DNA of 64,000 nt from Methanosarcina mazei S-6 (GTDB lineage: Archaea; Halobacteriota; Methanosarcinia; Methanosarcinales; Methanosarcinaceae): NCBI RefSeq assembly GCF_000970205.1, contig NZ_CP009512.1, positions 3,906,001-3,970,000 of the forward strand, in the 5' to 3' direction. The notes below the pieces were generated by a model that worked only from the letters and a program-made list of their open reading frames with translations, had not been told where the DNA came from and did not search any database. Below are positions 1 to 64,000 of this stretch, piece after piece. A program made the position numbers and the translations under genes. The first letter of the stretch is position 1. Each line of letters begins with the position of its first letter.

Positions 1-1
1 C

Positions 2-1264
2 TTAAAGACGCTTGACGTCCTTGCAGAGGTCTATGTTACCGTGCTTGTGGCAGGTCCGTTATTCATAATGACAACTCTCATAGTGCTGCAATTTTTCAGG
101 CCTGCTTCAGCCCAGATACTTTACATGCTGATTTATATTATAATTCCTCTTGCAACCCTGCTTTTCACAGTTCTCCTTGATACGGTTGGAGAACTCTCCA
201 TGAGCCCGAAAAAGGGAGAAGTCCCTGATTATCCCATTAACCTTTCCGATATACCTGAACTTAAATCAGAAATCAGTGCAGAAGAGGAAGAAAAAAGAGA
301 CAAAAAGTTGAAGCTCTACAGGCAGGTTTACAACATCAGGGACCTTGTTGTTAACCCGTACAGGACTATCCGCGATGAACCAAGGTATACTTTCTTTTTC
401 GGAATCCCTCTAGGACTTTACTATCTCGCCAACCTTCCGGAAGCTCTTAAAAAAAGTATCAATTTAAACTTCTACTGGAATCCGAACTTTGCCCATATAA
501 GCGATAGCAGCGTCCAGTTTATAAGCTCAATTGACGACTACATTGTCATTTTCATTGCCATCGCACTCATTCCCTTCATCATATTTTATGAAATCAGGGC
601 GTGGAGAATGAGGAAGATCGACGAGAGGATGCCTGAAATGCTGAGAAACCTGTCAAGCATGAATGATTCAGGGCTCCTCCTGTCCAATTCCTTAAAAATA
701 ATGGCAGAATCCAAGATGGGGATTCTCAGTAAAGAACTCAAAAAATTAAAGGAGGACCTTTCCTGGGGGACTTCTACTTCAAGAGCCCTGATGAAACTGG
801 AGAATAATATCAGAACCGCCACATCAAGCCGGATTCTGCATACCGTTATTAAAGCGAACGAATCCACAAGCGACCTTAAAAGTGTGTTATCCATTACCGC
901 AGAACAGGTCAAGAGTGAGGAGCGGTTGAAAAAGGAACGCTCTTCCGAGATGATCGTCTATGTTGTCACCATCTACGTTTCTTTCTTTGTTTTCCTTTTC
1001 ATAGTCTACGTTTTGGCTATGTATTTCTTCCCAGAAAGCGCCTCATTTAAAGGATCTTCTCAGGGGATGGGATACGGAGGAGTCGGAAACGGCTACTTCA
1101 ACATACAGGAGTACACGATGCTCATGTATCACTCAGCCCTTGTCCAGGCTTTTACTTCCGGACTTATTGCAGGAAAAATGGGGCAGGGTTCGGTTTACAT
1201 GGGACTGAAGTACAGCGTCAGCATGATGCTGATCACCTATGTAATCTTTACAATGTTCGTCTAA
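2..1264 (+). CDS. Type IV pilus/archaellum platform protein, TadC/FlaJ-like (5' partial)
   Basis: C-terminal part of a type II secretion system F-domain (T2SSF) membrane protein, the inner-membrane platform that works with a GspE/TadA-type ATPase to assemble archaeal type IV pili. The frame is open from base 2 with no stop, so the gene begins left of the window. The visible part has two membrane segments near its start, two more around residues 120-195, a charged helical cytosolic domain (about residues 195-310) containing the family-like stretch ERMPEMLRNLSSMNDSG, and two or three C-terminal membrane segments. It is followed after 9 bases by pilin genes on the same strand, as expected of a pilus operon; the ATPase should lie just upstream, outside the window. 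Family assignment is confident; which appendage it builds is inferred from the pilin neighbours. Confidence 0.85.
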   Translation, partial: LKTLDVLAEVYVTVLVAGPLFIMTTLIVLQFFRPASAQILYMLIYIIIPLATLLFTVLLDTVGELSMSPKKGEVPDYPINLSDIPELKSEISAEEEEKRDKKLKLYRQVYNIRDLVVNPYRTIRDEPRYTFFFGIPLGLYYLANLPEALKKSINLNFYWNPNFAHISDSSVQFISSIDDYIVIFIAIALIPFIIFYEIRAWRMRKIDERMPEMLRNLSSMNDSGLLLSNSLKIMAESKMGILSKELKKLKEDLSWGTSTSRALMKLENNIRTATSSRILHTVIKANESTSDLKSVLSITAEQVKSEERLKKERSSEMIVYVVTIYVSFFVFLFIVYVLAMYFFPESASFKGSSQGMGYGGVGNGYFNIQEYTMLMYHSALVQAFTSGLIAGKMGQGSVYMGLKYSVSMMLITYVIFTMFV

Positions 1265-1273
1265 GGTGTTTTT

Positions 1274-2332
1274 ATGCTAAAGACTCCAGGAAAAGGACTA
1301 AAAAAAGAGGCTGCAGTTTCAGAAGTAATGGGCACTGTACTCCTTACAGGAATAGTGGTTATCATGCTCAGCGCCCTTGGAGTGGCTGTTTTCTCGATGG
1401 AAGGACCAGATGATGTCCCTCATACAAACGTCCAGGAAATCCTGGACATATCTAATAATACAATCTACTTGAAACACAATGGAGGAGAACCCGTAAGCAC
1501 TGAAAATTTTAAGATCATAGCAAATATTAACGGCATGAGGCATGAGTACACATCATCACAAATCTGCGAAAGCCTGGAAAATAGCAGCGTCTGGAAAATT
1601 GGGGATACTATTGAAATCAATTCAATGGATGCATGGGGGGTTGACCTCGGGAATGACGACAAAGTGGAGTTGTTTCTGGTTGATACTCCCTCAAACGAGT
1701 TGATCCAGAAAAGTACACTTACGAGTGCGCTTCAAAAGAATCCCGATTTAAGTTTATGTTTCACTCCGATGGGAGATATAACTGACACATCCACTTCAGG
1801 AAAAAACGCGGCCAAAAAAGGATATGGAGAAAATTGGCAAGTTAGTGCTATAGATAGTACTACAAATGAATATAAAATAGCCACCAACGAAAACAAAAAC
1901 TGTACCACTTATTATCCTCCGACAGGTATGATTAACACCAGCATATATCAAGAATTCAATTTTGGAGTTAAGCCCGCTGCCTACGGAATAAGACCCGGGG
2001 ACACCTTTAGTAACGTGACTCTTATTATCTATTATTATACACATGATAGCACACCTGCAAATAATAAAAAAGATGATTGTGATATCAAATTTGAATACTA
2101 TTACATCGATGAATATGGACAAGGAAAATGGGAATACTACAATGAGACTTTTCCAGCACATAATTCTGACTTCGAATACGAGTATCTCAACCTTACAGAT
2201 CGCATCAATACCCCTAAAGACCTAGCTAATTTTAAAGTAAGGATTAAAGCCTCAACAACAGCAGCTGAAAGCTCAGAGAAAGAGATAAATGTCGATTACA
2301 TAGGGTTGTCGATAGAAGAAGATAACATATAG
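1274..2332 (+). CDS. Archaeal type IV pilin with long C-terminal beta-rich domain
   Basis: Pilin-like protein of 352 residues. The N-terminus has a class III signal peptide: basic LKKEA, then AVSEVMGTVLLTG leading into a hydrophobic helix to about residue 45, matching the archaeal type IV pilin N-terminal domain (DUF1628 type). The motif GPDDVPHTNVQE just after the helix recurs in the other small pilins here. Residues 50-150 align by eye with the whole 153-residue pilin that follows. Residues from about 165 to 352 form an extra, Tyr/Asn-rich, probably beta-rich domain ending in NVDYIGLSIEE; a similar module ends two other proteins of this locus. The start ATG follows AGGTG a few bases upstream. 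It lies 9 bases after the platform protein. Surface location and pilus subunit role are inferred from the signal and context. Confidence 0.8.
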   Translation: MLKTPGKGLKKEAAVSEVMGTVLLTGIVVIMLSALGVAVFSMEGPDDVPHTNVQEILDISNNTIYLKHNGGEPVSTENFKIIANINGMRHEYTSSQICESLENSSVWKIGDTIEINSMDAWGVDLGNDDKVELFLVDTPSNELIQKSTLTSALQKNPDLSLCFTPMGDITDTSTSGKNAAKKGYGENWQVSAIDSTTNEYKIATNENKNCTTYYPPTGMINTSIYQEFNFGVKPAAYGIRPGDTFSNVTLIIYYYTHDSTPANNKKDDCDIKFEYYYIDEYGQGKWEYYNETFPAHNSDFEYEYLNLTDRINTPKDLANFKVRIKASTTAAESSEKEINVDYIGLSIEEDNI

Positions 2333-2441
2333 AGTGAGTAAAATTCATGATAAAATTTCGCGACCGGATTTAATCCAGACGTTGTAAAATGAGACTTATT
2401 AAAATTAAAAAAATTAAAAAATCGGGGATAGGGGAATTGGC

Positions 2442-2903
2442 TTGCCAGAAGTAAAAAAAATTATCGAAAACTCCAGTGCTGTTTCGGATGTCCTGGGGGA
2501 GATACTCATGACAACAGTAGCGGTTATCTTAATCGGTTCAATAGCCGTGTCCATTTTTTCATATGGCGGACCGGATGACAACCCACACACTCAGGTGAAT
2601 GAATGGATAGATGTTGAGACGGACACGATCCATCTGGAGAATAGTGGAGGAGAGTTTATCGACACAGGAGATATTGAAATTGTGGTAAATGTCAACGGAA
2701 TCCGATATACTTATTCCTCTTCTAACATTTCCGAGAACCTGGGGAATAAAAACAGCTGGGAGCTGGGAGACAGAATAGAGATCAACACCTCAAGCGAATG
2801 GAATCTCCAAATAGAAGAGGAAGACGAGGTAGACATGTACCTTATCGATAAGCGTTCAAAGAAGGTGTTCCAGAAACTTCGGCTCTCCACCGGGGAAAAT
2901 TGA
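2442..2903 (+). CDS. Archaeal type IV pilin (short)
   Basis: Small pilin of 153 residues with TTG as the likely start; no in-frame ATG precedes the signal peptide and a purine-rich stretch (GGGGATAGGGG) lies just upstream. The class III signal-like N-terminus reads SSAVSDVLGEILMTTVAV and runs into a single hydrophobic helix, followed by GGPDDNPHTQVNEW and a beta-rich head. It resembles the first 150 residues of the preceding pilin, so the two are paralogues, this one without the C-terminal module. A 109-base AT-rich gap separates it from the previous gene, and it may have its own promoter. Probable minor or alternative subunit of the same pilus. Confidence 0.78.
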   Translation: MPEVKKIIENSSAVSDVLGEILMTTVAVILIGSIAVSIFSYGGPDDNPHTQVNEWIDVETDTIHLENSGGEFIDTGDIEIVVNVNGIRYTYSSSNISENLGNKNSWELGDRIEINTSSEWNLQIEEEDEVDMYLIDKRSKKVFQKLRLSTGEN

Positions 2904-3011
2904 GATTTGAAGCTGGCAGCTCAGGAACAGCTGGTGCGAGCATTGTCGACCCTAATGTTAGTTTTATGGTGTTGCATGTAAGTTAAAAACCAAAGCAGGA
3001 AAGGGAAATAG

Positions 3012-3950
3012 ATGAAAAATAGACTCTTTGAATCAATCTCTTCTTTTTATAGATCCGAATCAGGGATAGCAGCCGCTGTTGCTGCGGCTCTGCTTCTAGG
3101 GATTTTAGTCGTTTCTATGACAACAATCCAGGTCCAGTACGTGCCTGTCTGGAAAGAAGATGCGGAATACTCCCATATGTCCGATGTCTGGCAGGACATG
3201 TCCAGATTCAAGTCTAATGTTGACATTCTGGCAGCAGGCTTAGAAATGAACCCGAATTCCAGGATAACCCTGAACAGTCCGATCCAGATGGGAGGGGCAG
3301 ACCTGCCTTTCATAGGAGGGATGAAAACAGGCGGAACCCTTACTGTAAACAACGACATCTCAGGAATATTGATAGAAGTAAACGACGATATGGGCGGATA
3401 TGACAGCAATCTAACTCTATCTGATATCGGCTCGGTTTCATACCGCCCTGCTAACATCCATTCCGTGGAAGAAACTTATTGCTATGAAAATGGGGCACTT
3501 ATTGTCACCCAGAACGGCAGGTCTGTAATGAAACTTTTTCCAGGAATCGTGCTAGAAGATGGTGCAGGAATAGCTTCCGTAAATCTCTCAGCGAGGATAG
3601 CTACCCTTGAAGGAACAAGAGGTGTGATGGCCAGTAACAGTATAGAGAATATCAGGCTAACGTCCCAAGACTTCATAAACATATATGACTCTGACCAGGA
3701 ATATACCAGTGAAAACGCAACTACAAAAGCTAATGTTACCTCCGTAGACCTTACCATCTACACGGAAAATACAGAAGCCTGGGGAAAATATTTTGAAGAT
3801 TCAGCCAACGAGACTCACCTTCAAGAAGGAACGGATTATAACATAACTAAAGAAGATTATTCCGTGAAATTTTCCCTTTTCCCGGAAAACAAAACCATCA
3901 ATTTTAAAGCATACAATGCGATAATAAAAATGAAAACAGAGATCCAATAA
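3012..3950 (+). CDS. Large pilin-like exported protein (DUF7289-like)
   Basis: 312-residue protein with a short N-terminal segment FYRSESGIAAAVAAALLLG that enters one hydrophobic helix, like a class III pilin signal. The mature start carries VPVWKEDAEYSHMSDVW, a block shared almost unchanged with the proteins at 7402 and 8374 (PEWK-DAE followed by W--M---K--ID). The rest is predicted beta-rich and contains GGADLPFIGGMKTGGTLTVN, also conserved in the paralogues. I recognise it as the pilin-like family usually found beside archaeal pilins (DUF7289, from memory). It closes the first pilin set; a 940-base gap follows. Role as pilus subunit or adhesin is inferred from position and signal. Confidence 0.7.
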   Translation: MKNRLFESISSFYRSESGIAAAVAAALLLGILVVSMTTIQVQYVPVWKEDAEYSHMSDVWQDMSRFKSNVDILAAGLEMNPNSRITLNSPIQMGGADLPFIGGMKTGGTLTVNNDISGILIEVNDDMGGYDSNLTLSDIGSVSYRPANIHSVEETYCYENGALIVTQNGRSVMKLFPGIVLEDGAGIASVNLSARIATLEGTRGVMASNSIENIRLTSQDFINIYDSDQEYTSENATTKANVTSVDLTIYTENTEAWGKYFEDSANETHLQEGTDYNITKEDYSVKFSLFPENKTINFKAYNAIIKMKTEIQ

Positions 3951-4383
3951 AATCTATTTCATTCCCTTTCCTTACCAATTCTTTAACATATGCAGCCGCA
4001 AGAAAAACAGGGAAGGCCTCGGAAAAATAAATTCTGGAAGCTTTCCTGCATCTTTTTTTACTATTTCGTTTTCAGCAGAAAAACAGAAACTCCATAAATG
4101 AAAGAGTCATGTAAGCTTTTCAGGATCTTTCTTATTCAATTTACAGGAAAAGCTTCTTCAGCTTCATAATGAAAAAAGAGAACAGAACAAGAGAATTACC
4201 TCATGTTTTATATTATGAACAATGAGCCAAATTTAATAATAACAATCCCTGTAATAAGAACCTCACCTAGTACAGATGGACGCCACCGGAATCTTTTATG
4301 AATTTTTCAAATATTCAGAGTAAATCCCCCTAAAAGTAAGATTTTGCTCGCCTGAATAAAGGTTATCTCATTCCCCTCAGTGA

Positions 4384-4415
4384 TTTATATAAATATTTAG
4401 ACATTTTATCTAAAT
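4384..4415 (+). promoter_or_regulatory. TATA box plus inverted repeat
   Basis: TTTATATAAA at 4384-4393 is a good archaeal TATA box. Immediately downstream ATTTAGA (4395-4401) and TCTAAAT (4409-4415) form a perfect 7-bp inverted repeat around a 7-base spacer, covering the expected transcription start. This layout fits a repressor-controlled promoter. The only open frame directly after it is the 33-codon ORF at 4417. Confidence 0.35.
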
Positions 4416-4416
4416 A

Positions 4417-4518
4417 ATGAAGGAAGTTTTATTTATAGATAATTCGTTGAAAAAAATTATTTTGAAGCAAACTCTCAAACAAGCTAAAAATACATTCGAA
4501 CATAATATTAAACTTTAA
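4417..4518 (+). CDS. Possible leaderless micro-ORF
   Basis: ATG-started frame of 33 codons (MKEVLFIDNSLKKII...NIKL) whose start lies 24 bases after the end of a TATA box, the distance at which archaeal transcription begins, so any mRNA would be leaderless. The peptide is Lys-rich and amphipathic and not recognised. Supported only by position and promoter; it could be chance in AT-rich DNA, and the transcript could instead be non-coding. Confidence 0.2.
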   Translation: MKEVLFIDNSLKKIILKQTLKQAKNTFEHNIKL

Positions 4519-4891
4519 TAATTGTTATATTTTGAATTTGAATCAAGTTGCCCATTATTTTAAGTGAGTGGGTAACATTTAAGTCAAAATATAAATTACC
4601 TAAAGTATTTGCAATTGAGTCATTCTAATTTTAGTATGTACATGAAATGGATTTAAATAAACGTCATATAAAATTGATTTTCAGTAAGAAGTAGATGTTT
4701 TGGAGAGCTTAAATTAAAAAAGCGATACTAGTAAACTCATTAACACATCACATATAAAAACAAGCTTTATAAAAATGTAGAGTTTAAAAGAAGAGATGAA
4801 AAAACAGTTAGTAAGAATCGAATCTTTGTCAATTAGAAAAAGAAAGAGAAAAAGCACCTCGAAAGGTGCGAGCGTTTTTGAGAGTAGATAT

Positions 4892-5356
4892 TTAAGTTCT
4901 CAGTGTTTTGTCGCAAATCAGCTGGTTAGAGAGTTTGTCGGTAATTTTCACATTATAAACTTTGCCGGCAGGTAACTTGTCTGTAGAAACAATGAATGTT
5001 TCTAGATCTCCAACGGAAAATTGTGCTGGGTCTGTTGGGACAGTAACTATATCAGAAGAGCTTGGAGTAGACATAGCTGGCCCGTTTAGATCAGTAAGGA
5101 TACCATCTTCACGGGTAAGGCGAATTTGCGTATTCTCCCAAACAATGGTGTCTCCACCAAGATGTTCAATTACTAAGGTATCCCCGTCAATAAACTTTGC
5201 ATTGATGTTCGCCTGCGGTGCAGATTTTGCAGGTCCCTGACCAAAGACGGAAGAGCCGATTGCAGCGGCGAGGATGACGGTTATTGCAACCATCAGCACG
5301 ACACCGATAACCGGGGACACTGCTTTATTATTGCTAAATAATTTTTTGAGATCCAT
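4892..5356 (-). CDS. Archaeal type IV pilin (single, divergent)
   Basis: Pilin of 154 residues. The frame is open 35 codons further upstream, but the ATG at 5356 is preceded by the strong Shine-Dalgarno AGGAGGGAGA and directly gives MDLKKLFSNNKAVSPVIG, a textbook class III signal peptide; the upstream part is 5' leader. One hydrophobic helix (VVLMVAITVILAAAIGSSVFG) follows, then a beta-rich head with IEHLGGDTIVW similar to the archaeal pilin N-domain family. It lacks the PHT block of the other pilins here and is closer to the generic archaeal pilin. It is transcribed against the flanking pilin sets from its own TATA box at 5478-5485, so it is probably controlled separately, possibly as a major pilin. 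Confidence 0.85.
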   Translation of the reverse strand: MDLKKLFSNNKAVSPVIGVVLMVAITVILAAAIGSSVFGQGPAKSAPQANINAKFIDGDTLVIEHLGGDTIVWENTQIRLTREDGILTDLNGPAMSTPSSSDIVTVPTDPAQFSVGDLETFIVSTDKLPAGKVYNVKITDKLSNQLICDKTLRT

Positions 5357-5477
5357 ATGTTCTCCCTCCTGAGTTAAACACTCCAAGACAGGACAGCCTG
5401 TCTGACTTTTAACATTTAGTGTTACAAATTTACAATTACTACTTTTTATAACTGCACTCAAAGATATTCTTCGTTCG

Positions 5478-5485
5478 TATATAAA
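5478..5485 (-). promoter_or_regulatory. TATA box of the minus-strand pilin
   Basis: On the minus strand TTTATATA lies about 120 bases before the pilin start at 5356. Transcription would begin near 5455, leaving a leader of about 100 bases that ends in a strong Shine-Dalgarno sequence. Confidence 0.5.
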
Positions 5486-5655
5486 TTTTTGCTGGACTTT
5501 AGAATATTATTTGGTAACTATGTTGTTTATTTTTTATAAGAGTTTTCCTGATAATTTAGAAGACATACTGAATTTATTTTCAACAGTCCGGTTAATATTC
5601 ATTTAATAACATTATAGAAATTTAGACAGAGGATATATAGAAGGTGACTGTTATC

Positions 5656-6132
5656 GTGGAGGGTAAAAAATATGGGGCACTTTTCCAGGACTGCAGGGCA
5701 GTCTCAGAGGTAATAGGGCAGGTGCTTATGGTAGCTGTAGTTGTTCTGGCGTTTTCTTCAATTGCTATTACAGTGTTTTCGGTTGGAGGAGCAGTGAATC
5801 CTCCTCATGTTCCGCGTACCGACCTGCAGGAAAGCGTGAATTTCAAAGACAATACGGTACAGGTATTCCACAGCGGAGGAGAGGCTATTGACCTCAAGGA
5901 TATTAGGATAATACTCAGCGCTGATGGGCAGCATAAAGAGTTCGATATATCTGATACAAAAAATGTTACAGTTTTTGATCCTGCAGGCAACGAGACTTAT
6001 TCTGATGGAGTTTTTATGCTCGGAGACTGCATTGTAATTAATCCAGGTAATGTTAATGTCACAGGTGGAAACGCTACTCTTTACTTCATTCATACGGCAT
6101 CTAGCCAGGTGATTAAAAAAGCAATGCTCTGA
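5656..6132 (+). CDS. Archaeal type IV pilin (short), second set
   Basis: Small pilin, about 158 residues from GTG 5656. An in-frame GTG at 5644 overlaps the Shine-Dalgarno AAGGTGA, so 5656 (8 bases after it) is the better start; the neighbour at 6421 has exactly the same arrangement. Signal peptide region CRAVSEVIGQVLMVAVVV, then NPPHVPRTDLQESVN, matching the PHT block of the other pilins, and FHSGGEAIDLKDIRIIL in the head. Highly similar throughout to the first half of the next gene, so a recent tandem duplication is likely. First gene of the second pilin set. Confidence 0.8.
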   Translation: MEGKKYGALFQDCRAVSEVIGQVLMVAVVVLAFSSIAITVFSVGGAVNPPHVPRTDLQESVNFKDNTVQVFHSGGEAIDLKDIRIILSADGQHKEFDISDTKNVTVFDPAGNETYSDGVFMLGDCIVINPGNVNVTGGNATLYFIHTASSQVIKKAML

Positions 6133-6420
6133 AGAGATCCGGAGGATAATCAAAAATTTCACCTATTTTTAAAAGTAATTTGAGAGTAAAATTTTGAGAG
6201 TGAAATCAAACATGCTTAGAATTAGAATCAAAGATTTGTTAATATATTAATACAGGTTCTCCACAACGATTCCACAATGATTTAAGAGTATCAGCGAATG
6301 AATTTTGGGTAAACTACTAAAGAAGTCCAGAATTCTAAGAAATAATTCAAATAGTTGGATCATATACCATATTTAATAATTTATTAAGTTTATATGCTTT
6401 TATAGAAGGTGATTTTTATC

Positions 6421-7398
6421 GTGGAGGATAAAAAATATGGGGTACCTCTCCAGGACTGTCAGGCAGTCTCAGAGGTAATGGGGACAGTGCTCATGATATC
6501 TATTGTCGTGCTAGCTTTTTCTTCAGTCGCTCTTACAATATTTTCAGAAGGGGATTCGATGGACCCACCGCATACCCCGCATACCAACCTGCGCGAAAAC
6601 ATTAACACTTCAGAAGATACCGTGGAAATCTTCCATAACGGGGGGGAAGAAATTGACCTTAAAGATATCATGATAATACTCAACACTGAAGAGAAGCGGG
6701 CAGAGTTCAACATGTCTGAATCTGCTGTTAAAATTTTTGATCCCAAAGGCAATCAGCTACCTTCTGACGGCGTTTTTACTTTAGGAAACCGCATCGTAAT
6801 TGATCCCACAAGTAAAATCAATATTACAAGCGGAAATGCAGTTGATCTCTATTTTGTGCACACAGCATCCGACCAGGTGATTCAAAAAACTAAACTATGG
6901 AAAGATGTCAGGGATTTGCCTTACTGGATAACTCCTCATACATTTCCTGCCGGGACAGCATATGATAATTACACGGAAACATGGCTGGATACGGAGTTAG
7001 TCGATAAAGACGACGATGGATCCACAAGCAGTTTTATACCAAAATATGAAGATGTATCTGAAAATTTTACTTTTGGCATAGATATAGGGGAGCTGGGGAT
7101 TCCAGAAGACACATTGTTTACCAACGTTACTCTGAGAATCATCTCTACACGACATGACAACAGTGCTAAGAGAACGATACCAGAAATCTACAATGGATCT
7201 CAATGGATCTCATTTGATCCTATTTCCTTTAAAGGCTCAGATAACTATGTGGTAACACAACTCAACATAACAAGATATGTAAAAAACACTACAGAACTAA
7301 GAAATCTCGAAGTCAGGATATCAGCTGACGGGCATGCGGCCGATCAAAGTGAAAAATATTTCAGGATTGATTTTGTAGGTGTCCACGTGGAGTACTAA
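6421..7398 (+). CDS. Archaeal type IV pilin with C-terminal beta-rich domain, second set
   Basis: About 325 residues from GTG 6421; the ORF can start at GTG 6409, but that codon is part of the Shine-Dalgarno AAGGTGAT. Residues 10-160 are nearly the same as the pilin at 5656 (CQAVSEVMGTVLMISIVV, DPPHTPHTNLRENIN, FHNGGEEIDLKDIMIIL). After about residue 165 comes an extra domain with NVTLRIISTRHDN, repeated Asn-x-Thr sites and the ending FRIDFVGVHVEY, resembling the C-termini of the proteins at 1274 and 8374. It ends 3 bases before the next gene. Probably a tip or adhesive pilin; this is inference. Confidence 0.8.
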   Translation: MEDKKYGVPLQDCQAVSEVMGTVLMISIVVLAFSSVALTIFSEGDSMDPPHTPHTNLRENINTSEDTVEIFHNGGEEIDLKDIMIILNTEEKRAEFNMSESAVKIFDPKGNQLPSDGVFTLGNRIVIDPTSKINITSGNAVDLYFVHTASDQVIQKTKLWKDVRDLPYWITPHTFPAGTAYDNYTETWLDTELVDKDDDGSTSSFIPKYEDVSENFTFGIDIGELGIPEDTLFTNVTLRIISTRHDNSAKRTIPEIYNGSQWISFDPISFKGSDNYVVTQLNITRYVKNTTELRNLEVRISADGHAADQSEKYFRIDFVGVHVEY

Positions 7399-7401
7399 CA
7401 T

Positions 7402-8364
7402 ATGAAGAAGGGCATCCAGATCAGGGGTTTGAAGAGTATGACAGAGAAGATTTCAAAAAATTCACAGAAAAGCAAGCCCTTTTTTTTCCGTTCGGAATCT
7501 GCATCATCAACGGTTGTAGGGGCAGTTTTGCTGCTAGCGATCATTGTTAGCATATTTTCGGTGGTCAGGATTGGTTATATCCCAGAATGGAAAAATGATG
7601 CGGAATATTCTCATATGAATGATGTCTGGAAGGACATGGCAGACCTCAAATCAAAAATAGACTTAATAACCATAGCCCTGGCATCAGATCCGGATTCTCA
7701 AAATACTGAAATTACTATGAGCGTACCATTTCATATGGGGGGAGGGGACGTCCCGCTTATTGGAACCATAAAATCAAGTGGAACTCTTTCGGTAAATAAA
7801 AACGACTGTAATATAACCATAAGTCAAGGTTCCAATGGGAACTTGATAGACCCAGTTGCATGCGGCTCTGTGAGCTACACATCACAAAACAGGTATTATG
7901 TGAATCAGGATTTCATATACGAAGGAGGAGCCCTGATCCTTTCCCAGGGAGAAAGATCTTCTATGATGCTTTACCCTTCGATCCGTTTCTCCAGAACACC
8001 GGCAAATGAATACAATGTTTCGATACACATTGTAGAGATCGATAAAAACCCGTATGCTCCTGCCGATGTCATATCTTCTAACACAGGATGCTCTCTCCGA
8101 CTCTCAGGCAAAGAGTATGAGCCTCTCTATAATGACAATAATATAAGTTCGTTCACCTTAACGGTTAATACTGACCATCCCGATGCCTGGTACCTGTATC
8201 TTCAGGAAACAACAAAAGAAGCAGGGATAACTGATTCTACAACACTTACACAAAACGAAAACAGCGTGAGTTTAACCTTCCCCTCCGGACCAGGTGGAAA
8301 GGGTTTGAACAGGCTCTATGTTAGTAAGACAATAGTAAAGGTAGAACCTGGAATAGGGATCTAA
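7402..8364 (+). CDS. Large pilin-like exported protein (DUF7289-like)
   Basis: 320-residue paralogue of the proteins at 3012 and 8374. Basic N-terminus, then FFRSESASSTVVGAVLLLA as a class III-like signal and helix, then PEWKNDAEYSHMNDVWKDM and KSKIDLI. The block HMGGGDVPLIGTIKSSG corresponds to MGGADLPFIGG in the first set. ATG 7402 is preceded by GGAG nine bases upstream; a second ATG at 7438 would also keep the signal. It starts 3 bases after the previous pilin, so the two are surely co-transcribed. The protein is about 70 percent the length of the following one, which has an extra domain. Confidence 0.7.
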   Translation: MKKGIQIRGLKSMTEKISKNSQKSKPFFFRSESASSTVVGAVLLLAIIVSIFSVVRIGYIPEWKNDAEYSHMNDVWKDMADLKSKIDLITIALASDPDSQNTEITMSVPFHMGGGDVPLIGTIKSSGTLSVNKNDCNITISQGSNGNLIDPVACGSVSYTSQNRYYVNQDFIYEGGALILSQGERSSMMLYPSIRFSRTPANEYNVSIHIVEIDKNPYAPADVISSNTGCSLRLSGKEYEPLYNDNNISSFTLTVNTDHPDAWYLYLQETTKEAGITDSTTLTQNENSVSLTFPSGPGGKGLNRLYVSKTIVKVEPGIGI

Positions 8365-8373
8365 GCTGAGAAC

Positions 8374-9834
8374 ATGAACCAGGGAACGAAGGGAAACGAA
8401 ATGTCTCGAAAAAGCCTATTAAAATCCGAATCCGCAGCTGCAATTGCAATTGCGGCGGTGTTGCTTTTGGGGCTTGCATTTACTATAATCTCCGTGGTCA
8501 AACTAAACCACGCTCCTGAATGGAAAATTGATGCGGAAAGAGACTATAGTTATGATGCATGGGGCAATATGGAGGACGTGAAAACCAGGATAGACTTATT
8601 CACCCGGTTCATGGATTCTAATAGCAATTATTCGGGATATGGTCTTTCAGCAACTGTTCCTTTCAGCATGGGAGGAGGAGATGTCCCGGTATTCGAGCCT
8701 TCCAAATCTAACAGTAAGCTTTCGGTGAACAACGAAGAGTATACAATGAATATAACTCTTGCCAATCATTCTTTTTCTCATAAAATTGACTGCGGGGGTG
8801 TCACCTATTATTCAGAAAACAGACAATACCCTGATCAGGTTTTCAGGTATGAGAACGGAGCCCTCATCATGGCCCAGGGAGAAAGTTCTCAGATGAAACG
8901 AAAACCTTCCTTCGATATACAGAAAATCGGCAATGAAAATTACGCAATTACCATTAATGCCATTAACCTTACAGGAGAAACTACATCCGTATCCTCCAGC
9001 AACCTCGCTGCCCTGCGCCTTACCGGATGTTCTACAAATCCTATTCTCAACAGTAGTACCGACTATCTGAACGAGAGCATAAACTCTTTTAACCTGAGCA
9101 TTTGCACCCATTATACGGATGCCTGGGCAACTTACCTTAACGACACAGCAAAAGAAGCAGGACTCTTATACAACACTGATTACAAGATTACCTACCCTGA
9201 CTTAGGCTGCGTTTGTCTCTCTATCCTTCCCACAGGTAATAACTACAGCATCTATGTCAATAAGACTATAATCGGTGCAGAACTTGGAACCGGAAGCAGC
9301 ATGGGCATTGGAGAAACCGGCGTTTCTGAGCCCGACGAAGATGAGGATGAATCCGTGATGAAAGTAGGTACGTGGTATACATTTGAATTATCAGATAATG
9401 GAACAGCGATTCTCCCGCTAAGAGATTATAAACCGGGATTCGTTTTTCCTGCAAGTTCAGGAGTAAATGTAAAGCTTGAAAATTATGATAACAATTATCC
9501 GACTAACGAATTTAATTACTCGATGGAGACATCTTTCGAAAATACTTTCCGGTTTAATTCATTCACTGACTTCAATTCCAAACCCAACTCGGCAACTATT
9601 CGGATGATTTATAAACTCGATTATAGTTCCACATCGGTAACTAGGAATATTGCAGAAAATAACCCTGAACATGCTGTCCTTGTTGGTAATAATAATGGCA
9701 AAGATTGGTATTTGTATAGCGAGACAACTCCGATAAATATAATTGATCCTTCGGATCTTACATTTTATTTAAAAATAGATGAAAAAAATGGAAAGAACTT
9801 CCATATCGACTACCTTGCAGTACGCCTTAACTAA
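8374..9834 (+). CDS. Large pilin-like exported protein with extra C-terminal domain
   Basis: 486 residues. N-terminal signal LLKSESAAAIAIAAVLLLG, then HAPEWKIDAERDYSYDAW and the conserved SMGGGDVPVFEPSKS. The first 310 residues match the two other DUF7289-like proteins of the locus. A linker rich in Asp/Glu (SEPDEDEDESVMKVG, about residues 314-328) joins a second, beta-rich domain of about 155 residues that ends HIDYLAVRLN, resembling the C-terminal modules of the pilins at 1274 and 6421. An ATG at 8401 is an alternative start. Last gene of the second pilin set, 18 bases before the FdhD-like gene. Extracellular adhesive function is inferred. Confidence 0.7.
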   Translation: MNQGTKGNEMSRKSLLKSESAAAIAIAAVLLLGLAFTIISVVKLNHAPEWKIDAERDYSYDAWGNMEDVKTRIDLFTRFMDSNSNYSGYGLSATVPFSMGGGDVPVFEPSKSNSKLSVNNEEYTMNITLANHSFSHKIDCGGVTYYSENRQYPDQVFRYENGALIMAQGESSQMKRKPSFDIQKIGNENYAITINAINLTGETTSVSSSNLAALRLTGCSTNPILNSSTDYLNESINSFNLSICTHYTDAWATYLNDTAKEAGLLYNTDYKITYPDLGCVCLSILPTGNNYSIYVNKTIIGAELGTGSSMGIGETGVSEPDEDEDESVMKVGTWYTFELSDNGTAILPLRDYKPGFVFPASSGVNVKLENYDNNYPTNEFNYSMETSFENTFRFNSFTDFNSKPNSATIRMIYKLDYSSTSVTRNIAENNPEHAVLVGNNNGKDWYLYSETTPINIIDPSDLTFYLKIDEKNGKNFHIDYLAVRLN

Positions 9835-9852
9835 CGGAAAAGAAAAAGGCAT

Positions 9853-10641
9853 ATGGACACCATACTCGCTATAAAGAAAAAGCGAGAAAACCAGATCCAT
9901 ATGCCTGAAAAATACACGACCCCATACCCTGCCAGAAGAATCCATTCCGACGGCAGGGCTGAAGATACTGAAGTGCTGCTTGCAAGGGAATGTCCTGTTA
10001 AACTTTTTCTTGACGGCAAACCATTTACGACTCTTTTTGCCTCCCCGCTAGAACTGAAAGAACTTGCAGTAGGTCATCTGATTACAGAAGGGATTCTCAG
10101 TTTCAAAGAGATTGCAGGGGTTGAGGTGGAAGGCAATGAAGTTTATATACTGACTCTAAAGGGAAAACACCTCATACAGGATGAATCACCCCAACCAGCC
10201 GAAAGAGAACCCGAAAAACAAATTTTTGTGAATTCAGACGCCGTTTTTGACCCTGAATCCATTTTTGCAGGCACAGCTTATCTTGAGTCCGATACATACA
10301 AACTTACCAGAGGCACCCATCTCGCCGCCCTTATAGATAAAAAAGGAAAGCTTGCAGTTCAGATCGTTGACGTAGGCAGGCACAATGCCGTAGATAAGGT
10401 GGTAGGGGCTGCATTTCTGAGGATGATCGACCTCTCTCAACACTATATGCTTTCCACAGGCAGGCAGCCCGCTTACATGGTCACAAAAGCAGCCCGTGCA
10501 GGAATTCCACTTGTCGCCACAAAAGCCATGCCATTCGATTCCGGCGTCGAAGCCGCAAAAAAAGCTAACTTGTGCCTTGTAGGGCAGCTAAGGAAAGAGT
10601 CAATGCTCATCTTTACGAATGAGTGGCGAGTCAGGATTTAA
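9853..10641 (+). CDS. fdhD: FdhD-family protein lacking the CxxC motif
   Basis: 262-residue member of the FdhD/NarQ family. Family members move sulfur from a cysteine desulfurase to the molybdenum or tungsten cofactor of formate dehydrogenases; in a methanogen the client could be formate dehydrogenase or formylmethanofuran dehydrogenase. Recognisable blocks are ELKELAVGHLITEGI, VDVGRHNAVDKVVGAA, STGRQPAYMVTKAARAGIP and LCLVGQLRKESMLIFTNEW. The cysteine pair CxxC that normally precedes the THAA block is absent: the region reads NSDAVFDPESIFAG, and only two Cys occur in the protein (about 47 and near the C-terminus). Either sulfur transfer works differently here or the protein only binds or delivers the cofactor. 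It follows the pilin set by 18 bases, which may be coincidence. Confidence 0.85.
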   Translation: MDTILAIKKKRENQIHMPEKYTTPYPARRIHSDGRAEDTEVLLARECPVKLFLDGKPFTTLFASPLELKELAVGHLITEGILSFKEIAGVEVEGNEVYILTLKGKHLIQDESPQPAEREPEKQIFVNSDAVFDPESIFAGTAYLESDTYKLTRGTHLAALIDKKGKLAVQIVDVGRHNAVDKVVGAAFLRMIDLSQHYMLSTGRQPAYMVTKAARAGIPLVATKAMPFDSGVEAAKKANLCLVGQLRKESMLIFTNEWRVRI

Positions 10642-10704
10642 GCGTGCAGTTCCAGCTAATGGGAAAGAAAACCGGAATTTATAAACACCTGAATTTAAAA
10701 ATAA

Positions 10705-11280
10705 TTAGAGGGTGCCTTTCGTGCTCTTTACTTCTTTGCCCTCAATTTTTACAGCCCTTTTCATCGCATAAGCAAAAGCCTTGAAGAGAGCCTCTATTTT
10801 GTGGTGGTCATTGTCCCCGTAAACGCTGGCGTGTATGGTAATCTTTGCATTTGAGGCGACAGTCTCAAAGAAGTGCTTTACCAGCTGGGTACTGAACTGC
10901 CCTACCTGGGGAGCGATAAAGTCAGCTTTCATGACAAGATAGCTGCGGCCTCCTACATCCAGGGCAACTTCAGCAAGAGCCTCGTCCATAGGGATTCTGG
11001 CTTCCCCGAAACGGGCGATTCCTGCCATATCTCCAAGGGCTTCGGCAAGAGCTTTTCCGAGGACTATTCCTGTATCCTCAATGAGGTGGTGCTCGTCCAC
11101 ATAAATGTCACCTTCGGCACGCACTTTAAGGTCAAATTCGGCGTGCCTTGCGAAAGAAGAAAGCATGTGGTCAAAAAACCCGATCCCTGTACTGACATCT
11201 GCAGTGCCTTTACCGTCAAGGTTAATCTCGAGCTGAATGTCGGTTTCCTTCGTCTTACGGGAAATTTTGCTAATTCTCAT
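10705..11280 (-). CDS. hisB: Imidazoleglycerol-phosphate dehydratase
   Basis: 191 residues, the normal length of the monofunctional enzyme (histidine biosynthesis; converts imidazoleglycerol phosphate to imidazoleacetol phosphate, manganese-dependent). The His-rich metal motifs are intact: GFFDHML near residue 35, [10 protein letters not shown] near 62, [13 protein letters not shown] near 155, and the C-terminal STKGTL. Last gene of a minus-strand hisG-hisA-hisB cluster, 27 bases after hisA. Confidence 0.97.
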
Positions 11281-11307
11281 ACAGCATCACACTTTTCTTT
11301 AAAATAA

Positions 11308-12048
11308 TTAAATATCTCCAAGGGCAGCGTTAATTGCTTCTTCCAGAGTAAACCTGCCCATATAAAGGGCACTGCCTACAACAACACCCGCAGCTCCGGT
11401 CTTTTTCAGGGTTTTTATATCTTCCAGGGTGCTTACCCCACCGGATGCGATTACAGGAATGCTTACGGATTCTACAAGCTCTTTTGTAGGAACAGGGTTT
11501 ACTCCCTGCATCAAGCCTTCGGTGTCAATGTTGGTGAAAAGAAGGCTACCGGCTCCAAGCTCTTCAAATTTCCTGCCCATTTCAACAGGAGTTTGAGCGC
11601 ATTCTTCGGTCCAGCCTTTAATTGAGATTTTCCCATTCTTTGCATCCAGGGCAACGTTTATATGTGAACTTCCAAAAGAACTGGAAAGCTGCTTTACAAG
11701 TTCAGGGTTCTGGAGGGCGGCTGTTCCGAGAATTACCCTTGAGACACCGATCTCGAGAAGCGAGGCTGCATCTTCAAAGCTCCGTATGCCCCCTCCTACC
11801 TGGATACTCACGCCTTTTTCCCTGCATGTGTTGACGATCTTTTCAATAATTGGGGAATTTTTTCTTTCCCCTTCTATTGCTCCGTCAAGATCCACAAGGT
11901 GAAGGGTTTTTGCTCCTTTACTCACCCAGTCAAGGGCGACTGCGAGTGGGTCATCAATGGACACGATCTCGCTGCCAGGCACTCCCTGTACCAGCTGTAC
12001 ACACTTCCCTCCTCTCATGTCCACCGCAGGTATTACTTCAAAGACCAT
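11308..12048 (-). CDS. hisA: ProFAR isomerase (phosphoribosylformimino-5-aminoimidazole carboxamide ribotide isomerase)
   Basis: 246 residues, a (beta/alpha)8 barrel of histidine biosynthesis. The catalytic Asp is in PAVDMRGGKCVQLVQG at residues 8-22, the phosphate-binding loops are QVGGGIRS (about 80) and IASGGVSTLEDI plus VVGSALYMGRF in the C-terminal half. Sits between hisG (86 bases upstream) and hisB. No sign of fusion to hisF or trpF. Confidence 0.96.
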   Translation of the reverse strand: MVFEVIPAVDMRGGKCVQLVQGVPGSEIVSIDDPLAVALDWVSKGAKTLHLVDLDGAIEGERKNSPIIEKIVNTCREKGVSIQVGGGIRSFEDAASLLEIGVSRVILGTAALQNPELVKQLSSSFGSSHINVALDAKNGKISIKGWTEECAQTPVEMGRKFEELGAGSLLFTNIDTEGLMQGVNPVPTKELVESVSIPVIASGGVSTLEDIKTLKKTGAAGVVVGSALYMGRFTLEEAINAALGDI

Positions 12049-12134
12049 AAAAAGCTACATCTCCATATTTTACAGGAATGTTTTTTTACTTCAGTGATTT
12101 ATGTATTTTATGTATGCTATTCAGATTTTTTCTT

Positions 12135-13004
12135 TCAGGGCATGATCCTTTCTATGGGGACCACAAGGACGTCTCTTGCGCCCACTTTCTTCAGCCTGTT
12201 TACGATAGTAAAGATCAGGTCCGCGTCCACAACCGCATGAACGGCAAGTATTGATTCTTCAGAAAACTTGCTGGACTCAACTTTCATCACTGTCGGGCCG
12301 GACATTCCCGGAAGAACCTCTTTTACGGCTTGGAGGGAAGATTCAGGCACGTTCATCATAAGATAACGTTTTTTCTTTGCATTGAGCACGCTTTCGAATG
12401 CTGTTTTTATGTCAAGGATTTTTTCTTTTGTCCTGAGGCTCTCTTTGTTAGCAATAAGATAGACAGTGGAAGAGAAAGCCATATCAATAGCCTTCAGGTG
12501 GTTGATAAGCAAAGTTGTCCCCGAACTTGAGATATCAACAATGGCATCTGCAATCCCCACGTGAGGGGTCATTTCACATGCGCCGCTTACTTTTATAACA
12601 TTTACGTTAACTCCGAGTTTTTCAAAGTATCGCCTCGTAATTTCAGGAAACTCGGTTGCCACTTTTTTACCTTCAAGGTCCTGTGCTTTTTCAAAGTCCG
12701 AGTCTTCCGGGACAGCCAGCACAAGATTCGCCCTCCCGAATTTAAGGTCCAGAAGAGCCTCAACATTTGCCCCTCTTTCGGTAATCAGGTCCATGCCCGT
12801 AATACCAACGTCTGCAGCTCCGTCCTGTACATATTCAGGAATGTCAGCAGCCCTGGCAAAGAGGATATGGATATCCGGGTCTGTAGTTTTTGCAAAAAGT
12901 TTTCTGCTTTCGGCTCCTCCGCTGATAGGGAGCCCTGCATCTTTAAAAATAGAGATTGTGGGTTCATAAAGGCGCCCTTTATTGGGTATTGCAATGCGAA
13001 TCAT
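12135..13004 (-). CDS. hisG: ATP phosphoribosyltransferase, long form
   Basis: 289 residues; first step of histidine biosynthesis, joining ATP and PRPP. The N-terminal catalytic part shows IAIPNKGRL, DVGITGMDLI and the PRPP loop DISSSGTTLL; the length and the last 75 residues (about 215-289, with VLPGMSGPTVMKVESSKF) correspond to the ACT-like regulatory domain of the long HisG, which gives feedback inhibition by histidine and removes the need for HisZ. First gene of the minus-strand his cluster; a perfect 14-bp palindrome lies about 30 bases upstream. Confidence 0.96.
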   Translation of the reverse strand: MIRIAIPNKGRLYEPTISIFKDAGLPISGGAESRKLFAKTTDPDIHILFARAADIPEYVQDGAADVGITGMDLITERGANVEALLDLKFGRANLVLAVPEDSDFEKAQDLEGKKVATEFPEITRRYFEKLGVNVNVIKVSGACEMTPHVGIADAIVDISSSGTTLLINHLKAIDMAFSSTVYLIANKESLRTKEKILDIKTAFESVLNAKKKRYLMMNVPESSLQAVKEVLPGMSGPTVMKVESSKFSEESILAVHAVVDADLIFTIVNRLKKVGARDVLVVPIERIMP

Positions 13005-13033
13005 CTGCGCTGTCCTCTAAATATGTGATCTGA

Positions 13034-13047
13034 CGGGAAATTTCCCG
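13034..13047. promoter_or_regulatory. Perfect palindrome in the hisG leader
   Basis: CGGGAAATTTCCCG is a perfect 14-bp palindrome 29 bases before the hisG start. A TATA-like TATATTATAC on the minus strand at about 13084-13093 would start transcription near 13060, placing the palindrome at or just after the start site. Candidate operator for the his genes; no other copy was noticed in the window. Confidence 0.35.
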
Positions 13048-13515
13048 GTAAGCTCATCCGTATAAAACGTTTATCCAGAACACCCTTGTATAATATAGAC
13101 TTCACGGTGGTTTTCATGAAAATTCCTTCCCGCTTACCTTTAAATATGGAGAAACACTGCCCATGAAGAAGAACACTGTCAATTGTATGGAGAATTTCCG
13201 GAGAGTTTGAAAACTCCCTGGAAAAAAGATTGGACCCACTTATGATAATGAAATATAAAGCTTGCTTACTCAAAGAAAAAATATTACCCTCGGTAATGAA
13301 TACGGAATAAACATTATATAGCCCTAGTAATTTAATAGAAACAGACTATCGTGTCATATAAATAATATTATCAATGTTGTTATAACATAAGTAATTAATT
13401 TATAATTAATGCTAAGAAAGTAGATTGATTACGGCGACAGAGTAAAGATTAATAAAGCGGTAATATCAACACCTAGAAATAAAAATACCTATAATTTTGA
13501 AAAAAGAGGATCCAA
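13048..13515. other. Divergent intergenic region hisG / S-adenosylmethionine synthetase
   Basis: About 470 bases of AT-rich DNA between divergent genes. It contains TATA-like stretches for both directions. A minus-strand ORF of 90 codons overlaps the hisG start and looks like chance. No riboswitch-like structure was recognised upstream of the synthetase gene. Confidence 0.5.
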
Positions 13516-14712
13516 ATGGCCCGAAATATAAAAGTGGAAGAGCTCTTGCAAACCCCTATTGAGAAGCAACAGATAGAGCTTGTAGAACGCAAAGGGATAG
13601 GGCACCCTGACAGCATATCGGACGGACTTGCCGAAGCCGTAAGCCGAGCGCTATGCAGGGAATACATAACCAAATGTGGAGCCGTACTCCACCACAACAC
13701 TGATGAAACCCAGATAGTAGCCGGAAGATCCAGCCCGAAATTCGGGGGAGGAGAAGTGTTGCAGCCCATATACATGCTCCTGGTAGGCAGAGCCACAAAA
13801 GAATTCGAAGGTGCAGAGCTTGCCACAGAGTCCGTAGCCCTCAAAGCTGCCCGGAACTACCTGAGAAATACCATGGTGAATATGGACCTCGAAAGAGACG
13901 TGATCATAGACTGCAAACTCGGGACAGGATCTTCAGACCTCAGAGACGTTTTTAAGAGAGATAGGGTTCCGATGGCAAATGACACCTCTTTCGGAGTTGG
14001 ACATGCCCCATTTTCTGAGCTTGAAAATATTGTATATAACACAGAGAGGCAGCTCCTTACTGACCTGAAGTCCCGCATGCCTGCAATAGGAGAAGACATG
14101 AAGATCATGGGACTGAGGGACGGAGACGACATCTCCCTCACCATATGCAGCGGCATGATAGGGAGATACGTTGACGACCTGGACAGTTACATAAACATGA
14201 CACAGGAAATGAAGACCTATACGGAAGAGCTTGCAGCTCGCTATACCGAAAGGAACGTGAATGTTTTTGTCAACACAGCAGATAACCTGAAAGCAAGCTG
14301 CGTCTTCCTTACGGTTACCGGAACCTCAGCCGAAATGGGAGACGACGGTTCCGTAGGGCGTGGAAACCGCTGCAATGGATTGATCACACCTAACAGGCCC
14401 ATGAGTATGGAGGCGACCAGCGGAAAGAACCCGATCAACCATATCGGAAAAATCTATAACCTCCTCTCGACACAGATGGCCCGGGATATTGTAAAACAGG
14501 TTCCGGACGTTCAGGACGTTTATATAAGACTGCTCTCCCAGATAGGAAAGCCTATTGACCAGCCTCTTGTGGCAAGCGCTCAGATCATTCCAAAAGAAGG
14601 CACTTCCTTTGCAAACGTAAAATCGGAAGCTGAAGTGGTAATTGATGACTGGCTCTCCAATGTGACAAAGATTACGGAAATGGTTATCAGGGGAGAACTG
14701 AACACCTTCTAA
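13516..14712 (+). CDS. mat: S-adenosylmethionine synthetase, archaeal type
   Basis: 398 residues, typical for the archaeal methionine adenosyltransferase family, which is very divergent from the bacterial MetK. It makes S-adenosylmethionine from methionine and ATP. Characteristic blocks: [18 protein letters not shown] near residue 24, [14 protein letters not shown] near 137, [18 protein letters not shown] near 156, [15 protein letters not shown] near 285 and [17 protein letters not shown] near 302. The start ATG follows AGAGGATCC. Single gene with its own promoter; it supplies the several methyltransferases in this window. Confidence 0.97.
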
Positions 14713-14718
14713 TAAAAC

Positions 14719-14781
14719 CAGAATCTGAAAACAAACAGAATCTGAAAACAAACAGAATCTGAAAACAAACAGAATCTGAAA
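14719..14781. repeat. 17-bp tandem repeat after the S-adenosylmethionine synthetase gene
   Basis: The unit CAGAATCTGAAAACAAA occurs three times head to tail, followed by a partial fourth copy (CAGAATCTGAAAT...). It begins 7 bases after the stop codon of the gene and so lies in its 3' untranslated region. Confidence 0.9.
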
Positions 14782-15068
14782 TAAGAAATCTTGAGAAGGA
14801 CCTTCGGGTTCTTTTCAAACCTTTTTTTCTATACCTGTCTTCGAGCAGTCCTTTAAGATTCTGTGGTCTTAAAACTCAGTTTAAGCAGAGTTATCTCCTG
14901 GGAGGGGTTTTTAATTCATTCGGCTTTTAATTCATTCATTTTCATCTGTAATTATCTCTATACTCTTAGTTTTTATCCCTGAGAGATTCTCCAGAATGCA
15001 CAAAATTATTTTTAACGTGCATAGAATATATTAATAATGTAAAGAATTTTACACAATCCAGCGAAAAA
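14782..15068. other. Intergenic, no gene seen
   Basis: AT-rich spacer between the synthetase gene and the tRNA genes. It contains T-rich runs (CCTTTTTTTCT near 14820) that could end the upstream transcript. Nothing else recognised. Confidence 0.4.
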
Positions 15069-15114
15069 CATAAATACCATCACCATATATGGAGATGGTG
15101 CACTGAAGCAGTGC
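15069..15114 (+). promoter_or_regulatory. tRNA-Tyr promoter and leader hairpin
   Basis: CATAAATA at 15069-15076 is a TATA-like box. About 25 bases further the leader begins and contains a perfect 6-bp hairpin, GCACTG (15100-15105), loop AAG, CAGTGC (15109-15114), some 30 bases before the mature tRNA. It could be a 5'-leader processing structure. Confidence 0.4.
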
Positions 15115-15146
15115 AGCAACATGAAGCACTGGCTCAGTATCATTGT

Positions 15147-15260
15147 CCCGCCTTAACTCAGTGGTAGAGTGCGCGGCTGTAGTTCGGCTCGTGCGGGCAA
15201 CCTCCCGTACATCTCTGCGCAGGCACCGCGATGTCCCCGGTTCGAGTCTGGGAGGCGGGA
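15147..15260 (+). tRNA. tRNA-Tyr(GTA) with intron
   Basis: All arms can be folded by hand: acceptor CCCGCCT/AGGCGGG (C1-G72 pair, typical of archaeal tRNA-Tyr), D arm ACTC/GAGT, anticodon stem CGCGG/CCGCG, T arm CCCGG/CTGGG around TTCGAGT, discriminator A. The anticodon loop CTGTAG is followed by an insertion; placing the intron at 15183-15224 (42 bases) after position 37 restores a 7-base loop ending in A38. The intron contains a 7-bp hairpin GTGCGGG/CCCGTAC. CTGT of the loop can pair with GCAG near the intron end, as in a bulge-helix-bulge site, although the outer intron helix is not obvious. CCA is not encoded. Confidence 0.92.
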
Positions 15261-15301
15261 CCTGAAACATTCACCAGAATCGAAATCAGTCAACGGGAAC
15301 A

Positions 15302-15310
15302 TTTATATAT
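15302..15310 (+). promoter_or_regulatory. TATA box of tRNA-Asp
   Basis: TTTATATAT lies 62 bases before the mature tRNA-Asp and after the tRNA-Tyr, suggesting that the two tRNAs can be transcribed separately. Confidence 0.4.
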
Positions 15311-15371
15311 CGGAAAGACATTTAAGGTTTGCTCGCAACGCGGGCAAAACAGCATCTAAAAAGACCGAAGT

Positions 15372-15444
15372 GTCCGGATAGTGTAGAGGCCTATCATGGA
15401 GCCCTGTCGAGGCTCCGACCCGGGTTCGAATCCCGGTCCGGGCG
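15372..15444 (+). tRNA. tRNA-Asp(GTC)
   Basis: 73-base tRNA without intron. Acceptor GTCCGGA pairs with TCCGGGC (one G-T pair), anticodon arm GAGCC-CTGTCGA-GGCTC gives anticodon GTC, T loop is TTCGAAT, discriminator is G as expected for Asp. A T-rich run (CTTCTTTTTTTT) begins one base after the 3' end and is the probable terminator. CCA is not encoded. Confidence 0.96.
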
Positions 15445-15457
15445 CTTCTTTTTTTTC
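15445..15457 (+). terminator. Oligo-T terminator after tRNA-Asp
   Basis: CTTCTTTTTTTT directly after the tRNA 3' end; archaeal RNA polymerase stops at such T tracts without needing a hairpin. Confidence 0.6.
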
Positions 15458-15888
15458 AATTGGGAAACTTTATAATATTTTTTAATTTTAGGGCCCCGAG
15501 ATTGTTTTTATAATAAAGAAGTTTTCTATTCAGGTTTTTAGTAGAGTCTTATACTCGAGTTTACTCTATGCTAAGTCAGCCCCTTATCCCGAAATCCCTA
15601 ACTTGTTGGGGAAGCCCCGATTCTTCTATAGTTCCTTTGTTTTCCAGTCCTCTATTTTCCAGTCCTCTATTTCCCAGGTTTCTGTACTTTCTATGGATCC
15701 TGTATTTGAGTTTTTAATTCTTTGTTATCCCCTCGTTTTATTTCCCTGGTTTTCTAAAACCTTCTATTCTCAAGAGCTCAGCAATGAGGCAAACTGAAGT
15801 TCTGAAAGCTCCAATAAAAAACAAGTTTCCAGAGAAAATATGTTAAAAAAGAAGAATAGAGGAATAAAACTGAACAGGAGATAATAAA
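15458..15888. other. Intergenic, short direct repeats only
   Basis: No convincing gene. A TTCCAGTCCTCTA unit occurs twice in tandem near 15640-15672. A 64-codon frame starting at 15603 lacks a plausible ribosome site and codon bias. Confidence 0.5.
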
Positions 15889-16518
15889 ATGGGGATTGAA
15901 CCCTTTACTTCGGACCGCTCGGGGGAAGGAGCCGACAGAGTCAGCACCCTCTGTAAAGAGATAAAAACTACCAGAGAAAAAATGGAAAAGGAAGCCCTTA
16001 CTTTTATCGAGGCTACTAAAAATTTCTCACTGGAATGGATTCAGAGAGAAATGAGCCCAAACATATCTCAGCTGAAAAAGGGAGCTTGCCCTACGAATGA
16101 TGAAATTTGCAAAGGCAAAAGGAGTGAACTGGCGAGCTCTGAGGGCTTGCCCTCCCGAGTACAGGATATTATTGAAGAGCAACTCAACCGCGATGATTAC
16201 TGGATACACAGAAGCGAACAGCTTTGTACGGACATTTCCCTCGACTATATTGAGTTCAAAAAAGAAAAAATCCGGAAGGATCTCACATCAAGCATCAGGA
16301 TGATTCTGGGCTGCGTAGCAGAGATCTTCGCCGGGATAAAAGATGAAAACCTAGAAGATAAGATATGGGTAAGAGAGCGAGGTAGACGAAAATACATATG
16401 CATCCTCAGGTTTTCGGACGAAATGACAGCTTCCCTTGACCGCTATTTCTCTATGCTTGAGGAGCTCTTTTTCCTGGAGTATGAAATGAATAAGGAGAAA
16501 GAAAAGGAAACCGGATAG
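15889..16518 (+). CDS. Hypothetical helical protein
   Basis: 209-residue protein I do not recognise. It has no signal peptide or membrane segment; most of it is predicted helical, with charged stretches (KEIKTTREKMEKEALTF near residue 25 and FKKEKIRKDLTSSIRMILG near 125) that could form coiled coils. The start ATG follows AACAGGAGATAATAAA, a good ribosome site. Single gene between the tRNA genes and an M24 peptidase. It has a clear ribosome site and a frame far longer than chance, so it is probably real; the function is unknown. Confidence 0.6.
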   Translation: MGIEPFTSDRSGEGADRVSTLCKEIKTTREKMEKEALTFIEATKNFSLEWIQREMSPNISQLKKGACPTNDEICKGKRSELASSEGLPSRVQDIIEEQLNRDDYWIHRSEQLCTDISLDYIEFKKEKIRKDLTSSIRMILGCVAEIFAGIKDENLEDKIWVRERGRRKYICILRFSDEMTASLDRYFSMLEELFFLEYEMNKEKEKETG

Positions 16519-16755
16519 CAGTAAGATAAAAGAAACCCCGAAAAGAAACCTGAAAAACAGCCAGAACGATACTGGGAGAGGAAAACATTCAGGTTAGATC
16601 AGGACTTGATAAGTATTAGATTTGTTGTTGAGTATCGGCTTTGTTACTAAGTATTAGATTTGTTACCAGCCGGATTTGAGTTTACACGCAGATCCATACA
16701 TATGCCTGCCGGCTGACGATAACAACTTTATCTACAAACATCAGAATTACCCAGC

Positions 16756-17937
16756 ATGAAAGTTACAGACTTCAGCATAAAAAAATCCCTTGAAGAAGCA
16801 AAAGCAGATGCTTACCTGATGACAGGGGATATCCATAACGCCGACATTTACTATGTAACCCGTTTCCTGGCATCGGATGAGTTTATGTATCTGCAAACAG
16901 GAGCCGGGAAAGAGATCCTTTTTATTTCGGAAATGGAGCGCGGGAGAGCTGAAATTGAATCAAGGATTTCAAATATAAAAACAACCCAGGAATTTGGCTA
17001 CCGCGAGAAAATCAAAGAGAAAAAGGATGCATCTATTGCTTATGCAGCCTGCATCTCAGAGCTGCTTCTAGGAGAAGAAGTAAAAAGAATTGCAGTCCCC
17101 TATGATTTTCCGGTCTTTTATTCAAGCTATCTTACAGAAGCGGGTTTTACCATTATGCCCATAAAAAGCCCTTTCAGAAAAATGAGGAGCGTGAAGAGGC
17201 AGGAAGAGCTTGAAGCCATAAGATACTCCCAGATGGCAGGAGAAAAGGCTATGGAGGCAGCCATTGCCCTGATAGAGGGAGCAGAAGAAAAAGAAGGCAT
17301 ACTTTATGTTGAAGGGGAAATACTTACCGGGGCTAAAGTGAATTCAGTCATTGACCATACACTGCTTGATTTCGGGTGTGAAGCAGAAGAAACTATAGTC
17401 TCCTGCGGGGAGGACACCGCAAATCCCCACGGTACTACAGATGGACCTCTCAGGGCAAATGCACCGATTATTCTTGATATTTTTCCGAGAAGCAAGAAGA
17501 AGCGCTATTTTGCAGACATGACGCGCACGGTGCTACGGGGCGAAGCTTCTGAAAAGCTGAAAGAAATGTATGAGACTGTGTTTGAAGCCCAGAAAAAAGC
17601 ATTATCCATGGTTAAAGCTGGAGTTCAGGCAGCCGAAATACACACTGCAGTCTGTGACCTGTTTGAAGCAAGAGGCTATCACACTTACAGAAGCGGATCA
17701 AAAGCAGGCTTCACACACTCCACAGGGCATGGAGTAGGGCTTGATATCCATGAATTGCCCGGTGTTGGAGAAAGCAGCTTTATCCTTGAGGCAGGCAACG
17801 TAATAACTATCGAACCGGGCCTCTATTACCCGGAGATCGGAGGAATCCGGCTCGAAGATATGGTACTGGTTACTGAAGAAGGGTGCAAGAACCTTACGCG
17901 GCTGGAAAAGAAATTTGTATTAAAATCTTATTTATAA
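16756..17937 (+). CDS. Xaa-Pro aminopeptidase-like M24 peptidase
   Basis: 393 residues. The N-terminal 130 residues form a creatinase/aminopeptidase P N-domain, the rest an M24 pita-bread metallopeptidase. The five metal ligands are present: Asp241, Asp254 (FADMTRTV), His325 (STGHGVGLDIHELPG), Glu353 (IEPGLYYPEIGGIRLED) and Glu367. It should remove an N-terminal residue next to proline; some family members are dipeptidases, which cannot be told apart here. Single gene, 217 bases before another M24 enzyme on the same strand. Confidence 0.9.
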   Translation: MKVTDFSIKKSLEEAKADAYLMTGDIHNADIYYVTRFLASDEFMYLQTGAGKEILFISEMERGRAEIESRISNIKTTQEFGYREKIKEKKDASIAYAACISELLLGEEVKRIAVPYDFPVFYSSYLTEAGFTIMPIKSPFRKMRSVKRQEELEAIRYSQMAGEKAMEAAIALIEGAEEKEGILYVEGEILTGAKVNSVIDHTLLDFGCEAEETIVSCGEDTANPHGTTDGPLRANAPIILDIFPRSKKKRYFADMTRTVLRGEASEKLKEMYETVFEAQKKALSMVKAGVQAAEIHTAVCDLFEARGYHTYRSGSKAGFTHSTGHGVGLDIHELPGVGESSFILEAGNVITIEPGLYYPEIGGIRLEDMVLVTEEGCKNLTRLEKKFVLKSYL

Positions 17938-18154
17938 ATAAAAGAATAAATTGTAACCGGAAATTAACCTGAAATTCTCCTGGCTACGTAAAATAAGCAC
18001 TAAAAAAGCAAAAAAGAAAGTAAACCCAGAATTTACAGATATAAACTCATTAACGGACTTGCTGGCCTAATAAAGCAATAAAAACAACTATAATATTGTT
18101 TATAAACAGAAAATACCCAGGATTTGTATAAACGCATCCTGAAGCGGGGTTAAT

Positions 18155-19045
18155 ATGACAGATAATGTTTACAACAGAGAAGATGTTCTTGAAAAGTATA
18201 GAGAAGCAGGCAGAATCCTGAAAATTGTCAGGGCTGAGGCTGCAGATATGATAAAAGTAGGAAACAGCCTGCTTGAAGTTGCCGAATTTGTAGAAAATAA
18301 AACCATAGAACTGGGAGGCAAACCTGCATTTCCCTGCAATATCTCAAGAAACCAGGAGGCTGCCCATGCAACCCCGAAAGCAGGAGATAAGGACGTTTTT
18401 GGAAAAGATATGGTGAAGCTGGACCTTGGAGTTCATGTTGATGGGTACATAGCAGATTCGGCAATAACTGTGGACCTTTCAGGCAATCCTGATATTGTAA
18501 AAGCCTCTGAGGATGCCCTGGCAGCAGCTATAGACCTTATTAAGCCCGGAGTCAGTACAGGAGAGATAGGAACTGCAATAGAAGAAAGTATCCGCAGCTA
18601 TAGTTTAAGTCCTATTATGAACCTCACAGGCCACGGGCTTTCTCAATATGAAGCTCACGACAACCCCTCAGTGCCCAATAAACACGTGGAAGGCGGGGTC
18701 ATCCTTAAGGAAGGAGATGTTCTTGCAATCGAACCTTTTGCAACTAACGGGACAGGGCTTGTACACGACGGGAGCTGGGCTGAGATATACAGCATCATAA
18801 GGAAAAAGCCTGTCCGCATGCCAGCAGTCAGAAACGTTCTTAAACAGGCGGAAGAGTACAGGGAACTCCCCTTCGCTAAACGCTGGCTCAAATCAGATAA
18901 ACTCGAATTTTCACTTATCCAGCTTGAAAGGGCAGGAATCCTTCACTCCTATCCTGTACTTATTGAAAGTGCCGGGGGGCTTGTTTCCCAGGCAGAGCAT
19001 ACTGTCATAATAACCCATGACGGATGTGAGGTAACAACTAAATAA
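18155..19045 (+). CDS. map: Methionine aminopeptidase, type II
   Basis: 296 residues, the length of archaeal type II MetAP. Removes the initiator methionine. Metal ligands in order: Asp90 and Asp101 (DLGVHVDGYIADSA), His160 (TGHGLSQYEAHD), Glu193 (AIEPF) and Glu281 (QAEHTVIIT). The 60-residue insertion between His160 and the C-terminus (about 210-270) that defines type II is present. Start ATG follows GCGGGGTTAAT. Confidence 0.95.
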   Translation: MTDNVYNREDVLEKYREAGRILKIVRAEAADMIKVGNSLLEVAEFVENKTIELGGKPAFPCNISRNQEAAHATPKAGDKDVFGKDMVKLDLGVHVDGYIADSAITVDLSGNPDIVKASEDALAAAIDLIKPGVSTGEIGTAIEESIRSYSLSPIMNLTGHGLSQYEAHDNPSVPNKHVEGGVILKEGDVLAIEPFATNGTGLVHDGSWAEIYSIIRKKPVRMPAVRNVLKQAEEYRELPFAKRWLKSDKLEFSLIQLERAGILHSYPVLIESAGGLVSQAEHTVIITHDGCEVTTK

Positions 19046-19105
19046 ATTTACGAGGAGATAAGTTACAGAAAAAATGAGAAGTTACCGGGACGGCAGACAA
19101 ATAAA

Positions 19106-19915
19106 ATGAAAAAAGAGTTGACATTCTTGAAACTGTATCATCTTTTCTTAGCCAGTCTTTTACTGGCGACCCTTCTCTCCCCAGTTCTTTTTGCAAAACC
19201 CTGTGCTGCAGCTTTTATTCCCGGCAATAATATAACGCTGGAAAGAAACGGGATAACATGGGATTATGACGAAAAAACCACAGATAACGAAGCTGTTTTA
19301 TTCCGGAGAATTATAGACGCAGAAACAGGCAATAATGACGGCTTTGTTAATGCCTGGGAAATTCGGAAAATGGAAGTCCTTTTAGGGGAAAAGATGAAGA
19401 AAGCCGTAGAAGAAGAACCTGATATAAAACTAAATTCAACCTCAGAAATTGTTGAATTAAAAGACATTGAGTTCTGGATTCCCGAAGAAGCCCTCGGAAG
19501 AACTTATAAAAATTCATCAATCATAAACCGTGCCAGTGTTATATACGGTTTCAAAGAAGAGGCCGGCACCGGAACAGAGATCTGGCTTATGGGAACTCCA
19601 GATTCATATGTCACGATCACTCTTCCATCAGGTTTTGACGCAGAGAGAATTGAGGGGCTTAACAACAAAAGCCTCGGGTTTGAAAATAAGCGTACAGTAT
19701 TGAAGGGAAATTTCAACTCTGAGAAAAACATTACCTTATGGCTTTCGGAAAATGAAAGTTTTAAAGCCGAACTGCAGGATATTGAAGCTAATGAGAATAA
19801 AAGTGCAGAGAACGAGAGCGGAACAGTAGAAAACAGCACATTGAACACCGGAGATAAGTCAGAGTCCGGGAGCCTCAAAGGTTTTTTTAAAAAAATCCTT
19901 AAAAAAGCTGGCTGA
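19106..19915 (+). CDS. Exported hypothetical protein with EF-hand-like loop
   Basis: 269 residues with a Sec-type signal peptide (basic KKE, hydrophobic LFLASLLLATLLSPVLF, Ala-rich cleavage region near 30-35). Near residue 70 DAETGNNDGFVNAWE has the spacing of a dockerin or EF-hand calcium loop. The middle is beta-rich; the C-terminal 45 residues are Asn/Glu/Ser-rich linker (NENKSAENESGT) ending in a short basic amphipathic helix GFFKKILKKAG. No known family recognised. The gene starts 60 bases after map on the same strand and may be co-transcribed with it. Confidence 0.65.
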   Translation: MKKELTFLKLYHLFLASLLLATLLSPVLFAKPCAAAFIPGNNITLERNGITWDYDEKTTDNEAVLFRRIIDAETGNNDGFVNAWEIRKMEVLLGEKMKKAVEEEPDIKLNSTSEIVELKDIEFWIPEEALGRTYKNSSIINRASVIYGFKEEAGTGTEIWLMGTPDSYVTITLPSGFDAERIEGLNNKSLGFENKRTVLKGNFNSEKNITLWLSENESFKAELQDIEANENKSAENESGTVENSTLNTGDKSESGSLKGFFKKILKKAG

Positions 19916-19977
19916 TTTTTCCCTGGCCCTGCCTGAGTCCAAAAAGTTAATCTTGTTTGAGGCTAATTCAGAAAAAC

Positions 19978-20265
19978 ATGCTCATAGAACAGATTCCACT
20001 TAAAAACGGGTGCGCTCTTGGCCTCCGATTTGAGATGCAGAAGTATCCTCTTCTGGTTATAAGAGCAGAAAAAGGATTTTTAATGTGCGGTTATCTCAAC
20101 GTCAGCGCTGCAGAAGCCCTTGGGGATGCGGCTGCAAAGGTAAAAGGCGTTCAGAGTTTTGAAGACATGCTTGAAGCCACTGTTGTCGAAGCCACAAAGT
20201 TTGCCAGAGATCTTGGTGTTGAAGCCGGGATGGCTGGCAGGGAAGCCCTGGAAAAAATGTTCTGA
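19978..20265 (+). CDS. DUF1805 family protein
   Basis: 95-residue protein of the DUF1805 family (small alpha/beta protein of archaea and bacilli, function not established). ATG 19978 is preferred over an in-frame TTG at 19957 because the conserved sequence starts at MLIEQIPLKNG. Typical block: AEKGFLMCGYLNVSAAEALGD in two parts, with the CGYL motif at about residue 39. Follows the exported protein by 62 bases. Confidence 0.8.
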   Translation: MLIEQIPLKNGCALGLRFEMQKYPLLVIRAEKGFLMCGYLNVSAAEALGDAAAKVKGVQSFEDMLEATVVEATKFARDLGVEAGMAGREALEKMF

Positions 20266-20765
20266 AGGGCAGGAGCCGCTTTACAGAAGCTTATGAGGAC
20301 TCTGACAGGCTGGTCATCAGCTGACCTGTGATAATGATCTTTTAGAGTTTCTTATTGGTCTTTAAGGCCATTCTGTCCAGAAAATTTTTACTTATACGTA
20401 TACGTAGCCCGCTTTTGCACATATACAGCTCGTTTTTGATTTCGACTCAAAATTATATCAAGTTATACAGAATAATGTCAAACCGGATCAAAATCATATC
20501 AAATTATATCAAAATTATATAAAGTTATATCAAAATTATATAAAATTACATCAAAATCATATTAAAACAGTATTCGTTAGCAAAAAATAAAACTATGAAT
20601 AAGAGTGGCTTAACGCCTTTTATATAAAATCCAGTTTCCTGTTCCTCAATTCCACAAAATTATTTTGAATTACCATTACTGTGAACTGACATCGTCTGTT
20701 TAGAACTGACTGAAGATTATTTCAAACTATATTAATCAACATTAATCAACACGTTTCGGATTATC
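20266..20765. other. AT-rich intergenic region with degenerate ATCAAAATTATAT repeats
   Basis: 500 bases without a gene. Between about 20440 and 20575 the motif ATCAAAATTATAT or close variants occurs about eight times with irregular spacing. A direct TACGTATACGTA-like stretch lies at 20395-20405 (TATACGTATACGTA). No ORF is supported. Confidence 0.55.
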
Positions 20766-21812
20766 ATGTTATACGCTTTTGAATTATCTGGAGAGCATGA
20801 AGAACTGCCAGCCGCCGAAGTCCTTGCCTGCCTCAAAATAGAGGAGCTTGATTTCAAGCCCTTCATCAGGGTTGACCAGTGCCTTGTAGTGGACATAGCA
20901 GGCAGAGAAGAGGAAATTGAAAGAACTCTGACATGCACTATAACCGAAAGGCTGGCAATGACCCATCATATACTGAAAGTTGTAGGAATTGCCGAAAACA
21001 GCCCTGAAGCCATTCTTGAGCTTGCGGAAGCTTTTGAGCCCGAAGGATACATAAAAGAAGGAGAAAGCTTTGTTGTCAGGGCAAAGAGAATTAAACACCA
21101 CGTTGATTTTCCGTGCGAGTACCTGGAACAGAAGATTGGAGGCTGCATCTACAGGAAAGGTTTCAGGGCAAACCTGAAAAACGCTGATGTGGAATTCCGG
21201 CTGATCCTGAGCGAAAAAGCAGTACTTGGAACCCTGATTTCCTCTGTAGACAGGAGCGCATATGAAGCCAGGACTCCCCAGAACAAGCCTTTTTTCCACC
21301 CCGGTGTGCTTATGCCAAGGGTTGCACGTGCACTTACGAATTTATCCGGGATAAAGCCCGGAGAGCTCTTTCTTGACCCCTTCTGCGGCACTGCTGGAAT
21401 ACTTGTAGAAGCCGGGCTTGTGGGCGCAAAGGTTGTGGGAATTGATGCCCAGGAAAAGCTTGTCCTCGGGGCTTATATGAACCTGGAAGCCTATGAACTG
21501 GACTATTTTTTGATGGAAGGGGATGCCTGTAGAATTCCCCTGAAGGATTGCACAATAGATGCAGTTGTTACTGATCCTCCTTACGGCAGGTCGGCAGCAA
21601 TTCTTGCCAGTTCCCTGGAAGAGTTATATTCGGGTGCTCTTTCGGAAATCCAGCGTGTCCTGAAACCCGGAGGAATTGCAGTTGTCGTCTCTGATAAGGC
21701 ATCAGTTGAATACGGGGAAAAAGCCGGGCTTAAGGTCCTTGAAATATATGTCCAGAGGGTGCACAGGAGCCTTACACGGATAATAACAATTTTTCAGAAG
21801 GATGAGGATTGA
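20766..21812 (+). CDS. tRNA (guanine(10)-N2)-methyltransferase, Trm-G10 type
   Basis: 348 residues. The N-terminal 150 residues form a THUMP-type RNA-binding region; the C-terminal half is a Rossmann methyltransferase with LDPFCGTAGILVEAG (about 198-212) for S-adenosylmethionine and the catalytic DPPYGRS at 270-276, the motif of N2-guanine methylases. This domain order identifies archaeal Trm-G10, which makes m2G/m2,2G at position 10 of tRNAs. Stands alone, about 145 bases before the convergent truA. Confidence 0.92.
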   Translation: MLYAFELSGEHEELPAAEVLACLKIEELDFKPFIRVDQCLVVDIAGREEEIERTLTCTITERLAMTHHILKVVGIAENSPEAILELAEAFEPEGYIKEGESFVVRAKRIKHHVDFPCEYLEQKIGGCIYRKGFRANLKNADVEFRLILSEKAVLGTLISSVDRSAYEARTPQNKPFFHPGVLMPRVARALTNLSGIKPGELFLDPFCGTAGILVEAGLVGAKVVGIDAQEKLVLGAYMNLEAYELDYFLMEGDACRIPLKDCTIDAVVTDPPYGRSAAILASSLEELYSGALSEIQRVLKPGGIAVVVSDKASVEYGEKAGLKVLEIYVQRVHRSLTRIITIFQKDED

Positions 21813-21957
21813 AGTTGTCTGGAGGAATGAAAGAATGGAAAGAAAAAAAGATAATTAAAAAGTGAGAAACTGAGCCAGAGACTGAGCCAGAACCTGAATA
21901 AAGATAAAAAATTGATAGGAAAAGCAAAAAAAGTAGTGAAGACGGAAATGAAGTTAT

Positions 21958-22767
21958 TTACTCATGGTAAATCAATTCCTCGAGCACTTCAGCCATAACC
22001 CTGTACCTGAGGATGCGCTTGGAGTTCTGGTCACTTGCCCTTCGGATTGAGTAGTTATCTTCAATCCAGTTTATTTCCTCTCCGTAGTTTACTCCCATAA
22101 GGGTCAACCCATAGGCAGGAGCCGGTTCAATACCTTCTTCATAAATATCAGGATTTAACATCTGGATCAGCCAGTCATTGTCACGTACACCTTTTCCGAT
22201 CATTGAAAGGGCGGTTACTATTTTCCTCACCATATTCCAGAGAAAACTGTTGCCTACAACGTCAATCTTTGTAATATCTCCATCCACGCGGACGTTGATC
22301 CTTTCCAGGGTACGAACCGTACTTTTCTCTCCGTTTGATCTGGAAAAGTTTTCGAAATCATGGGTTCCGAGAAGCAGTTTTGAAGCTTCCCTCATTTTTG
22401 AGATATCGTACCCTTCACCGCTAATTACGTATCTATAATGCCTGGAAACTGCATGCCTCCTGGCATCAAAATCGTAGGGGACTTCTGCATGAGCCCATAC
22501 CCATATGGTTGGAGGAAGTCCGGAGTTTATGATTCTGGGAATTGCCAGGTTTGGCCTGTCCGTATCAAAAGCTATAACCTGTCCAAGAGCATGAACACCC
22601 GCATCTGTCCTGCCCGCGCAGATATAGTTAGCAGATTTGGGGCTTTCTATAATCCTGAGGTTCCGAAGAGCTTTGAAGAGTTCTTTCTCCACTGTTTCAA
22701 CACTAGGCTGAATCTGAGATCCATGAAACTCGGTGCCTATGTATGCAAGTTTTAAAGCGACTCTCAT
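21958..22767 (-). CDS. truA: tRNA pseudouridine(38-40) synthase
   Basis: 269 residues, normal TruA length. The catalytic aspartate is Asp55 in CAGRTDAGVHALGQV. Other family blocks are RHYRYVI, HDFENFSRS and GNSFLWNMVRKIV. Forms pseudouridine in the anticodon arm. Minus strand, directly downstream (11 bases) of a membrane-anchored regulator gene, so they may share a transcript. Confidence 0.95.
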   Translation of the reverse strand: MRVALKLAYIGTEFHGSQIQPSVETVEKELFKALRNLRIIESPKSANYICAGRTDAGVHALGQVIAFDTDRPNLAIPRIINSGLPPTIWVWAHAEVPYDFDARRHAVSRHYRYVISGEGYDISKMREASKLLLGTHDFENFSRSNGEKSTVRTLERINVRVDGDITKIDVVGNSFLWNMVRKIVTALSMIGKGVRDNDWLIQMLNPDIYEEGIEPAPAYGLTLMGVNYGEEINWIEDNYSIRRASDQNSKRILRYRVMAEVLEELIYHE

Positions 22768-22778
22768 ACAATCCCTGA

Positions 22779-23735
22779 TTACTTGGTTTTTTTCTTATAA
22801 TAGATTTCTCTTACAACTACCAGAAATATCACGAAGATGCACCCGAAAAGGAACCAGATCCCCGGATGAAGGGAAAGTGAATCATAAATCCCGTGTATCC
22901 CTCCGAGATGTGTAAGCCCTTCGGGAGGAACAGGGGGAAGTCCCTGGCCCGACTCCAGTTCTTCGGGAACAGGAATTTCAGCGCTATCAGCGTCCAGTGT
23001 TGTAGACTCCGTTTCCGAAGGCAGATATTCCTCCTCTGCTACTTCAACCTCCTGTTCTTCTACAACTGTTTCAGGGATCTCATTTACGATTTCATCTTTT
23101 GCAATAGAATGCTCGTCCAGAGCAGATCCCTGGCTTCCGGCTTCAGGCTTAAAGCTCTCTTCTTCAGAGCTCTCCATAATTGTTGCTTCCGGAGAGGTTC
23201 TGTTTGCCGGACCCGTAACTCCCATCCGCAGGGGGGCAGTGGCATCGATGATACTTTTTGCCCGCAGATAGGCTGAGAGGTATTCTATTCCTGCAGCTGC
23301 AAAGACTGCAGCACCTATTACTCCCATGTATTTTTGCAGCAGGCTTATTATGGAGAGTTTATCTATCGGATTTTTTGAAGGGACAAGGACAATCAGTTTT
23401 TCCACGGATTCATAGATCTTAACCTGGCGGCCTTTCTGGCTCCACTTAATCTGTTTGACTTTAATAAGGTCGGAGTCAACCAGGGAATCAAGGTTGTATT
23501 TGACCGTTGTCAGAGGAAGCTTCAGCTCTTCTGCAATATTCGTTGCAGACATGCTTTTCTTCCCCAGGAGTTCAAGTATCTTCAATGAGGTTTCGTTGGA
23601 GAGGATCTGAGTAATTTTTCTTGAATCTCCATTTACAGGGAGAACAAGAACCCTGTTATCCTGCTCTTCGAGTCCAGGACCCCTGGGAGATTCACCGGTT
23701 TCAGACAGACCGTCTCGATCTTCAAGCCCGTTCAT
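22779..23735 (-). CDS. Winged-helix transcription factor with two membrane segments
   Basis: 318 residues. Residues about 38-120 are an ArsR-like winged helix (ITQILSNETSLKILELLG, then NIAEELKLPLTTVKYNLDSL as the recognition region). After it come one hydrophobic segment (MGVIGAAVFAAAGIEYL, about 135-152), a long acidic low-complexity stretch of about 110 residues rich in Glu/Ser/Pro, a second membrane segment near the end (FGCIFVIFLVVV) and a basic tail KKKTK. The layout suggests a membrane-tethered regulator with an extracytoplasmic sensor arm. Divergent from purP; target unknown. Confidence 0.75.
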   Translation of the reverse strand: MNGLEDRDGLSETGESPRGPGLEEQDNRVLVLPVNGDSRKITQILSNETSLKILELLGKKSMSATNIAEELKLPLTTVKYNLDSLVDSDLIKVKQIKWSQKGRQVKIYESVEKLIVLVPSKNPIDKLSIISLLQKYMGVIGAAVFAAAGIEYLSAYLRAKSIIDATAPLRMGVTGPANRTSPEATIMESSEEESFKPEAGSQGSALDEHSIAKDEIVNEIPETVVEEQEVEVAEEEYLPSETESTTLDADSAEIPVPEELESGQGLPPVPPEGLTHLGGIHGIYDSLSLHPGIWFLFGCIFVIFLVVVREIYYKKKTK

Positions 23736-23883
23736 GCTTATTTCCTGATTTAAAAACCTTTTTATCAGTATTTTTTAATTGTACTCTATACTGTACTTTA
23801 CAACGATCTCAATATAAAGTTTTATTTTCTGAGCGTTATTATAGATCCACTACTATATTTATATATAGAATCCTGCCCTTAAG

Positions 23884-23893
23884 CTTAAATATA
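23884..23893 (+). promoter_or_regulatory. Candidate TATA box of purP
   Basis: CTTAAATATA lies 41 bases before the purP ATG, so transcription would start about 15-20 bases ahead of it. A second TATA-like stretch (TATTTATATATAG) at about 23855-23867 probably serves the divergent regulator gene. Confidence 0.35.
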
Positions 23894-23934
23894 GCATTGT
23901 ATATTCTAATCTAAATTTTTCGCTGGTAGCAATC

Positions 23935-25005
23935 ATGATCACAAAACAGCAGGTTCTTGAATTTCTGAAAAATTACGATTTAGATAACATCACTATTGCA
24001 ACAGTCTGTTCTCACTCAAGCCTCCAGATCTTTGATGGGGCGAGAAAAGAAGGCTTCAGAACTATGGGGATCTGCGTTGGTAAACCTCCCAAGTTCTATG
24101 AGGCATTCCCCAGAGCAAAACCTGATGAGTACCTTATTGTCGAAAGCTATGAAGACATAATGAACAAAGTTGAAGAGCTCAGGAAAAAGAATGTAATAAT
24201 TATTCCTCACGGTTCATTTGTTGCGTATCTGGGTACGGAAAATTTCGCAGAGATGGCTGTACCTACCTTCGGGAACCGGGCTGTACTGGAGTGGGAATCA
24301 GACAGGAGCAAGGAACGGGAATGGCTGCTTGGAGCAGGGATCCATATGCCCGGAAAAATAGATGACCCTCGAGACATCAACGGACCTGTAATGGTCAAAT
24401 ACGACGGGGCAAAAGGAGGAAAAGGATTCTTCGTTGCGAAAACCTATGAAGAGTTCGATGAGCTCGTAGACCGCACCCAGAAATATACGATTCAGGAATT
24501 CATTACCGGAACCCGCTACTATCTTCACTACTTCTACTCCCCTATCAGGAACGAAGGGTATACATTAAGCGAAGGCAGCCTTGAGCTCCTCAGCATGGAC
24601 CGCAGGGTAGAGTCCAATGCTGATGAAATCTTCAGGCTCGGTTCCCCCAGAGAACTCATAGAAGCAGGAATTCGCCCGACATACGTGGTTACAGGAAACG
24701 TGCCCCTTGTTGCGAGGGAATCCCTCCTGCCCCTGATCTTCTCTCTTGGAGAAAGAGTGGTCGAAGAGTCCCTTGGCCTTTTCGGCGGGATGATAGGGGC
24801 TTTCTGCCTTGAAACTGTTTTTACTGACGAGCTTGAAATTAAGGTATTTGAGATTTCCGCCAGAATTGTTGCAGGAACGAACCTTTACATTTCAGGTTCC
24901 CCCTATGCAGATCTTATTCAGGAAGACCTCTCAACCGGAAGGAGAATAGCGCAGGAAATCAAAGAGGCAGTCCGGAAAAACCAGCTGGATAAAATAATAT
25001 CCTGA
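23935..25005 (+). CDS. purP: 5-formaminoimidazole-4-carboxamide ribotide synthetase
   Basis: 356 residues of the PurP family, the archaeal ATP-grasp enzyme that uses formate and ATP in the ninth step of purine synthesis in place of the folate-dependent bacterial PurH transformylase. Recognised by HSSLQIFDGARKEGF near the N-terminus, GTENF...PTFGNRAVLEWE, VKYDGAKGGKGFFVAK (ATP-binding loop), YYLHYFYSP and EISARIVAGTNLY. Complete and of usual length. Single gene; the 18-bp minisatellite lies 240 bases past its end. Confidence 0.95.
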   Translation: MITKQQVLEFLKNYDLDNITIATVCSHSSLQIFDGARKEGFRTMGICVGKPPKFYEAFPRAKPDEYLIVESYEDIMNKVEELRKKNVIIIPHGSFVAYLGTENFAEMAVPTFGNRAVLEWESDRSKEREWLLGAGIHMPGKIDDPRDINGPVMVKYDGAKGGKGFFVAKTYEEFDELVDRTQKYTIQEFITGTRYYLHYFYSPIRNEGYTLSEGSLELLSMDRRVESNADEIFRLGSPRELIEAGIRPTYVVTGNVPLVARESLLPLIFSLGERVVEESLGLFGGMIGAFCLETVFTDELEIKVFEISARIVAGTNLYISGSPYADLIQEDLSTGRRIAQEIKEAVRKNQLDKIIS

Positions 25006-25242
25006 GCTTCCGGGTGTCCTGAATCTGCTGAAAAATCCTCAGCAGCTTTCAGGGAATTGATTTTTTGTAAATTCGGATCTGACTGACTCAGATTTGATTT
25101 TTAGGGGAATTAGCGTATCAAAACCGATTTCCTCTGTTTTATTGCCCTTCTTTTTTTACTCTGCTTTTTAACTATTTTTTGCTTCTTCTACTTCATTTAC
25201 TATTGTTACATTATTTATTATTATTATTATTATTATCATTAT

Positions 25243-25440
25243 GTATTATTGTTACATTATTTATTATTGTTACATTATGTATTATTGTTACATTATGTAT
25301 TATTGTTACATTATGTATTATTGTTACATTATGTATTATTGTTACATTATGTATTATTGTTACATTATGTATTATTGTTACATTATGTATTATTGTTACA
25401 TTATGTATTATTGTTACATTATGTATTATTGTTACGTTAA
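25243..25440. repeat. 18-bp minisatellite
   Basis: About eleven head-to-tail copies of an 18-base unit (ATTATTGTTACATTATGT in one register), almost perfect; the first copies have TTT for TGT and the last has GTTACG. It is preceded by a TTA/ATT triplet run (25213-25235). Because 18 is a multiple of three, the plus-strand frames stay open across it, giving spurious ORFs. It lies between the convergent 3' ends of purP and a FilR1 regulator gene. There are no unique spacers, so it is not a CRISPR array. Confidence 0.97.
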
Positions 25441-25449
25441 TTACTTCAT

Positions 25450-26361
25450 TTACATTTTATACTTCGTTTTTCTTAAACAGGAGATTTGTAACAGATCAGA
25501 ACCCGTCCCATATCCTGATTTTTTTCCAGGGGGAATAATTTTTTCAGAGAGGAGGCGATCGGCTTTGTCTCCATAAATCTTTTTAGAAATCTCTCTGTAG
25601 TACATAAAAAGTTCTTTACCCCACTCGATTGCCTCACTTTCGGAACTTATTAGAAGGTTCTGATCGAGCTTTCCTTTTTTATTGAGAAGCATTAACGCCA
25701 TAAACCTCTCGGTCACGGTAAGCGAAACCAGGGAAGATATGCCGTCATATACATAGAGATTCGCCCTCTCAGGGAGCAACAGTTCATCATATTCTTCAGA
25801 ATGGGGGCTGGAGATCCGTTCAAAAAAGTTTTTTGTAAAAATAAAAGTAGAATCTGTCCTTTTCTTTAAAAAATCCTGATCAAAACCTGAGAAACAGGGC
25901 TGAAAAAAAGAAGAAAAATACATTATTTCCGTGGATTTTTTGAGGGAATTTATAAATTCTTCTGGGGGCTCAAACATCCTGTTAAGCTGGGGTTCGATTA
26001 CCTCATATTGGGAGAGCATCTCGAGTTTCAAACGCAAAAAAGCAGGGATTCCTGTGAGGTCTTTCTGTGCCCAGTATTCAAGGTTATTTTCAAAGACCTC
26101 AATAGTTCCCAGAAGCGGAACCAGCTTCTCAGTAACGATCATCCCGACTGTTGAAAGCCTGTAAATTTTATTTTCCTGCCTGACCAGTCCCTTTTCGATT
26201 AGCTTTTTCATCTGAGGAAGAACCGCAGTACAGGAAGAGCCAAGAAGCGCTGTAATTTCCTCAATATTTTTTGGTCCTTCCTTAAGAAAAAGCAAAATTT
26301 TTCTTCTTTTATCCGACCTTAAAAGCAAATCTATCATTGTAGTTTTCTGAAGAGAATCCAC
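25450..26361 (-). CDS. FilR1/DUF1724 winged-helix transcription regulator
   Basis: 303 residues. N-terminal ArsR-like helix-turn-helix (LLRSDKRRKILLFLKEGPKNIEEI, then SSCTAVLPQMKKLIEKGLV), then the methanogen-specific FilR1 (DUF1724) domain with the C-terminal signature AIEWGKELFMYYREISKKI at about residue 262. Proteins of this family (Msr type in Methanosarcina) regulate methanol and methylamine methyltransferases and filament formation; the target of this one is unknown. A 35-residue tail after the signature is longer than in its paralogue at 36948 and runs towards the minisatellite. Stands alone, convergent with purP. Confidence 0.88.
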   Translation of the reverse strand: MDSLQKTTMIDLLLRSDKRRKILLFLKEGPKNIEEITALLGSSCTAVLPQMKKLIEKGLVRQENKIYRLSTVGMIVTEKLVPLLGTIEVFENNLEYWAQKDLTGIPAFLRLKLEMLSQYEVIEPQLNRMFEPPEEFINSLKKSTEIMYFSSFFQPCFSGFDQDFLKKRTDSTFIFTKNFFERISSPHSEEYDELLLPERANLYVYDGISSLVSLTVTERFMALMLLNKKGKLDQNLLISSESEAIEWGKELFMYYREISKKIYGDKADRLLSEKIIPPGKKSGYGTGSDLLQISCLRKTKYKM

Positions 26362-26955
26362 AACTACCCACCACCATACTCCAGTGAATTATAAGCTGTT
26401 ACAGATATACAGCTATCAGACACAGCTATCAGACTTGTCTCAGATTATCCATAAAAACAGTAGACCCTTACTGATATTTTGCCCTTGTCGAGCATAGCTG
26501 CTTCTATCATGAAACATGACTCCCCTTAAACAACAGTCTGCCAGGTGTAAAACTTCTCCCGTATTTTTGCCTGACAGAGAGACCCGATATAATTTGTAAT
26601 CATATTAACAACTGCGCAGACTCAGGTATCAATTCTGCATAACTTACTTTTATCCCGCAGATAAATAAATATTTCTATCCAGATGGAGCATGCCATAAAC
26701 TTATCTTAAATTGAAACGTTTTTCTAAAAAAATATGATTTTAAAAAGTTAAATGATTAAAAAATAACAAGTTAATAGTAAAAAATATAAATAAAAACATA
26801 AAATGAAGCTACAGGTCCGTTACTCAAAAAATACTGGAGGGCAGATTAAAAAAGTTGAAAAGGAACACTGTGGAGGGAAACTTAAAAATTAAGAATTTTA
26901 TTTTACATGTTCAGAATAAATTATTTTAAGTAGTTTTCTATCAGATACAAACGTG
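26362..26955. other. AT-rich intergenic region, no gene seen
   Basis: About 590 bases between divergent genes. ACAGCTATCAGAC occurs twice in tandem (about 26408-26432). TATA-like stretches occur near 26785 (AATATAAATAAA). No ORF with a ribosome site is visible. Confidence 0.55.
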
Positions 26956-28299
26956 ATGCACGAAAGAGAGAGTAAAGATTTAAGACCTGCGTCTGGGGGA
27001 AAGTTCGGCGGGACACTGCGTGTCCTCGGTAATGAAGAAAACAACGGGGAAGGGCTTCTGTTTCTTGGGAACTATATGGCGCTCGACCATTCAAGGGGAG
27101 CTGACGTTTATCTCGATGCCCTGAAACCTCATGCCGTTTTGATCTGTGGAAAAAGAGGGTACGGAAAATCTTATACAATGGGCTGCATGCTGGAGGAGCT
27201 TGCATTTCTTCCTGAGCCTGTTAAAGGAAACCTTGCAGCCCTTATTATCGACACTATGGGGATTTTCTGGACGATGAGGACTCCGAACTCATCCGAAGCA
27301 GGAAGACTGAAAAGCTGGGGACTCCCTCCTGCAGGGCTTGAAATAGAGGTTTTCGTGCCAGCTGGGAATATTGAAGCTTATAAGAAACGAAACATAGAGG
27401 TAAAGCCTTTTTCGATCTCAATTCGGGAACTCTCAGGTAGCCAGTGGTGCAGGATTCTCAGGGTCGAAGAGGTTTCTCCCCTTGGAATTCTGCTTGTAAG
27501 AGTTGTCGAATCCCTGAGGGAGAAGGAAGACCCGTATTCTTTTGAAGATATTATTAACGAGATATTTCTGGACGAGAGATCGGATTCAGCATCAAAAGGG
27601 GCTGCTGAAAACTATTTCAGGGCTGTGAAATCATGGGGTCTGTTCTCCAAAGAAGGAACGCCCCTGTCAGTATTGATAGCAGGAGGCAGGACAACAATCC
27701 TGGATGTAAGCACCCTTGAAAACGAAAACGTCTGCGCTGCGGCAGTGTCGATTCTTGCAGGCAGGCTTTATGCAGAACGGCTTGAGGCAAGAAGGCTCTA
27801 CGAAAAGAAACAGATGGGGGAAAAATTAGAAGAAAAAGAATTCCCCATGGTCTGGCTGTTTATAGACGAAGCCCATATTTTCGTACCTGCGAAAGCTGAA
27901 AGCCTTGCTTCCGAAGTTCTTATAAACCGATGCCTCCGGCAGGGAAGGCAGCCCGGTCTCTCCCTTGTACTTGCAACCCAGAGACCTGCAAGCCTCCACC
28001 CTGATGTTGTCTCGCAGAGCGACCTTCTTATCTGCCACCGCCTCACCTCAAGTGACGACATCCTCGCCCTTGAGAGTTCCAGGCCCCTTTATATGCAGGA
28101 AAGCCTCAGGGCATACCTGAAGAAAATGGGGAGCGAAAGGGGTGCTGCATTGATAGTTGACGACCATTCCGAATCTGTCCATATGGTCCGAATCCGCCCA
28201 AGAAGGAGCTGGCACGGAGGAGGAGAGCCAAGTGCACTCGACCCCTGCAAAAGGGAAAAAGAAGAAATAAAAATTCAAATCCCGGAGAAATTCAGATAA
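26956..28299 (+). CDS. HerA/DUF87-type ATPase
   Basis: About 447 residues; GTG 26953 immediately precedes ATG 26956 and either could start. An RecA/FtsK-like ATPase of the HerA group: Walker A GKRGYGKS at about 65-72, Walker B VWLFIDEAHIF with Asp-Glu at about 304-305, and a downstream LATQRPASLHPDVVSQ motif near 340. Bipolar HerA helicases work in DNA end resection with NurA, Mre11 and Rad50; no nuclease gene is nearby, so this solo copy may serve another DNA or membrane-related task. No ribosome site is visible, suggesting a leaderless message. Confidence 0.85.
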   Translation: MHERESKDLRPASGGKFGGTLRVLGNEENNGEGLLFLGNYMALDHSRGADVYLDALKPHAVLICGKRGYGKSYTMGCMLEELAFLPEPVKGNLAALIIDTMGIFWTMRTPNSSEAGRLKSWGLPPAGLEIEVFVPAGNIEAYKKRNIEVKPFSISIRELSGSQWCRILRVEEVSPLGILLVRVVESLREKEDPYSFEDIINEIFLDERSDSASKGAAENYFRAVKSWGLFSKEGTPLSVLIAGGRTTILDVSTLENENVCAAAVSILAGRLYAERLEARRLYEKKQMGEKLEEKEFPMVWLFIDEAHIFVPAKAESLASEVLINRCLRQGRQPGLSLVLATQRPASLHPDVVSQSDLLICHRLTSSDDILALESSRPLYMQESLRAYLKKMGSERGAALIVDDHSESVHMVRIRPRRSWHGGGEPSALDPCKREKEEIKIQIPEKFR

Positions 28300-28523
28300 A
28301 TTGAATCAGGACTTTAAAATAAGCATCTGTTTACCGAATTTCCAGGCAAAATAGCGTAAAACGTAAATAATTATTAAGCATTCGTTAACCTTTTTTTGAT
28401 CATGTCAGAAAATAATTTTAAATATTACCTGTGATCTTCAAACCTGTGAGTTTAGCTGAGTTACAGGCTGTGAATATTATATCAATCAACAGCATTTAAT
28501 TACAGCAAATTACTGGTGATTTC

Positions 28524-29012
28524 ATGAAAGGAAGAGCCTGGAAATTCGGAGATGACGTGGATACGGATGCAGTGATACCCGGAAGGTACCTGATATTCAA
28601 TACCCCGGGAGAGCTTGCTAAGTATACATTTGAAGGTGTGCGCCCTGATTTCGCAAAAAATGTTCATGAAAATGACATTGTGGTTGCAGGAAGTAATTTC
28701 GGCTGCGGGTCCTCGCGCGAACATGCACCCCTCGCCCTTAAAGGGTCAAAGGTATCCTGTGTGATTGCAAAGTCTTTCGCAAGGATCTTTTTCAGAAACG
28801 CGATCAATATCGGAGTTCCTGTCCTTGAATGCCCGGATACGGATAAAATAGATGACGGAGATGAACTCGAAGTAGATATTTCAACAGGGGTCATTCAGAA
28901 CAGGACAAAAGGAGAGACCTATCAGGCAACCCCTCTACCGGATTTCGTTCGCGAAATCGTGGATGAGGGAGGACTTATAGAATATGCCCGGAAGCTGGTC
29001 TCTGAGCGCTGA
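28524..29012 (+). CDS. leuD: 3-isopropylmalate (or homoaconitate) dehydratase small subunit
   Basis: 162 residues, the swivelling small subunit of the LeuCD/HacAB hydro-lyase. Conserved blocks: [14 protein letters not shown] near residue 10 and [17 protein letters not shown] near 56. The substrate loop reads YLIF; hydrophobic residues here favour isopropylmalate, while methanogen homoaconitase has an Arg in this loop (family knowledge). Located 95 bases before an isopropylmalate dehydrogenase-like gene, consistent with leucine synthesis. The large subunit is not in the window. Confidence 0.88.
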
Positions 29013-29107
29013 AAAACAGGAAGCCTGTCCCGAAAAAATCCTGATCCACGTTTGACATCTCGCACTGAAAAGGCAGTTTTGCCTCTAAACTAGAAAGGAG
29101 TATAAAC

Positions 29108-30235
29108 ATGACGCAGTATAAGGTTCCCGTCCTCCCAGGAGATGGGATTGGACCAGAAATCATCGCCGAAGGCAGAAAAGTCATAGATGCTGCAGGCGAA
29201 AGATTTGGTTTTGATGTAGAATGGATAGAATATCCTCATGGAGCAGACCACTACCTGGAAACGGGTGAGCTGATCTCGGAAGAGACCTTAAAGGAATTAT
29301 CCGGCTACCCTGCAATTTATCTTGGCTCCATAGGAGACCCGAGGATTGCCCCAGGTGTCCTTGAAAAGGGGATCTTATTAACTGCACGCTTTTACTTTGA
29401 CCAGTACATTAACCTGCGCCCGATAAAACTCCTTGAGGGTGTCTGGACCCCGATAAAGGACAAGACATCAAAAGACATTGACTTTGTCGTGGTAAGGGAA
29501 AATACCGAGGACTTCTACATAGGCATTGGCGGCAGGGCAAAAAAAGGAGCGAGTAAAGACCTCCTTGAAGTCAAGAGGACACTTTACTCCGCAAAGTTCG
29601 GCCTCGACATCGAGACCGACAGCGAAGAAATAGGATACCAGATAGGCCTTATCTCCAAAGAGGGCACAAAGCGTGTTATTGAGTACGCTTTTGACCTTGC
29701 AGAAAACCGGAAGAAACACGTCTCATCTGTTGACAAGGCAAACGTCCTTTCCGACATCTACGGGTTCTGGAGAGAAGAGTTCAACGCAGTTGCCGAAAAG
29801 CATCCTGGTTTTACCACAGACTTCAACTTCGTTGACGCTATCACAATGTGGTTTGTGAAAAACCCTGAATGGTTCGATGTGGTAGTAACCCCGAACATGT
29901 TCGGAGACATCATCACCGACCTCGGAGCCATGATCCAGGGCGGCCTCGGACTCGCCCCGGGCGGAAACATTAACCCGAACGGCACAAGCATGTTTGAGCC
30001 CATCCACGGTTCAGCCCCTAAGTACAAGGGCCAGAACAAGGTAAACCCGATCGCAACAATCTGGGCAGGTGCAATGCTCATAGAACAGCTCGGAGAAAAG
30101 GAAGCCGCAGATACCATAGTCAATGCAATCCAGAAAAATATCCTGGACGGCAAAGTAAAGACCTACGATATGGGCGGCAAAAATACTACCTCAGATGTCG
30201 GAGACGACATTGCAAGGATAATAAAGGGAGAATAA
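29108..30235 (+). CDS. leuB: 3-isopropylmalate dehydrogenase (isocitrate/isopropylmalate dehydrogenase family)
   Basis: 375 residues of the beta-decarboxylating dehydrogenase family. N-terminal [12 protein letters not shown], substrate region [14 protein letters not shown], the Lys/Asp metal and catalytic sites around VDKANVLSD and [17 protein letters not shown], and NAD-binding [18 protein letters not shown] near residue 300. Pairing with the leuD-like gene favours isopropylmalate over isocitrate or homoisocitrate, but these cannot be separated by eye with certainty. The ATG follows AGAAAGGAGTATAAAC, a strong ribosome site. Confidence 0.9.
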
Positions 30236-30422
30236 TTTAAACCTCCCTCCACTACATTTTCTTTTCTGAATAAAGTCAAGTTTCAAGGACAATTTTGAAG
30301 TAAACTCCAAAAATCTCCGGGCTATTATTACAATTACTGTTTTGTAGGGGTTACTGAGAAGCTAACATCTTCCGTTCATCTTCCCCTTTCTGGTTTTATA
30401 AATTGGGTCCCATACCTTAAAT

Positions 30423-30474
30423 ATGCAAATTTTTTCTTTCGTTAAAAGTTAAAATGCAAAATTTGCATATATAA
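30423..30474 (+). promoter_or_regulatory. Palindromic operator overlapping a TATA box
   Basis: ATGCAAA-A-TTTGCAT (30454-30468) is a perfect 7+1+7 palindrome whose right half runs into TATATAAA (30468-30475), the probable TATA box for the acetyltransferase gene. A second copy of the half site, ATGCAAATT, lies 31 bases upstream at 30423-30431. A protein bound here would block TBP, so a repressor site is a reasonable reading. Confidence 0.45.
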
Positions 30475-30516
30475 ATGAAAGAATAATAAACTTGAGTAAT
30501 ATAAACTTGAGTAATC

Positions 30517-31619
30517 ATGGAGTATGAAGGGCGAATAATGAAGGGAAGCGACAGGTATGGTTTCGATCAGACCTTTAATAAGGGCGATAATCAAAGGATG
30601 CTTGAAATAGAAAAGCTCTGTCCCAGGGGGACGAAAAATGTGCAATGGGTGTGGATAAGAAGGATATCATTACCCGTTATAAAATGTACGATAACTGGGA
30701 TGTATTTGTGGCAGAAGAGGGTGGGAAAGTTGCTGGCTGGATTGGTTTAACGTTAAAAACAACACCTGAACAAAAAGAAAAGTATGTGTACATTACTGAA
30801 GTGATGGTTGATCCGGCTTTTCAAAGGACAGGAATTGCCACAAGACTTATTAAAGAAGCGGAAAAGAAGGCGCAGGAAATGGAGGCGGCTTATGCTTACT
30901 GTTATATATACGAGCCAAACAAAGCCTCCCGGTTCTTATTTGAGAAGATGGGATATTCTGAAATGAGGAGTATCAAATTTCCAGGGATATCGACTTATAA
31001 GAAGCTGGATGTTCCTCCAGAATATTCAATAAAGCCTGTTGATACAAAGAAAATTAATGATGCAGTTAATCTCATTAACGAATACAACTCGGGATTCAGG
31101 CACTTCATGCCTTTTACCGCTCAAACTTTTGGATCACGTCTGAGATTCATTCCTGGATATGGACCGGAAAACTTCTGGACAGTCAGAGACAAAGAGAATA
31201 AAATCGCAGCCTGTGCAGGATTATGGGACAGTTCAGGACTGGCTCATTTATATTATGCCAGAGAGCCAGCAGCAATGAAAATGATGGCATCAGTTTTTGG
31301 AGCTTTAAGCCATATTACGAAAGTTCCAGAGTTTCCAGCTGAAGGAGAACATTTCAGGGTACTTTATATCGTGGATTACGCATTTGACAAGAGACAAAAC
31401 GATGCTATGCTGGCGCTTCTTAAGCATTTGAATAATATCTCATTTGACAGGAGACAGGATTTTCTAATGGCTATGACAGATCCTGAGGATGATCTTCTTG
31501 CAATAACGAAAAAGCTAAAACCACAGACTGAAACCTGGAATGTGTTTGCCAGATCTTTCGAAAGGGAGCTCCCTGTTTTCAGCCCATTTTACGTTGATAT
31601 CAGAGATATGATCCCCTGA
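30517..31619 (+). pseudogene. GNAT acetyltransferase interrupted by a frameshift
   Basis: The GNAT N-acetyltransferase fold is split over two frames. The first (from ATG 30517, or 30538) encodes GFDQTFNKGDNQRMLEIEKLCPRGTK, the usual N-terminal beta-strand and helix; the second, open from 30606 and with ATG 30645, continues MGVDKKDIITRYKMYDNW and contains the acetyl-CoA loop VDPAFQRTGIATRLI and YEPNKASRFLFEKMGY. Joining them needs one extra base in the run AAAAA at 30634-30638 (or the nearby G5), which gives CPRGTKKCAMGVDK without a gap. The second domain (about 150 residues) is also intact. Either a natural single-base deletion, a phase-variable homopolymer or a sequencing error; the shorter ORF 30645-31619 alone would lack the first strand. 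Confidence 0.75.
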
Positions 31620-31684
31620 GAGACTATTTCAGAATTATCCGTTTCAACCCTGTTCAGGGCAGGCAAGTTCGGATTGTTGAGTTT

Positions 31685-32830
31685 ATGGAGTATTACCGCA
31701 GAGATCAGATATGGACTGGAGCAATTCTGCGATTTTCTTTTTCAGTTGCCTTTAAATCTCATAAAACTCCTACTAATCCTCTGATCGATGTGGCACGGAA
31801 AAAGCAATTTGAAAAGCCCCTGCACGGGGATAAGGAAAGCGTGCGCTTTGCGACCCCTGAGCCTATCGCCCGCTACAGGGCGCAGCGCTTGAAATGCGGA
31901 ACTCTTGCTGATATCAGCTGCGGGATAGGAGGGCAAACCGTCTTTTTTGCGCAGCAGTGCGAGTTTGTATATGCAGTGGAAATCGACCCTAAAAAAATAG
32001 AATATGCGAAAAAGAACTGTGAGATGTACGGGCTTGACAATGTGAAATTCATCTGTGGGGATGCGCTTGATCCGAAGGTTATCGAGCAAATACCGGCAGT
32101 AGATGTTGTTTTTTCAGATCCCTTCCGCCCTGCCGAAGAAGATAAAAGGCAGGTCTCAAGCCTTGAACCCGGGATCCCGAATGTGCTTTCAGCCTATGGG
32201 GAAAAGACAAAGAATTTTGCCTTTGAAGCCCCTCCCCAGATGCCCCCGGAAAGGATTCCTTTTGACTGCGAGAAAGAGTATATTTCCCTGGATGGCCAGC
32301 TCAACCGTTTGACTCTTTATTTCGGTGATTTAAAACAGAATGAACGGCTGGCTGTAGCCCTGCCTGCGGGAGAAGGGCTGGTTTCACAATACGGACCGCT
32401 TCCAGAGATAAGGGAAACGGAAAAAATGAAACTCTTTGCCTATGAACCCGAACCTTCTGTTATTGCAGCAGAGCTTCTTCCTGAACTTATTGAATCCATG
32501 ATGCAGATGGCAGGGCCTCTAATGGGAGCCTTCGAACTATTCAGGGTTGACAAAAAGAGGCTGTTAATAACCTCGGAAGCCCTTATAAAGCAGCCCATGA
32601 TTAAAAACCACTACCTTATCCAGAAAATCTGTCCTTTTGATCCACGGGAGATTAATAAATTCCTGAAAGACAAAAACATTGGAAATGTCGTCCTTCGGGC
32701 GGGCGTAAAGCCTGAGGATTACTGGGAAGTCCGAAACGAAGTGGAAAAAGGGCTTGAAGGAAATAAGACTGTCCACCTTTTTGTAAAAGATGGCGTTGCA
32801 ATCCTCTGTGAAGTGCTGTTTAAAGTCTGA
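31685..32830 (+). CDS. Class I methyltransferase with THUMP-like C-terminal domain
   Basis: 381 residues. The Rossmann core has LADISCGIGGQTVFFA (motif I, about 76-91), AVEIDPKKIEYA (motif II) and VVFSDPFRPAEE (motif IV). The C-terminal 120 residues resemble the THUMP-like domain of archaeal RNA methyltransferases, so RNA is the probable substrate. The conserved part starts around residue 36 (VARKKQFEKPLHGDKESVRFA in two pieces); the first 35 residues look unlike the family, and a GTG at 31790 preceded by a TTTAAAT box would be a shorter start. The product is otherwise of normal length. Confidence 0.75.
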   Translation: MEYYRRDQIWTGAILRFSFSVAFKSHKTPTNPLIDVARKKQFEKPLHGDKESVRFATPEPIARYRAQRLKCGTLADISCGIGGQTVFFAQQCEFVYAVEIDPKKIEYAKKNCEMYGLDNVKFICGDALDPKVIEQIPAVDVVFSDPFRPAEEDKRQVSSLEPGIPNVLSAYGEKTKNFAFEAPPQMPPERIPFDCEKEYISLDGQLNRLTLYFGDLKQNERLAVALPAGEGLVSQYGPLPEIRETEKMKLFAYEPEPSVIAAELLPELIESMMQMAGPLMGAFELFRVDKKRLLITSEALIKQPMIKNHYLIQKICPFDPREINKFLKDKNIGNVVLRAGVKPEDYWEVRNEVEKGLEGNKTVHLFVKDGVAILCEVLFKV

Positions 32831-32846
32831 AAAAGGAAAAAATAAG

Positions 32847-32877
32847 AGCCGGGCCTTAAAACCCGGTACCCTTTTTT
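32847..32877 (+). terminator. Hairpin-T6 terminator
   Basis: CCGGG (32849-32853), 8-base loop, CCCGG (32862-32866), then TACC and six T residues, 20 bases past the methyltransferase stop codon. Confidence 0.65.
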
Positions 32878-32938
32878 GAATTCAGGCTCAAAAGATCTTA
32901 ATTGAGCCTTCTTTAACTGATGTACTCATAGTAGATAG

Positions 32939-32964
32939 GCCTGACAATTAATGGCCTGTCAGGC
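32939..32964 (-). terminator. Hairpin after alaS
   Basis: GCCTGACA (32939-32946) and TGTCAGGC (32957-32964) form a perfect 8-bp stem around a 10-base loop, two bases past the alaS stop codon. There is no T tract directly after it on the minus strand, so it may protect the 3' end rather than terminate. Confidence 0.45.
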
Positions 32965-32966
32965 TC

Positions 32967-35747
32967 TCAAGCTTCTTTGCAGGCTGCTGTTTTCACAAGC
33001 TCAAGACCTCTGGTAAGAGCGTCCTGAATCCTTGTGGGATCGGTTCCGCCGCCCATTGCAAGGGCAGGCTTTCCTCCTCCGCCTCCGCCGACAATCTTTG
33101 ACATCTCGCGGACAAGGTTACCGGCATTAACACCGCATTTCATGGCTTTTTCTCCGGCAGATGCCACGATCTTTACCCCTTCAAAATCGCTTGCGAGAAG
33201 GGCGACCACATTTTCGGTCTTGAGGAGTTCGGTAGCTATCTTCTGGAGTTCAAGGGAATCTGCCCCTGAGACCTGTTCGGTGATAACCTTCAGACCTGAA
33301 ACCTCGGAAGCATCCCCAAGCATCCTGTAAACTCTGGAACGGGCAAGCTCTTCTTTGAGCCTTTCATTTTCTTTCTTGAGGTCTTTCCATTCCCCGAAGA
33401 AACGGTCAACACTTACCGGAAGGTGTTCCGGGGGTACGCTCAGGGTCTTTGAAGAGTCAACAAGGAGAGACTCTAGTTTCTGCATGGCACGCACGGCTGC
33501 TGTTCCGGCTGCGAACTCGATCCTTTCCACACCGTCCTGAATCCTTTCAGTCTTCAGGATTTTAATAGGCCCGATAATGCCGGTGCTTGTACAGTGAGTC
33601 CCACCGCAGGCTTCGACATCGTCTCCTACCTTTACAATCCTGATCTTCTCTCCTGGAGGCACTCCGCCCTGATAAAGCCCGAAACCATAGACCTGTTCAG
33701 CCTCAGTTCTGGGCATCCATTCAGTAACCACACGTTTGTTTTCCATAACAGTGCGGTTAGCCAGAAGCTCTATCTGCCTGATTTCTTCAGGGGAGATGTG
33801 TTTATAATGGGAGAGGTCAAGCCTCGAATGGTCCTCGAATTTCTGGGCACCAGCCTGCCAGATGTGTTTTCCGAGAACCTTTCTGGCTGCATCATTTACA
33901 ATATGGGTTGCTGTGTGGTGCCTTGCAAGGGTCATTCTGCGTTTTTCATCTACCTTGCCGGTAATAAGCTCGCCTTTAGTTATAGCGAGTTCCTTTCCCG
34001 GATTCTCAATTGTATGAAGGATTACACCTTCATAGACCTGAACATCCACAACCCGGTAAACAGTATCTTCGGCAACTATGGTTCCGATATCTGCAGGCTG
34101 CCCTCCTCCTTCCGCATAGAAGAAAGTGTTGTCCAGTACGACATGGTTGTCAAATACATCAAGGACAACTGCTTCAAATTCAAGGCGAGTGGGCTCGTCA
34201 TAGAAGCGGCGCTTGGTCTTTGGAAGGTGCTTGAGCCTCTCTGCATAAGGGATTACTTCTTCTTCCTTTTCTTCAGCTTTGTTATGAAGCTCACCGATAA
34301 TCGAATAGAAATTGTCAGGGAACTCAACGCCTACCCCTATTTCAGCTGCAACTTCTTTTGCCATCTCCGGGGGAATTCCGTGCGAATCGTAAAGTTCGGT
34401 TAACTGAGACAGAGGGATTTTTTCGCCTGTCTTCTTGAAATGGGATGCCGACTTCTGAATGATCCTGCGGCCCCTTTCCATGGTTGTATTGAACTTTTCC
34501 TCCTCTGACTCCAGGATATCCTGAATTACAGGGAAATTTTCCCTGAACCCTGGGTACTCTGGCATGTTCTTTATGTGCATGTCCACAATTTCGGAGAGTG
34601 GAATCCTGATATCAAGGTCTTTCATCATGCGCAGTGTCCTTCTCAGGACAAGACGTGCGAGATATCCTGCTTTAACATTCGAGGGAATAATTCCGTCTCC
34701 GAGCATGAAGGTAAGACAGCGGGTGTGATCGGTGATTGCATAGACTTTTTCCACGGGCTCCATAATAGCCGAGAGTTTATCCACTGTCATCCCTATGCTG
34801 GAGGCAACCTTTTTTCTGAGTTCCATCAGGTTTGCCTTTTCACTGACGTCCATAAACCCTGCTAGGCGGGCGTTTTGTGCCAGGATATTTGCATATTCTG
34901 AGTCGTTCAGTTCGTGTTCTATCCCTGCAAGCCCCATGAGTTCGTTTACTATTCCCGGGAAAAGGGCATCATAAATTGTAGGGGAACCTCTGGAAGCCCA
35001 GACAAAACGCTCAAGGCCATACCCTGTATCCACAATATAGTTGTCCATCTTAGAGTAGGTCTCGCCTTTAATCTCGATATCTCCCTTTTTGTCTGTCTTC
35101 AGGTCCATGAAGACAAGGGTTGCAAGTTCAAGCCCGTGAACAATGACTTCCACACAAGGTCCTGCATTGCCTCCTCCTGCCCAGGGCTCTTCTTTATAGG
35201 TTACTGCAAGAGGGTTTACCTTGAGAGAGTTTAAGAGCTCATCACAGAGTTCCAGAGTGTGCTCTTTCCAGTAAATTTCGTTGTCTCTTCTGTTAAAAGC
35301 ATGATGAGCCATCATTTCAAAGTTTGTCAGGTGGCGTCCGCTTCTGCCCACGGAGTCAAGGTCATTTAACCGGATACAGGGCTGGGAAATTGTCAGGGGG
35401 TTTGCTGGAGGCGGCACCTGTCCTGAAGTTACGAAGGGCTGGAAGTCTGCAATCGAAGCTATGGTAAGGTATATGTCGTCTCTCCAGCGGGCAACCACAG
35501 GATAGCGGTTTATTCTTGTATGCCCTCTAGCTTCAAAGAATGAAAGGTAATATTCGCGCATCTCTGAGATATTGAATTCCCTGGAAAATACAGGGCTTCC
35601 TATGAAGGAATAAGGGTCGCAGGGCGCATCTCCACACGTATTTCTTTCAGGGTCACGTGTCCAGAAGAATGTGCCACACTTCTGGCACTGCTTCCGGACA
35701 AAACCGTTGTTTTTGAAAAAGTCAAGTTGGTACTCATCTTCAAGCAT
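32967..35747 (-). CDS. alaS: Alanyl-tRNA synthetase, archaeal type
   Basis: 926 residues, the length of archaeal AlaRS with its extended N-terminus. The N-terminal CQKCGTFFWTRDPERNTCGD is the archaeal extension with possible zinc cysteines. The catalytic domain (to about 470), the editing domain with RHHTATHIV near 600 and CGGTHC near 700, and the C-Ala domain ending in GGGGGGKPALAMGGG are all present. Start ATG follows GGAGAGATTACT. Same strand as and downstream of yhbY, but 487 bases and a terminator lie between them. Confidence 0.97.
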   Translation of the reverse strand: MLEDEYQLDFFKNNGFVRKQCQKCGTFFWTRDPERNTCGDAPCDPYSFIGSPVFSREFNISEMREYYLSFFEARGHTRINRYPVVARWRDDIYLTIASIADFQPFVTSGQVPPPANPLTISQPCIRLNDLDSVGRSGRHLTNFEMMAHHAFNRRDNEIYWKEHTLELCDELLNSLKVNPLAVTYKEEPWAGGGNAGPCVEVIVHGLELATLVFMDLKTDKKGDIEIKGETYSKMDNYIVDTGYGLERFVWASRGSPTIYDALFPGIVNELMGLAGIEHELNDSEYANILAQNARLAGFMDVSEKANLMELRKKVASSIGMTVDKLSAIMEPVEKVYAITDHTRCLTFMLGDGIIPSNVKAGYLARLVLRRTLRMMKDLDIRIPLSEIVDMHIKNMPEYPGFRENFPVIQDILESEEEKFNTTMERGRRIIQKSASHFKKTGEKIPLSQLTELYDSHGIPPEMAKEVAAEIGVGVEFPDNFYSIIGELHNKAEEKEEEVIPYAERLKHLPKTKRRFYDEPTRLEFEAVVLDVFDNHVVLDNTFFYAEGGGQPADIGTIVAEDTVYRVVDVQVYEGVILHTIENPGKELAITKGELITGKVDEKRRMTLARHHTATHIVNDAARKVLGKHIWQAGAQKFEDHSRLDLSHYKHISPEEIRQIELLANRTVMENKRVVTEWMPRTEAEQVYGFGLYQGGVPPGEKIRIVKVGDDVEACGGTHCTSTGIIGPIKILKTERIQDGVERIEFAAGTAAVRAMQKLESLLVDSSKTLSVPPEHLPVSVDRFFGEWKDLKKENERLKEELARSRVYRMLGDASEVSGLKVITEQVSGADSLELQKIATELLKTENVVALLASDFEGVKIVASAGEKAMKCGVNAGNLVREMSKIVGGGGGGKPALAMGGGTDPTRIQDALTRGLELVKTAACKEA

Positions 35748-36165
35748 AGTAATCTCTCCGGATGGTGGGTGTGATCTGCCCCGCTGTATTTCGAAACAAA
35801 AAGAAAGCAGAAGATTCCCAGCGCAACCGATTCAGGGGTTTCAGGCATTTTAGTGCTATATGATGATTTTTAATCGAGTTTATCCGTTAATTTTTCAGGT
35901 ACAGCGGTATGAAATCAATCTCATAATAATGAGATCAGGCGGATTTATATACGAATAAACTTTTACAGTTAGTTGTTTTTCAATATAAGCTTACATAATA
36001 CTGGGGAAATATATAATAATGCCATATAATAATTGATATTTAAACAGGTTCACAATAACGAACCTTAACTATTAGAGGTACTTCTATACAAAAACCTTAT
36101 TCTTCATTACAAAAAATAAGAGTGTGTCCTCTGCCTCCGGGACATGTCCCTTTCTGAAGAGCCGG
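35748..36165. other. alaS upstream region
   Basis: About 420 bases without a gene. It contains TATA-like stretches near 35945 (GGATTTATATACG) and 36010 and a small GC-richer island near 36120-36165 with the perfect 12-bp palindrome GGGACATGTCCC (36139-36150). No ORF is supported. Confidence 0.45.
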
Positions 36166-36234
36166 AAAAACGAGATTCAGGGGAAAGCTAAAGGAGTAAG
36201 GTTCTGCCTTTAAGTAAGGCTGTTCCCCGGAATC
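36166..36234 (-). terminator. Structured 3' region and terminator of yhbY
   Basis: Starting directly after the yhbY stop codon, GATTCCGGGGAA and its partner (36223-36234 with 36174-36185) form a 12-bp stem with one mismatch. Inside is a second small stem, GCCTT-ACTTA-AAGGC on the minus strand. The outer stem is followed on the minus strand by CTCGTTTTT (T5 at 36166-36170). Together this looks like an intrinsic terminator with an extra inner hairpin. Confidence 0.55.
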
Positions 36235-36495
36235 TTACCTGTACAGCACAACTGTCCTGCCGCGTACATCAATAAGCGTGGACCTTGTTGCTTCGGCAAG
36301 CTCATCTGCGATAGTTTTCAGGTCTTTTCCTTCTTCTGCGCTTTTGAGTACTTTGACCTTTACGAGCCTGTTGGCTTTTATCTGTTTATTCAGTTCTTCA
36401 ATCAGGGTGTCGGTGACCCCATTCTTTCCAATGTTAAGAATAGGACTTATTTTGTTTGCTTCGGATTTCAGCCGGTATAATTTTTCTTTCTCCAT
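36235..36495 (-). CDS. YhbY/CRM-domain RNA-binding protein
   Basis: 86-residue single CRM (CRS1-YhbY) domain. Recognised by ILNIGKNGVTDTLIEELNKQI, which contains the GxxG loop (GKNG at about 23-26), and by LVKVKVLKS. Bacterial members bind pre-ribosomal large subunits, and the archaeal ones are thought to act in ribosome or RNA maturation. Stands alone with its own hairpin terminator. Confidence 0.92.
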   Translation of the reverse strand: MEKEKLYRLKSEANKISPILNIGKNGVTDTLIEELNKQIKANRLVKVKVLKSAEEGKDLKTIADELAEATRSTLIDVRGRTVVLYR

Positions 36496-36604
36496 TGCCC
36501 TTCCTCCATAACCAGTGATTAAACTCGCCTGCCAGTTATAAAAAGCTCACACAACCAGTGTGATGAGATATGTACAGCGTCAATGAAATAATTCTTTTTT
36601 ACCT

Positions 36605-36670
36605 AAAGAAATTCATTTCTTTTAAAAATGAAATTCATTTACTTTAAAGATGAAATTCATATTTACTTAA
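36605..36670. repeat. Three spaced copies of a short palindrome
   Basis: GAAATTCAT recurs three times at about 23-base spacing; two copies are the full palindrome ATGAA-A-TTCAT, each preceded by TTTAAA-like A/T runs. The cluster lies in the divergent promoter region between yhbY and a FilR1 regulator gene, about 120 bases before the yhbY start. It may be an operator array. Confidence 0.5.
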
Positions 36671-36947
36671 AGCCAGTTTACCCTGGGATATAATTCCACC
36701 CATTCTCACCAGCAACTATATCAAAGTTTCCCGGTGAGCCTATTTCAGATTACAGCCTTCTTCCGGTATTACTGTTAATTGCGTGGTTTACACATTTGTT
36801 GCAGCTTCCTGAGTAAATATATACCGAAACTGGATGAGTATTTCAAATAATTTCGACATCTTTATCATCAATCTGGTATTCATTAACGCTATAGAGAACC
36901 AAAACCGGAAAAAAAACCTCTCTTCTATTTCCGGGCGGCGATAATAA
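36671..36947. other. Remaining divergent intergenic region
   Basis: No gene or clear structure seen between the palindrome cluster and the FilR1 regulator at 36948, apart from TATA-like AT-rich stretches. Confidence 0.35.
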
Positions 36948-37745
36948 ATGAACCCAAACTTGCTTGATTTGATCCTGTTTTCAGAGAAAAGAAAGGCTTT
37001 TCTCATGCTCCTGAGAGAGGGACCGAAGAATACCCAGGAGATCCTTGACAGGCTTAAGGTTCCAAGAACAGCTCTTCTTCCCCAGATAAAAAAGCTTAAA
37101 GAGCAGAACCTGGTAATTCACGAAGAAGGAGTCTATCGCCTCAGCCTGATAGGAGAGATCATTATAGAAAAGATGCAGCCTCTTCTCGATACTCTGGAAG
37201 TTTTTGAAAAACAGGAAGAGTTCTGGACAGACAGGAAACTCACTCCTATCCCCCCTCATCTTATTAAACGGATCAGTGAACTTGGGAATTACCGCCTTAT
37301 AGAGCCTGACCTGAGCCATACTTTTGACCTTAACCCTGAATTTGTGAAAAATGTCTCTAACTCAAATCATATCCTTATGTTTTTCTCCTATTTTCATCCT
37401 CAATTCCCTTCCTTCTTCCTTGATCTTGCCAGAAGAGGCACTGAAATTTCCCTTGTCCTGAGTGAGTCCGTATACGCCAGGCTCGAAGAGGATTTCAAAA
37501 AAGAAGAAAAGGAACTCCTCAAAATGGAGAATACAGGTCTCTTTATTCTGGACGAAAAGGAAGTGGAAATCCCTGCAGTTGTTGTATCTTCCGATAAAAT
37601 AATGCTTATGGGGCTGTTTAACGAAAGTGGAAGGTTTGACAGGCAGTATATAATCAGTTTTGAAGCAGGAGCAATAGAATGGGGAAAAGAGCTGTTCGAA
37701 TACTTCAGGGATATGAGCAGGGAAATTAAAAATGAAGAAAAATAA
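36948..37745 (+). CDS. FilR1/DUF1724 winged-helix transcription regulator
   Basis: 265 residues. Paralogue of the protein at 25450-26361: helix-turn-helix region LILFSEKRKAFLMLLREGPK, RTALLPQIKKLKEQNLV, then the FilR1 domain, with the signature AIEWGKELFEYFRDMS ending the protein at about residue 245-260. The start ATG has no visible ribosome site and may be close to the transcription start. Followed by the decayed feo locus; a link to it is not shown. The likely role is regulation of methyltransferase or related genes, as for other members of the family. Confidence 0.88.
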   Translation: MNPNLLDLILFSEKRKAFLMLLREGPKNTQEILDRLKVPRTALLPQIKKLKEQNLVIHEEGVYRLSLIGEIIIEKMQPLLDTLEVFEKQEEFWTDRKLTPIPPHLIKRISELGNYRLIEPDLSHTFDLNPEFVKNVSNSNHILMFFSYFHPQFPSFFLDLARRGTEISLVLSESVYARLEEDFKKEEKELLKMENTGLFILDEKEVEIPAVVVSSDKIMLMGLFNESGRFDRQYIISFEAGAIEWGKELFEYFRDMSREIKNEEK

Positions 37746-37979
37746 GGGTTTTTTGAGCCTGCTGTCAGAACCTCAAATTAAAGCTCTAAAGTCACGAGTA
37801 TCCTGCTTAATTTATCATGAACCTCAAATTAAAGCTATTTTTGATACTTCTGAGTATGAAGTTTTCAGGCAAATCCCTTAAATGAAAATTTTTAGATAAG
37901 CCGTTTTTAAATGACTCTGTTTTTACTGAATTTGTCTAAAAACCCCTGGAGGACTGGTCACCTGGGCGGGCATAATAGT

Positions 37980-38510
37980 GCTTGAGCTTATATTTAGGAT
38001 ACCTGGCTGCCAGTGTTCTGCCGGGAGAAGCCCCTACCTTCATACTTGAAATGCCTCCGCTCAGGGTTCCAAAGCTTTCAAACATAGCCGTTAAGACCTA
38101 CGGTACTTCCTTGAAGTCCTGCCCCTCTTTGTGCTGGCAAGCATGCTGATATGGATAGACAGGCTGACCGGGCTCTTTGCCTTTGCCCTGAAAATTATGG
38201 AATAACCTACAGTATGGATCGGGCTGCCTTCCCAGACTGCTGTGTTTTCCTCTTCGGCTTCTTCAGGAGGGACTTCGGGGCAGCAGGGCTCTACGGAATG
38301 CATGACGCCGGCTTGCTGACAGGTGTACAACTTGTGGTTGCAGCAATTACCCTGACCCTCTTTATGCCCTGCATTGCCTAGTTTATGATGACAGTAAAGG
38401 AGAAAGGATTTAAAATGGCACTTGCAATCTCGGGGTTCATTTTCCCCTCTGCCCTCCTTGCAGGCTTTATCGTAAATACCCTGATGACAGCTCTGAGGGT
38501 GAAACTATGA
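37980..38510 (+). pseudogene. feoB: feoB remnant (C-terminal part)
   Basis: Remains of a ferrous iron transporter FeoB, only the C-terminal membrane (gate) part. Read in the right frames it gives YLAASVLPGEAPTFILEMPP, LRVPKLSNIAVKTY, then after a shift FLEVLPLFVLASMLIWIDRL, a TAA stop, after another shift FLFGFFRRDFGAAGLYGMH and VVAAITLTLFMPCIA, a TAG stop, and finally FMMTVKEKGFKMALAISGF to the natural end at 38510. The order matches intact FeoB exactly, but the GTPase domain and most of the transporter are gone and at least two frameshifts and two stops are present, so it is not functional. Confidence 0.85.
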
Positions 38511-38671
38511 ATTGCCCCCTCTGCGGAAGCGAATTTGAAAAAGCAGATGAATCGAAATTCACCGGCTGTGGAAGACTGCACAACTGCAACAGGCAGTGCT
38601 GCCCTTCCTGCGGGTACGAACTTGTAAAAGAAGCAAAGGTAACACAGATTATGAGGAGTCTCTTTAAATGA
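38507..38671 (+). CDS. Small zinc-ribbon protein of the feo locus
   Basis: 54-residue ORF. It overlaps the last codon of the feoB remnant by ATGA and its own stop overlaps the feoA start by ATGA, the mark of translational coupling in an intact feo operon. It contains CPLCGS near the N-terminus, CGRLHNCNRQCCPSCGY in the middle: two CxxC pairs plus extra Cys/His, fitting a small zinc ribbon. Such ORFs occur between feoB and feoA in methanogens. The frame is intact although feoB has decayed. Confidence 0.75.
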   Translation: MNCPLCGSEFEKADESKFTGCGRLHNCNRQCCPSCGYELVKEAKVTQIMRSLFK

Positions 38672-38928
38672 TATCGAAAAAACCAGAATGCCTGAATGCC
38701 TCTCTAAAAACTGCCACACTTTCCGCAATGGAGCCCAGGAAAAAAGGAAAGATCCCCCATCCGGATACAAAAAACAACGGGATTTTGCAGAAACTAATAT
38801 CAATGGGCAGCCTGCCCGGAATGCCTGTCACCCTGCTCAGGCGTTCCCCGTCGTATCTTTTTGAGGTAGATCAGACCAGGTATGCCGTGGACAGGGAAAT
38901 TGCAAATCATATCTACGTCAGCTACTGA
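38668..38928 (+). CDS. feoA: FeoA-domain protein
   Basis: 86 residues. The SH3-like FeoA fold is seen in KLISMGSLPGMPVTLLRRSP and YLFEVDQTRYAVDREIANHIYV. FeoA supports FeoB in ferrous iron uptake. Here it is coupled by ATGA overlap to the small zinc-ribbon ORF, but the feoB gene before them is a remnant, so the protein must act with another FeoB or is itself on the way to loss. The first 40 residues are longer than a minimal FeoA. Confidence 0.8.
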   Translation: MISKKPECLNASLKTATLSAMEPRKKGKIPHPDTKNNGILQKLISMGSLPGMPVTLLRRSPSYLFEVDQTRYAVDREIANHIYVSY

Positions 38929-38988
38929 TTTGCCTCCAATAAAAGGCAAAAAATTTTATTTATCTTGAAGAAAAATATGCAAAGGCAT

Positions 38989-39936
38989 TCATTTACGTTC
39001 TCCAAGGAAAACCATCATCCCTGCAGGTGAAGCTTCTTTGTAGATTTCCTCCAGCACTTCAAGCAAATCTTCTTCGCCACGCCAGAAAGGGAATTTTCCA
39101 AGCCTTTTTGGAAAGGAGGCTTGAACCTGAGGGATATGAGCCTCAAAGGAGGGGCTTTTTTCCTCTCCAGTACTTTCAGGGAACCTTCCCCAGAAAGCTT
39201 CAGGGTTAAGGGGCAGAGGTTCAGGAGAAACAGGAGAGATTTCAGCTTCGAGTACTGTTCCGGTTTTATCATCAGTCCTTTCTGTAAGAGCCTCCGCTTC
39301 TGCTACCCGATCCGCAGTTTCCGGAACAAATCCCTTTCCGAGAATGGACATAAAATCATCCATGTCCACGCCCCTTAGCTTAAAAATAAGGAAGGGATCC
39401 CTATCGAATTCTTCCCCGAGCAGGTAGTAGACGGCTGCAATGTGCTTGCAGGGGTTTGACCAGTCAGGGCAGGAGCAGTCTGTTTCAAGATCGTCGAGTG
39501 TTTCAGGGAAGAGGGAGAGGCCTATTTCCTTAAATGCGGAGTCGATGTCTTCCGGCATCTCACCTGCGAGGAGCTTTGCCGCAAAGATAGGTTTCAGAGC
39601 AAGTTTTTCTGCAAGGAGATCCCATTCGGAACCTGTAAGGGTCCGAACTTTGATCGTTACCGAATAGGGTCTGGGGTCTGAACCCTGGACTTTAGCCCTT
39701 ACAAGCCCTGTATCTATTTTTATAGAGGTTACCTGACCTTTACGGGCATAACTTTTTCCACGGCTTAACCTGGCTCCCAAATTAAAGCTTTCAAGGGTTT
39801 TTATCCAGCGTTTTGCCCACCAGCTCTGGACAAAACTTCCACGTTTGGACTTTGCCTTGATGCCTCCTTTGACCTCAATTGGTTTTATGGGCTCATAATA
39901 ACCATAGCCGTCCCAGTAAGCTGCCATTTTATTCAC
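38989..39936 (-). CDS. SWIM zinc-finger protein
   Basis: 315 residues. The SWIM motif CxCx6CxH is at Cys154-Cys156-Cys163-His165 (CSCPDWSNPCKHIAAVYYLL). The N-terminal 150 residues include KRGSFVQSWWAKRWIKTLES, typical of the SWIM proteins paired with SNF2 helicases. The C-terminal 100 residues are a Pro/Glu-rich linker and a short conserved end. Its start overlaps the end of the SNF2 gene by 8 bases, so the two are co-translated and probably work as one complex. Confidence 0.9.
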   Translation of the reverse strand: MNKMAAYWDGYGYYEPIKPIEVKGGIKAKSKRGSFVQSWWAKRWIKTLESFNLGARLSRGKSYARKGQVTSIKIDTGLVRAKVQGSDPRPYSVTIKVRTLTGSEWDLLAEKLALKPIFAAKLLAGEMPEDIDSAFKEIGLSLFPETLDDLETDCSCPDWSNPCKHIAAVYYLLGEEFDRDPFLIFKLRGVDMDDFMSILGKGFVPETADRVAEAEALTERTDDKTGTVLEAEISPVSPEPLPLNPEAFWGRFPESTGEEKSPSFEAHIPQVQASFPKRLGKFPFWRGEEDLLEVLEEIYKEASPAGMMVFLGERK

Positions 39937-42900
39937 CTACCGCTTCTTCTCTAAGAGCAAGAATATCCTTCAGTTCATCGTTGGAAAGCTCTGTCAGCCA
40001 GTCTTCACCTGTCCCAACAACGTTCTCTGCGACCTGCACTTTGCGTTCGATAATCTCATCGATTTTTTCTTCAAGCGTACCTGCGCAGATGAATTTATGG
40101 ACCTCAACGTTTTTCGTCTGGCCTATACGGAATGCCCTGTCTGTAGCCTGGTTTTCAACAGCCGGGTTCCACCAGCGGTCAAAGTGGAAAACGTGGTTTG
40201 CCCCTGTGAGGTTAAGCCCCGTGCCGCCGGCTTTAAGGGAGAGGACAAAAATAGGGAGGTATTCTTTTCCTTCCTGGAACCTCTCAAGCATCCGGTCTCT
40301 CTGCTTCCTGGGGACCCCGCCGTGCAGGAAAAGGACTTCACAGCCAAAGCTTGCTTGCAGGTGTTCTTTCACCATTTTGCCCATCTCCGCAAACTGGGTA
40401 AAAACAAGGGCTTTTTCCCCGTTTTCCAGGACTACATCCAGCATTTCGGTAAGCCTTGCGAGTTTTCCGGACCTGCCGGGGATAGTGGAGTTGTCCTTCA
40501 AAAACTGCGCAGGGTGGTTGCAGACCTGCTTGAGCCTGGAAAGGGCAGACAGGATTATACCTTTCCTCTGGATGCCTTCTTCGGCTCCTTCAATCGCTTC
40601 TCTGATGTCTTCAAGGACTGCAGCATAGAGGGAGGCCTGTTCTTTTGTCAGCGTACAATAGGTCTTCATCTCCATTTTTTCCGGCAGGTCGGAGATAATC
40701 GAAGTGTCAGTCTTCAAACGGCGAAGGATGAAGGGACCTGTAATTTCTTTCAGCCTCCTTGCAGCCTCCTGATCCCTTTCTGCCTGAATGGGGATAAAGA
40801 AATTCCGCTTGAAACCCGCCTGACTTCCGAGGAAGCCGGGGTTTAAAAACTCCATTATGGACCAGAGGTCTCCCACGTTATTTTCAACCGGAGTCCCTGT
40901 AAGAGCTAAGCGGTAATCGGATTCAAGAGCCCTGGCTGCCTTTGCCTGTTTGGTTTCCGGGTTTTTGATGTTCTGGGCTTCGTCAAGTACAACTCCTGCC
41001 CAATGAACCTCTTTTAAAAATTTAAGATCCCGCTGCACAAGGCCATAGCTTGAGATGACAATAGCATGATTCATGGCTTCCTTCTTGAATTCCTCTTCCT
41101 TTTTCCGGCTGGTCCCGTGGTGGACCATTACCGAAAGTTCTGGCGTAAAGCGGGAAGCCTCTTTTTTCCAGTTGTTGATAACAGAGGTAGGACAAACCAG
41201 AAGAACAGGTTTTGGGGCCTTACGTCCGTCAACTTTTTCTTCAATCTTTTCTTCAGCCGGTTCTTCAATCTTTTCTTCAGCTTTCTCTTTAGCCTGTTCC
41301 AGGTCGTGCTGAATAAGAGCAAGAGTCTGGACGGTTTTACCAAGCCCCATATCGTCTGCAAGGCAGGCTCCTATACCCCACTGCCTCAGAAAAGCCAGCC
41401 AGGAGTAACCTCTGAACTGATATGGCCGAAGGGTGCCTGAAAAGCCGTTGGGAGCAGGAAGTTCTTCAAACCCGGTTTTGTCTTTTAAGCGGCTGATTAA
41501 TTCTCCAATCCATCCGGTTGCATTGAGCCCTTCAACGTTCACACCATCGGCTTTTTCGGAAACTCCCACTGCCAGTTTTAGAACTTCACGCAGACTTGCT
41601 TCACCGTTGGGATTTTTCTTCCAGAACTCAAGGGCAGCCCTGATTTCCGCATCGTTTACCTCAACCCACTGCCCGCGGAATTTCACAAGCGGAGCTTTAA
41701 GCTTTGCAAGAGCCTGCAGTTCTCTGACTGTCAGTACCCTGTCTCCAAGGGCGATTTCCCAGTCAAAGCTGACGATTTCATCGAGTGTAAGCCCGTATCC
41801 GGCCTGCAACTTCTTCTTGCCCTTAACATTAGCCTGGGCTTTTAAGTGTGTCTTTGTACCTTTACGGGTCCACCAGCCAGGGAGAAGTACCCCGAAACCG
41901 GCCTGACTTAAATTCGCTGCACTTTCAGTCAGAAAGCGGTAAGCCTCTTTAGTATCAAGGGAATATCCAGATGGGTTGGGAGCTTCAAGACTCGAAGCAA
42001 TTCCTGCACTTATACTGGAAGCCTGTCCAAGGGAAGATAACAGGAATTGGCGAATGTTTTTCACATCGTATTTTTTCAACGGGCTGCCTTTTTTTGGCTT
42101 CCAGGCTTCTTTTACAGGGATCAGAAGGCTCGGGTCTTCGTAGGACTGAAGCATATAACGGACGTACCAGAGCCCTTCGGGAACTTCTATATCAGCTATC
42201 CCTTCCCTGCCTTTTTTAGTATCTCTTTTCCCGGCTTCATTTTCTTCTATTTCTTCGGTTTCTTCAGTTTCTTCGATCTCTTCTTCTAAAGCCGGTTCTT
42301 CAAGACGGAAACAGAACCTGAAAGGAGAAGTGGTAAGGATGGTGAGTGGGCGCTGCCATTCGCGGGTCCGGGCCGCAAGCTGCAGAAGTTCGTTTTCGTC
42401 TCCATAGATCAGCCCTTCAGGGCTTCTAAGAGCAGAAACCCAGGCATCATGGACGCTATCAAAGGATTTTCTTTTGCGCGTCTCTTTTGCAAGCTTTTTT
42501 TCCCCGATCTCGGACCGGACTATCCAGTCGAGAGAGTCTTCAATAAACTGCTTTGCCGCTAAAGCAGCAGGCATTTCCGGCGGCATGGAAGAGGCTTCAG
42601 GAGCAAGAGCCCTTGCAGCAGGAGGCATTTGCTTTGCAAGTTTTGCCAGCTTTCCGGCATCTTCGCCGGAAAATACGGGTTCCCAGAAAGCCCTGTACTC
42701 TCCTTCCCCGCCCCTGACGCCAGGCAAATATTTCTGCCCTGCTACCAGCGAGCCTGCAAATTTCAGGGCATCTGCCCACCAGAGAAGGTCATTTCCCGAG
42801 ATGATACCGGGAGCCAGAACCTTTTTTTCCATACAGGTGCAGAGGAGAACAATAGCTTCTTCAGCTTCCAGAGGATATGCGTGAACAGTACAGGGAGCCA

Positions 42901-43198
42901 GTGCAGGTTCTGCTTTCGAATCCGAAATTTCAGCAACAAGAGGGCTGGAAGGGACAGGATTCCCTCCGATAGTTGGGGTCCAGACGTTGATTTTCTCCGC
43001 CTTTTTCCGGTCAGTACTGCCCAGCAGCAGCTCAAGGGCAGAAGACAGGTTTTCAAAGCCCGAATCGTAAGGGTAAGGTTTTACGATAGGGGTTTTAGGC
43101 TTTCTCCCGCGCCGAACAACCGGAGTTTCATTTTCTGCCGGGCTTTCACCCCATAAGAAGAACTGTTTTCCAACTCTTCCTGCATGAAGAATTATCAT
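39929..43198 (-). CDS. SNF2/Swi2-family ATPase
   Basis: 1089 residues. The C-terminal 500 residues form the SNF2 motor: CLADDMGLGKTVQTLALIQ (Walker A), VVLDEAQNIKN (Walker B, DEAQ), LTGTPVENNVGDLWSIMEFL, then helicase domain 2 with LSLKAGGTGLNLTGAN and DRAFRIGQTKNVEVHKF. A Lys/Glu-rich insertion (EKAEEKIEEPAEEKIEEK) sits between motifs I and Ia. The N-terminal half is the large accessory region found in bacterial and archaeal SNF2 proteins, with a Glu-rich stretch near residue 310. It probably remodels protein-DNA complexes with its SWIM partner; the cellular role of this pair is unknown. Confidence 0.93.
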   Translation of the reverse strand: MIILHAGRVGKQFFLWGESPAENETPVVRRGRKPKTPIVKPYPYDSGFENLSSALELLLGSTDRKKAEKINVWTPTIGGNPVPSSPLVAEISDSKAEPALAPCTVHAYPLEAEEAIVLLCTCMEKKVLAPGIISGNDLLWWADALKFAGSLVAGQKYLPGVRGGEGEYRAFWEPVFSGEDAGKLAKLAKQMPPAARALAPEASSMPPEMPAALAAKQFIEDSLDWIVRSEIGEKKLAKETRKRKSFDSVHDAWVSALRSPEGLIYGDENELLQLAARTREWQRPLTILTTSPFRFCFRLEEPALEEEIEETEETEEIEENEAGKRDTKKGREGIADIEVPEGLWYVRYMLQSYEDPSLLIPVKEAWKPKKGSPLKKYDVKNIRQFLLSSLGQASSISAGIASSLEAPNPSGYSLDTKEAYRFLTESAANLSQAGFGVLLPGWWTRKGTKTHLKAQANVKGKKKLQAGYGLTLDEIVSFDWEIALGDRVLTVRELQALAKLKAPLVKFRGQWVEVNDAEIRAALEFWKKNPNGEASLREVLKLAVGVSEKADGVNVEGLNATGWIGELISRLKDKTGFEELPAPNGFSGTLRPYQFRGYSWLAFLRQWGIGACLADDMGLGKTVQTLALIQHDLEQAKEKAEEKIEEPAEEKIEEKVDGRKAPKPVLLVCPTSVINNWKKEASRFTPELSVMVHHGTSRKKEEEFKKEAMNHAIVISSYGLVQRDLKFLKEVHWAGVVLDEAQNIKNPETKQAKAARALESDYRLALTGTPVENNVGDLWSIMEFLNPGFLGSQAGFKRNFFIPIQAERDQEAARRLKEITGPFILRRLKTDTSIISDLPEKMEMKTYCTLTKEQASLYAAVLEDIREAIEGAEEGIQRKGIILSALSRLKQVCNHPAQFLKDNSTIPGRSGKLARLTEMLDVVLENGEKALVFTQFAEMGKMVKEHLQASFGCEVLFLHGGVPRKQRDRMLERFQEGKEYLPIFVLSLKAGGTGLNLTGANHVFHFDRWWNPAVENQATDRAFRIGQTKNVEVHKFICAGTLEEKIDEIIERKVQVAENVVGTGEDWLTELSNDELKDILALREEAVGE

Positions 43199-43745
43199 AT
43201 AATTGGATAAAGAAGGAAGATATATTAAAAATGATAGGGGGAAGCTGTTTTAAAGCTCCATTGATTCTACAATAGATATTCCGGAAAAGTTCCGGCTTAT
43301 AATTCCAGCTTATTATTGGTGGGTCTCTTTTGTCTGATTTTTGAAATTGGAAGATTTCAGCAGTGTAATATAGGACAAGTTGAAAATACTTCAATAGGTC
43401 AGAACTTTAAGCTGACCAAGAACTGAGTGTCGAGGATTTGAGTGTCAGTTTGTCCTACAAATTTTGATGAAAAAGTAGAATGCCCGTTCGTTGACAGGAA
43501 AGAGTTCATCGAAGCTTATGAAAAAGCATTCCCGCTTTATCGAAGAGCACCGGAAATAGCCGAAAAAAGTTGGGACAAAGTCATCCCACTACAATAGAAA
43601 TAAAAAGTAATTATAGCAGGCTTGTTTCAGAGATGAATGAAGAAAATGAAGAGAAATGATTTTTGAGATTTCGCAGTCAGTATTTAGATCGCTATTTTTT
43701 CAAGCTCATTTCTTTACAAAATCCTATCATCTTCACTTATCAGTT
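43199..43745. other. Intergenic region with a possible gene fragment
   Basis: About 550 bases between the SNF2 gene (leading away) and moaB. The only item of note is the 51-codon frame at 43442, listed separately. The rest is AT-rich and featureless. Confidence 0.45.
43442..43597 (+). CDS. Short ORF or gene fragment
   Basis: A 51-codon frame from GTG 43442 with protein-like composition (CPTNFDEKVECPFVDRKEF, then IEAYEKAFPLYRRAPEIAEK). A TGA lies directly before the GTG. It has balanced, coding-like codons but no ribosome site and no recognised family; it may be the end of a lost gene. Confidence 0.25.
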   Translation: MSVCPTNFDEKVECPFVDRKEFIEAYEKAFPLYRRAPEIAEKSWDKVIPLQ

Positions 43746-44285
43746 TTATTCTCTAACATGCCTGACAATATGCCCGGCTTCGGGAATGATAATTTTAGAA
43801 AGGGCAAGCTTCACAGCATTTGGCGACCCCGGCAGGCAGAATACAGCTTTTCCTTTAATCACGCCTGCTGAAGCTCTGGTCAGAATTACCGACGTGCCAA
43901 TTTCTTCAAGGCTCTTGTACCTGAAAAGTTCCCCGAAACCAGGGATGTCTTTTTCAAAAAGAGGGGCTATGGACTCGATTGTAAGGTCTTTCGGAGCAAG
44001 TCCCGTGCCTCCGCTTGTTATAACGATGTCTGCAGAACTTTCAAGCGCGAAAAAAATGGCATCCAGAAGTGAATCTTTTTCGTCAGGGACAAGCCTGTAG
44101 AAAGAGACTCTGTTTCCTGCCGCCTCAATAAGTTCTTTCATAACTTTTCCCGAAAGATCTTCTGCATCATCAGGAGAAGCCGGATTTCCGTATTTCTCGT
44201 ACCTTGAGGTTGAAATTGTGATTAAAGCGAAAGAAAAAGATTTTTTGGCATCTTTTTTGTGAATTTCGGGTGTAGATTCTTTCAT
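43746..44285 (-). CDS. moaB: Molybdenum cofactor biosynthesis protein MoaB
   Basis: 179 residues, MoaB/MogA family. The molybdopterin-binding core shows ITISTSRYEKYGNPASPDDA, VITSGGTGLAPKDLTIESI and KAVFCLPGSPNAVKLALSK. It adenylates molybdopterin before metal insertion, supplying the cofactor of formylmethanofuran dehydrogenase and other molybdenum or tungsten enzymes. Functionally related to the FdhD-like protein at 9853. Single gene. Confidence 0.92.
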   Translation of the reverse strand: MKESTPEIHKKDAKKSFSFALITISTSRYEKYGNPASPDDAEDLSGKVMKELIEAAGNRVSFYRLVPDEKDSLLDAIFFALESSADIVITSGGTGLAPKDLTIESIAPLFEKDIPGFGELFRYKSLEEIGTSVILTRASAGVIKGKAVFCLPGSPNAVKLALSKIIIPEAGHIVRHVRE

Positions 44286-44528
44286 GAAAACGGCACTCTC
44301 CGATATATTAAGATTATTCTCTTCCTCTGAGTTTTCTGTTAAGTTCCTACGATATTATATTTATATTACAGTTTTCGTGTAATTTTTATTCATTCTAATT
44401 CTTACTCTTTCCAATGTTTACTCTTACTAATTCTTACATTTTAATGCTTACTTTTCCTCTGTATATTCTGACCAGTAAAATTACTTGCCTGCCCATATTT
44501 TAATAATCTATCAGTCCAATCCCCGGTT

Positions 44529-45650
44529 ATGCGTATAATTGCGACTGACGTAGGGACAGGTACGCAGGACATCCTGCTCTTTGATTCTGGAAAAGAGGTA
44601 GAAAACAGCCTTATAATGGTAATGCCTGCTCCCACACAGGTGGTTGCGGAAAGAATTCATAGAGTAACGAAAGCAGGAAAGGCGCTTGTGCTTACCGGAA
44701 CCATAATGGGAGGGGGACCTTCGGCATGGGCGGTCCGCAAACACCTGAAAGCAGGGCTTCCCGCATATGCTACCGAAGCGGCTGCTCTGACCATCCACGA
44801 TAATCTTGAGAGGGTGAAAGCTTTCGGAGTCCAGATTGTTACGGAAGAAGAGGCAAAAAGACTTGCAGATTCGGGAGAGGCTCTGAAAATTGTAATGCAG
44901 GACTTTGACCTGTATGCGGTTTCATGTGCACTTTCGAATTTTGAGGTCAGGATGCCGGAAAACTATGCTGTGGCAGTGCAGGACCACGGGAACGCTCCGG
45001 ATAAGAGCAACAGGGTCTACAGATTTGAACTTTTAAGGGAACTCATCGAGAAGGGGGGAAAGCTAGAAGACTTTGTTTATAGGCCCGAAGAAATACCGCA
45101 GGCATTCACCCGCATGAAAGCCCAGGCAGATTCGCTTCTTAAAGCAACCGCAGACATTAATACGCGGGCAGTTTTTATGGACACAGGACCAGCAGCGGTA
45201 TTTGGGGCCCTTACCGATCCGGCAGCAGTCCAGCCTTCTATTGTGGTAAATATAGGGAACGGGCATACTCTGGGGGCACTTGTGGATGAGAACAGGATCA
45301 CGGCTGTTTTCGAGCACCACAGTTCCAGAATGGACCCGGAAAAGCTTCAGGACTACATTATCAGGCTTGCTGACGGGAAACTTGGTTTTGATGAAGTTTT
45401 TGAGGACGGAGGGCACGGTGCATATATAAAGGAAGTCCCCGGGTTTGGACAGGTTCGCTCGATAATGGTTACAGGTCCCAAAAGGGGGATGCTTGAAAAG
45501 CTTTCATCCCCGGAAATAAGGCAAGAAATCTCAAAGAAACTGCACTTTGCCGCACCTTTCGGAAGTATGATGCTTTCAGGCTGTTTTGGGCTTCTTGCGG
45601 GATTCCTTGAGAAATACCCGGAAACATCAATAAAACTTATAAACCACTAA
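44529..45650 (+). CDS. DUF1786 family protein (actin/sugar-kinase-like fold)
   Basis: 373 residues. The N-terminal IIATDVGTGTQDILLFDSG has the phosphate-1 loop pattern of the actin/HSP70/sugar-kinase fold, and VVNIGNGHTLGALV near 240 looks like the phosphate-2 loop. The remainder (TGTIMGGGPSAWAVRKHLKAG, CGSMMLSGCFGLL-like end) matches the methanogen DUF1786 family, which is sometimes named as related to pyruvate formate-lyase activating enzyme; it has no radical SAM motif, so that name is not supported. Reaction unknown. Confidence 0.8.
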   Translation: MRIIATDVGTGTQDILLFDSGKEVENSLIMVMPAPTQVVAERIHRVTKAGKALVLTGTIMGGGPSAWAVRKHLKAGLPAYATEAAALTIHDNLERVKAFGVQIVTEEEAKRLADSGEALKIVMQDFDLYAVSCALSNFEVRMPENYAVAVQDHGNAPDKSNRVYRFELLRELIEKGGKLEDFVYRPEEIPQAFTRMKAQADSLLKATADINTRAVFMDTGPAAVFGALTDPAAVQPSIVVNIGNGHTLGALVDENRITAVFEHHSSRMDPEKLQDYIIRLADGKLGFDEVFEDGGHGAYIKEVPGFGQVRSIMVTGPKRGMLEKLSSPEIRQEISKKLHFAAPFGSMMLSGCFGLLAGFLEKYPETSIKLINH

Positions 45651-45877
45651 GTAGTAGGGAGTAAGTCACCTAAGCCCGGGATATATAAAATTTAAGGGAT
45701 TGTAAAATTTCAGGTATGAAATTCCCTATCGGAGAACCGGGCGATGCAGAAGTTTCCTGCCAGAACCTGCACGGGCAGGTTTACAGATAAATGTAAATAC
45801 AGGCAGGTATCTCTATATGCACATATCTCCATACTCAATGGTTTGCAAGACAGTTTTTTACGAACTTGAGGCAAACG

Positions 45878-45886
45878 TTTATAAAT
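45878..45886 (+). promoter_or_regulatory. TATA box of the rpl10e-aIF2 beta operon
   Basis: TTTATAAAT lies 80 bases before the rpl10e start codon, placing transcription start near 45910 with a leader of about 55 bases. Confidence 0.5.
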
Positions 45887-45894
45887 GGTTATAA

Positions 45895-46488
<594 letters not shown>

Positions 46489-46526
46489 GCGGAAAGAAGC
46501 CGTAAAATTACAAGGGAGTCTAAAGA

Positions 46527-47135
46527 ATGTATGATTACGAAGAGCTTTTGAACCGTGCAATGTCAAAGATGCCGGACACAGAGACTACTGACGCTCGATT
46601 CGTAATCCCTGAACCCAAACTCTTTTCCGAAGGCAAAACCACAATTCTGGATAACTTCGGAAATATTGCAGACACCCTTAACCGGGACCCTGACCACCTG
46701 ATGAAATACCTCACCAGGGAACTGGGGACTGCAGGGAAGATAGAAGGCACACGTGCAGTCTTCCAGGGCAGGTTTACAAGAGCTCAGCTTTCAGACAATA
46801 TTCAGGCATATGTTGACGAATACGTTATGTGTTCGGAATGCGGACGCCCGGATACCCAGCTTGTCAGGGTAGACAGGGTTCTTGTCCTGAAATGTTCTGC
46901 TTGCGGAGCACATAGACCTGTCAAAAAGAGAAAGGTAAGCAACGTTGTTGTCAGGGAAGCCATCGAAGAGGGCGGAACCTATGAACTCCGGATAGATGCC
47001 GTTGGGTCCAAAGGTGACGGGATAGCAAAAATAGACAAGTATACAGTCTTTGTGCCCGGAGCCACAAAAGGCGACGTGGTAAAAGTAAAGATAAAGAAGA
47101 TCAGCGGAAACCTCGCCTTCTCGGAAAGGGCTTGA
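46527..47135 (+). CDS. Translation initiation factor aIF2 beta with C-terminal TRAM domain
   Basis: 202 residues. Residues 1-140 are a complete aIF2 beta: [16 protein letters not shown], the core with [19 protein letters not shown], and a zinc ribbon with Cys102, Cys105, Cys123 and Cys126. Residues about 146-202 add a TRAM domain ([20 protein letters not shown]), a nucleic-acid-binding beta-barrel. Part of the heterotrimeric factor that brings initiator tRNA to the small subunit. The TRAM extension is not in the standard factor of most archaea and may add RNA binding. It follows rpl10e. Confidence 0.95.
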
Positions 47136-47586
47136 GGTCCAGGCTTTTTATTTTAAAGAGGCAGTCCAGGCCGACTACTAATCAGTTATCGAGCTTGGAC
47201 AGCTTAAGTCCTCATTTTCGAAATTGATAAACTTAAACTGATTTTGTTCTTAACCTGACATTTTCATACTTAACAGCTGTATGTATCCAGAATTATATTT
47301 GGTAATTATCTTTTTTAAAGATTTTATTATCTTCTTAAACCGGCTTGAAACGAATTGCTGGAATAAAACGACTGATGTTGTTTTCAGAAAAGACAGATAT
47401 GATTTAAATAAGTATTAAGAGATATTTAAAAGATATTTACAGGATATTTAGAGAATATTTAGAGAATATTTAGAGAATATTTAGAGGATATTTAGAGGAT
47501 ATTTAAGAGATAGACTTAAAATATAGATTATTTTAGGTTTTGTCAGTTAAATCAGAAAAACCGTACGAAATTAGATGTGAGGAAAA
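47136..47586. other. Intergenic region with tandem repeat
   Basis: About 450 AT-rich bases. The second half contains the 12-bp tandem repeat at 47420-47512. No gene recognised in the rest. Confidence 0.5.
47420..47512. repeat. 12-bp degenerate tandem repeat
   Basis: Seven or eight head-to-tail copies of GATATTTAGAGA or AATATTTAGAGA variants, ending 75 bases before the radical-SAM-like gene. Confidence 0.85.
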
Positions 47587-48801
47587 ATGACTCCTGAAAA
47601 AAAGAATGTGCCGGACTTCCCCACAAAAAATAAGAATATAGAAATTTTCTCCATGCCAGGGCTGTCTGTAAACCTTCAGCAGCGTGAAGGAATGACCGTA
47701 AAACTTACGGCACAGGGGACTCTGAAATCCGCCTGTATCCCTGTACTGAAAAAGATGAACTCACGCTTACAGGAAGAGAAACCGGCACTTGTACAGGAAG
47801 ACAGCTTCATTCCCTCAGCCTGGCTTCCTCCCATACCCGGACCTGCTTTTAAACGGCTTATTTTCGCAGAAGTCCAGATAGCTCTGGGAAAATATATTCC
47901 TGAAACCGTTACCATTGAAATTACCCGCCAGAACAGTTCAAGGTACCCCCCAGGAGCGGTCGCTGACGAACTGGATACAGACACAATTAAAAGAGTAATA
48001 GATGAAGCGCTGGACCTTGGCACATTAATTATCAGTTTTACCGAGAATGACCCCCTGCTGAGGGAAGAGATCTTTGAACTTATTGAATATGTGGACAAAA
48101 AACGCGCTATAGTTAACTGTTCTACATGGGGTACGGACTTCACAAAAGAAACTGCTCTCCGTTTGAAAAAAGCCGGACTTCACTCCCTCATGGTCGGCGT
48201 TTATTCGACTGACCCCCAGAAGCATGATGCGGTCCGAAAATCCGAAGGCTCGTACGATCGGGCGATATCAACCATAAAACTGGCTCTTGAAGCAGGGCTT
48301 CTGGTTGTTATGACAACTCACGCCTCTCCTTCAAACATGAAAGAACTTCCCGCTCTCTATGCACTTGCATCGGAACTTGGGGTTCATGAATTTTCAGTCT
48401 GGGAATCAATGCCGAAAAGAAAAGGAGAGTCTGTGATTACTGACAGAGACAGAAGAGCAATCCTTGAAATGTATCACAGGATTAATTCTGCCCCGGAAGG
48501 CCCTCGAATGTTTTCAAATACTTATTTCGAAGGGCAGATGATGGGTGCGATGGCAGGCAGGCGCTGGATGCATGTGACCGTAGACGGAGACGTAAAACCA
48601 AGCCCTTATCCCCCATTCAGGTTCGGAAATGTTAAAGAAGTACCCTTAAAAGAAATCTGGCAGAGGATCAGAAGTTATCCTTATTTCCAGAGGCAGAAAA
48701 ACCTCAGTCCCATGCACGACCCTGAGTTTATGGAATTTGTCGATAAAATTCCAGAGGAGGCAAAACTGCCCTATCCTTTTGAAAAGATTTGCGAGAAATA
48801 A
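47587..48801 (+). CDS. Radical SAM/SPASM-like protein lacking cluster cysteines
   Basis: 404 residues with the overall pattern of a radical SAM enzyme with a SPASM-like C-terminus: TVTIEITRQ (strand 1, 108-115), DELDTDTIKRVIDEALDLG, TLIISF, NDPLLREEIFELIEYVDKK, ALRLKKAGLHSLMVGVYS, HDAVRKSEGSYDRAISTIK, and DGDVKPSPYPPFRFGNVKE plus a final MHDPEFMEF. However the CxxxCxxC loop is replaced by QNSSRYPP (115-122), the GGE motif by TEND (152-155), and the SPASM cysteines by serines (SP at 339-340 and LSP at 373-375). The whole protein has only Cys50, Cys178 and Cys402, so it cannot bind the usual [4Fe-4S] clusters. A binding or regulatory role without radical chemistry is inferred; it is intact and clearly not a pseudogene. 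The first 90 residues are an extra N-terminal region. Confidence 0.8.
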   Translation: MTPEKKNVPDFPTKNKNIEIFSMPGLSVNLQQREGMTVKLTAQGTLKSACIPVLKKMNSRLQEEKPALVQEDSFIPSAWLPPIPGPAFKRLIFAEVQIALGKYIPETVTIEITRQNSSRYPPGAVADELDTDTIKRVIDEALDLGTLIISFTENDPLLREEIFELIEYVDKKRAIVNCSTWGTDFTKETALRLKKAGLHSLMVGVYSTDPQKHDAVRKSEGSYDRAISTIKLALEAGLLVVMTTHASPSNMKELPALYALASELGVHEFSVWESMPKRKGESVITDRDRRAILEMYHRINSAPEGPRMFSNTYFEGQMMGAMAGRRWMHVTVDGDVKPSPYPPFRFGNVKEVPLKEIWQRIRSYPYFQRQKNLSPMHDPEFMEFVDKIPEEAKLPYPFEKICEK

Positions 48802-48876
48802 TCTGAAGGTTGTCTGCTGTATGAACTTTTATTTATGAAAGTTTTCTTTGCATTTTGATGCGCTTCAGCTTAAAAT

Positions 48877-49299
48877 TCATTCAGTAGATAAATCCTGAGC
48901 TAATAGTCCCTTAACTTCCTGTAAAAAGGATTTAAGAGTCTTAAGATCATTTTGCAGGATTCCATATACCTGATCAAAGTCTAGCTGCCAGTATATGTGG
49001 ACAAGGACATTTCTGAACCCGGCCAGGTCCGAGAGCTCTTCAGCGAGTTCCTCTGAGATAAGTCCTGCCTGCCCTAATATTTCGAAAGTCTCTCTGTATG
49101 TTGCAGGCTTTCCCAGCCCCTCTTTAGCTATCAAACTGGTAGCTATATCTATAGCAGCCTGGATACTGACCAGCATGGCGTGAAGAACCATATTCCTTTT
49201 ATCTCTGTCTTTCTTCAGGTCTTCCAGCGATATATTCTGATATCTTTGCCAGTCTTTCTGGGATTCATCAAGCTCTCTTAAATGGGCAAGTATTCTCAT
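48877..49299 (-). CDS. hepT: HepT-like ribonuclease toxin
   Basis: 140 residues from ATG 49299, which follows the mntA stop after one base (an ORF extends 10 codons upstream into mntA, unlikely to be used). HEPN/DUF86 fold, all helical, with the catalytic RxxxxHxY at Arg96, His101 and Tyr103 (FRNVLVHIYW). HepT cuts RNA and is silenced by the partner nucleotidyltransferase. The pair with mntA is a two-gene toxin-antitoxin operon. Confidence 0.9.
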   Translation of the reverse strand: MRILAHLRELDESQKDWQRYQNISLEDLKKDRDKRNMVLHAMLVSIQAAIDIATSLIAKEGLGKPATYRETFEILGQAGLISEELAEELSDLAGFRNVLVHIYWQLDFDQVYGILQNDLKTLKSFLQEVKGLLAQDLSTE

Positions 49300-49300
49300 T

Positions 49301-49705
49301 TTAGACCCTCGCCAGGAATTCCTTATCAATCAAATCATACATATACTTCAGGTCCAGATAAGTCGAGATAACCTCAGATTCGTAATCTATCCTGCTGGAT
49401 TCGTCTCTGGAGAAGATAACACGTCCTTTTTTGATGACCTCAAACTGTAACTCTATCGGGGAATTATTTAGTATTTTTACATCAAATTCAAATCTGGGCT
49501 TTATCTGTCTTTCCAGTTCACCCGCTACTTTTAAAGAGAATTTAAGGCTTTTATAAGAATCTAAGCTTTCAGACAGGAGCAGAGCTACATCGATATCATT
49601 GAAATCTTCTTTTTCAAGAAATGACCCGAAGATATAGACTGTATTTACTTCTTTCAATCCGGCTAAAATCCTGCTTATGTCTGCCAGAAATGAACTCTTA
49701 TCCAT
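49301..49705 (-). CDS. mntA: MntA-like minimal nucleotidyltransferase antitoxin
   Basis: 134 residues of the minimal nucleotidyltransferase family. The signature is GSFLEKEDFNDIDVALL: Gly27-Ser28, then Asp37 and Asp39; there are eight residues between GS and DxD rather than the usual ten. A third Asp is in FEFDVKIL. In studied systems MntA adds AMP to HepT at its active-site Tyr and so neutralises it. First gene of the pair, one base before hepT. Confidence 0.88.
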   Translation of the reverse strand: MDKSSFLADISRILAGLKEVNTVYIFGSFLEKEDFNDIDVALLLSESLDSYKSLKFSLKVAGELERQIKPRFEFDVKILNNSPIELQFEVIKKGRVIFSRDESSRIDYESEVISTYLDLKYMYDLIDKEFLARV

Positions 49706-49920
49706 CTCACTACAATTGAGCTTTTGAATATATATTTCTGGGGGTTAGAATCTAATACTGAGAAAAAAATTTCTGCAACTGTCCGCCAGAAGATAAACAT
49801 TTACATATGAGCAGGTATTTTTAAAGAGCGATTTAACCGGAACAAAGCTTACGCTTTATTTATGCTACCCTTATTTAGCAAGAAAAAACTGCCTGCAGTG
49901 TTTTCCGGGAACGGCAGCCC

Positions 49921-51408
49921 ATGAGGGACATTATGGATAATAAACTTGACCCGTGGAGTTCAAGCAATATCACTGACTACTCCAAGTTATTCGAAGAATT
50001 CGGGATTTCTCCTTTTGAAAATATACTTCCGGAAATTCCGTCCCCGCATAAGTACATGCGGCGGAGAATCATCTTCGGGCACCGTGATTATGAACAGATT
50101 GCAGAGGCCATGCGGACAGGTGCCCCATTTTCAGTTATGGACGGCTTTATGCCATCAGGAAAAGTCCATCTGGGGCACAAAATGGTAATGGACCAGATCG
50201 TCTGGCACCAGGAGAAGGGAGCTTCAGCCTTTGTCGGGATTGCGGACAGGGAAGCCTTTTCAGTGCGCGGCTTTTCCTGGCAGAAATGCAGGGAAATAGG
50301 GGTAGAAGAATATATATTGAGCCTCATTGCCCTCGGTTTCAAGCCTGAAGGTCTCATTTACTTCCAGTCGGGATGCGGAAGTGTTAAAGACCTGGCATTC
50401 GAACTGGGAGCAAAAGTCAATTTCTCGGAACTGAGCGCTATCTATGGCTTTTCAGGTGAAACAAGCCTCTCCCACATGCTCAGCGTAGCAACCCAGGCTG
50501 CAGACATCCTCCAGCCCCAGCTAGAGGAATTCGGAGGATCAAAACCCGTTGTTGTTCCCGTGGGCCCCGACCAGGACCCTCACCTCCGCCTTACAAGAGG
50601 ACTCGCAGGCAAAATGAATATGTTCAGGGTAGAGGAAAGGGAAACAGCAGAAGGCGGAAAGTACCTCAGCGTCCGGGGAAAAGGAGCTCCCAGGGAAGCT
50701 TTACAGGAACTTAAAAAACGCATTCCAGGGAAAGTAAAACTCTATGAAGAACACATTGATGTGCTCCAGACTCCTGACTATGCATTCCTTGAAAGGTTTG
50801 TTTTACAGATAAACCAGCCTGAGAGAAGGAATTATTTCATGACCCAGATTCAGGAAATCGCCACATTTGCCAATGCGGCTAAACCACCTGAATTTTCGGA
50901 GTATGAAAAATACTTCGTTTTTAAAAGGGTCTGGAAAACCACAGGGAAAATCCTTGAAGAAGTCGTGGCAGAAGTTGCAGCTGAGTTCGATGGCTACGCT
51001 TTCATTCCTCCTGCATCAACTTACCACCGTTTCATGAGCGGGCTACAGGGAGGAAAGATGTCGAGCAGCATCCCTGACAGCCATATAGCCCTCACAGATG
51101 ACCCTAAGGAAGGGGCAAAAAAGGTAAAGAGGGCAAAGACCGGAGGCTGCATAACCCTTGAAGAGCAGAAAAAACTGGGTGGGAAACCTGATGAATGTTC
51201 TGTCTTTGAACTGATGCTCTTCCACCTGATAGAAGATGATGAGGAACTGCTGGAAATCAGAGAGGAATGTATCTACGGAACCAGGATGTGCGGCTCATGC
51301 AAGCAGCTCGCAGCCGAAAAGATGCAGGAGTTCCTTAAAGATCACCAGGAGAAGAGGGAACTTGCAAGAGAACAGCTTGATGAATACAGAATCATCTATA
51401 AAAAATAA
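49921..51408 (+). CDS. trpS: Tryptophanyl-tRNA synthetase
   Basis: 495 residues, class I. HIGH-type motif PSGKVHLGH at 78-86 and KMSKS-type KMSSS at 379-383 ([15 protein letters not shown]). [16 protein letters not shown] is typical of archaeal TrpRS. Attaches Trp to its tRNA. A second ATG at 49933 is an alternative start. The C-terminal 90 residues include [18 protein letters not shown]. Followed, after 218 bases with degenerate repeats, by pheS. Confidence 0.96.
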
Positions 51409-51416
51409 ATCACCCA

Positions 51417-51540
51417 TCAGGTCATGAATCTTTAGTAAATTATGTATCTTCAGTAGATCCATGAACCTTCAGTAAATATTTATCTCCAGTAGACCCATGA
51501 ATCTTTAGTAAACTATGAATCTACAATAAATTCATCAAAT
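51417..51540. repeat. Degenerate direct repeats between trpS and pheS
   Basis: ATGAATCTTTAGTAAA and variants (ATGAACCTTCAGTAAA, ATCTCCAGTAGACCC) recur at about 30-base intervals over 120 bases. No hairpin recognised. Confidence 0.55.
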
Positions 51541-51626
51541 ACAAGTGCCAAACTTATATCAAAATCTTAGTATTAAAGTCTTAAATTTTCAGGACTCACA
51601 GGATATGGTTCACAGGATTGACAGTT

Positions 51627-53105
51627 ATGAGTATTCAGGACAACCTCACAATTAACGAAAAAAAAGTCTTGCTCGCCCTTGAGGAACTTAGATCGGCAGT
51701 TCCGGATAAGCTGGAAGAGAAGTCAGGGCTGCAGATAGATGCGGCGATGCAGGCTGCTTTCATGCTTCAGGAAAAAGAGCTTGCTTCTGTTTCCGAAAAA
51801 GTTCTCGAGCGCTATTCCCTTACAAAGGAAGGAGAAGAATACAAAAAAACAGGGCTTCCAGAGCGCCAGATTATTGATGCCCTGAAAAACCCTGTCTCCC
51901 TTGAGGAGCTCAGGAGCTGTTTCTCCCCCCAGACCGTGGGAATTGCAACGGGCTGGCTCGTAAAAAAAGGATGGGCAAAGGTTGAAAACGGAATAATGGT
52001 TCCTTCCGGAGAAGCTTCTGAAGGTAAGGACGAAAAAGCCCTTTCAGCTTTTGCAGGAAAAGCAAAGACTCTCGAAGAACTTGGAGCCGATGAAGGGACC
52101 GTAAAAGACCTTCTCAAACGCAAACTCGTCGTAAAACACGAAGAAAAGTTCAGGACTGTTTCAATAACAGACGCAGGAAGTGAACTTGCATCTCAGGGGC
52201 TTGTCCTTGAAGAAGAAATTGCCCAGCTTACTCCCGAACTGCTGAAAAGCGGAGCATGGAAAGAGAAAAAATTCAGGCCCTACAGGCTCGATATTACACC
52301 TAAACCACTTTACGGGACAAAAATTCACCCTTACAGGCGCCTGATTGAACAGATGCGCCAGATCTTTCTGGAAATGGGCTTTACAGAGATAAAAGGCGGT
52401 ATAATCCAGAGTTCTTTCTGGAACTTCGACGCCCTCTTCCAGCCCCAGGACCACCCTGCCAGGGATATGCAGGACACATTCCACCTCGGCAGCACCTGTC
52501 AGATCCCGGCTGAATATTCGGGAAAAGTGGCAGCAATGCATGAGAACGGAGGAGATATTGACTCCTGCGGCTGGGGAGGAATATGGGACAGAGAACTTGC
52601 CGGGCGCAACGTTCTCAGGACTCACACCACCTCCGTGACCATAAAATATCTTGCAGACAACCCGGAGCCGCCAGTAAAAGCTTTCTGCATTGACAGGGCT
52701 TACCGCAGGGAAACAATTGACCCGACACACACGCCTGAGTTCGAGCAGCTTGAAGGTGTGGTCATGGATAAGGATATGTCTTTTGCAGACCTTCTCGGCC
52801 TCCTTGCAGAGTTCTACCACAGGATGGGATTCGAAGAAGTCCGCTTCCGCCCTGGATATTTCCCATATACGGAACCAAGCGTGGAACCTGAAGTTTATGT
52901 AGACGGGCTCGGTTGGGTTGAACTAGGAGGCGCAGGCGTTTTCAGGAAAGAGGTCACAGAACCTCTGGGCATCAAAGCGCCCGTCCTTGCCTGGGGGCTT
53001 GGAGTAAGCCGGCTCGCTATGCTAAAACTCGGGCTTAAAGACCTGAGGCTTCTTTATCAGTCTGATATTGACTGGCTCAGGAAGAGCGAAGTTTGCAAGA
53101 TTTAA
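51627..53105 (+). CDS. pheS: Phenylalanyl-tRNA synthetase alpha subunit
   Basis: 492 residues from ATG 51627; an upstream in-frame TTG at 51618 is less likely. The N-terminal 200 residues carry winged-helix DNA-binding-like repeats as in archaeal and eukaryotic PheS. The class II catalytic core follows: [47 protein letters not shown] and the motif 3 end [19 protein letters not shown]. The beta subunit gene is not in the window. Confidence 0.96.
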
Positions 53106-53396
53106 AAATAAAAAAAATCAAAAGTAATTCGGCTGTAAAAACTGTCTGTTCCAGCGAGCAGGCAGTTTCTTTCTTGTATTTTGATTTTTGTATTTTAATT
53201 TGTTTATTTTGATTTGTTTATTTTGGTTTTCATTGCCAGAAGATTGAGATTTTGATATTCAATTTTGCTGGTGAGGTCGAAGATTTCTTATTAATTTGCT
53301 CGAAAATATTTCTCATTAATTTGCTCGAAAATAGCTGGCTCAGCCGATTCAGTCATGCTCTGGCGTAAGAAAAGTTAGGCGAACATGCACAGTTAA
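53106..53396. other. Intergenic region with short direct repeats
   Basis: Directly after pheS, T-rich repeats (GTTTATTTTGATTT type) and a tandem 24-base repeat TTAATTTGCTCGAAAATA (two copies near 53290-53335). No gene seen. A hairpin with AACTGTCTGTTCCAGCGAGCAGGCAGTTTCTTT near 53137-53173 resembles an intrinsic terminator for pheS. Confidence 0.45.
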
Positions 53397-54263
53397 TTAT
53401 ATTTTTTCCGCAAAAACGATCCGTTCAACCGGCGTAGAAGCAAGTTCCCGGCCGGTAGGCCTGATATACCTCTCAGCAAGTTCCTCGTAACCGACGTGCT
53501 CGACTACCTTCCAGCCGTACCTTTCAAGAAAATCCGGCCACTCTTCCGGATCCATTCCGAAAAGCCAGATCTTATCCCTTACGTACTTTTTGTAAATATT
53601 CTCCCAGCCGTACATAATCCGGCCATCAAGAAAGTCTTTGCGAATATATGTGAAAGCCAGAAGGCTGCCATGCCCGGCTTTAGCCAGAAAATCAAAAGTC
53701 GCTCTGATTCCGGTTTCAGTCAGATACTGTGTAACAGCCTCCCAGATGAAAAATGTCCGCATATCCTCGGAGTAGCCATAAGACGCAAGAACAGAGCCCA
53801 ATTCTTCCCTATCCAAATCTATCGACACAAGACTGACATGGGACGGGACTGCTCCGAACAATTTACACAACCGGTTCCGCTTGGACTTAATGTTTTCAGG
53901 CTGATCGACCTCCCAGACTGGCATGTTAGATAGAGCTGGCAACCTGTATGCCCGGGTATCAAAGCCCGCACCCAGGTTCACAACCGCATTAACCTGATTG
54001 GCCGACTCGACTAACTTCTCGTCTATGTACCTTTTTCTGCACAGCATACCACCCCAGAGACCGGGAGTGTTATTCCTGGTAACCCGGATCATCCGATTTC
54101 TTAACGAGTTAAACCGCATCAGCCATACGATAGATCTCATGCCGAAAGGCAGTATTCGATAAGCCACGTCATCTTCGATGATGCGTTGCTTCTCAGGAAA
54201 ATATTGCTCGAGAGCAACCATTGCTGTTGGGCTCATCCCTGTTTTAGCTGCAGCTTTTGCCAT
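53397..54263 (-). CDS. Class I methyltransferase of the leucine carboxyl methyltransferase (LCMT) family
   Basis: 288 residues. The core contains NLGAGFDTRAYRLPAL (S-adenosylmethionine site), VWEVDQPENIKSKRNRL, VSLVSIDLDREEL and IWEAVTQYLTETGIRATFDFL, the hallmark of the PPM1/LCMT-like family whose bacterial and archaeal substrates are unknown. The protein starts with MAKAAAKTGMSPTAMVALEQ. Single gene on the minus strand; it is convergent with pheS and divergent from the small membrane protein gene. Confidence 0.85.
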   Translation of the reverse strand: MAKAAAKTGMSPTAMVALEQYFPEKQRIIEDDVAYRILPFGMRSIVWLMRFNSLRNRMIRVTRNNTPGLWGGMLCRKRYIDEKLVESANQVNAVVNLGAGFDTRAYRLPALSNMPVWEVDQPENIKSKRNRLCKLFGAVPSHVSLVSIDLDREELGSVLASYGYSEDMRTFFIWEAVTQYLTETGIRATFDFLAKAGHGSLLAFTYIRKDFLDGRIMYGWENIYKKYVRDKIWLFGMDPEEWPDFLERYGWKVVEHVGYEELAERYIRPTGRELASTPVERIVFAEKI

Positions 54264-54393
54264 GATGCCTCTCTTATTTTAAGTCAGCATATACATTTAA
54301 TTTTGTTATCATGCGGATCTCATAGAAAAATAAATGTTAAGTAACTCTGAAACATTATTTTTGGCATAAAAATTTAAAACGGAAAACTGGAAT

Positions 54394-54741
54394 ATGGGTG
54401 GAAAGCCAATTGTGAACGCAAAGAAATACGGAAAAACTGCTAAAGGAGACTGGTTCAGGACAGCTCTTATGCTTTTTTTATTCATTGCAGTGACGGTTCT
54501 CTCCTCTATAGTTTTGCTCCCTGATTGCTGGTATCTCTGGTTGCTGATAGTTATCATGGGGATTCTACTGCTCGTGATCTGGCATACCAAAAACTTCGCT
54601 TACCTCTGCCCCAAATGCGGCGAGATCTTCGAGGTTTCAGTCCTTAAAAACTTTCTTAGCCCAAACGGTATAAATAGAAAATACCTGAAATGCCCCAGGT
54701 GCAGAAGACGGAGCTGGGCTGAGATACTGAGTATCAAATAA
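54394..54741 (+). CDS. Small membrane protein with zinc ribbon
   Basis: 115 residues: a Lys-rich start, two membrane segments (LMLFLFIAVTVLSSIVLL and YLWLLIVIMGILLLVI), then a cytosolic zinc ribbon with CPKCGEIF and CPRCRRRSW. Predicted to sit in the membrane with the ribbon inside. Not a named family to my knowledge. The IS1-family element inserted 35 bases downstream of its stop codon. Confidence 0.7.
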   Translation: MGGKPIVNAKKYGKTAKGDWFRTALMLFLFIAVTVLSSIVLLPDCWYLWLLIVIMGILLLVIWHTKNFAYLCPKCGEIFEVSVLKNFLSPNGINRKYLKCPRCRRRSWAEILSIK

Positions 54742-54768
54742 TGAATAACTAAATAAATAACTAAATCA

Positions 54769-54776
54769 GGAATTAT
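54769..54776. repeat. Target-site duplication, left copy
   Basis: GGAATTAT, 8 bases, next to the left end of the insertion sequence; the identical octamer follows the right end at 55941-55948. Confidence 0.85.
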
Positions 54777-55940
54777 GGTGCTGCCCCGTTAATTAGTTGA
54801 TATTTTGCTCTTCTTGTAATTTAACAAATCTGTTAGTGTCCATTTATGTTTAGTAATTCCAGCTTCTTTTGCTGGTGTTTTTCTTTCTGAAACTCCATTT
54901 TGTTTTTCTTTAGCTAATCCCCTGTGATCTCTACAAAAGTTAAAATATGTGGAATAAAGCCTGATTTGATTGTATAGACACTTAATTTTCTTTGAAAATC
55001 CTATTGTTTTCCTCGAGATCCTGTTATTATCCTGTCTAAACGTTAGATTTTGCCTTTCTAGTAAACTGGTTGATATATCACTATAATCTATATTTTGACC
55101 AAAGATAACTCTTTTTTCAATATTCTGAAGCTTACTTCCTTGTTTGTTTTTGATAACCTGAGCATATCTGAGATTTTCATCTGGTATAATTGCTGGTTTT
55201 CTAGGTCTTCCTTTCTTTCCTGTTTTAGGAGACTCTACCAATTTACCATATTTTTCCAAAAGAGCTTCAGCATAAAACTTTAATCCGTCTGTAACAAAAA
55301 GAGGTTTTAAATTTGAAAGGTGATTATCTGTAATGTTTACTAATTCGGTCGCCACATAATGTTTTCTTGGTCCCAGTACAAAATCAATTATTAACCTGAA
55401 TTCAGGTGCAAAGCTTACCCACAACCATGCTCCATCATCTTCAATTTCTGTTCTTGGTGTAACTTTTTTTCAACTATTACCCATAGTTCGTCCATCTCAA
55501 CTTTGCGAATGTTGAGATCTTTCATTAAGTCTTCATTTACAATATCACATTGTTTCGCTGCGCGAAACAACCAGTTACTAACTGTAGCAGGTTGAACTTC
55601 CAGTACATCAGAGATTGCTTGTATTGACATTCCTTTGATAGCCATTTTAATGGCTAGTTTGATATCAGATTCATCTTTACGGACATTATCAAAAAAAGTA
55701 CCTGTTCTGTCATTGAATACTCTGCCGCATTCGCGGCAGATATATTTTCTAACTCGTTTATTCTTGATTTCATAGGTGCCATTGCCTATGATATTTTCTT
55801 TTCCAGTAATACCATAGAGTTTACAATCCTTATTAGGACAGAAAACATCGGTAAACTTTGGTTTTGCTCCTCTTTTCCCCATTATATTGATATTATATTT
55901 CTCCACGTATATAATATCAACTAAATATAAATGGAGCACC
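54777..55940 (-). mobile_element. Complete IS1-family insertion sequence (1164 bp)
   Basis: Bounded by imperfect terminal inverted repeats of about 28 bases: both ends, read inward, begin GGTGCT, continue with a 10-base variable part and then share TTAGTTGATATT. Flanked by an 8-bp duplication GGAATTAT, in the 8-9 bp range of IS1. It carries one transposase in two frames joined by a -1 frameshift site. Intact ends, duplication and reading frames indicate a fairly recent insertion. It lies between a small membrane protein and a repeat-bearing upstream region of an MFS transporter. Confidence 0.92.
54789..55882 (-). CDS. IS1-family transposase, produced by -1 programmed frameshift
   Basis: Two overlapping frames. 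The first, from ATG 55882 (MGKRGAKPK), has zinc-finger cysteines (CPNKDC and CRECG), a helix-turn-helix (AISDVLEVQPATVSNWL) and the first catalytic Asp in VEMDELWV; it ends at 55415. The second frame ends at 54789 and holds PLFVTDGLKFY (second Asp) and LLERQNLTFRQDNNRISRK (Glu, IS1 signature). The slippery heptamer A AAA AAG lies at 55469-55463 exactly in the zero frame; a -1 slip gives ...VEKKVTPRTEIEDDGAW and a fusion of 364 residues. The unshifted product of 155 residues would resemble InsA, the regulator of IS1. Confidence 0.88.
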
Positions 55941-55948
55941 GGAATTAT
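55941..55948. repeat. Target-site duplication, right copy
   Basis: GGAATTAT directly after the right end of the insertion sequence, identical to 54769-54776. Confidence 0.85.
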
Positions 55949-55954
55949 TGTTAA

Positions 55955-56140
55955 TGAAAAATAACTGCTGCTTGAGGAAAAGATAACTGCTGTTTAAGAA
56001 GAAAACAACTGTTCCGCTATTTAAGAAGAAAATATCTATTGTTTGGGGAGAAAATAACTGTTGTTTGGGGAGAAAATAACTGTTGTTTGGGGAGAAAATA
56101 ACTGTTGTTTGGGGAGAGAACAACTATTATTTGAGGGGAT
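55955..56140. repeat. 22-bp tandem repeat upstream of the MFS transporter
   Basis: About eight head-to-tail copies of a 22-base unit, best conserved as GTTTGGGGAGAAAATAACTGTT from about 56040 to 56120, more degenerate at both sides (GTTTAAGAAGAAAACAACTGTT type). Begins a few bases after the insertion sequence and ends about 15 bases before the transporter start. There are no unique spacers. Confidence 0.9.
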
Positions 56141-56154
56141 GAATAATACTGCTT

Positions 56155-57561
56155 GTGGAAGCAGGGGGAAAAGAGAGGATTCCTGAAGACAGGCAGGAAA
56201 AGATATCAGTGGATAAAGCTGAAGATTTGATAGACAGGAATGAAGGCAGTCTTTACCCTCAAACAGAAAAAAATATTCCCCTTTTACCTCTTCTTGCTGT
56301 TAACTTCATAGGAACGCTGGGGTTTAGCATTGTGCTCCCATTCCTTGTGTTTCTGGTAGACAGGTTTGGGGGTAATGCCTTTGTTTACGGGCTGGTAAGT
56401 GCTATGTATCCCATATTCCAGTTCATAGGTGCTCCTGCTCTGGGCAGATGGTCTGACATTTACGGGCGCAAGAAGGTTCTTCTCTTATGCCAGGTAGGAA
56501 CCGTCATATCATGGATTGTCTTTCTCGGAGCTCTTTTTCTTCCGATTGTAACCCTTTTTAAAGTTGACTCTGAAATACTCGGGGATTTCGTATTTACTGT
56601 ACCTCTTGCAATGCTTTTTGCTGCCAGAGCCCTTGACGGACTTACCGGAGGCGACATATCCGTAGCCAACGCTTATCTCGCAGATATTACTCCAGAGAGG
56701 GATAGAAATCGGAACTTCGGAAAAATGGCGATTTCTTCAAATCTAGGATTTATAGTCGGCCCTCTCCTTGCCGGAATTCTTAGCATGACAGAGTACGGAG
56801 ATATAGCCCCTATCCTTGGAGCAATAATAATCTCAATTGCTGGAACGCTACTCATTATCCTCTATCTCCCTGAAAGCAAAGAATGCTATCTTGCAGAACC
56901 TGAAGAAGCTGAAAATATAAGGAAAATAAGGAAAATTTTTGGCTATGAGATAAGGGAATGCAAAACTACAGGAGAGACAGAGAAACCTGACTTCAGGGAG
57001 GTTCTGAAACTTTCGAATATACCTTATATGCTTGGCCTTTATTTTCTAATAGATCTGGGTTATAACGTATTCTACACTGCTTTTCCTCTGCATGCAGTCG
57101 CATCTCTTAACTGGAGCATTACAGAAATGGGCTTCTATTTTACGGCTTTGAGCGGGCTCATAATAATTGTACAGGGAACTTTGCTTCCCAGGGCTTCGAG
57201 AAAGTATTCGGATGCTACCCTCATAATCTTTGGAAGCCTGATGCTTGGCACAAATTTCTTACTAATGATTCCTGGAAAACTCCCTCTGCTCTACTTTGCG
57301 ACAGGATTTTTCGCGCTTGGAGACGGACTTATGTGGCCCTCTTTTCTCTCCCTTTTATCAAAAGTTGCAGGAGCAAAATACCAGGGCACTGTACAGGGGT
57401 TTGGCAGCAGTTTCTCCGGACTTGCCAGCATTACAGGGCTGATCCTTGGAGGTCTCTTATATGAACTGCTGGCAGGAAAAGCCTTTTTGCTTGCAGGCAT
57501 GGCTATTTACACCGTATTTTTGCTTAATTTCAGGCTCAGGCATTTTGAGAAAGAACTGTAA
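56155..57561 (+). CDS. MFS transporter (multidrug/tetracycline-resistance-like)
   Basis: 468 residues with about 12 membrane segments from residue 42 (LLPLLAVNFIGTLGFSIVLPF). The MFS motif between segments 2 and 3, GRWSDIYGRKKVLL, is present, as is the antiporter-like GPLLAGILS in segment 5. A hydrophilic loop of about 60 residues (ESKECYLAEPEEAENIRK onward) separates the two halves. Probably a drug or metabolite exporter. GTG 56155 is the first in-frame start after a stop at 56140; GAGGGGAT lies 14 bases before it, somewhat far. It stands alone behind a 22-bp repeat array that overlaps its promoter region. Confidence 0.85.
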   Translation: MEAGGKERIPEDRQEKISVDKAEDLIDRNEGSLYPQTEKNIPLLPLLAVNFIGTLGFSIVLPFLVFLVDRFGGNAFVYGLVSAMYPIFQFIGAPALGRWSDIYGRKKVLLLCQVGTVISWIVFLGALFLPIVTLFKVDSEILGDFVFTVPLAMLFAARALDGLTGGDISVANAYLADITPERDRNRNFGKMAISSNLGFIVGPLLAGILSMTEYGDIAPILGAIIISIAGTLLIILYLPESKECYLAEPEEAENIRKIRKIFGYEIRECKTTGETEKPDFREVLKLSNIPYMLGLYFLIDLGYNVFYTAFPLHAVASLNWSITEMGFYFTALSGLIIIVQGTLLPRASRKYSDATLIIFGSLMLGTNFLLMIPGKLPLLYFATGFFALGDGLMWPSFLSLLSKVAGAKYQGTVQGFGSSFSGLASITGLILGGLLYELLAGKAFLLAGMAIYTVFLLNFRLRHFEKEL

Positions 57562-57842
57562 CAGTGAATTGAATTTAAACCCTATTCTGCTTAAGTTTTC
57601 AAGAAATAAGTTAAATGAAAGAAAGCAGAAACAAAAATGTTTAAGTAAATTGAGCTGTATATTGACATGTTCAGTTCAAGCTATTTCTAGTTCGAACAAT
57701 ACTCGATTTAGATGAAGACTCCAGAAAGAGTTTAAAGTAAGTAAAGCCACAGCAAAAAAAGCTCCACATAAAAAGCATTAAGATTAAAAAACCGCAACTG
57801 AAAACCCCAGAATAATAAAAACTAGAAGCAGGAAATGATAAA
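57562..57842. other. Intergenic, no gene seen
   Basis: AT-rich spacer between the MFS transporter and the small membrane protein. No gene or strong structure recognised. Confidence 0.4.
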
Positions 57843-58082
57843 ATGATCGGAGTATCCTACATATTTTTGATATTTGGATTTGTTCTTGTTTTTTCTTTTA
57901 TTTTCTGGGTGTGGACCCTTGCCGATTGCCTACGAAAAGAAACAGATGAAGGAAACACGCGCCTTATCTGGGTCATAGTTATTGTTTTTACATATATTGT
58001 AGGAGCTCTTCTTTACTACCTTATCAGGCGGCCTAAAAGAGTCAAAGAACTTGGATATACTAAAGGAATTCAGACTATATGA
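57843..58082 (+). CDS. Small membrane protein (PLD_N-like)
   Basis: 79 residues with two membrane segments (IFLIFGFVLVFSFIFWVW and LIWVIVIVFTYIVGALLYYL) and the motif TLADCLRKE between them, then a basic tail RRPKRVKEL. This is the pattern of the short phospholipase D N-terminal-like (PLDc_N) proteins, whose role is unknown. The start ATG follows GAAGCAGGAAATGATAAA. Confidence 0.75.
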   Translation: MIGVSYIFLIFGFVLVFSFIFWVWTLADCLRKETDEGNTRLIWVIVIVFTYIVGALLYYLIRRPKRVKELGYTKGIQTI

Positions 58083-58260
58083 AGAGCCCTGCTCTTATAA
58101 AAAGGATCAGAGGATTCCTAAAAAGATCGTTTAATGGCTTAAAGACTATTAGGAGGAATGGATTCTTTTAGCTCCTCCATCTATGAAGCTTTAACCCCTT
58201 TAACCATTGAAAATCATACCGATTTCCTCAATCAAATGAGTCAGGCTTAAGCTTACCACT

Positions 58261-58368
58261 TTATTTTCGTTTTTTTCCCCGTGTATGCCTTGAGATAAAT
58301 CTCGCTGCTGCGAGCACAGTGGCTGCCAGCGCCAGAAGTTTTCTCAGCTTGAAAAATATTCCTAACAC
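58261..58368 (-). CDS. Possible 35-residue basic peptide after copB
   Basis: Short frame from GTG 58368 (or TTG 58371), starting 4 bases after the copB stop: FFKLRKLLALAATVLAAA then a basic tail HTRGKKRK. One membrane-like helix with positive end. The overlap position with copB suggests coupling, but such a short frame could be chance. Confidence 0.3.
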   Translation of the reverse strand: MLGIFFKLRKLLALAATVLAAARFISRHTRGKKRK

Positions 58369-58372
58369 CAAA

Positions 58373-60508
58373 TCACCCCATCTTTAAAGTTCTTGCATTT
58401 ATTGCTACAATTACGGTACTCAGACTCATGAGAACTGCACCTATAGCAGGGCTCAATAGAATGCCATATCCATAAAGCACTCCTGCTGCAAGCGGAATTG
58501 CAAAAACATTGTACCCGGTTGCCCAGAGAAGGTTCTGGTACATCTTGGAATATGTCCTCCTCGAAAGCTCAATGACATACAGCACGTCCCTGGGGTCGTT
58601 TTTAACCAGCACGATATCTGCAGTTTCAATTGCGACATCCGTTCCCGCACCTATAGCTATCCCCACATCAGCCTGGGCAAGGGCAGGAGCATCATTAACC
58701 CCATCTCCGACCATTCCTGTAACGTACTGTTTCTGGACTTCCTGGACTTTTGCTGCTTTTTCGTGAGGGAGAACCTCTGCAAAATAATCGTCAAGCTCCA
58801 GCTCTCTGGAAACCCAGGCAGCAACGAATCTGTTATCCCCCGTAAGCATCAGGCACTTTATTCCCATCCCTTTGAGCTTCAGGACTGCTTCTCTTGATTC
58901 TTTCCTGACGATATCGGCAAGGGCAAGGGCTCCAAGTACTCTCTTTCCTTCAAGCAAGAACACAACGGTCTTTCCCTGCTCCTTAATCTTTTCAATCTTC
59001 TCGTCTTCCAGGACGATTCCAATTTCTTCAAGATAACCGGGGCTCACTACAAGGTATTTCTTCCCTTCGATTATCCCTTCTATCCCTTTTCCGGGAATGG
59101 AGCTGAATTTTTCAACCTGCGAGGGTTCTATCCCTTTTTCTTTTGCACTGTCAATAATCCCTCTTGCAATAGGGTGTTCCGAGATGGCTTCAAGGGAAGC
59201 TGCAAGGCCAAGAATATGATTTTCATCATTCCTGTCGTTCGTTTTGTTACCCCCGCCGGAGAGAGATACTATATCCGTTACTCCAAACCTGCCTTCAGTA
59301 AGAGTACCGGTTTTATCAAAAATAACAGCTTCAAGGCTTCGGGCTTTTTCAAAAGCCTGCCTGTCCCGGATAAGGAGCCCGGATTTTGCTGCCATTGATG
59401 TCGAAACCGCAACCACGAGAGGGATTGCAAGCCCGAGAGCGTGCGGACAGGTGATAACCATTACGGTAACCGCCCTCTCAAGTGCAAAGACCAGAGCCTG
59501 CCCGAAAAGAGTCCAGAGGACAAAGGTTAGAGTCCCTACAGTCAGGGCTATGATAGTGAGGTACAGTGCTGCCCTGTTTGCCAGGTCCTGAGTTTTTGAC
59601 CTGCTTTCCTGGGCTGTCCTGACAAGTTCGACGACCTGATTGAGGTAGGTGTCCTTCCCTGTTTTCTTAACTTCAACAACAAAAGCCGCTTCCCCGTTAA
59701 TCGAACCTCCAATGACCTCACTTCCCTCGGTTTTCGTGACAGGCTCAGACTCCCCCGTAAGCATGGATTCATTTACACTGCTCGCCCCTTCTACAACAGT
59801 CCCGTCAACAGGCACCTTTTCCCCAGGCTTGACCAGAACCTTGTCTCCTATTCTCAGCTGCTCAACACCAACATCAACGATCTCACCGTTTTGTCTCAGA
59901 TGAGCAACTGAGGGCATTATCTTAACCAGCTCTTCAAGAGCCCTTGAAGCCCCCATTACAGAACGCATTTCAAGCCAGTGCCCGAGCAGCATGACATCTA
60001 TAAGGGTCACCAGTTCCCAGAAAAATACCTCTCCGTGAAGCCCGAAAACTACAGCAGAACTGTAAAAATAAGCCACACTGATTGCAATGGCTATAAGGGT
60101 CATCATTCCTGGAGATTTCTCAGCAAGCTCCTGCTTTATTCCCTTGAGGAAAGGATAGCCGCCGTAAAAATAAACAACGGAAGAAATCAGGAAAACGATA
60201 AAATCTGCACCAGGAAAACTAATTTCAAAGTTAAAAAAGTCCTGGATAGTCGGGGAAAGAAGCAAAACAGGGAACGTCAGTATAAGAGAAACGATAAATC
60301 TTCTTCTGAAATCTTCAAGCATATGGGTATGATGGTCCCCATGGTCTTTTCTCCCGGATGGCGAATGTCCCTCATGCCCCATTCCTTCTTGCTGTTCATA
60401 TTTCATTTCCTCAGATTGTTCGTGATCTACATCCGGGTATTGCTCGTGCTTCATTTCTTCATGCTGCCCATAGTCAAGCGATTCCTCTTCGGCATGCATA
60501 TCCCCCAT
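58373..60508 (-). CDS. copB: Copper-translocating P-type ATPase, CopB type
   Basis: 711 residues, P1B-type ATPase. The first 60 residues are rich in His, Met and Glu ([16 protein letters not shown] style) instead of CxxC metal domains. The sixth membrane helix carries Cys354-Pro355-His356 (VITCPHALG), the CPH motif of the CopB (P1B-3) class. Phosphorylation site Asp398 in DKTGTLTEG, nucleotide site SEHPIARGI, hinge [12 protein letters not shown] and [19 protein letters not shown]. Exports Cu2+ or Ag+ by ATP hydrolysis; the direction is known for the family. Confidence 0.92.
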
Positions 60509-60743
60509 TCCCCGAAATTAAATATTATTTGAAATATTATAGTTCTTTAATATTATTTGAAAATAAGGGAATCAAATATCCTGCATCCAAGAAAACAGCG
60601 GATTTAAAATTACGCACTCTAGGAGCACTCTAGGAGAATACTAAAACAAAAAACTGCAGTATAGTTCAAATAATTAAATAAATTAATCACCTTTTGAAAA
60701 TGTTTAAATACATATCAGCCGTTAATTTTATAGAGGCTGAGAT

Positions 60744-61289
60744 ATGTCAGACCAGCATAAGGAAATAGAATGTGAACTGCTCGAAATATATAATAAAAAT
60801 CTGGACCGATTTTTTTCACTGATAAAATTTATATTTTTAATATTTGGAGTTTATATTCTGACATTATCCAGTATATACGGCAAATTCGACATACACGCAT
60901 TCGAGAACGCAGAAACGATTTCATTTTACTCTCTTCTTGCATCCTTATTATTTGTCAGCATAGCACTTATTGTTCCGTTTTCACAGCTATTGATACCAAG
61001 GGAACGAAGGTTTAAACAGACTGAAAACTCGATTCAATTTCGGAATGAAGAAGAGGCAAAAATATACAATAAAAAATTATATATGATAGTGAGGCAGCAG
61101 GAAAACTATTATGTAACGTCGTTTTTGCTGGTTTTGCTTTCTTTCATTTTCTTCTGCGGCCATTTTGTATCATTTGCGATTTGCATTTCCATTCCGGTCC
61201 TTATAATTTCTGTTTTTCACTATCTTACATTTACCGACTGGATAAAAAAAGAAAATAAAGAGATCAGGATATTACACCATGAAGGGTAA
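60744..61289 (+). CDS. Hypothetical membrane protein
   Basis: 181 residues with probably four membrane helices (FIFLIFGVYILTLSSIY, FYSLLASLLFVSIALIVPF, FLLVLLSFIFFCGHFVSFA, ISIPVLIISVFHYLTF) and a charged cytosolic loop of about 60 residues between helices 2 and 3. N-terminal charged stretch HKEIECELLEIYNKNLDRF. I do not recognise a family. TATA-like TTTAAATACAT lies about 35 bases before the ATG, so the message may have a very short leader. Confidence 0.6.
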   Translation: MSDQHKEIECELLEIYNKNLDRFFSLIKFIFLIFGVYILTLSSIYGKFDIHAFENAETISFYSLLASLLFVSIALIVPFSQLLIPRERRFKQTENSIQFRNEEEAKIYNKKLYMIVRQQENYYVTSFLLVLLSFIFFCGHFVSFAICISIPVLIISVFHYLTFTDWIKKENKEIRILHHEG

Positions 61290-61412
61290 AAATGTATTAA
61301 ACCTGACATGACAGAGACAAAAGAGTTTTCAAAACCCAGGTCTGTGTAAGAAACGAGTTTTCAAAATCGAGGTCCGTGTAATTCAGGTCTCTCCAGAAAA
61401 TAGATCTTTTTA

Positions 61413-64000
61413 TCACGTGAGATCTCTTTTTGTTTTATCCTCCATCGCACGTACAAATATTTTGCTTAATTCACGCAGCCACAGCACGGAACTTGCCACT
61501 GCTGCGCAGAGCAGCCAGTCTACGGGGCTCAAGCTCACTGTTGAAAATGCCTGTTGCAGGAACGGGATATAGACGACCATTACCTGCAGTAAAATGGACA
61601 GAAAAACAGCTCCCCAAAGCCATTTGTTTGAGAACATCCCGATGAAAGCGCTCTGTTTGTCCGAACGTGCATTGAAAACAACAAACAGTGAAAAGAAGAC
61701 CACAGTGGTAAAAGCCATTGTCTGAGCATAACGCAGGCTGCCTGAGCCTTCAATCAAACCCCCGGGTAAACTGGCATCCAGTACGAGCAGGGTCCCGACA
61801 GCCATGATTGCACCGGTAAAGAGGTTGCCAGCCCACATGCTTCGAGTGATTACCCCTTCTTCCCGCGGGCGCGGCGGTTCTTTCATTATTCCCGGGTCCG
61901 CAGGATCAACGCCGAGAGCGAGCGCAGGTGGACCGTCTGAGATGAGATTTATCCACAGGATCTGGGTTGCCAGAAGCGGCAGCACTAACCCATTATCACC
62001 TGCTTCAGTAAGCCCGATCACATCTGCCAGCAGCAGACCGAAGAACATTATCATTACTTCCCCGAGGTTTGAGGATAGCAGGTAGCGCAGGAACTTGCGA
62101 ATATTGGAAAAGATCGCACGCCCTTCTTCAACAGCCGCGACAATGGTAGCGAAATTATCGTCTGCGAGGACGATATCGGAGGCTTCTTTGGAGACATCTG
62201 TCCCGGTAATACCCATTGCCACGCCTATGTCGGCAGTTTTCAAAGCGGGAGCATCATTGACTCCGTCACCGGTCATTGCAACAATTGCCCCGCCACGCTG
62301 CAGTGATTTCACAATCCGAAGTTTGTGTTCGGGATTGACGCGCGCATACACCGAAACTTCCTGAACCGTCCGGTCAAGCTTATCCTCAGGCATTTTCTCA
62401 AGCTCCGCGCCCGTGACAGCTTCTCCATGGATGGGAATCCCAAGTTCTGCGGCAATTACAGTGGCGGTTTTAGGGTGATCACCTGTAATCATAATAGGGC
62501 GAACGCCTGCAGCCATTGCCCGTGCAACTGCTTCTTTTGCCTCCATGCGCGGAGGGTCAATCATGCCGATCAATCCCAGAAAAACGAGATCCTTCTCCAC
62601 ATCCTCGTCAAAATCTTCCTGCTTCATCGCCTTCTTCGGAAATACGCGGAAAGAAACCCCAAGAGTCCTCAGGGCTTCGCCTGCGAGTTCTTCATTCCTT
62701 CTCAAAATTTCTGCACGACGCTCCTCAGTGAGAGACCTGATCTCGTCCCCTACAAGCTCATGTGTACAGCGGGCAAGTAATACATCAGGTGCGCCTTTGG
62801 TAAAGGCAAGAATACGTTCCTTTTGTTCGGTATCATTATGAACCGTACTCATCAGTTTGCGTTCCGAAGAGAAAGGAATCTCTGCTATGCGTTCCAGCCG
62901 TGCATTGAGTACCTCAGCTTCCAGCCCGGCTTTTCGCGCCGCAACAATCAACGCCCCTTCAGTCGGGTCTCCGTGTACCACCCAGCGCCCGCCGCGTTCT
63001 TGCAACACAGCGTTGCTTGCCCGGTCAGCTGCTGCAAGTGCGCGTACAAACTCAAACTGGAGATCTCCATCAATTTTTTCTCCGCCTTCCTTATGGACCC
63101 CGCCTTCGGGAGCGTAACCCGTACCTTCCAGATTGACACGCCCACTGGCTGTGATGACCGCAAGTACGGTCATCTCGTTCCTGGTTAGCGTGCCCGTCTT
63201 ATCGGAAGCAACAACATTCGCCGAGCCAAGAGTTTCTACAGCCGCTAAATGGCGCACGATAGCATTTTTCCTTGCCATGCGCTGAACACCTAGAGAGAGG
63301 ACAACTGTCACAACCGCAGGCAAGCTCTCAGGAACAGCCGCGACCGCGAGTGCCACACCTAAAATGAGCACGTCAAAAAGGGCTGAAAAGCCGTGCACGT
63401 CCTCGACTAAAAGTATTGTTGCAATTATCACGACTGCAATGGCGACAACAATGATCCCGAGCATTTTGCCAACGCGCTGAAGTTCCTTCTGGAGCGGCGT
63501 GGTCTCTACAGGTGTTTCTTTAAGCATGCCGGCAATGCGTCCCATCTCGGTCTGCATTCCGGTTGCTGTGACCACTGCACGCCCATGCCCATAAACAGCT
63601 ATAGTGCCGCTAAAGATCATATTATCGCAGTCGCCCAGTCCGACTTCTTCCGTAATCGGGAGATCGTCCTTCAAAACTGGCAGGCTTTCACCTGTCAGTG
63701 CCGCTTCGGCTGTTTGGAGCGCAGTTGATTGAAGCACACGGGCATCTGCAGGGATAGTGTTGCCTTCTTCAATGACAATAATATCACCAGGCACGATCTC
63801 AGTAGCCGGAATGTTCTGCCGCTTACCGTCCCGAACGACACTTGCCTGTGCTGCCGTCATCTGACGCAGAGCTGCCATTGCTTCCTCAGCTCGTGCCTGC
63901 TGAACATAGCCCATAATAGCATTGAGGAGTACGACAGCAAAGATCGCAATCGCCTCGTAAGGAAGTGCAGAATCACGCTCATAAAGCCACATGCCTGCCG
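61413..64000 (-). CDS. P2-type cation-transporting ATPase (5' partial, cut by right edge)
   Basis: Over 860 residues visible; the frame stays open to the window edge and the N-terminal cation-ATPase domain and first membrane helices are missing, so the gene starts beyond 64000. Motifs: TGESLPV (actuator), helix 4 VPESLPAVVTVVLSLGVQRM, SDKTGTLTRNEMTVL (phosphorylation), GDPTEGALIVAARK (nucleotide), [21 protein letters not shown] and helix 6 INLISDGPPALALGVDPAD. Helices 4 and 6 fit P2A/SERCA-like or related Ca2+ or Na+/K+ type pumps, with PESLP instead of PEGLP. Ion specificity cannot be settled by eye. Ends 120 bases from the hypothetical membrane protein gene. Confidence 0.9.
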   Translation of the reverse strand, partial: AGMWLYERDSALPYEAIAIFAVVLLNAIMGYVQQARAEEAMAALRQMTAAQASVVRDGKRQNIPATEIVPGDIIVIEEGNTIPADARVLQSTALQTAEAALTGESLPVLKDDLPITEEVGLGDCDNMIFSGTIAVYGHGRAVVTATGMQTEMGRIAGMLKETPVETTPLQKELQRVGKMLGIIVVAIAVVIIATILLVEDVHGFSALFDVLILGVALAVAAVPESLPAVVTVVLSLGVQRMARKNAIVRHLAAVETLGSANVVASDKTGTLTRNEMTVLAVITASGRVNLEGTGYAPEGGVHKEGGEKIDGDLQFEFVRALAAADRASNAVLQERGGRWVVHGDPTEGALIVAARKAGLEAEVLNARLERIAEIPFSSERKLMSTVHNDTEQKERILAFTKGAPDVLLARCTHELVGDEIRSLTEERRAEILRRNEELAGEALRTLGVSFRVFPKKAMKQEDFDEDVEKDLVFLGLIGMIDPPRMEAKEAVARAMAAGVRPIMITGDHPKTATVIAAELGIPIHGEAVTGAELEKMPEDKLDRTVQEVSVYARVNPEHKLRIVKSLQRGGAIVAMTGDGVNDAPALKTADIGVAMGITGTDVSKEASDIVLADDNFATIVAAVEEGRAIFSNIRKFLRYLLSSNLGEVMIMFFGLLLADVIGLTEAGDNGLVLPLLATQILWINLISDGPPALALGVDPADPGIMKEPPRPREEGVITRSMWAGNLFTGAIMAVGTLLVLDASLPGGLIEGSGSLRYAQTMAFTTVVFFSLFVVFNARSDKQSAFIGMFSNKWLWGAVFLSILLQVMVVYIPFLQQAFSTVSLSPVDWLLCAAVASSVLWLRELSKIFVRAMEDKTKRDLT

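Follow-up and report, generated by a model that had tools for sequence, protein, structure and literature searches.

The gene examined here, designated P, is located at positions 47587 to 48801 on the forward strand of the window, a 64,000-nucleotide stretch of Methanosarcina mazei S-6 (contig NZ_CP009512.1, positions 3,906,001 to 3,970,000). Its reading frame is intact, beginning with an ATG at 47587, just 5' of which GTGAGG is found, and ending with a stop codon at 48801; it encodes 404 amino acids. An AT-rich tandem repeat with units of roughly AGAGAATATTT is present at positions 47425 to 47515, in the long intergenic region 5' of P. In Methanosarcinaceae, P lies between the genes for aIF2-beta and TrpRS. 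In the window, a HEPN-like gene (150 aa) and a minimal nucleotidyltransferase gene (134 aa) adjoin each other on the reverse strand between P and the TrpRS gene (48877-49705); they look by eye like a typical HEPN/MNT toxin-antitoxin pair, which is missing there in the related loci compared. A conserved neighbor had been proposed as a possible clue to function, but comparison of the P loci in Methanosarcinaceae revealed neither a P-specific neighbor nor a pathway neighbor. The telling neighbors were those of two paralogues, A and B, and those of P outside the class Methanosarcinia.

A preliminary description had presented P as a radical SAM/SPASM-like protein devoid of all Fe-S cysteines, and alignments with cysteine-bearing paralogues and orthologues bore this out. 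P contains exactly three cysteines (C50, C178, and C402), none of which (0/3) is at a cluster position. The radical SAM cysteine columns correspond to N116, Y120, and G123, and the former [4Fe-4S] site reads NSSRYPPG (residues 116-123, 47932..47955, forward strand) in place of CxxxCxxC, in agreement with the QNSSRYPP pointed out previously. The columns of the SAM-binding GGE motif are E153-N154-D155, within F-T-E-N-D-P rather than F-D-G-G-E-P; the stretch T152 to D155 (48040..48051, forward strand), TEND, does stand where GGE is expected. The auxiliary-cluster cysteines are also absent from the SPASM-like region (48547..48708, forward strand), where their columns are occupied by A321, S339, and S374, and T331 occupies the column of one further cysteine seen in cysteine-bearing P orthologues. 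The serines reported at the C-terminal cysteine positions were thus found at two of the four columns, the other two being alanine and threonine.

The domain layout traced earlier was recovered by profile searches. Pfam Radical_SAM (PF04055) matched residues 126-255 with 61.1 bits (cut-off, 29.5; E-value, 1.9e-16), and SPASM (PF13186) matched residues 323-368 with 26.6 bits (cut-off, 21.5). Many NCBIfam profiles matched below their cut-offs, the best being AhbD (112 bits against a cut-off of 500), followed by NirJ2 (99.5 against 500). An AF2 model of P (mean pLDDT 82) showed the partial-barrel fold of SPASM enzymes when compared with SkfB (6efn; Foldseek E-value 1.5e-14; VIA-align Z 22.3, rmsd 3.6 over 278 residues) and PqqE (6c8v; VIA-align Z 21.9). 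The loop of residues 116-124, which is the former first-cluster site, was the sole internal segment of the model with a pLDDT below 50. Because the Pfam scores exceed their cut-offs and the fold matches crystal structures, the homology is not due to chance. P is a true radical SAM/SPASM homologue in which the fold has been kept and the cluster ligands are gone.

Methanosarcinia genomes encode three paralogues of this family, namely P and the cysteine-bearing A and B, both of which have CxxxCxxC and GGE. In the M. mazei S-6 genome, A (G000:C1:627014-628219) and B (G000:C1:255077-256198) share approximately 36% identity with P, and a cysteine-bearing paralogue, whose existence had been considered beforehand, was thus found twice. 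Matches to the P family were obtained in 198 of the 238 Methanosarcinia genomes, mostly exactly three in each. In a tree of 99 sequences, P, A, and B were separate. P-like proteins of other Halobacteriota classes fell in the P clade, and there the cysteine-less P of Methanosarcina was nested within cysteine-bearing P. The first 90 residues of P had been called an unassigned extra region. They still match no known fold, since an AF2 model of residues 1-104 alone (pLDDT 71) had no PDB match at E < 1; however, the region is not confined to P. Residues 1-101 (47587..47889, forward strand), predicted as strand-strand-strand-helix and then a further helix, are common to A and B, and the matches of the own-genome paralogues begin at residues 14-17 of P. 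The strand-strand-strand-helix layout had also brought to mind an RRE/PqqD-like peptide-binding domain, which is a possible reading but gained no match in the same PDB search.

The CxxxCxxC motif was kept in P orthologues of other Methanosarcinaceae, Methanotrichaceae, and other lineages, including other Halobacteriota classes. Most P orthologues accordingly keep the cluster cysteines. Cysteine-less P was represented by 47 sequences from Methanosarcina (g1) and the genera g4, g5, g6, and g8, and the loss is fixed there but not across Methanosarcinales, contrary to what had been envisaged. It had also been considered that homologues might mostly retain CxxxCxxC, this copy being a single degenerate gene. 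The first part holds for the family as a whole, whereas a lone degenerate copy is ruled out by the 47 sequences from several genera. At the position of GGEP, P proteins with or without cysteines had (T/A)EGDP, those of Methanosarcina had TENDP, and A and B had GGE. The cysteine-bearing orthologues already carry EGDP, and therefore the change in the SAM motif predates the loss of the cysteines. Exceptions were EGEP in one sequence from outside the class (L165) and TGGDP in a very divergent P-like protein of group f6 (L171:5800), which has CTANCPMCGH and forms an extremely long branch. Another P-like fragment, at L170, has EGDP.

Two independent losses of the cysteines were favored at first by a quick tree. 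However, Methanosarcina and g6 were joined at 99/98 in a marker tree built without P (A, B, and four marker proteins), and the two cysteine-less lineages were joined at 98/96 in the full P tree with all columns; the P tree without the trait columns was undecided (AU p 0.18 for one clade). On the strength of the marker tree and the full P tree, one loss is preferred to two, and a single event, in the common ancestor that Methanosarcina shares with its nearest genera, is the most likely history. Position 181 of P (48127..48129, forward strand) was Trp in 47 of 47 cysteine-less P sequences, Pro in 26 of 26 cysteine-bearing P sequences of the class, and Ser in A and B; F185, A78, P86, and T331 were also largely common to the 47. 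In radical SAM proteins, position 181 comes after the third strand, near the SAM site. It is therefore reasonable to suppose that the vacated cavity was probably repacked in cysteine-less P, by Pro181Trp and other changes.

P was found in all 31 Methanosarcina genomes searched and was intact in nearly all of them. Pairwise dN/dS values within the genus ranged from 0.06 to 0.14 for P and from 0.05 to 0.10 for A; the value for B was 0.08. These results support the view, already taken from the open frame, that P is intact and constrained and is not decaying. Decay of P in Methanosarcina could be argued from the disappearance of all cofactor cysteines and from one genome (G152) in which a stop or a frame break interrupts the gene close to its end, but it is largely refuted by the presence of P in 31 of 31 genomes and a dN/dS of about 0.1, and we consider it highly improbable. 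The retention of P without clusters at such dN/dS values, together with Trp181 in every cysteine-less copy, argues for a kept, non-radical role.

Such a role might itself be catalytic. E153, D155, and H245, which are specific to P, were invariant or nearly so in both cysteine-less and cysteine-bearing P, and Y206 was kept in all class members compared; these residues leave room for catalysis without radical chemistry. P would in this case still perform a step of the pathway discussed below, its barrel with a substrate/SAM site acting as a lyase, an isomerase, or a binding enzyme, and a constraint on P close to that on A fits such a role. However, G154 of the motif has been replaced by N in Methanosarcina, the whole former cluster loop was modeled with low confidence, and the Pfam and NCBIfam searches matched no known non-radical catalytic family. 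Catalysis by P is judged unlikely.

The genomic context of the paralogues was informative. A was located directly 3' of the geranylfarnesyl-diphosphate (GFPP) synthase gene, and in the same orientation, in all 70 Methanosarcinaceae and Methanotrichaceae genomes in which both genes were compared, with a gap of −6 to 259 bases. In the M. mazei S-6 genome, this pair lies 5' of the ATP synthase operon (L103:4872-7220; G000:C1 about 625.9-628.2 kb), and the synthase matched NF040627 over its cut-off and PDB 3ipi at 1e-188. GFPP synthase is the sole published methanophenazine-specific enzyme (PMC3017947, PMC8546582). A literature search on MA0607/MM_0790 returned unrelated papers only. B was the last gene of a strand-wise run of a UbiA prenyltransferase gene, a GGR-like FAD reductase gene, and B itself (L104:6069-9503, reverse strand) in 6 of 9 loci, and this run is kept in Methanosarcinaceae. 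The lipid enzyme DGGGP synthase is encoded by another gene elsewhere (L196; 405 bits against a cut-off of 296), so the UbiA protein of the B run is not the lipid DGGGP synthase. Because the prenyl chain of methanophenazine is partly saturated, a reductase beside B fits.

In some genomes A also lies near heme genes and the ATP synthase genes, the heme genes being found beside it in several Methanosarcinaceae. This arrangement, along with AhbD and NirJ2 being the best curated profile matches of P, would suit a protein of a tetrapyrrole pathway (heme b or heme d1-like). The AhbD score of P is nevertheless far below the cut-off, and a true AhbD (622 bits) is encoded by a neighboring gene in one A locus with heme genes. 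Moreover, P, A, and B are absent from the probable genomes of Methanoperedens, a lineage with abundant cytochromes. A tetrapyrrole role for P is very unlikely on these grounds.

Outside the class, the P-like gene itself is found in company. In the Halobacteriota groups f12, f16, f18, and f22, it was clustered with an A/B-like gene, a gene for a fourth radical SAM protein (D), and a GGR-like gene. A third A/B-like gene belonged to the same cluster in f12, f18, and f22, and most of these loci also included a UbiA-like gene and a gene for an NMT1/SsuA-like protein; in f16, the corresponding third A/B-like, UbiA-like, and NMT1/SsuA-like genes formed a separate locus. The clusters (L161-L167, L173, and L174) are compact and comprise at most three radical SAM genes of the SPASM type, another radical SAM gene that is PTO1314-like, a GGR-like gene, a divergent UbiA-like gene, and the NMT1/SsuA-like gene, whose product has no obvious signal peptide at its start. 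They constitute a candidate pathway for a lipid electron carrier. The SBP-like gene c2 of these clusters was rejected as a pathway member, as the Methanosarcinia genomes tested contained no close orthologue (21-27% identity). Orthologues of D (51-60% identity) and close matches to the GGR-like gene were each detected in 6 of 6 tested genomes with P, A, and B, whereas only weak family matches to D and weaker ones to the GGR-like gene were obtained in three genomes with MqnC. The Methanosarcina orthologue of D is located beside ribosomal protein genes (L213:5578-6711, reverse strand; G000:C1 about 365.6-366.7 kb), and D had no pathway neighbor in Methanosarcinia.

The distribution of the trio of P, A, and B was then compared with that of MqnC as a marker of menaquinone. 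Of the 238 class genomes, 33 had an MqnC match exceeding the cut-off, all of them in groups f2 and f5 (g25 and g26), and none of these 33 was among the 198 genomes with the trio. Outside the class, the four lineages with the cluster had no MqnC over the cut-off, and f10, f11, and f21 had MqnC and no trio. One genome otherwise without the trio (G308) contained a B-like gene (L175:6208, contig C36) that is almost the same as the one in G034 and probably lies on a misbinned contig. Methanophenazine has been reported in Methanosarcinaceae and probably occurs in ANME-2a/b/c, and menaquinone has been reported in ANME-1 and Methanoperedens. We infer that g25 corresponds to Methanoperedens and that f3 and f4 correspond to ANME-2, f3 possibly to ANME-2a/b. 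Presence in methanophenazine users and absence from menaquinone-using relatives is thus a pattern that holds for the trio, over few independent clades. The f3 genomes, in which the trio is present, had no GFPP synthase match at 1e-60, and the trio also occurs in lineages of unassigned carrier; the product of the pathway may therefore vary.

In Methanosarcina, P itself is unlinked to GFPP synthase; A is linked to it in 70 of 70 genomes, and outside the class P shares its clusters with A/B-like genes, D, and the GGR-like gene. On the basis of this context, in which A accompanies GFPP synthase and B accompanies UbiA and GGR-like genes, a role for P in the pathway of methanophenazine or a similar lipid carrier is strongly suggested. 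Recruitment of P in Methanosarcina to an unrelated role, such as a regulator or a chaperone, with the pathway tie gone, would agree with its chromosomal isolation in Methanosarcinaceae and with the loss of all cofactor ligands. It is hard to reconcile, however, with the finding that P accompanies A and B in virtually every genome, both where the cysteines are kept and where they have been lost, and with a P-specific motif that is largely unchanged, and we consider it rather improbable.

The explanation that we prefer, with a probability of roughly one half (0.52), is as follows. P, A, B, and D would be an ancient set making a membrane electron carrier, which in Methanosarcinales would be methanophenazine. 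The SAM motif of P would have been altered first (EGD for GGE), with the cluster cysteines kept in most orthologues. All cluster cysteines would then have been lost in the common ancestor that Methanosarcina shares with its closest genera, with probable repacking of the cavity. Thereafter P would have been retained as a partner protein of A or B with no catalytic activity, serving as a scaffold or an activator or holding a hydrophobic intermediate; such a partnership in Methanosarcina is plausible. Both the product, methanophenazine, and the non-catalytic subunit are put forward here from comparison of genes and genomes. A more specific form of this explanation is offered tentatively: P, A, B, D, the UbiA protein, and the GGR-like protein might together be the long-missing pathway to methanophenazine, with radical SAM chemistry in place of PhzA-G enzymes building the ring or its prenylated precursor and with cluster-less P as an obligatory non-catalytic subunit in Methanosarcina.

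Methanophenazine is the respiratory electron carrier in the membrane of Methanosarcina and probable marine methane-oxidizing relatives, and the gene context described here yields a small set of candidate genes for its biosynthesis in genetically tractable organisms. P also offers a clean evolutionary case, in which a metalloenzyme fold shed its clusters, most likely once, gained Trp at a single, fixed site, and has been maintained by selection; the cysteine-bearing P orthologues in sister genera allow direct comparison. No account of the P branch, of the mapped loss of its cysteines, or of its tie to methanophenazine genes was found in a literature search of incomplete coverage, and a search of the same kind on pseudo-radical SAM proteins yielded nothing relevant.

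Methanophenazine biosynthesis is undeciphered apart from the prenyl-chain step catalyzed by the C25 prenyl synthase (PMC8546582, PMC6315138), encoded by MM_0789/MA0606, and the immediate 3' neighbor of this gene is paralogue A of P. Cluster-less radical SAM relatives are a recognized kind, since NCBIfam holds a curated pseudo-SAM/SPASM family of Halobacteria under that name (TIGR04347, pseudo_SAM_Halo). P scored 77.8 bits against the TIGR04347 cut-off of 525 and matched AhbD better; it represents another branch with cysteine-bearing orthologues of its own. With PqqE (6c8v), SkfB (6efn), and AhbD/NirJ, P has the fold and the domain order in common, as well as significant profile matches. In contrast to these enzymes, P lacks CxxxCxxC, GGE, and the auxiliary-cluster cysteines, and its N-terminal region is distinct, being common, among the sequences examined, only to paralogues A and B.
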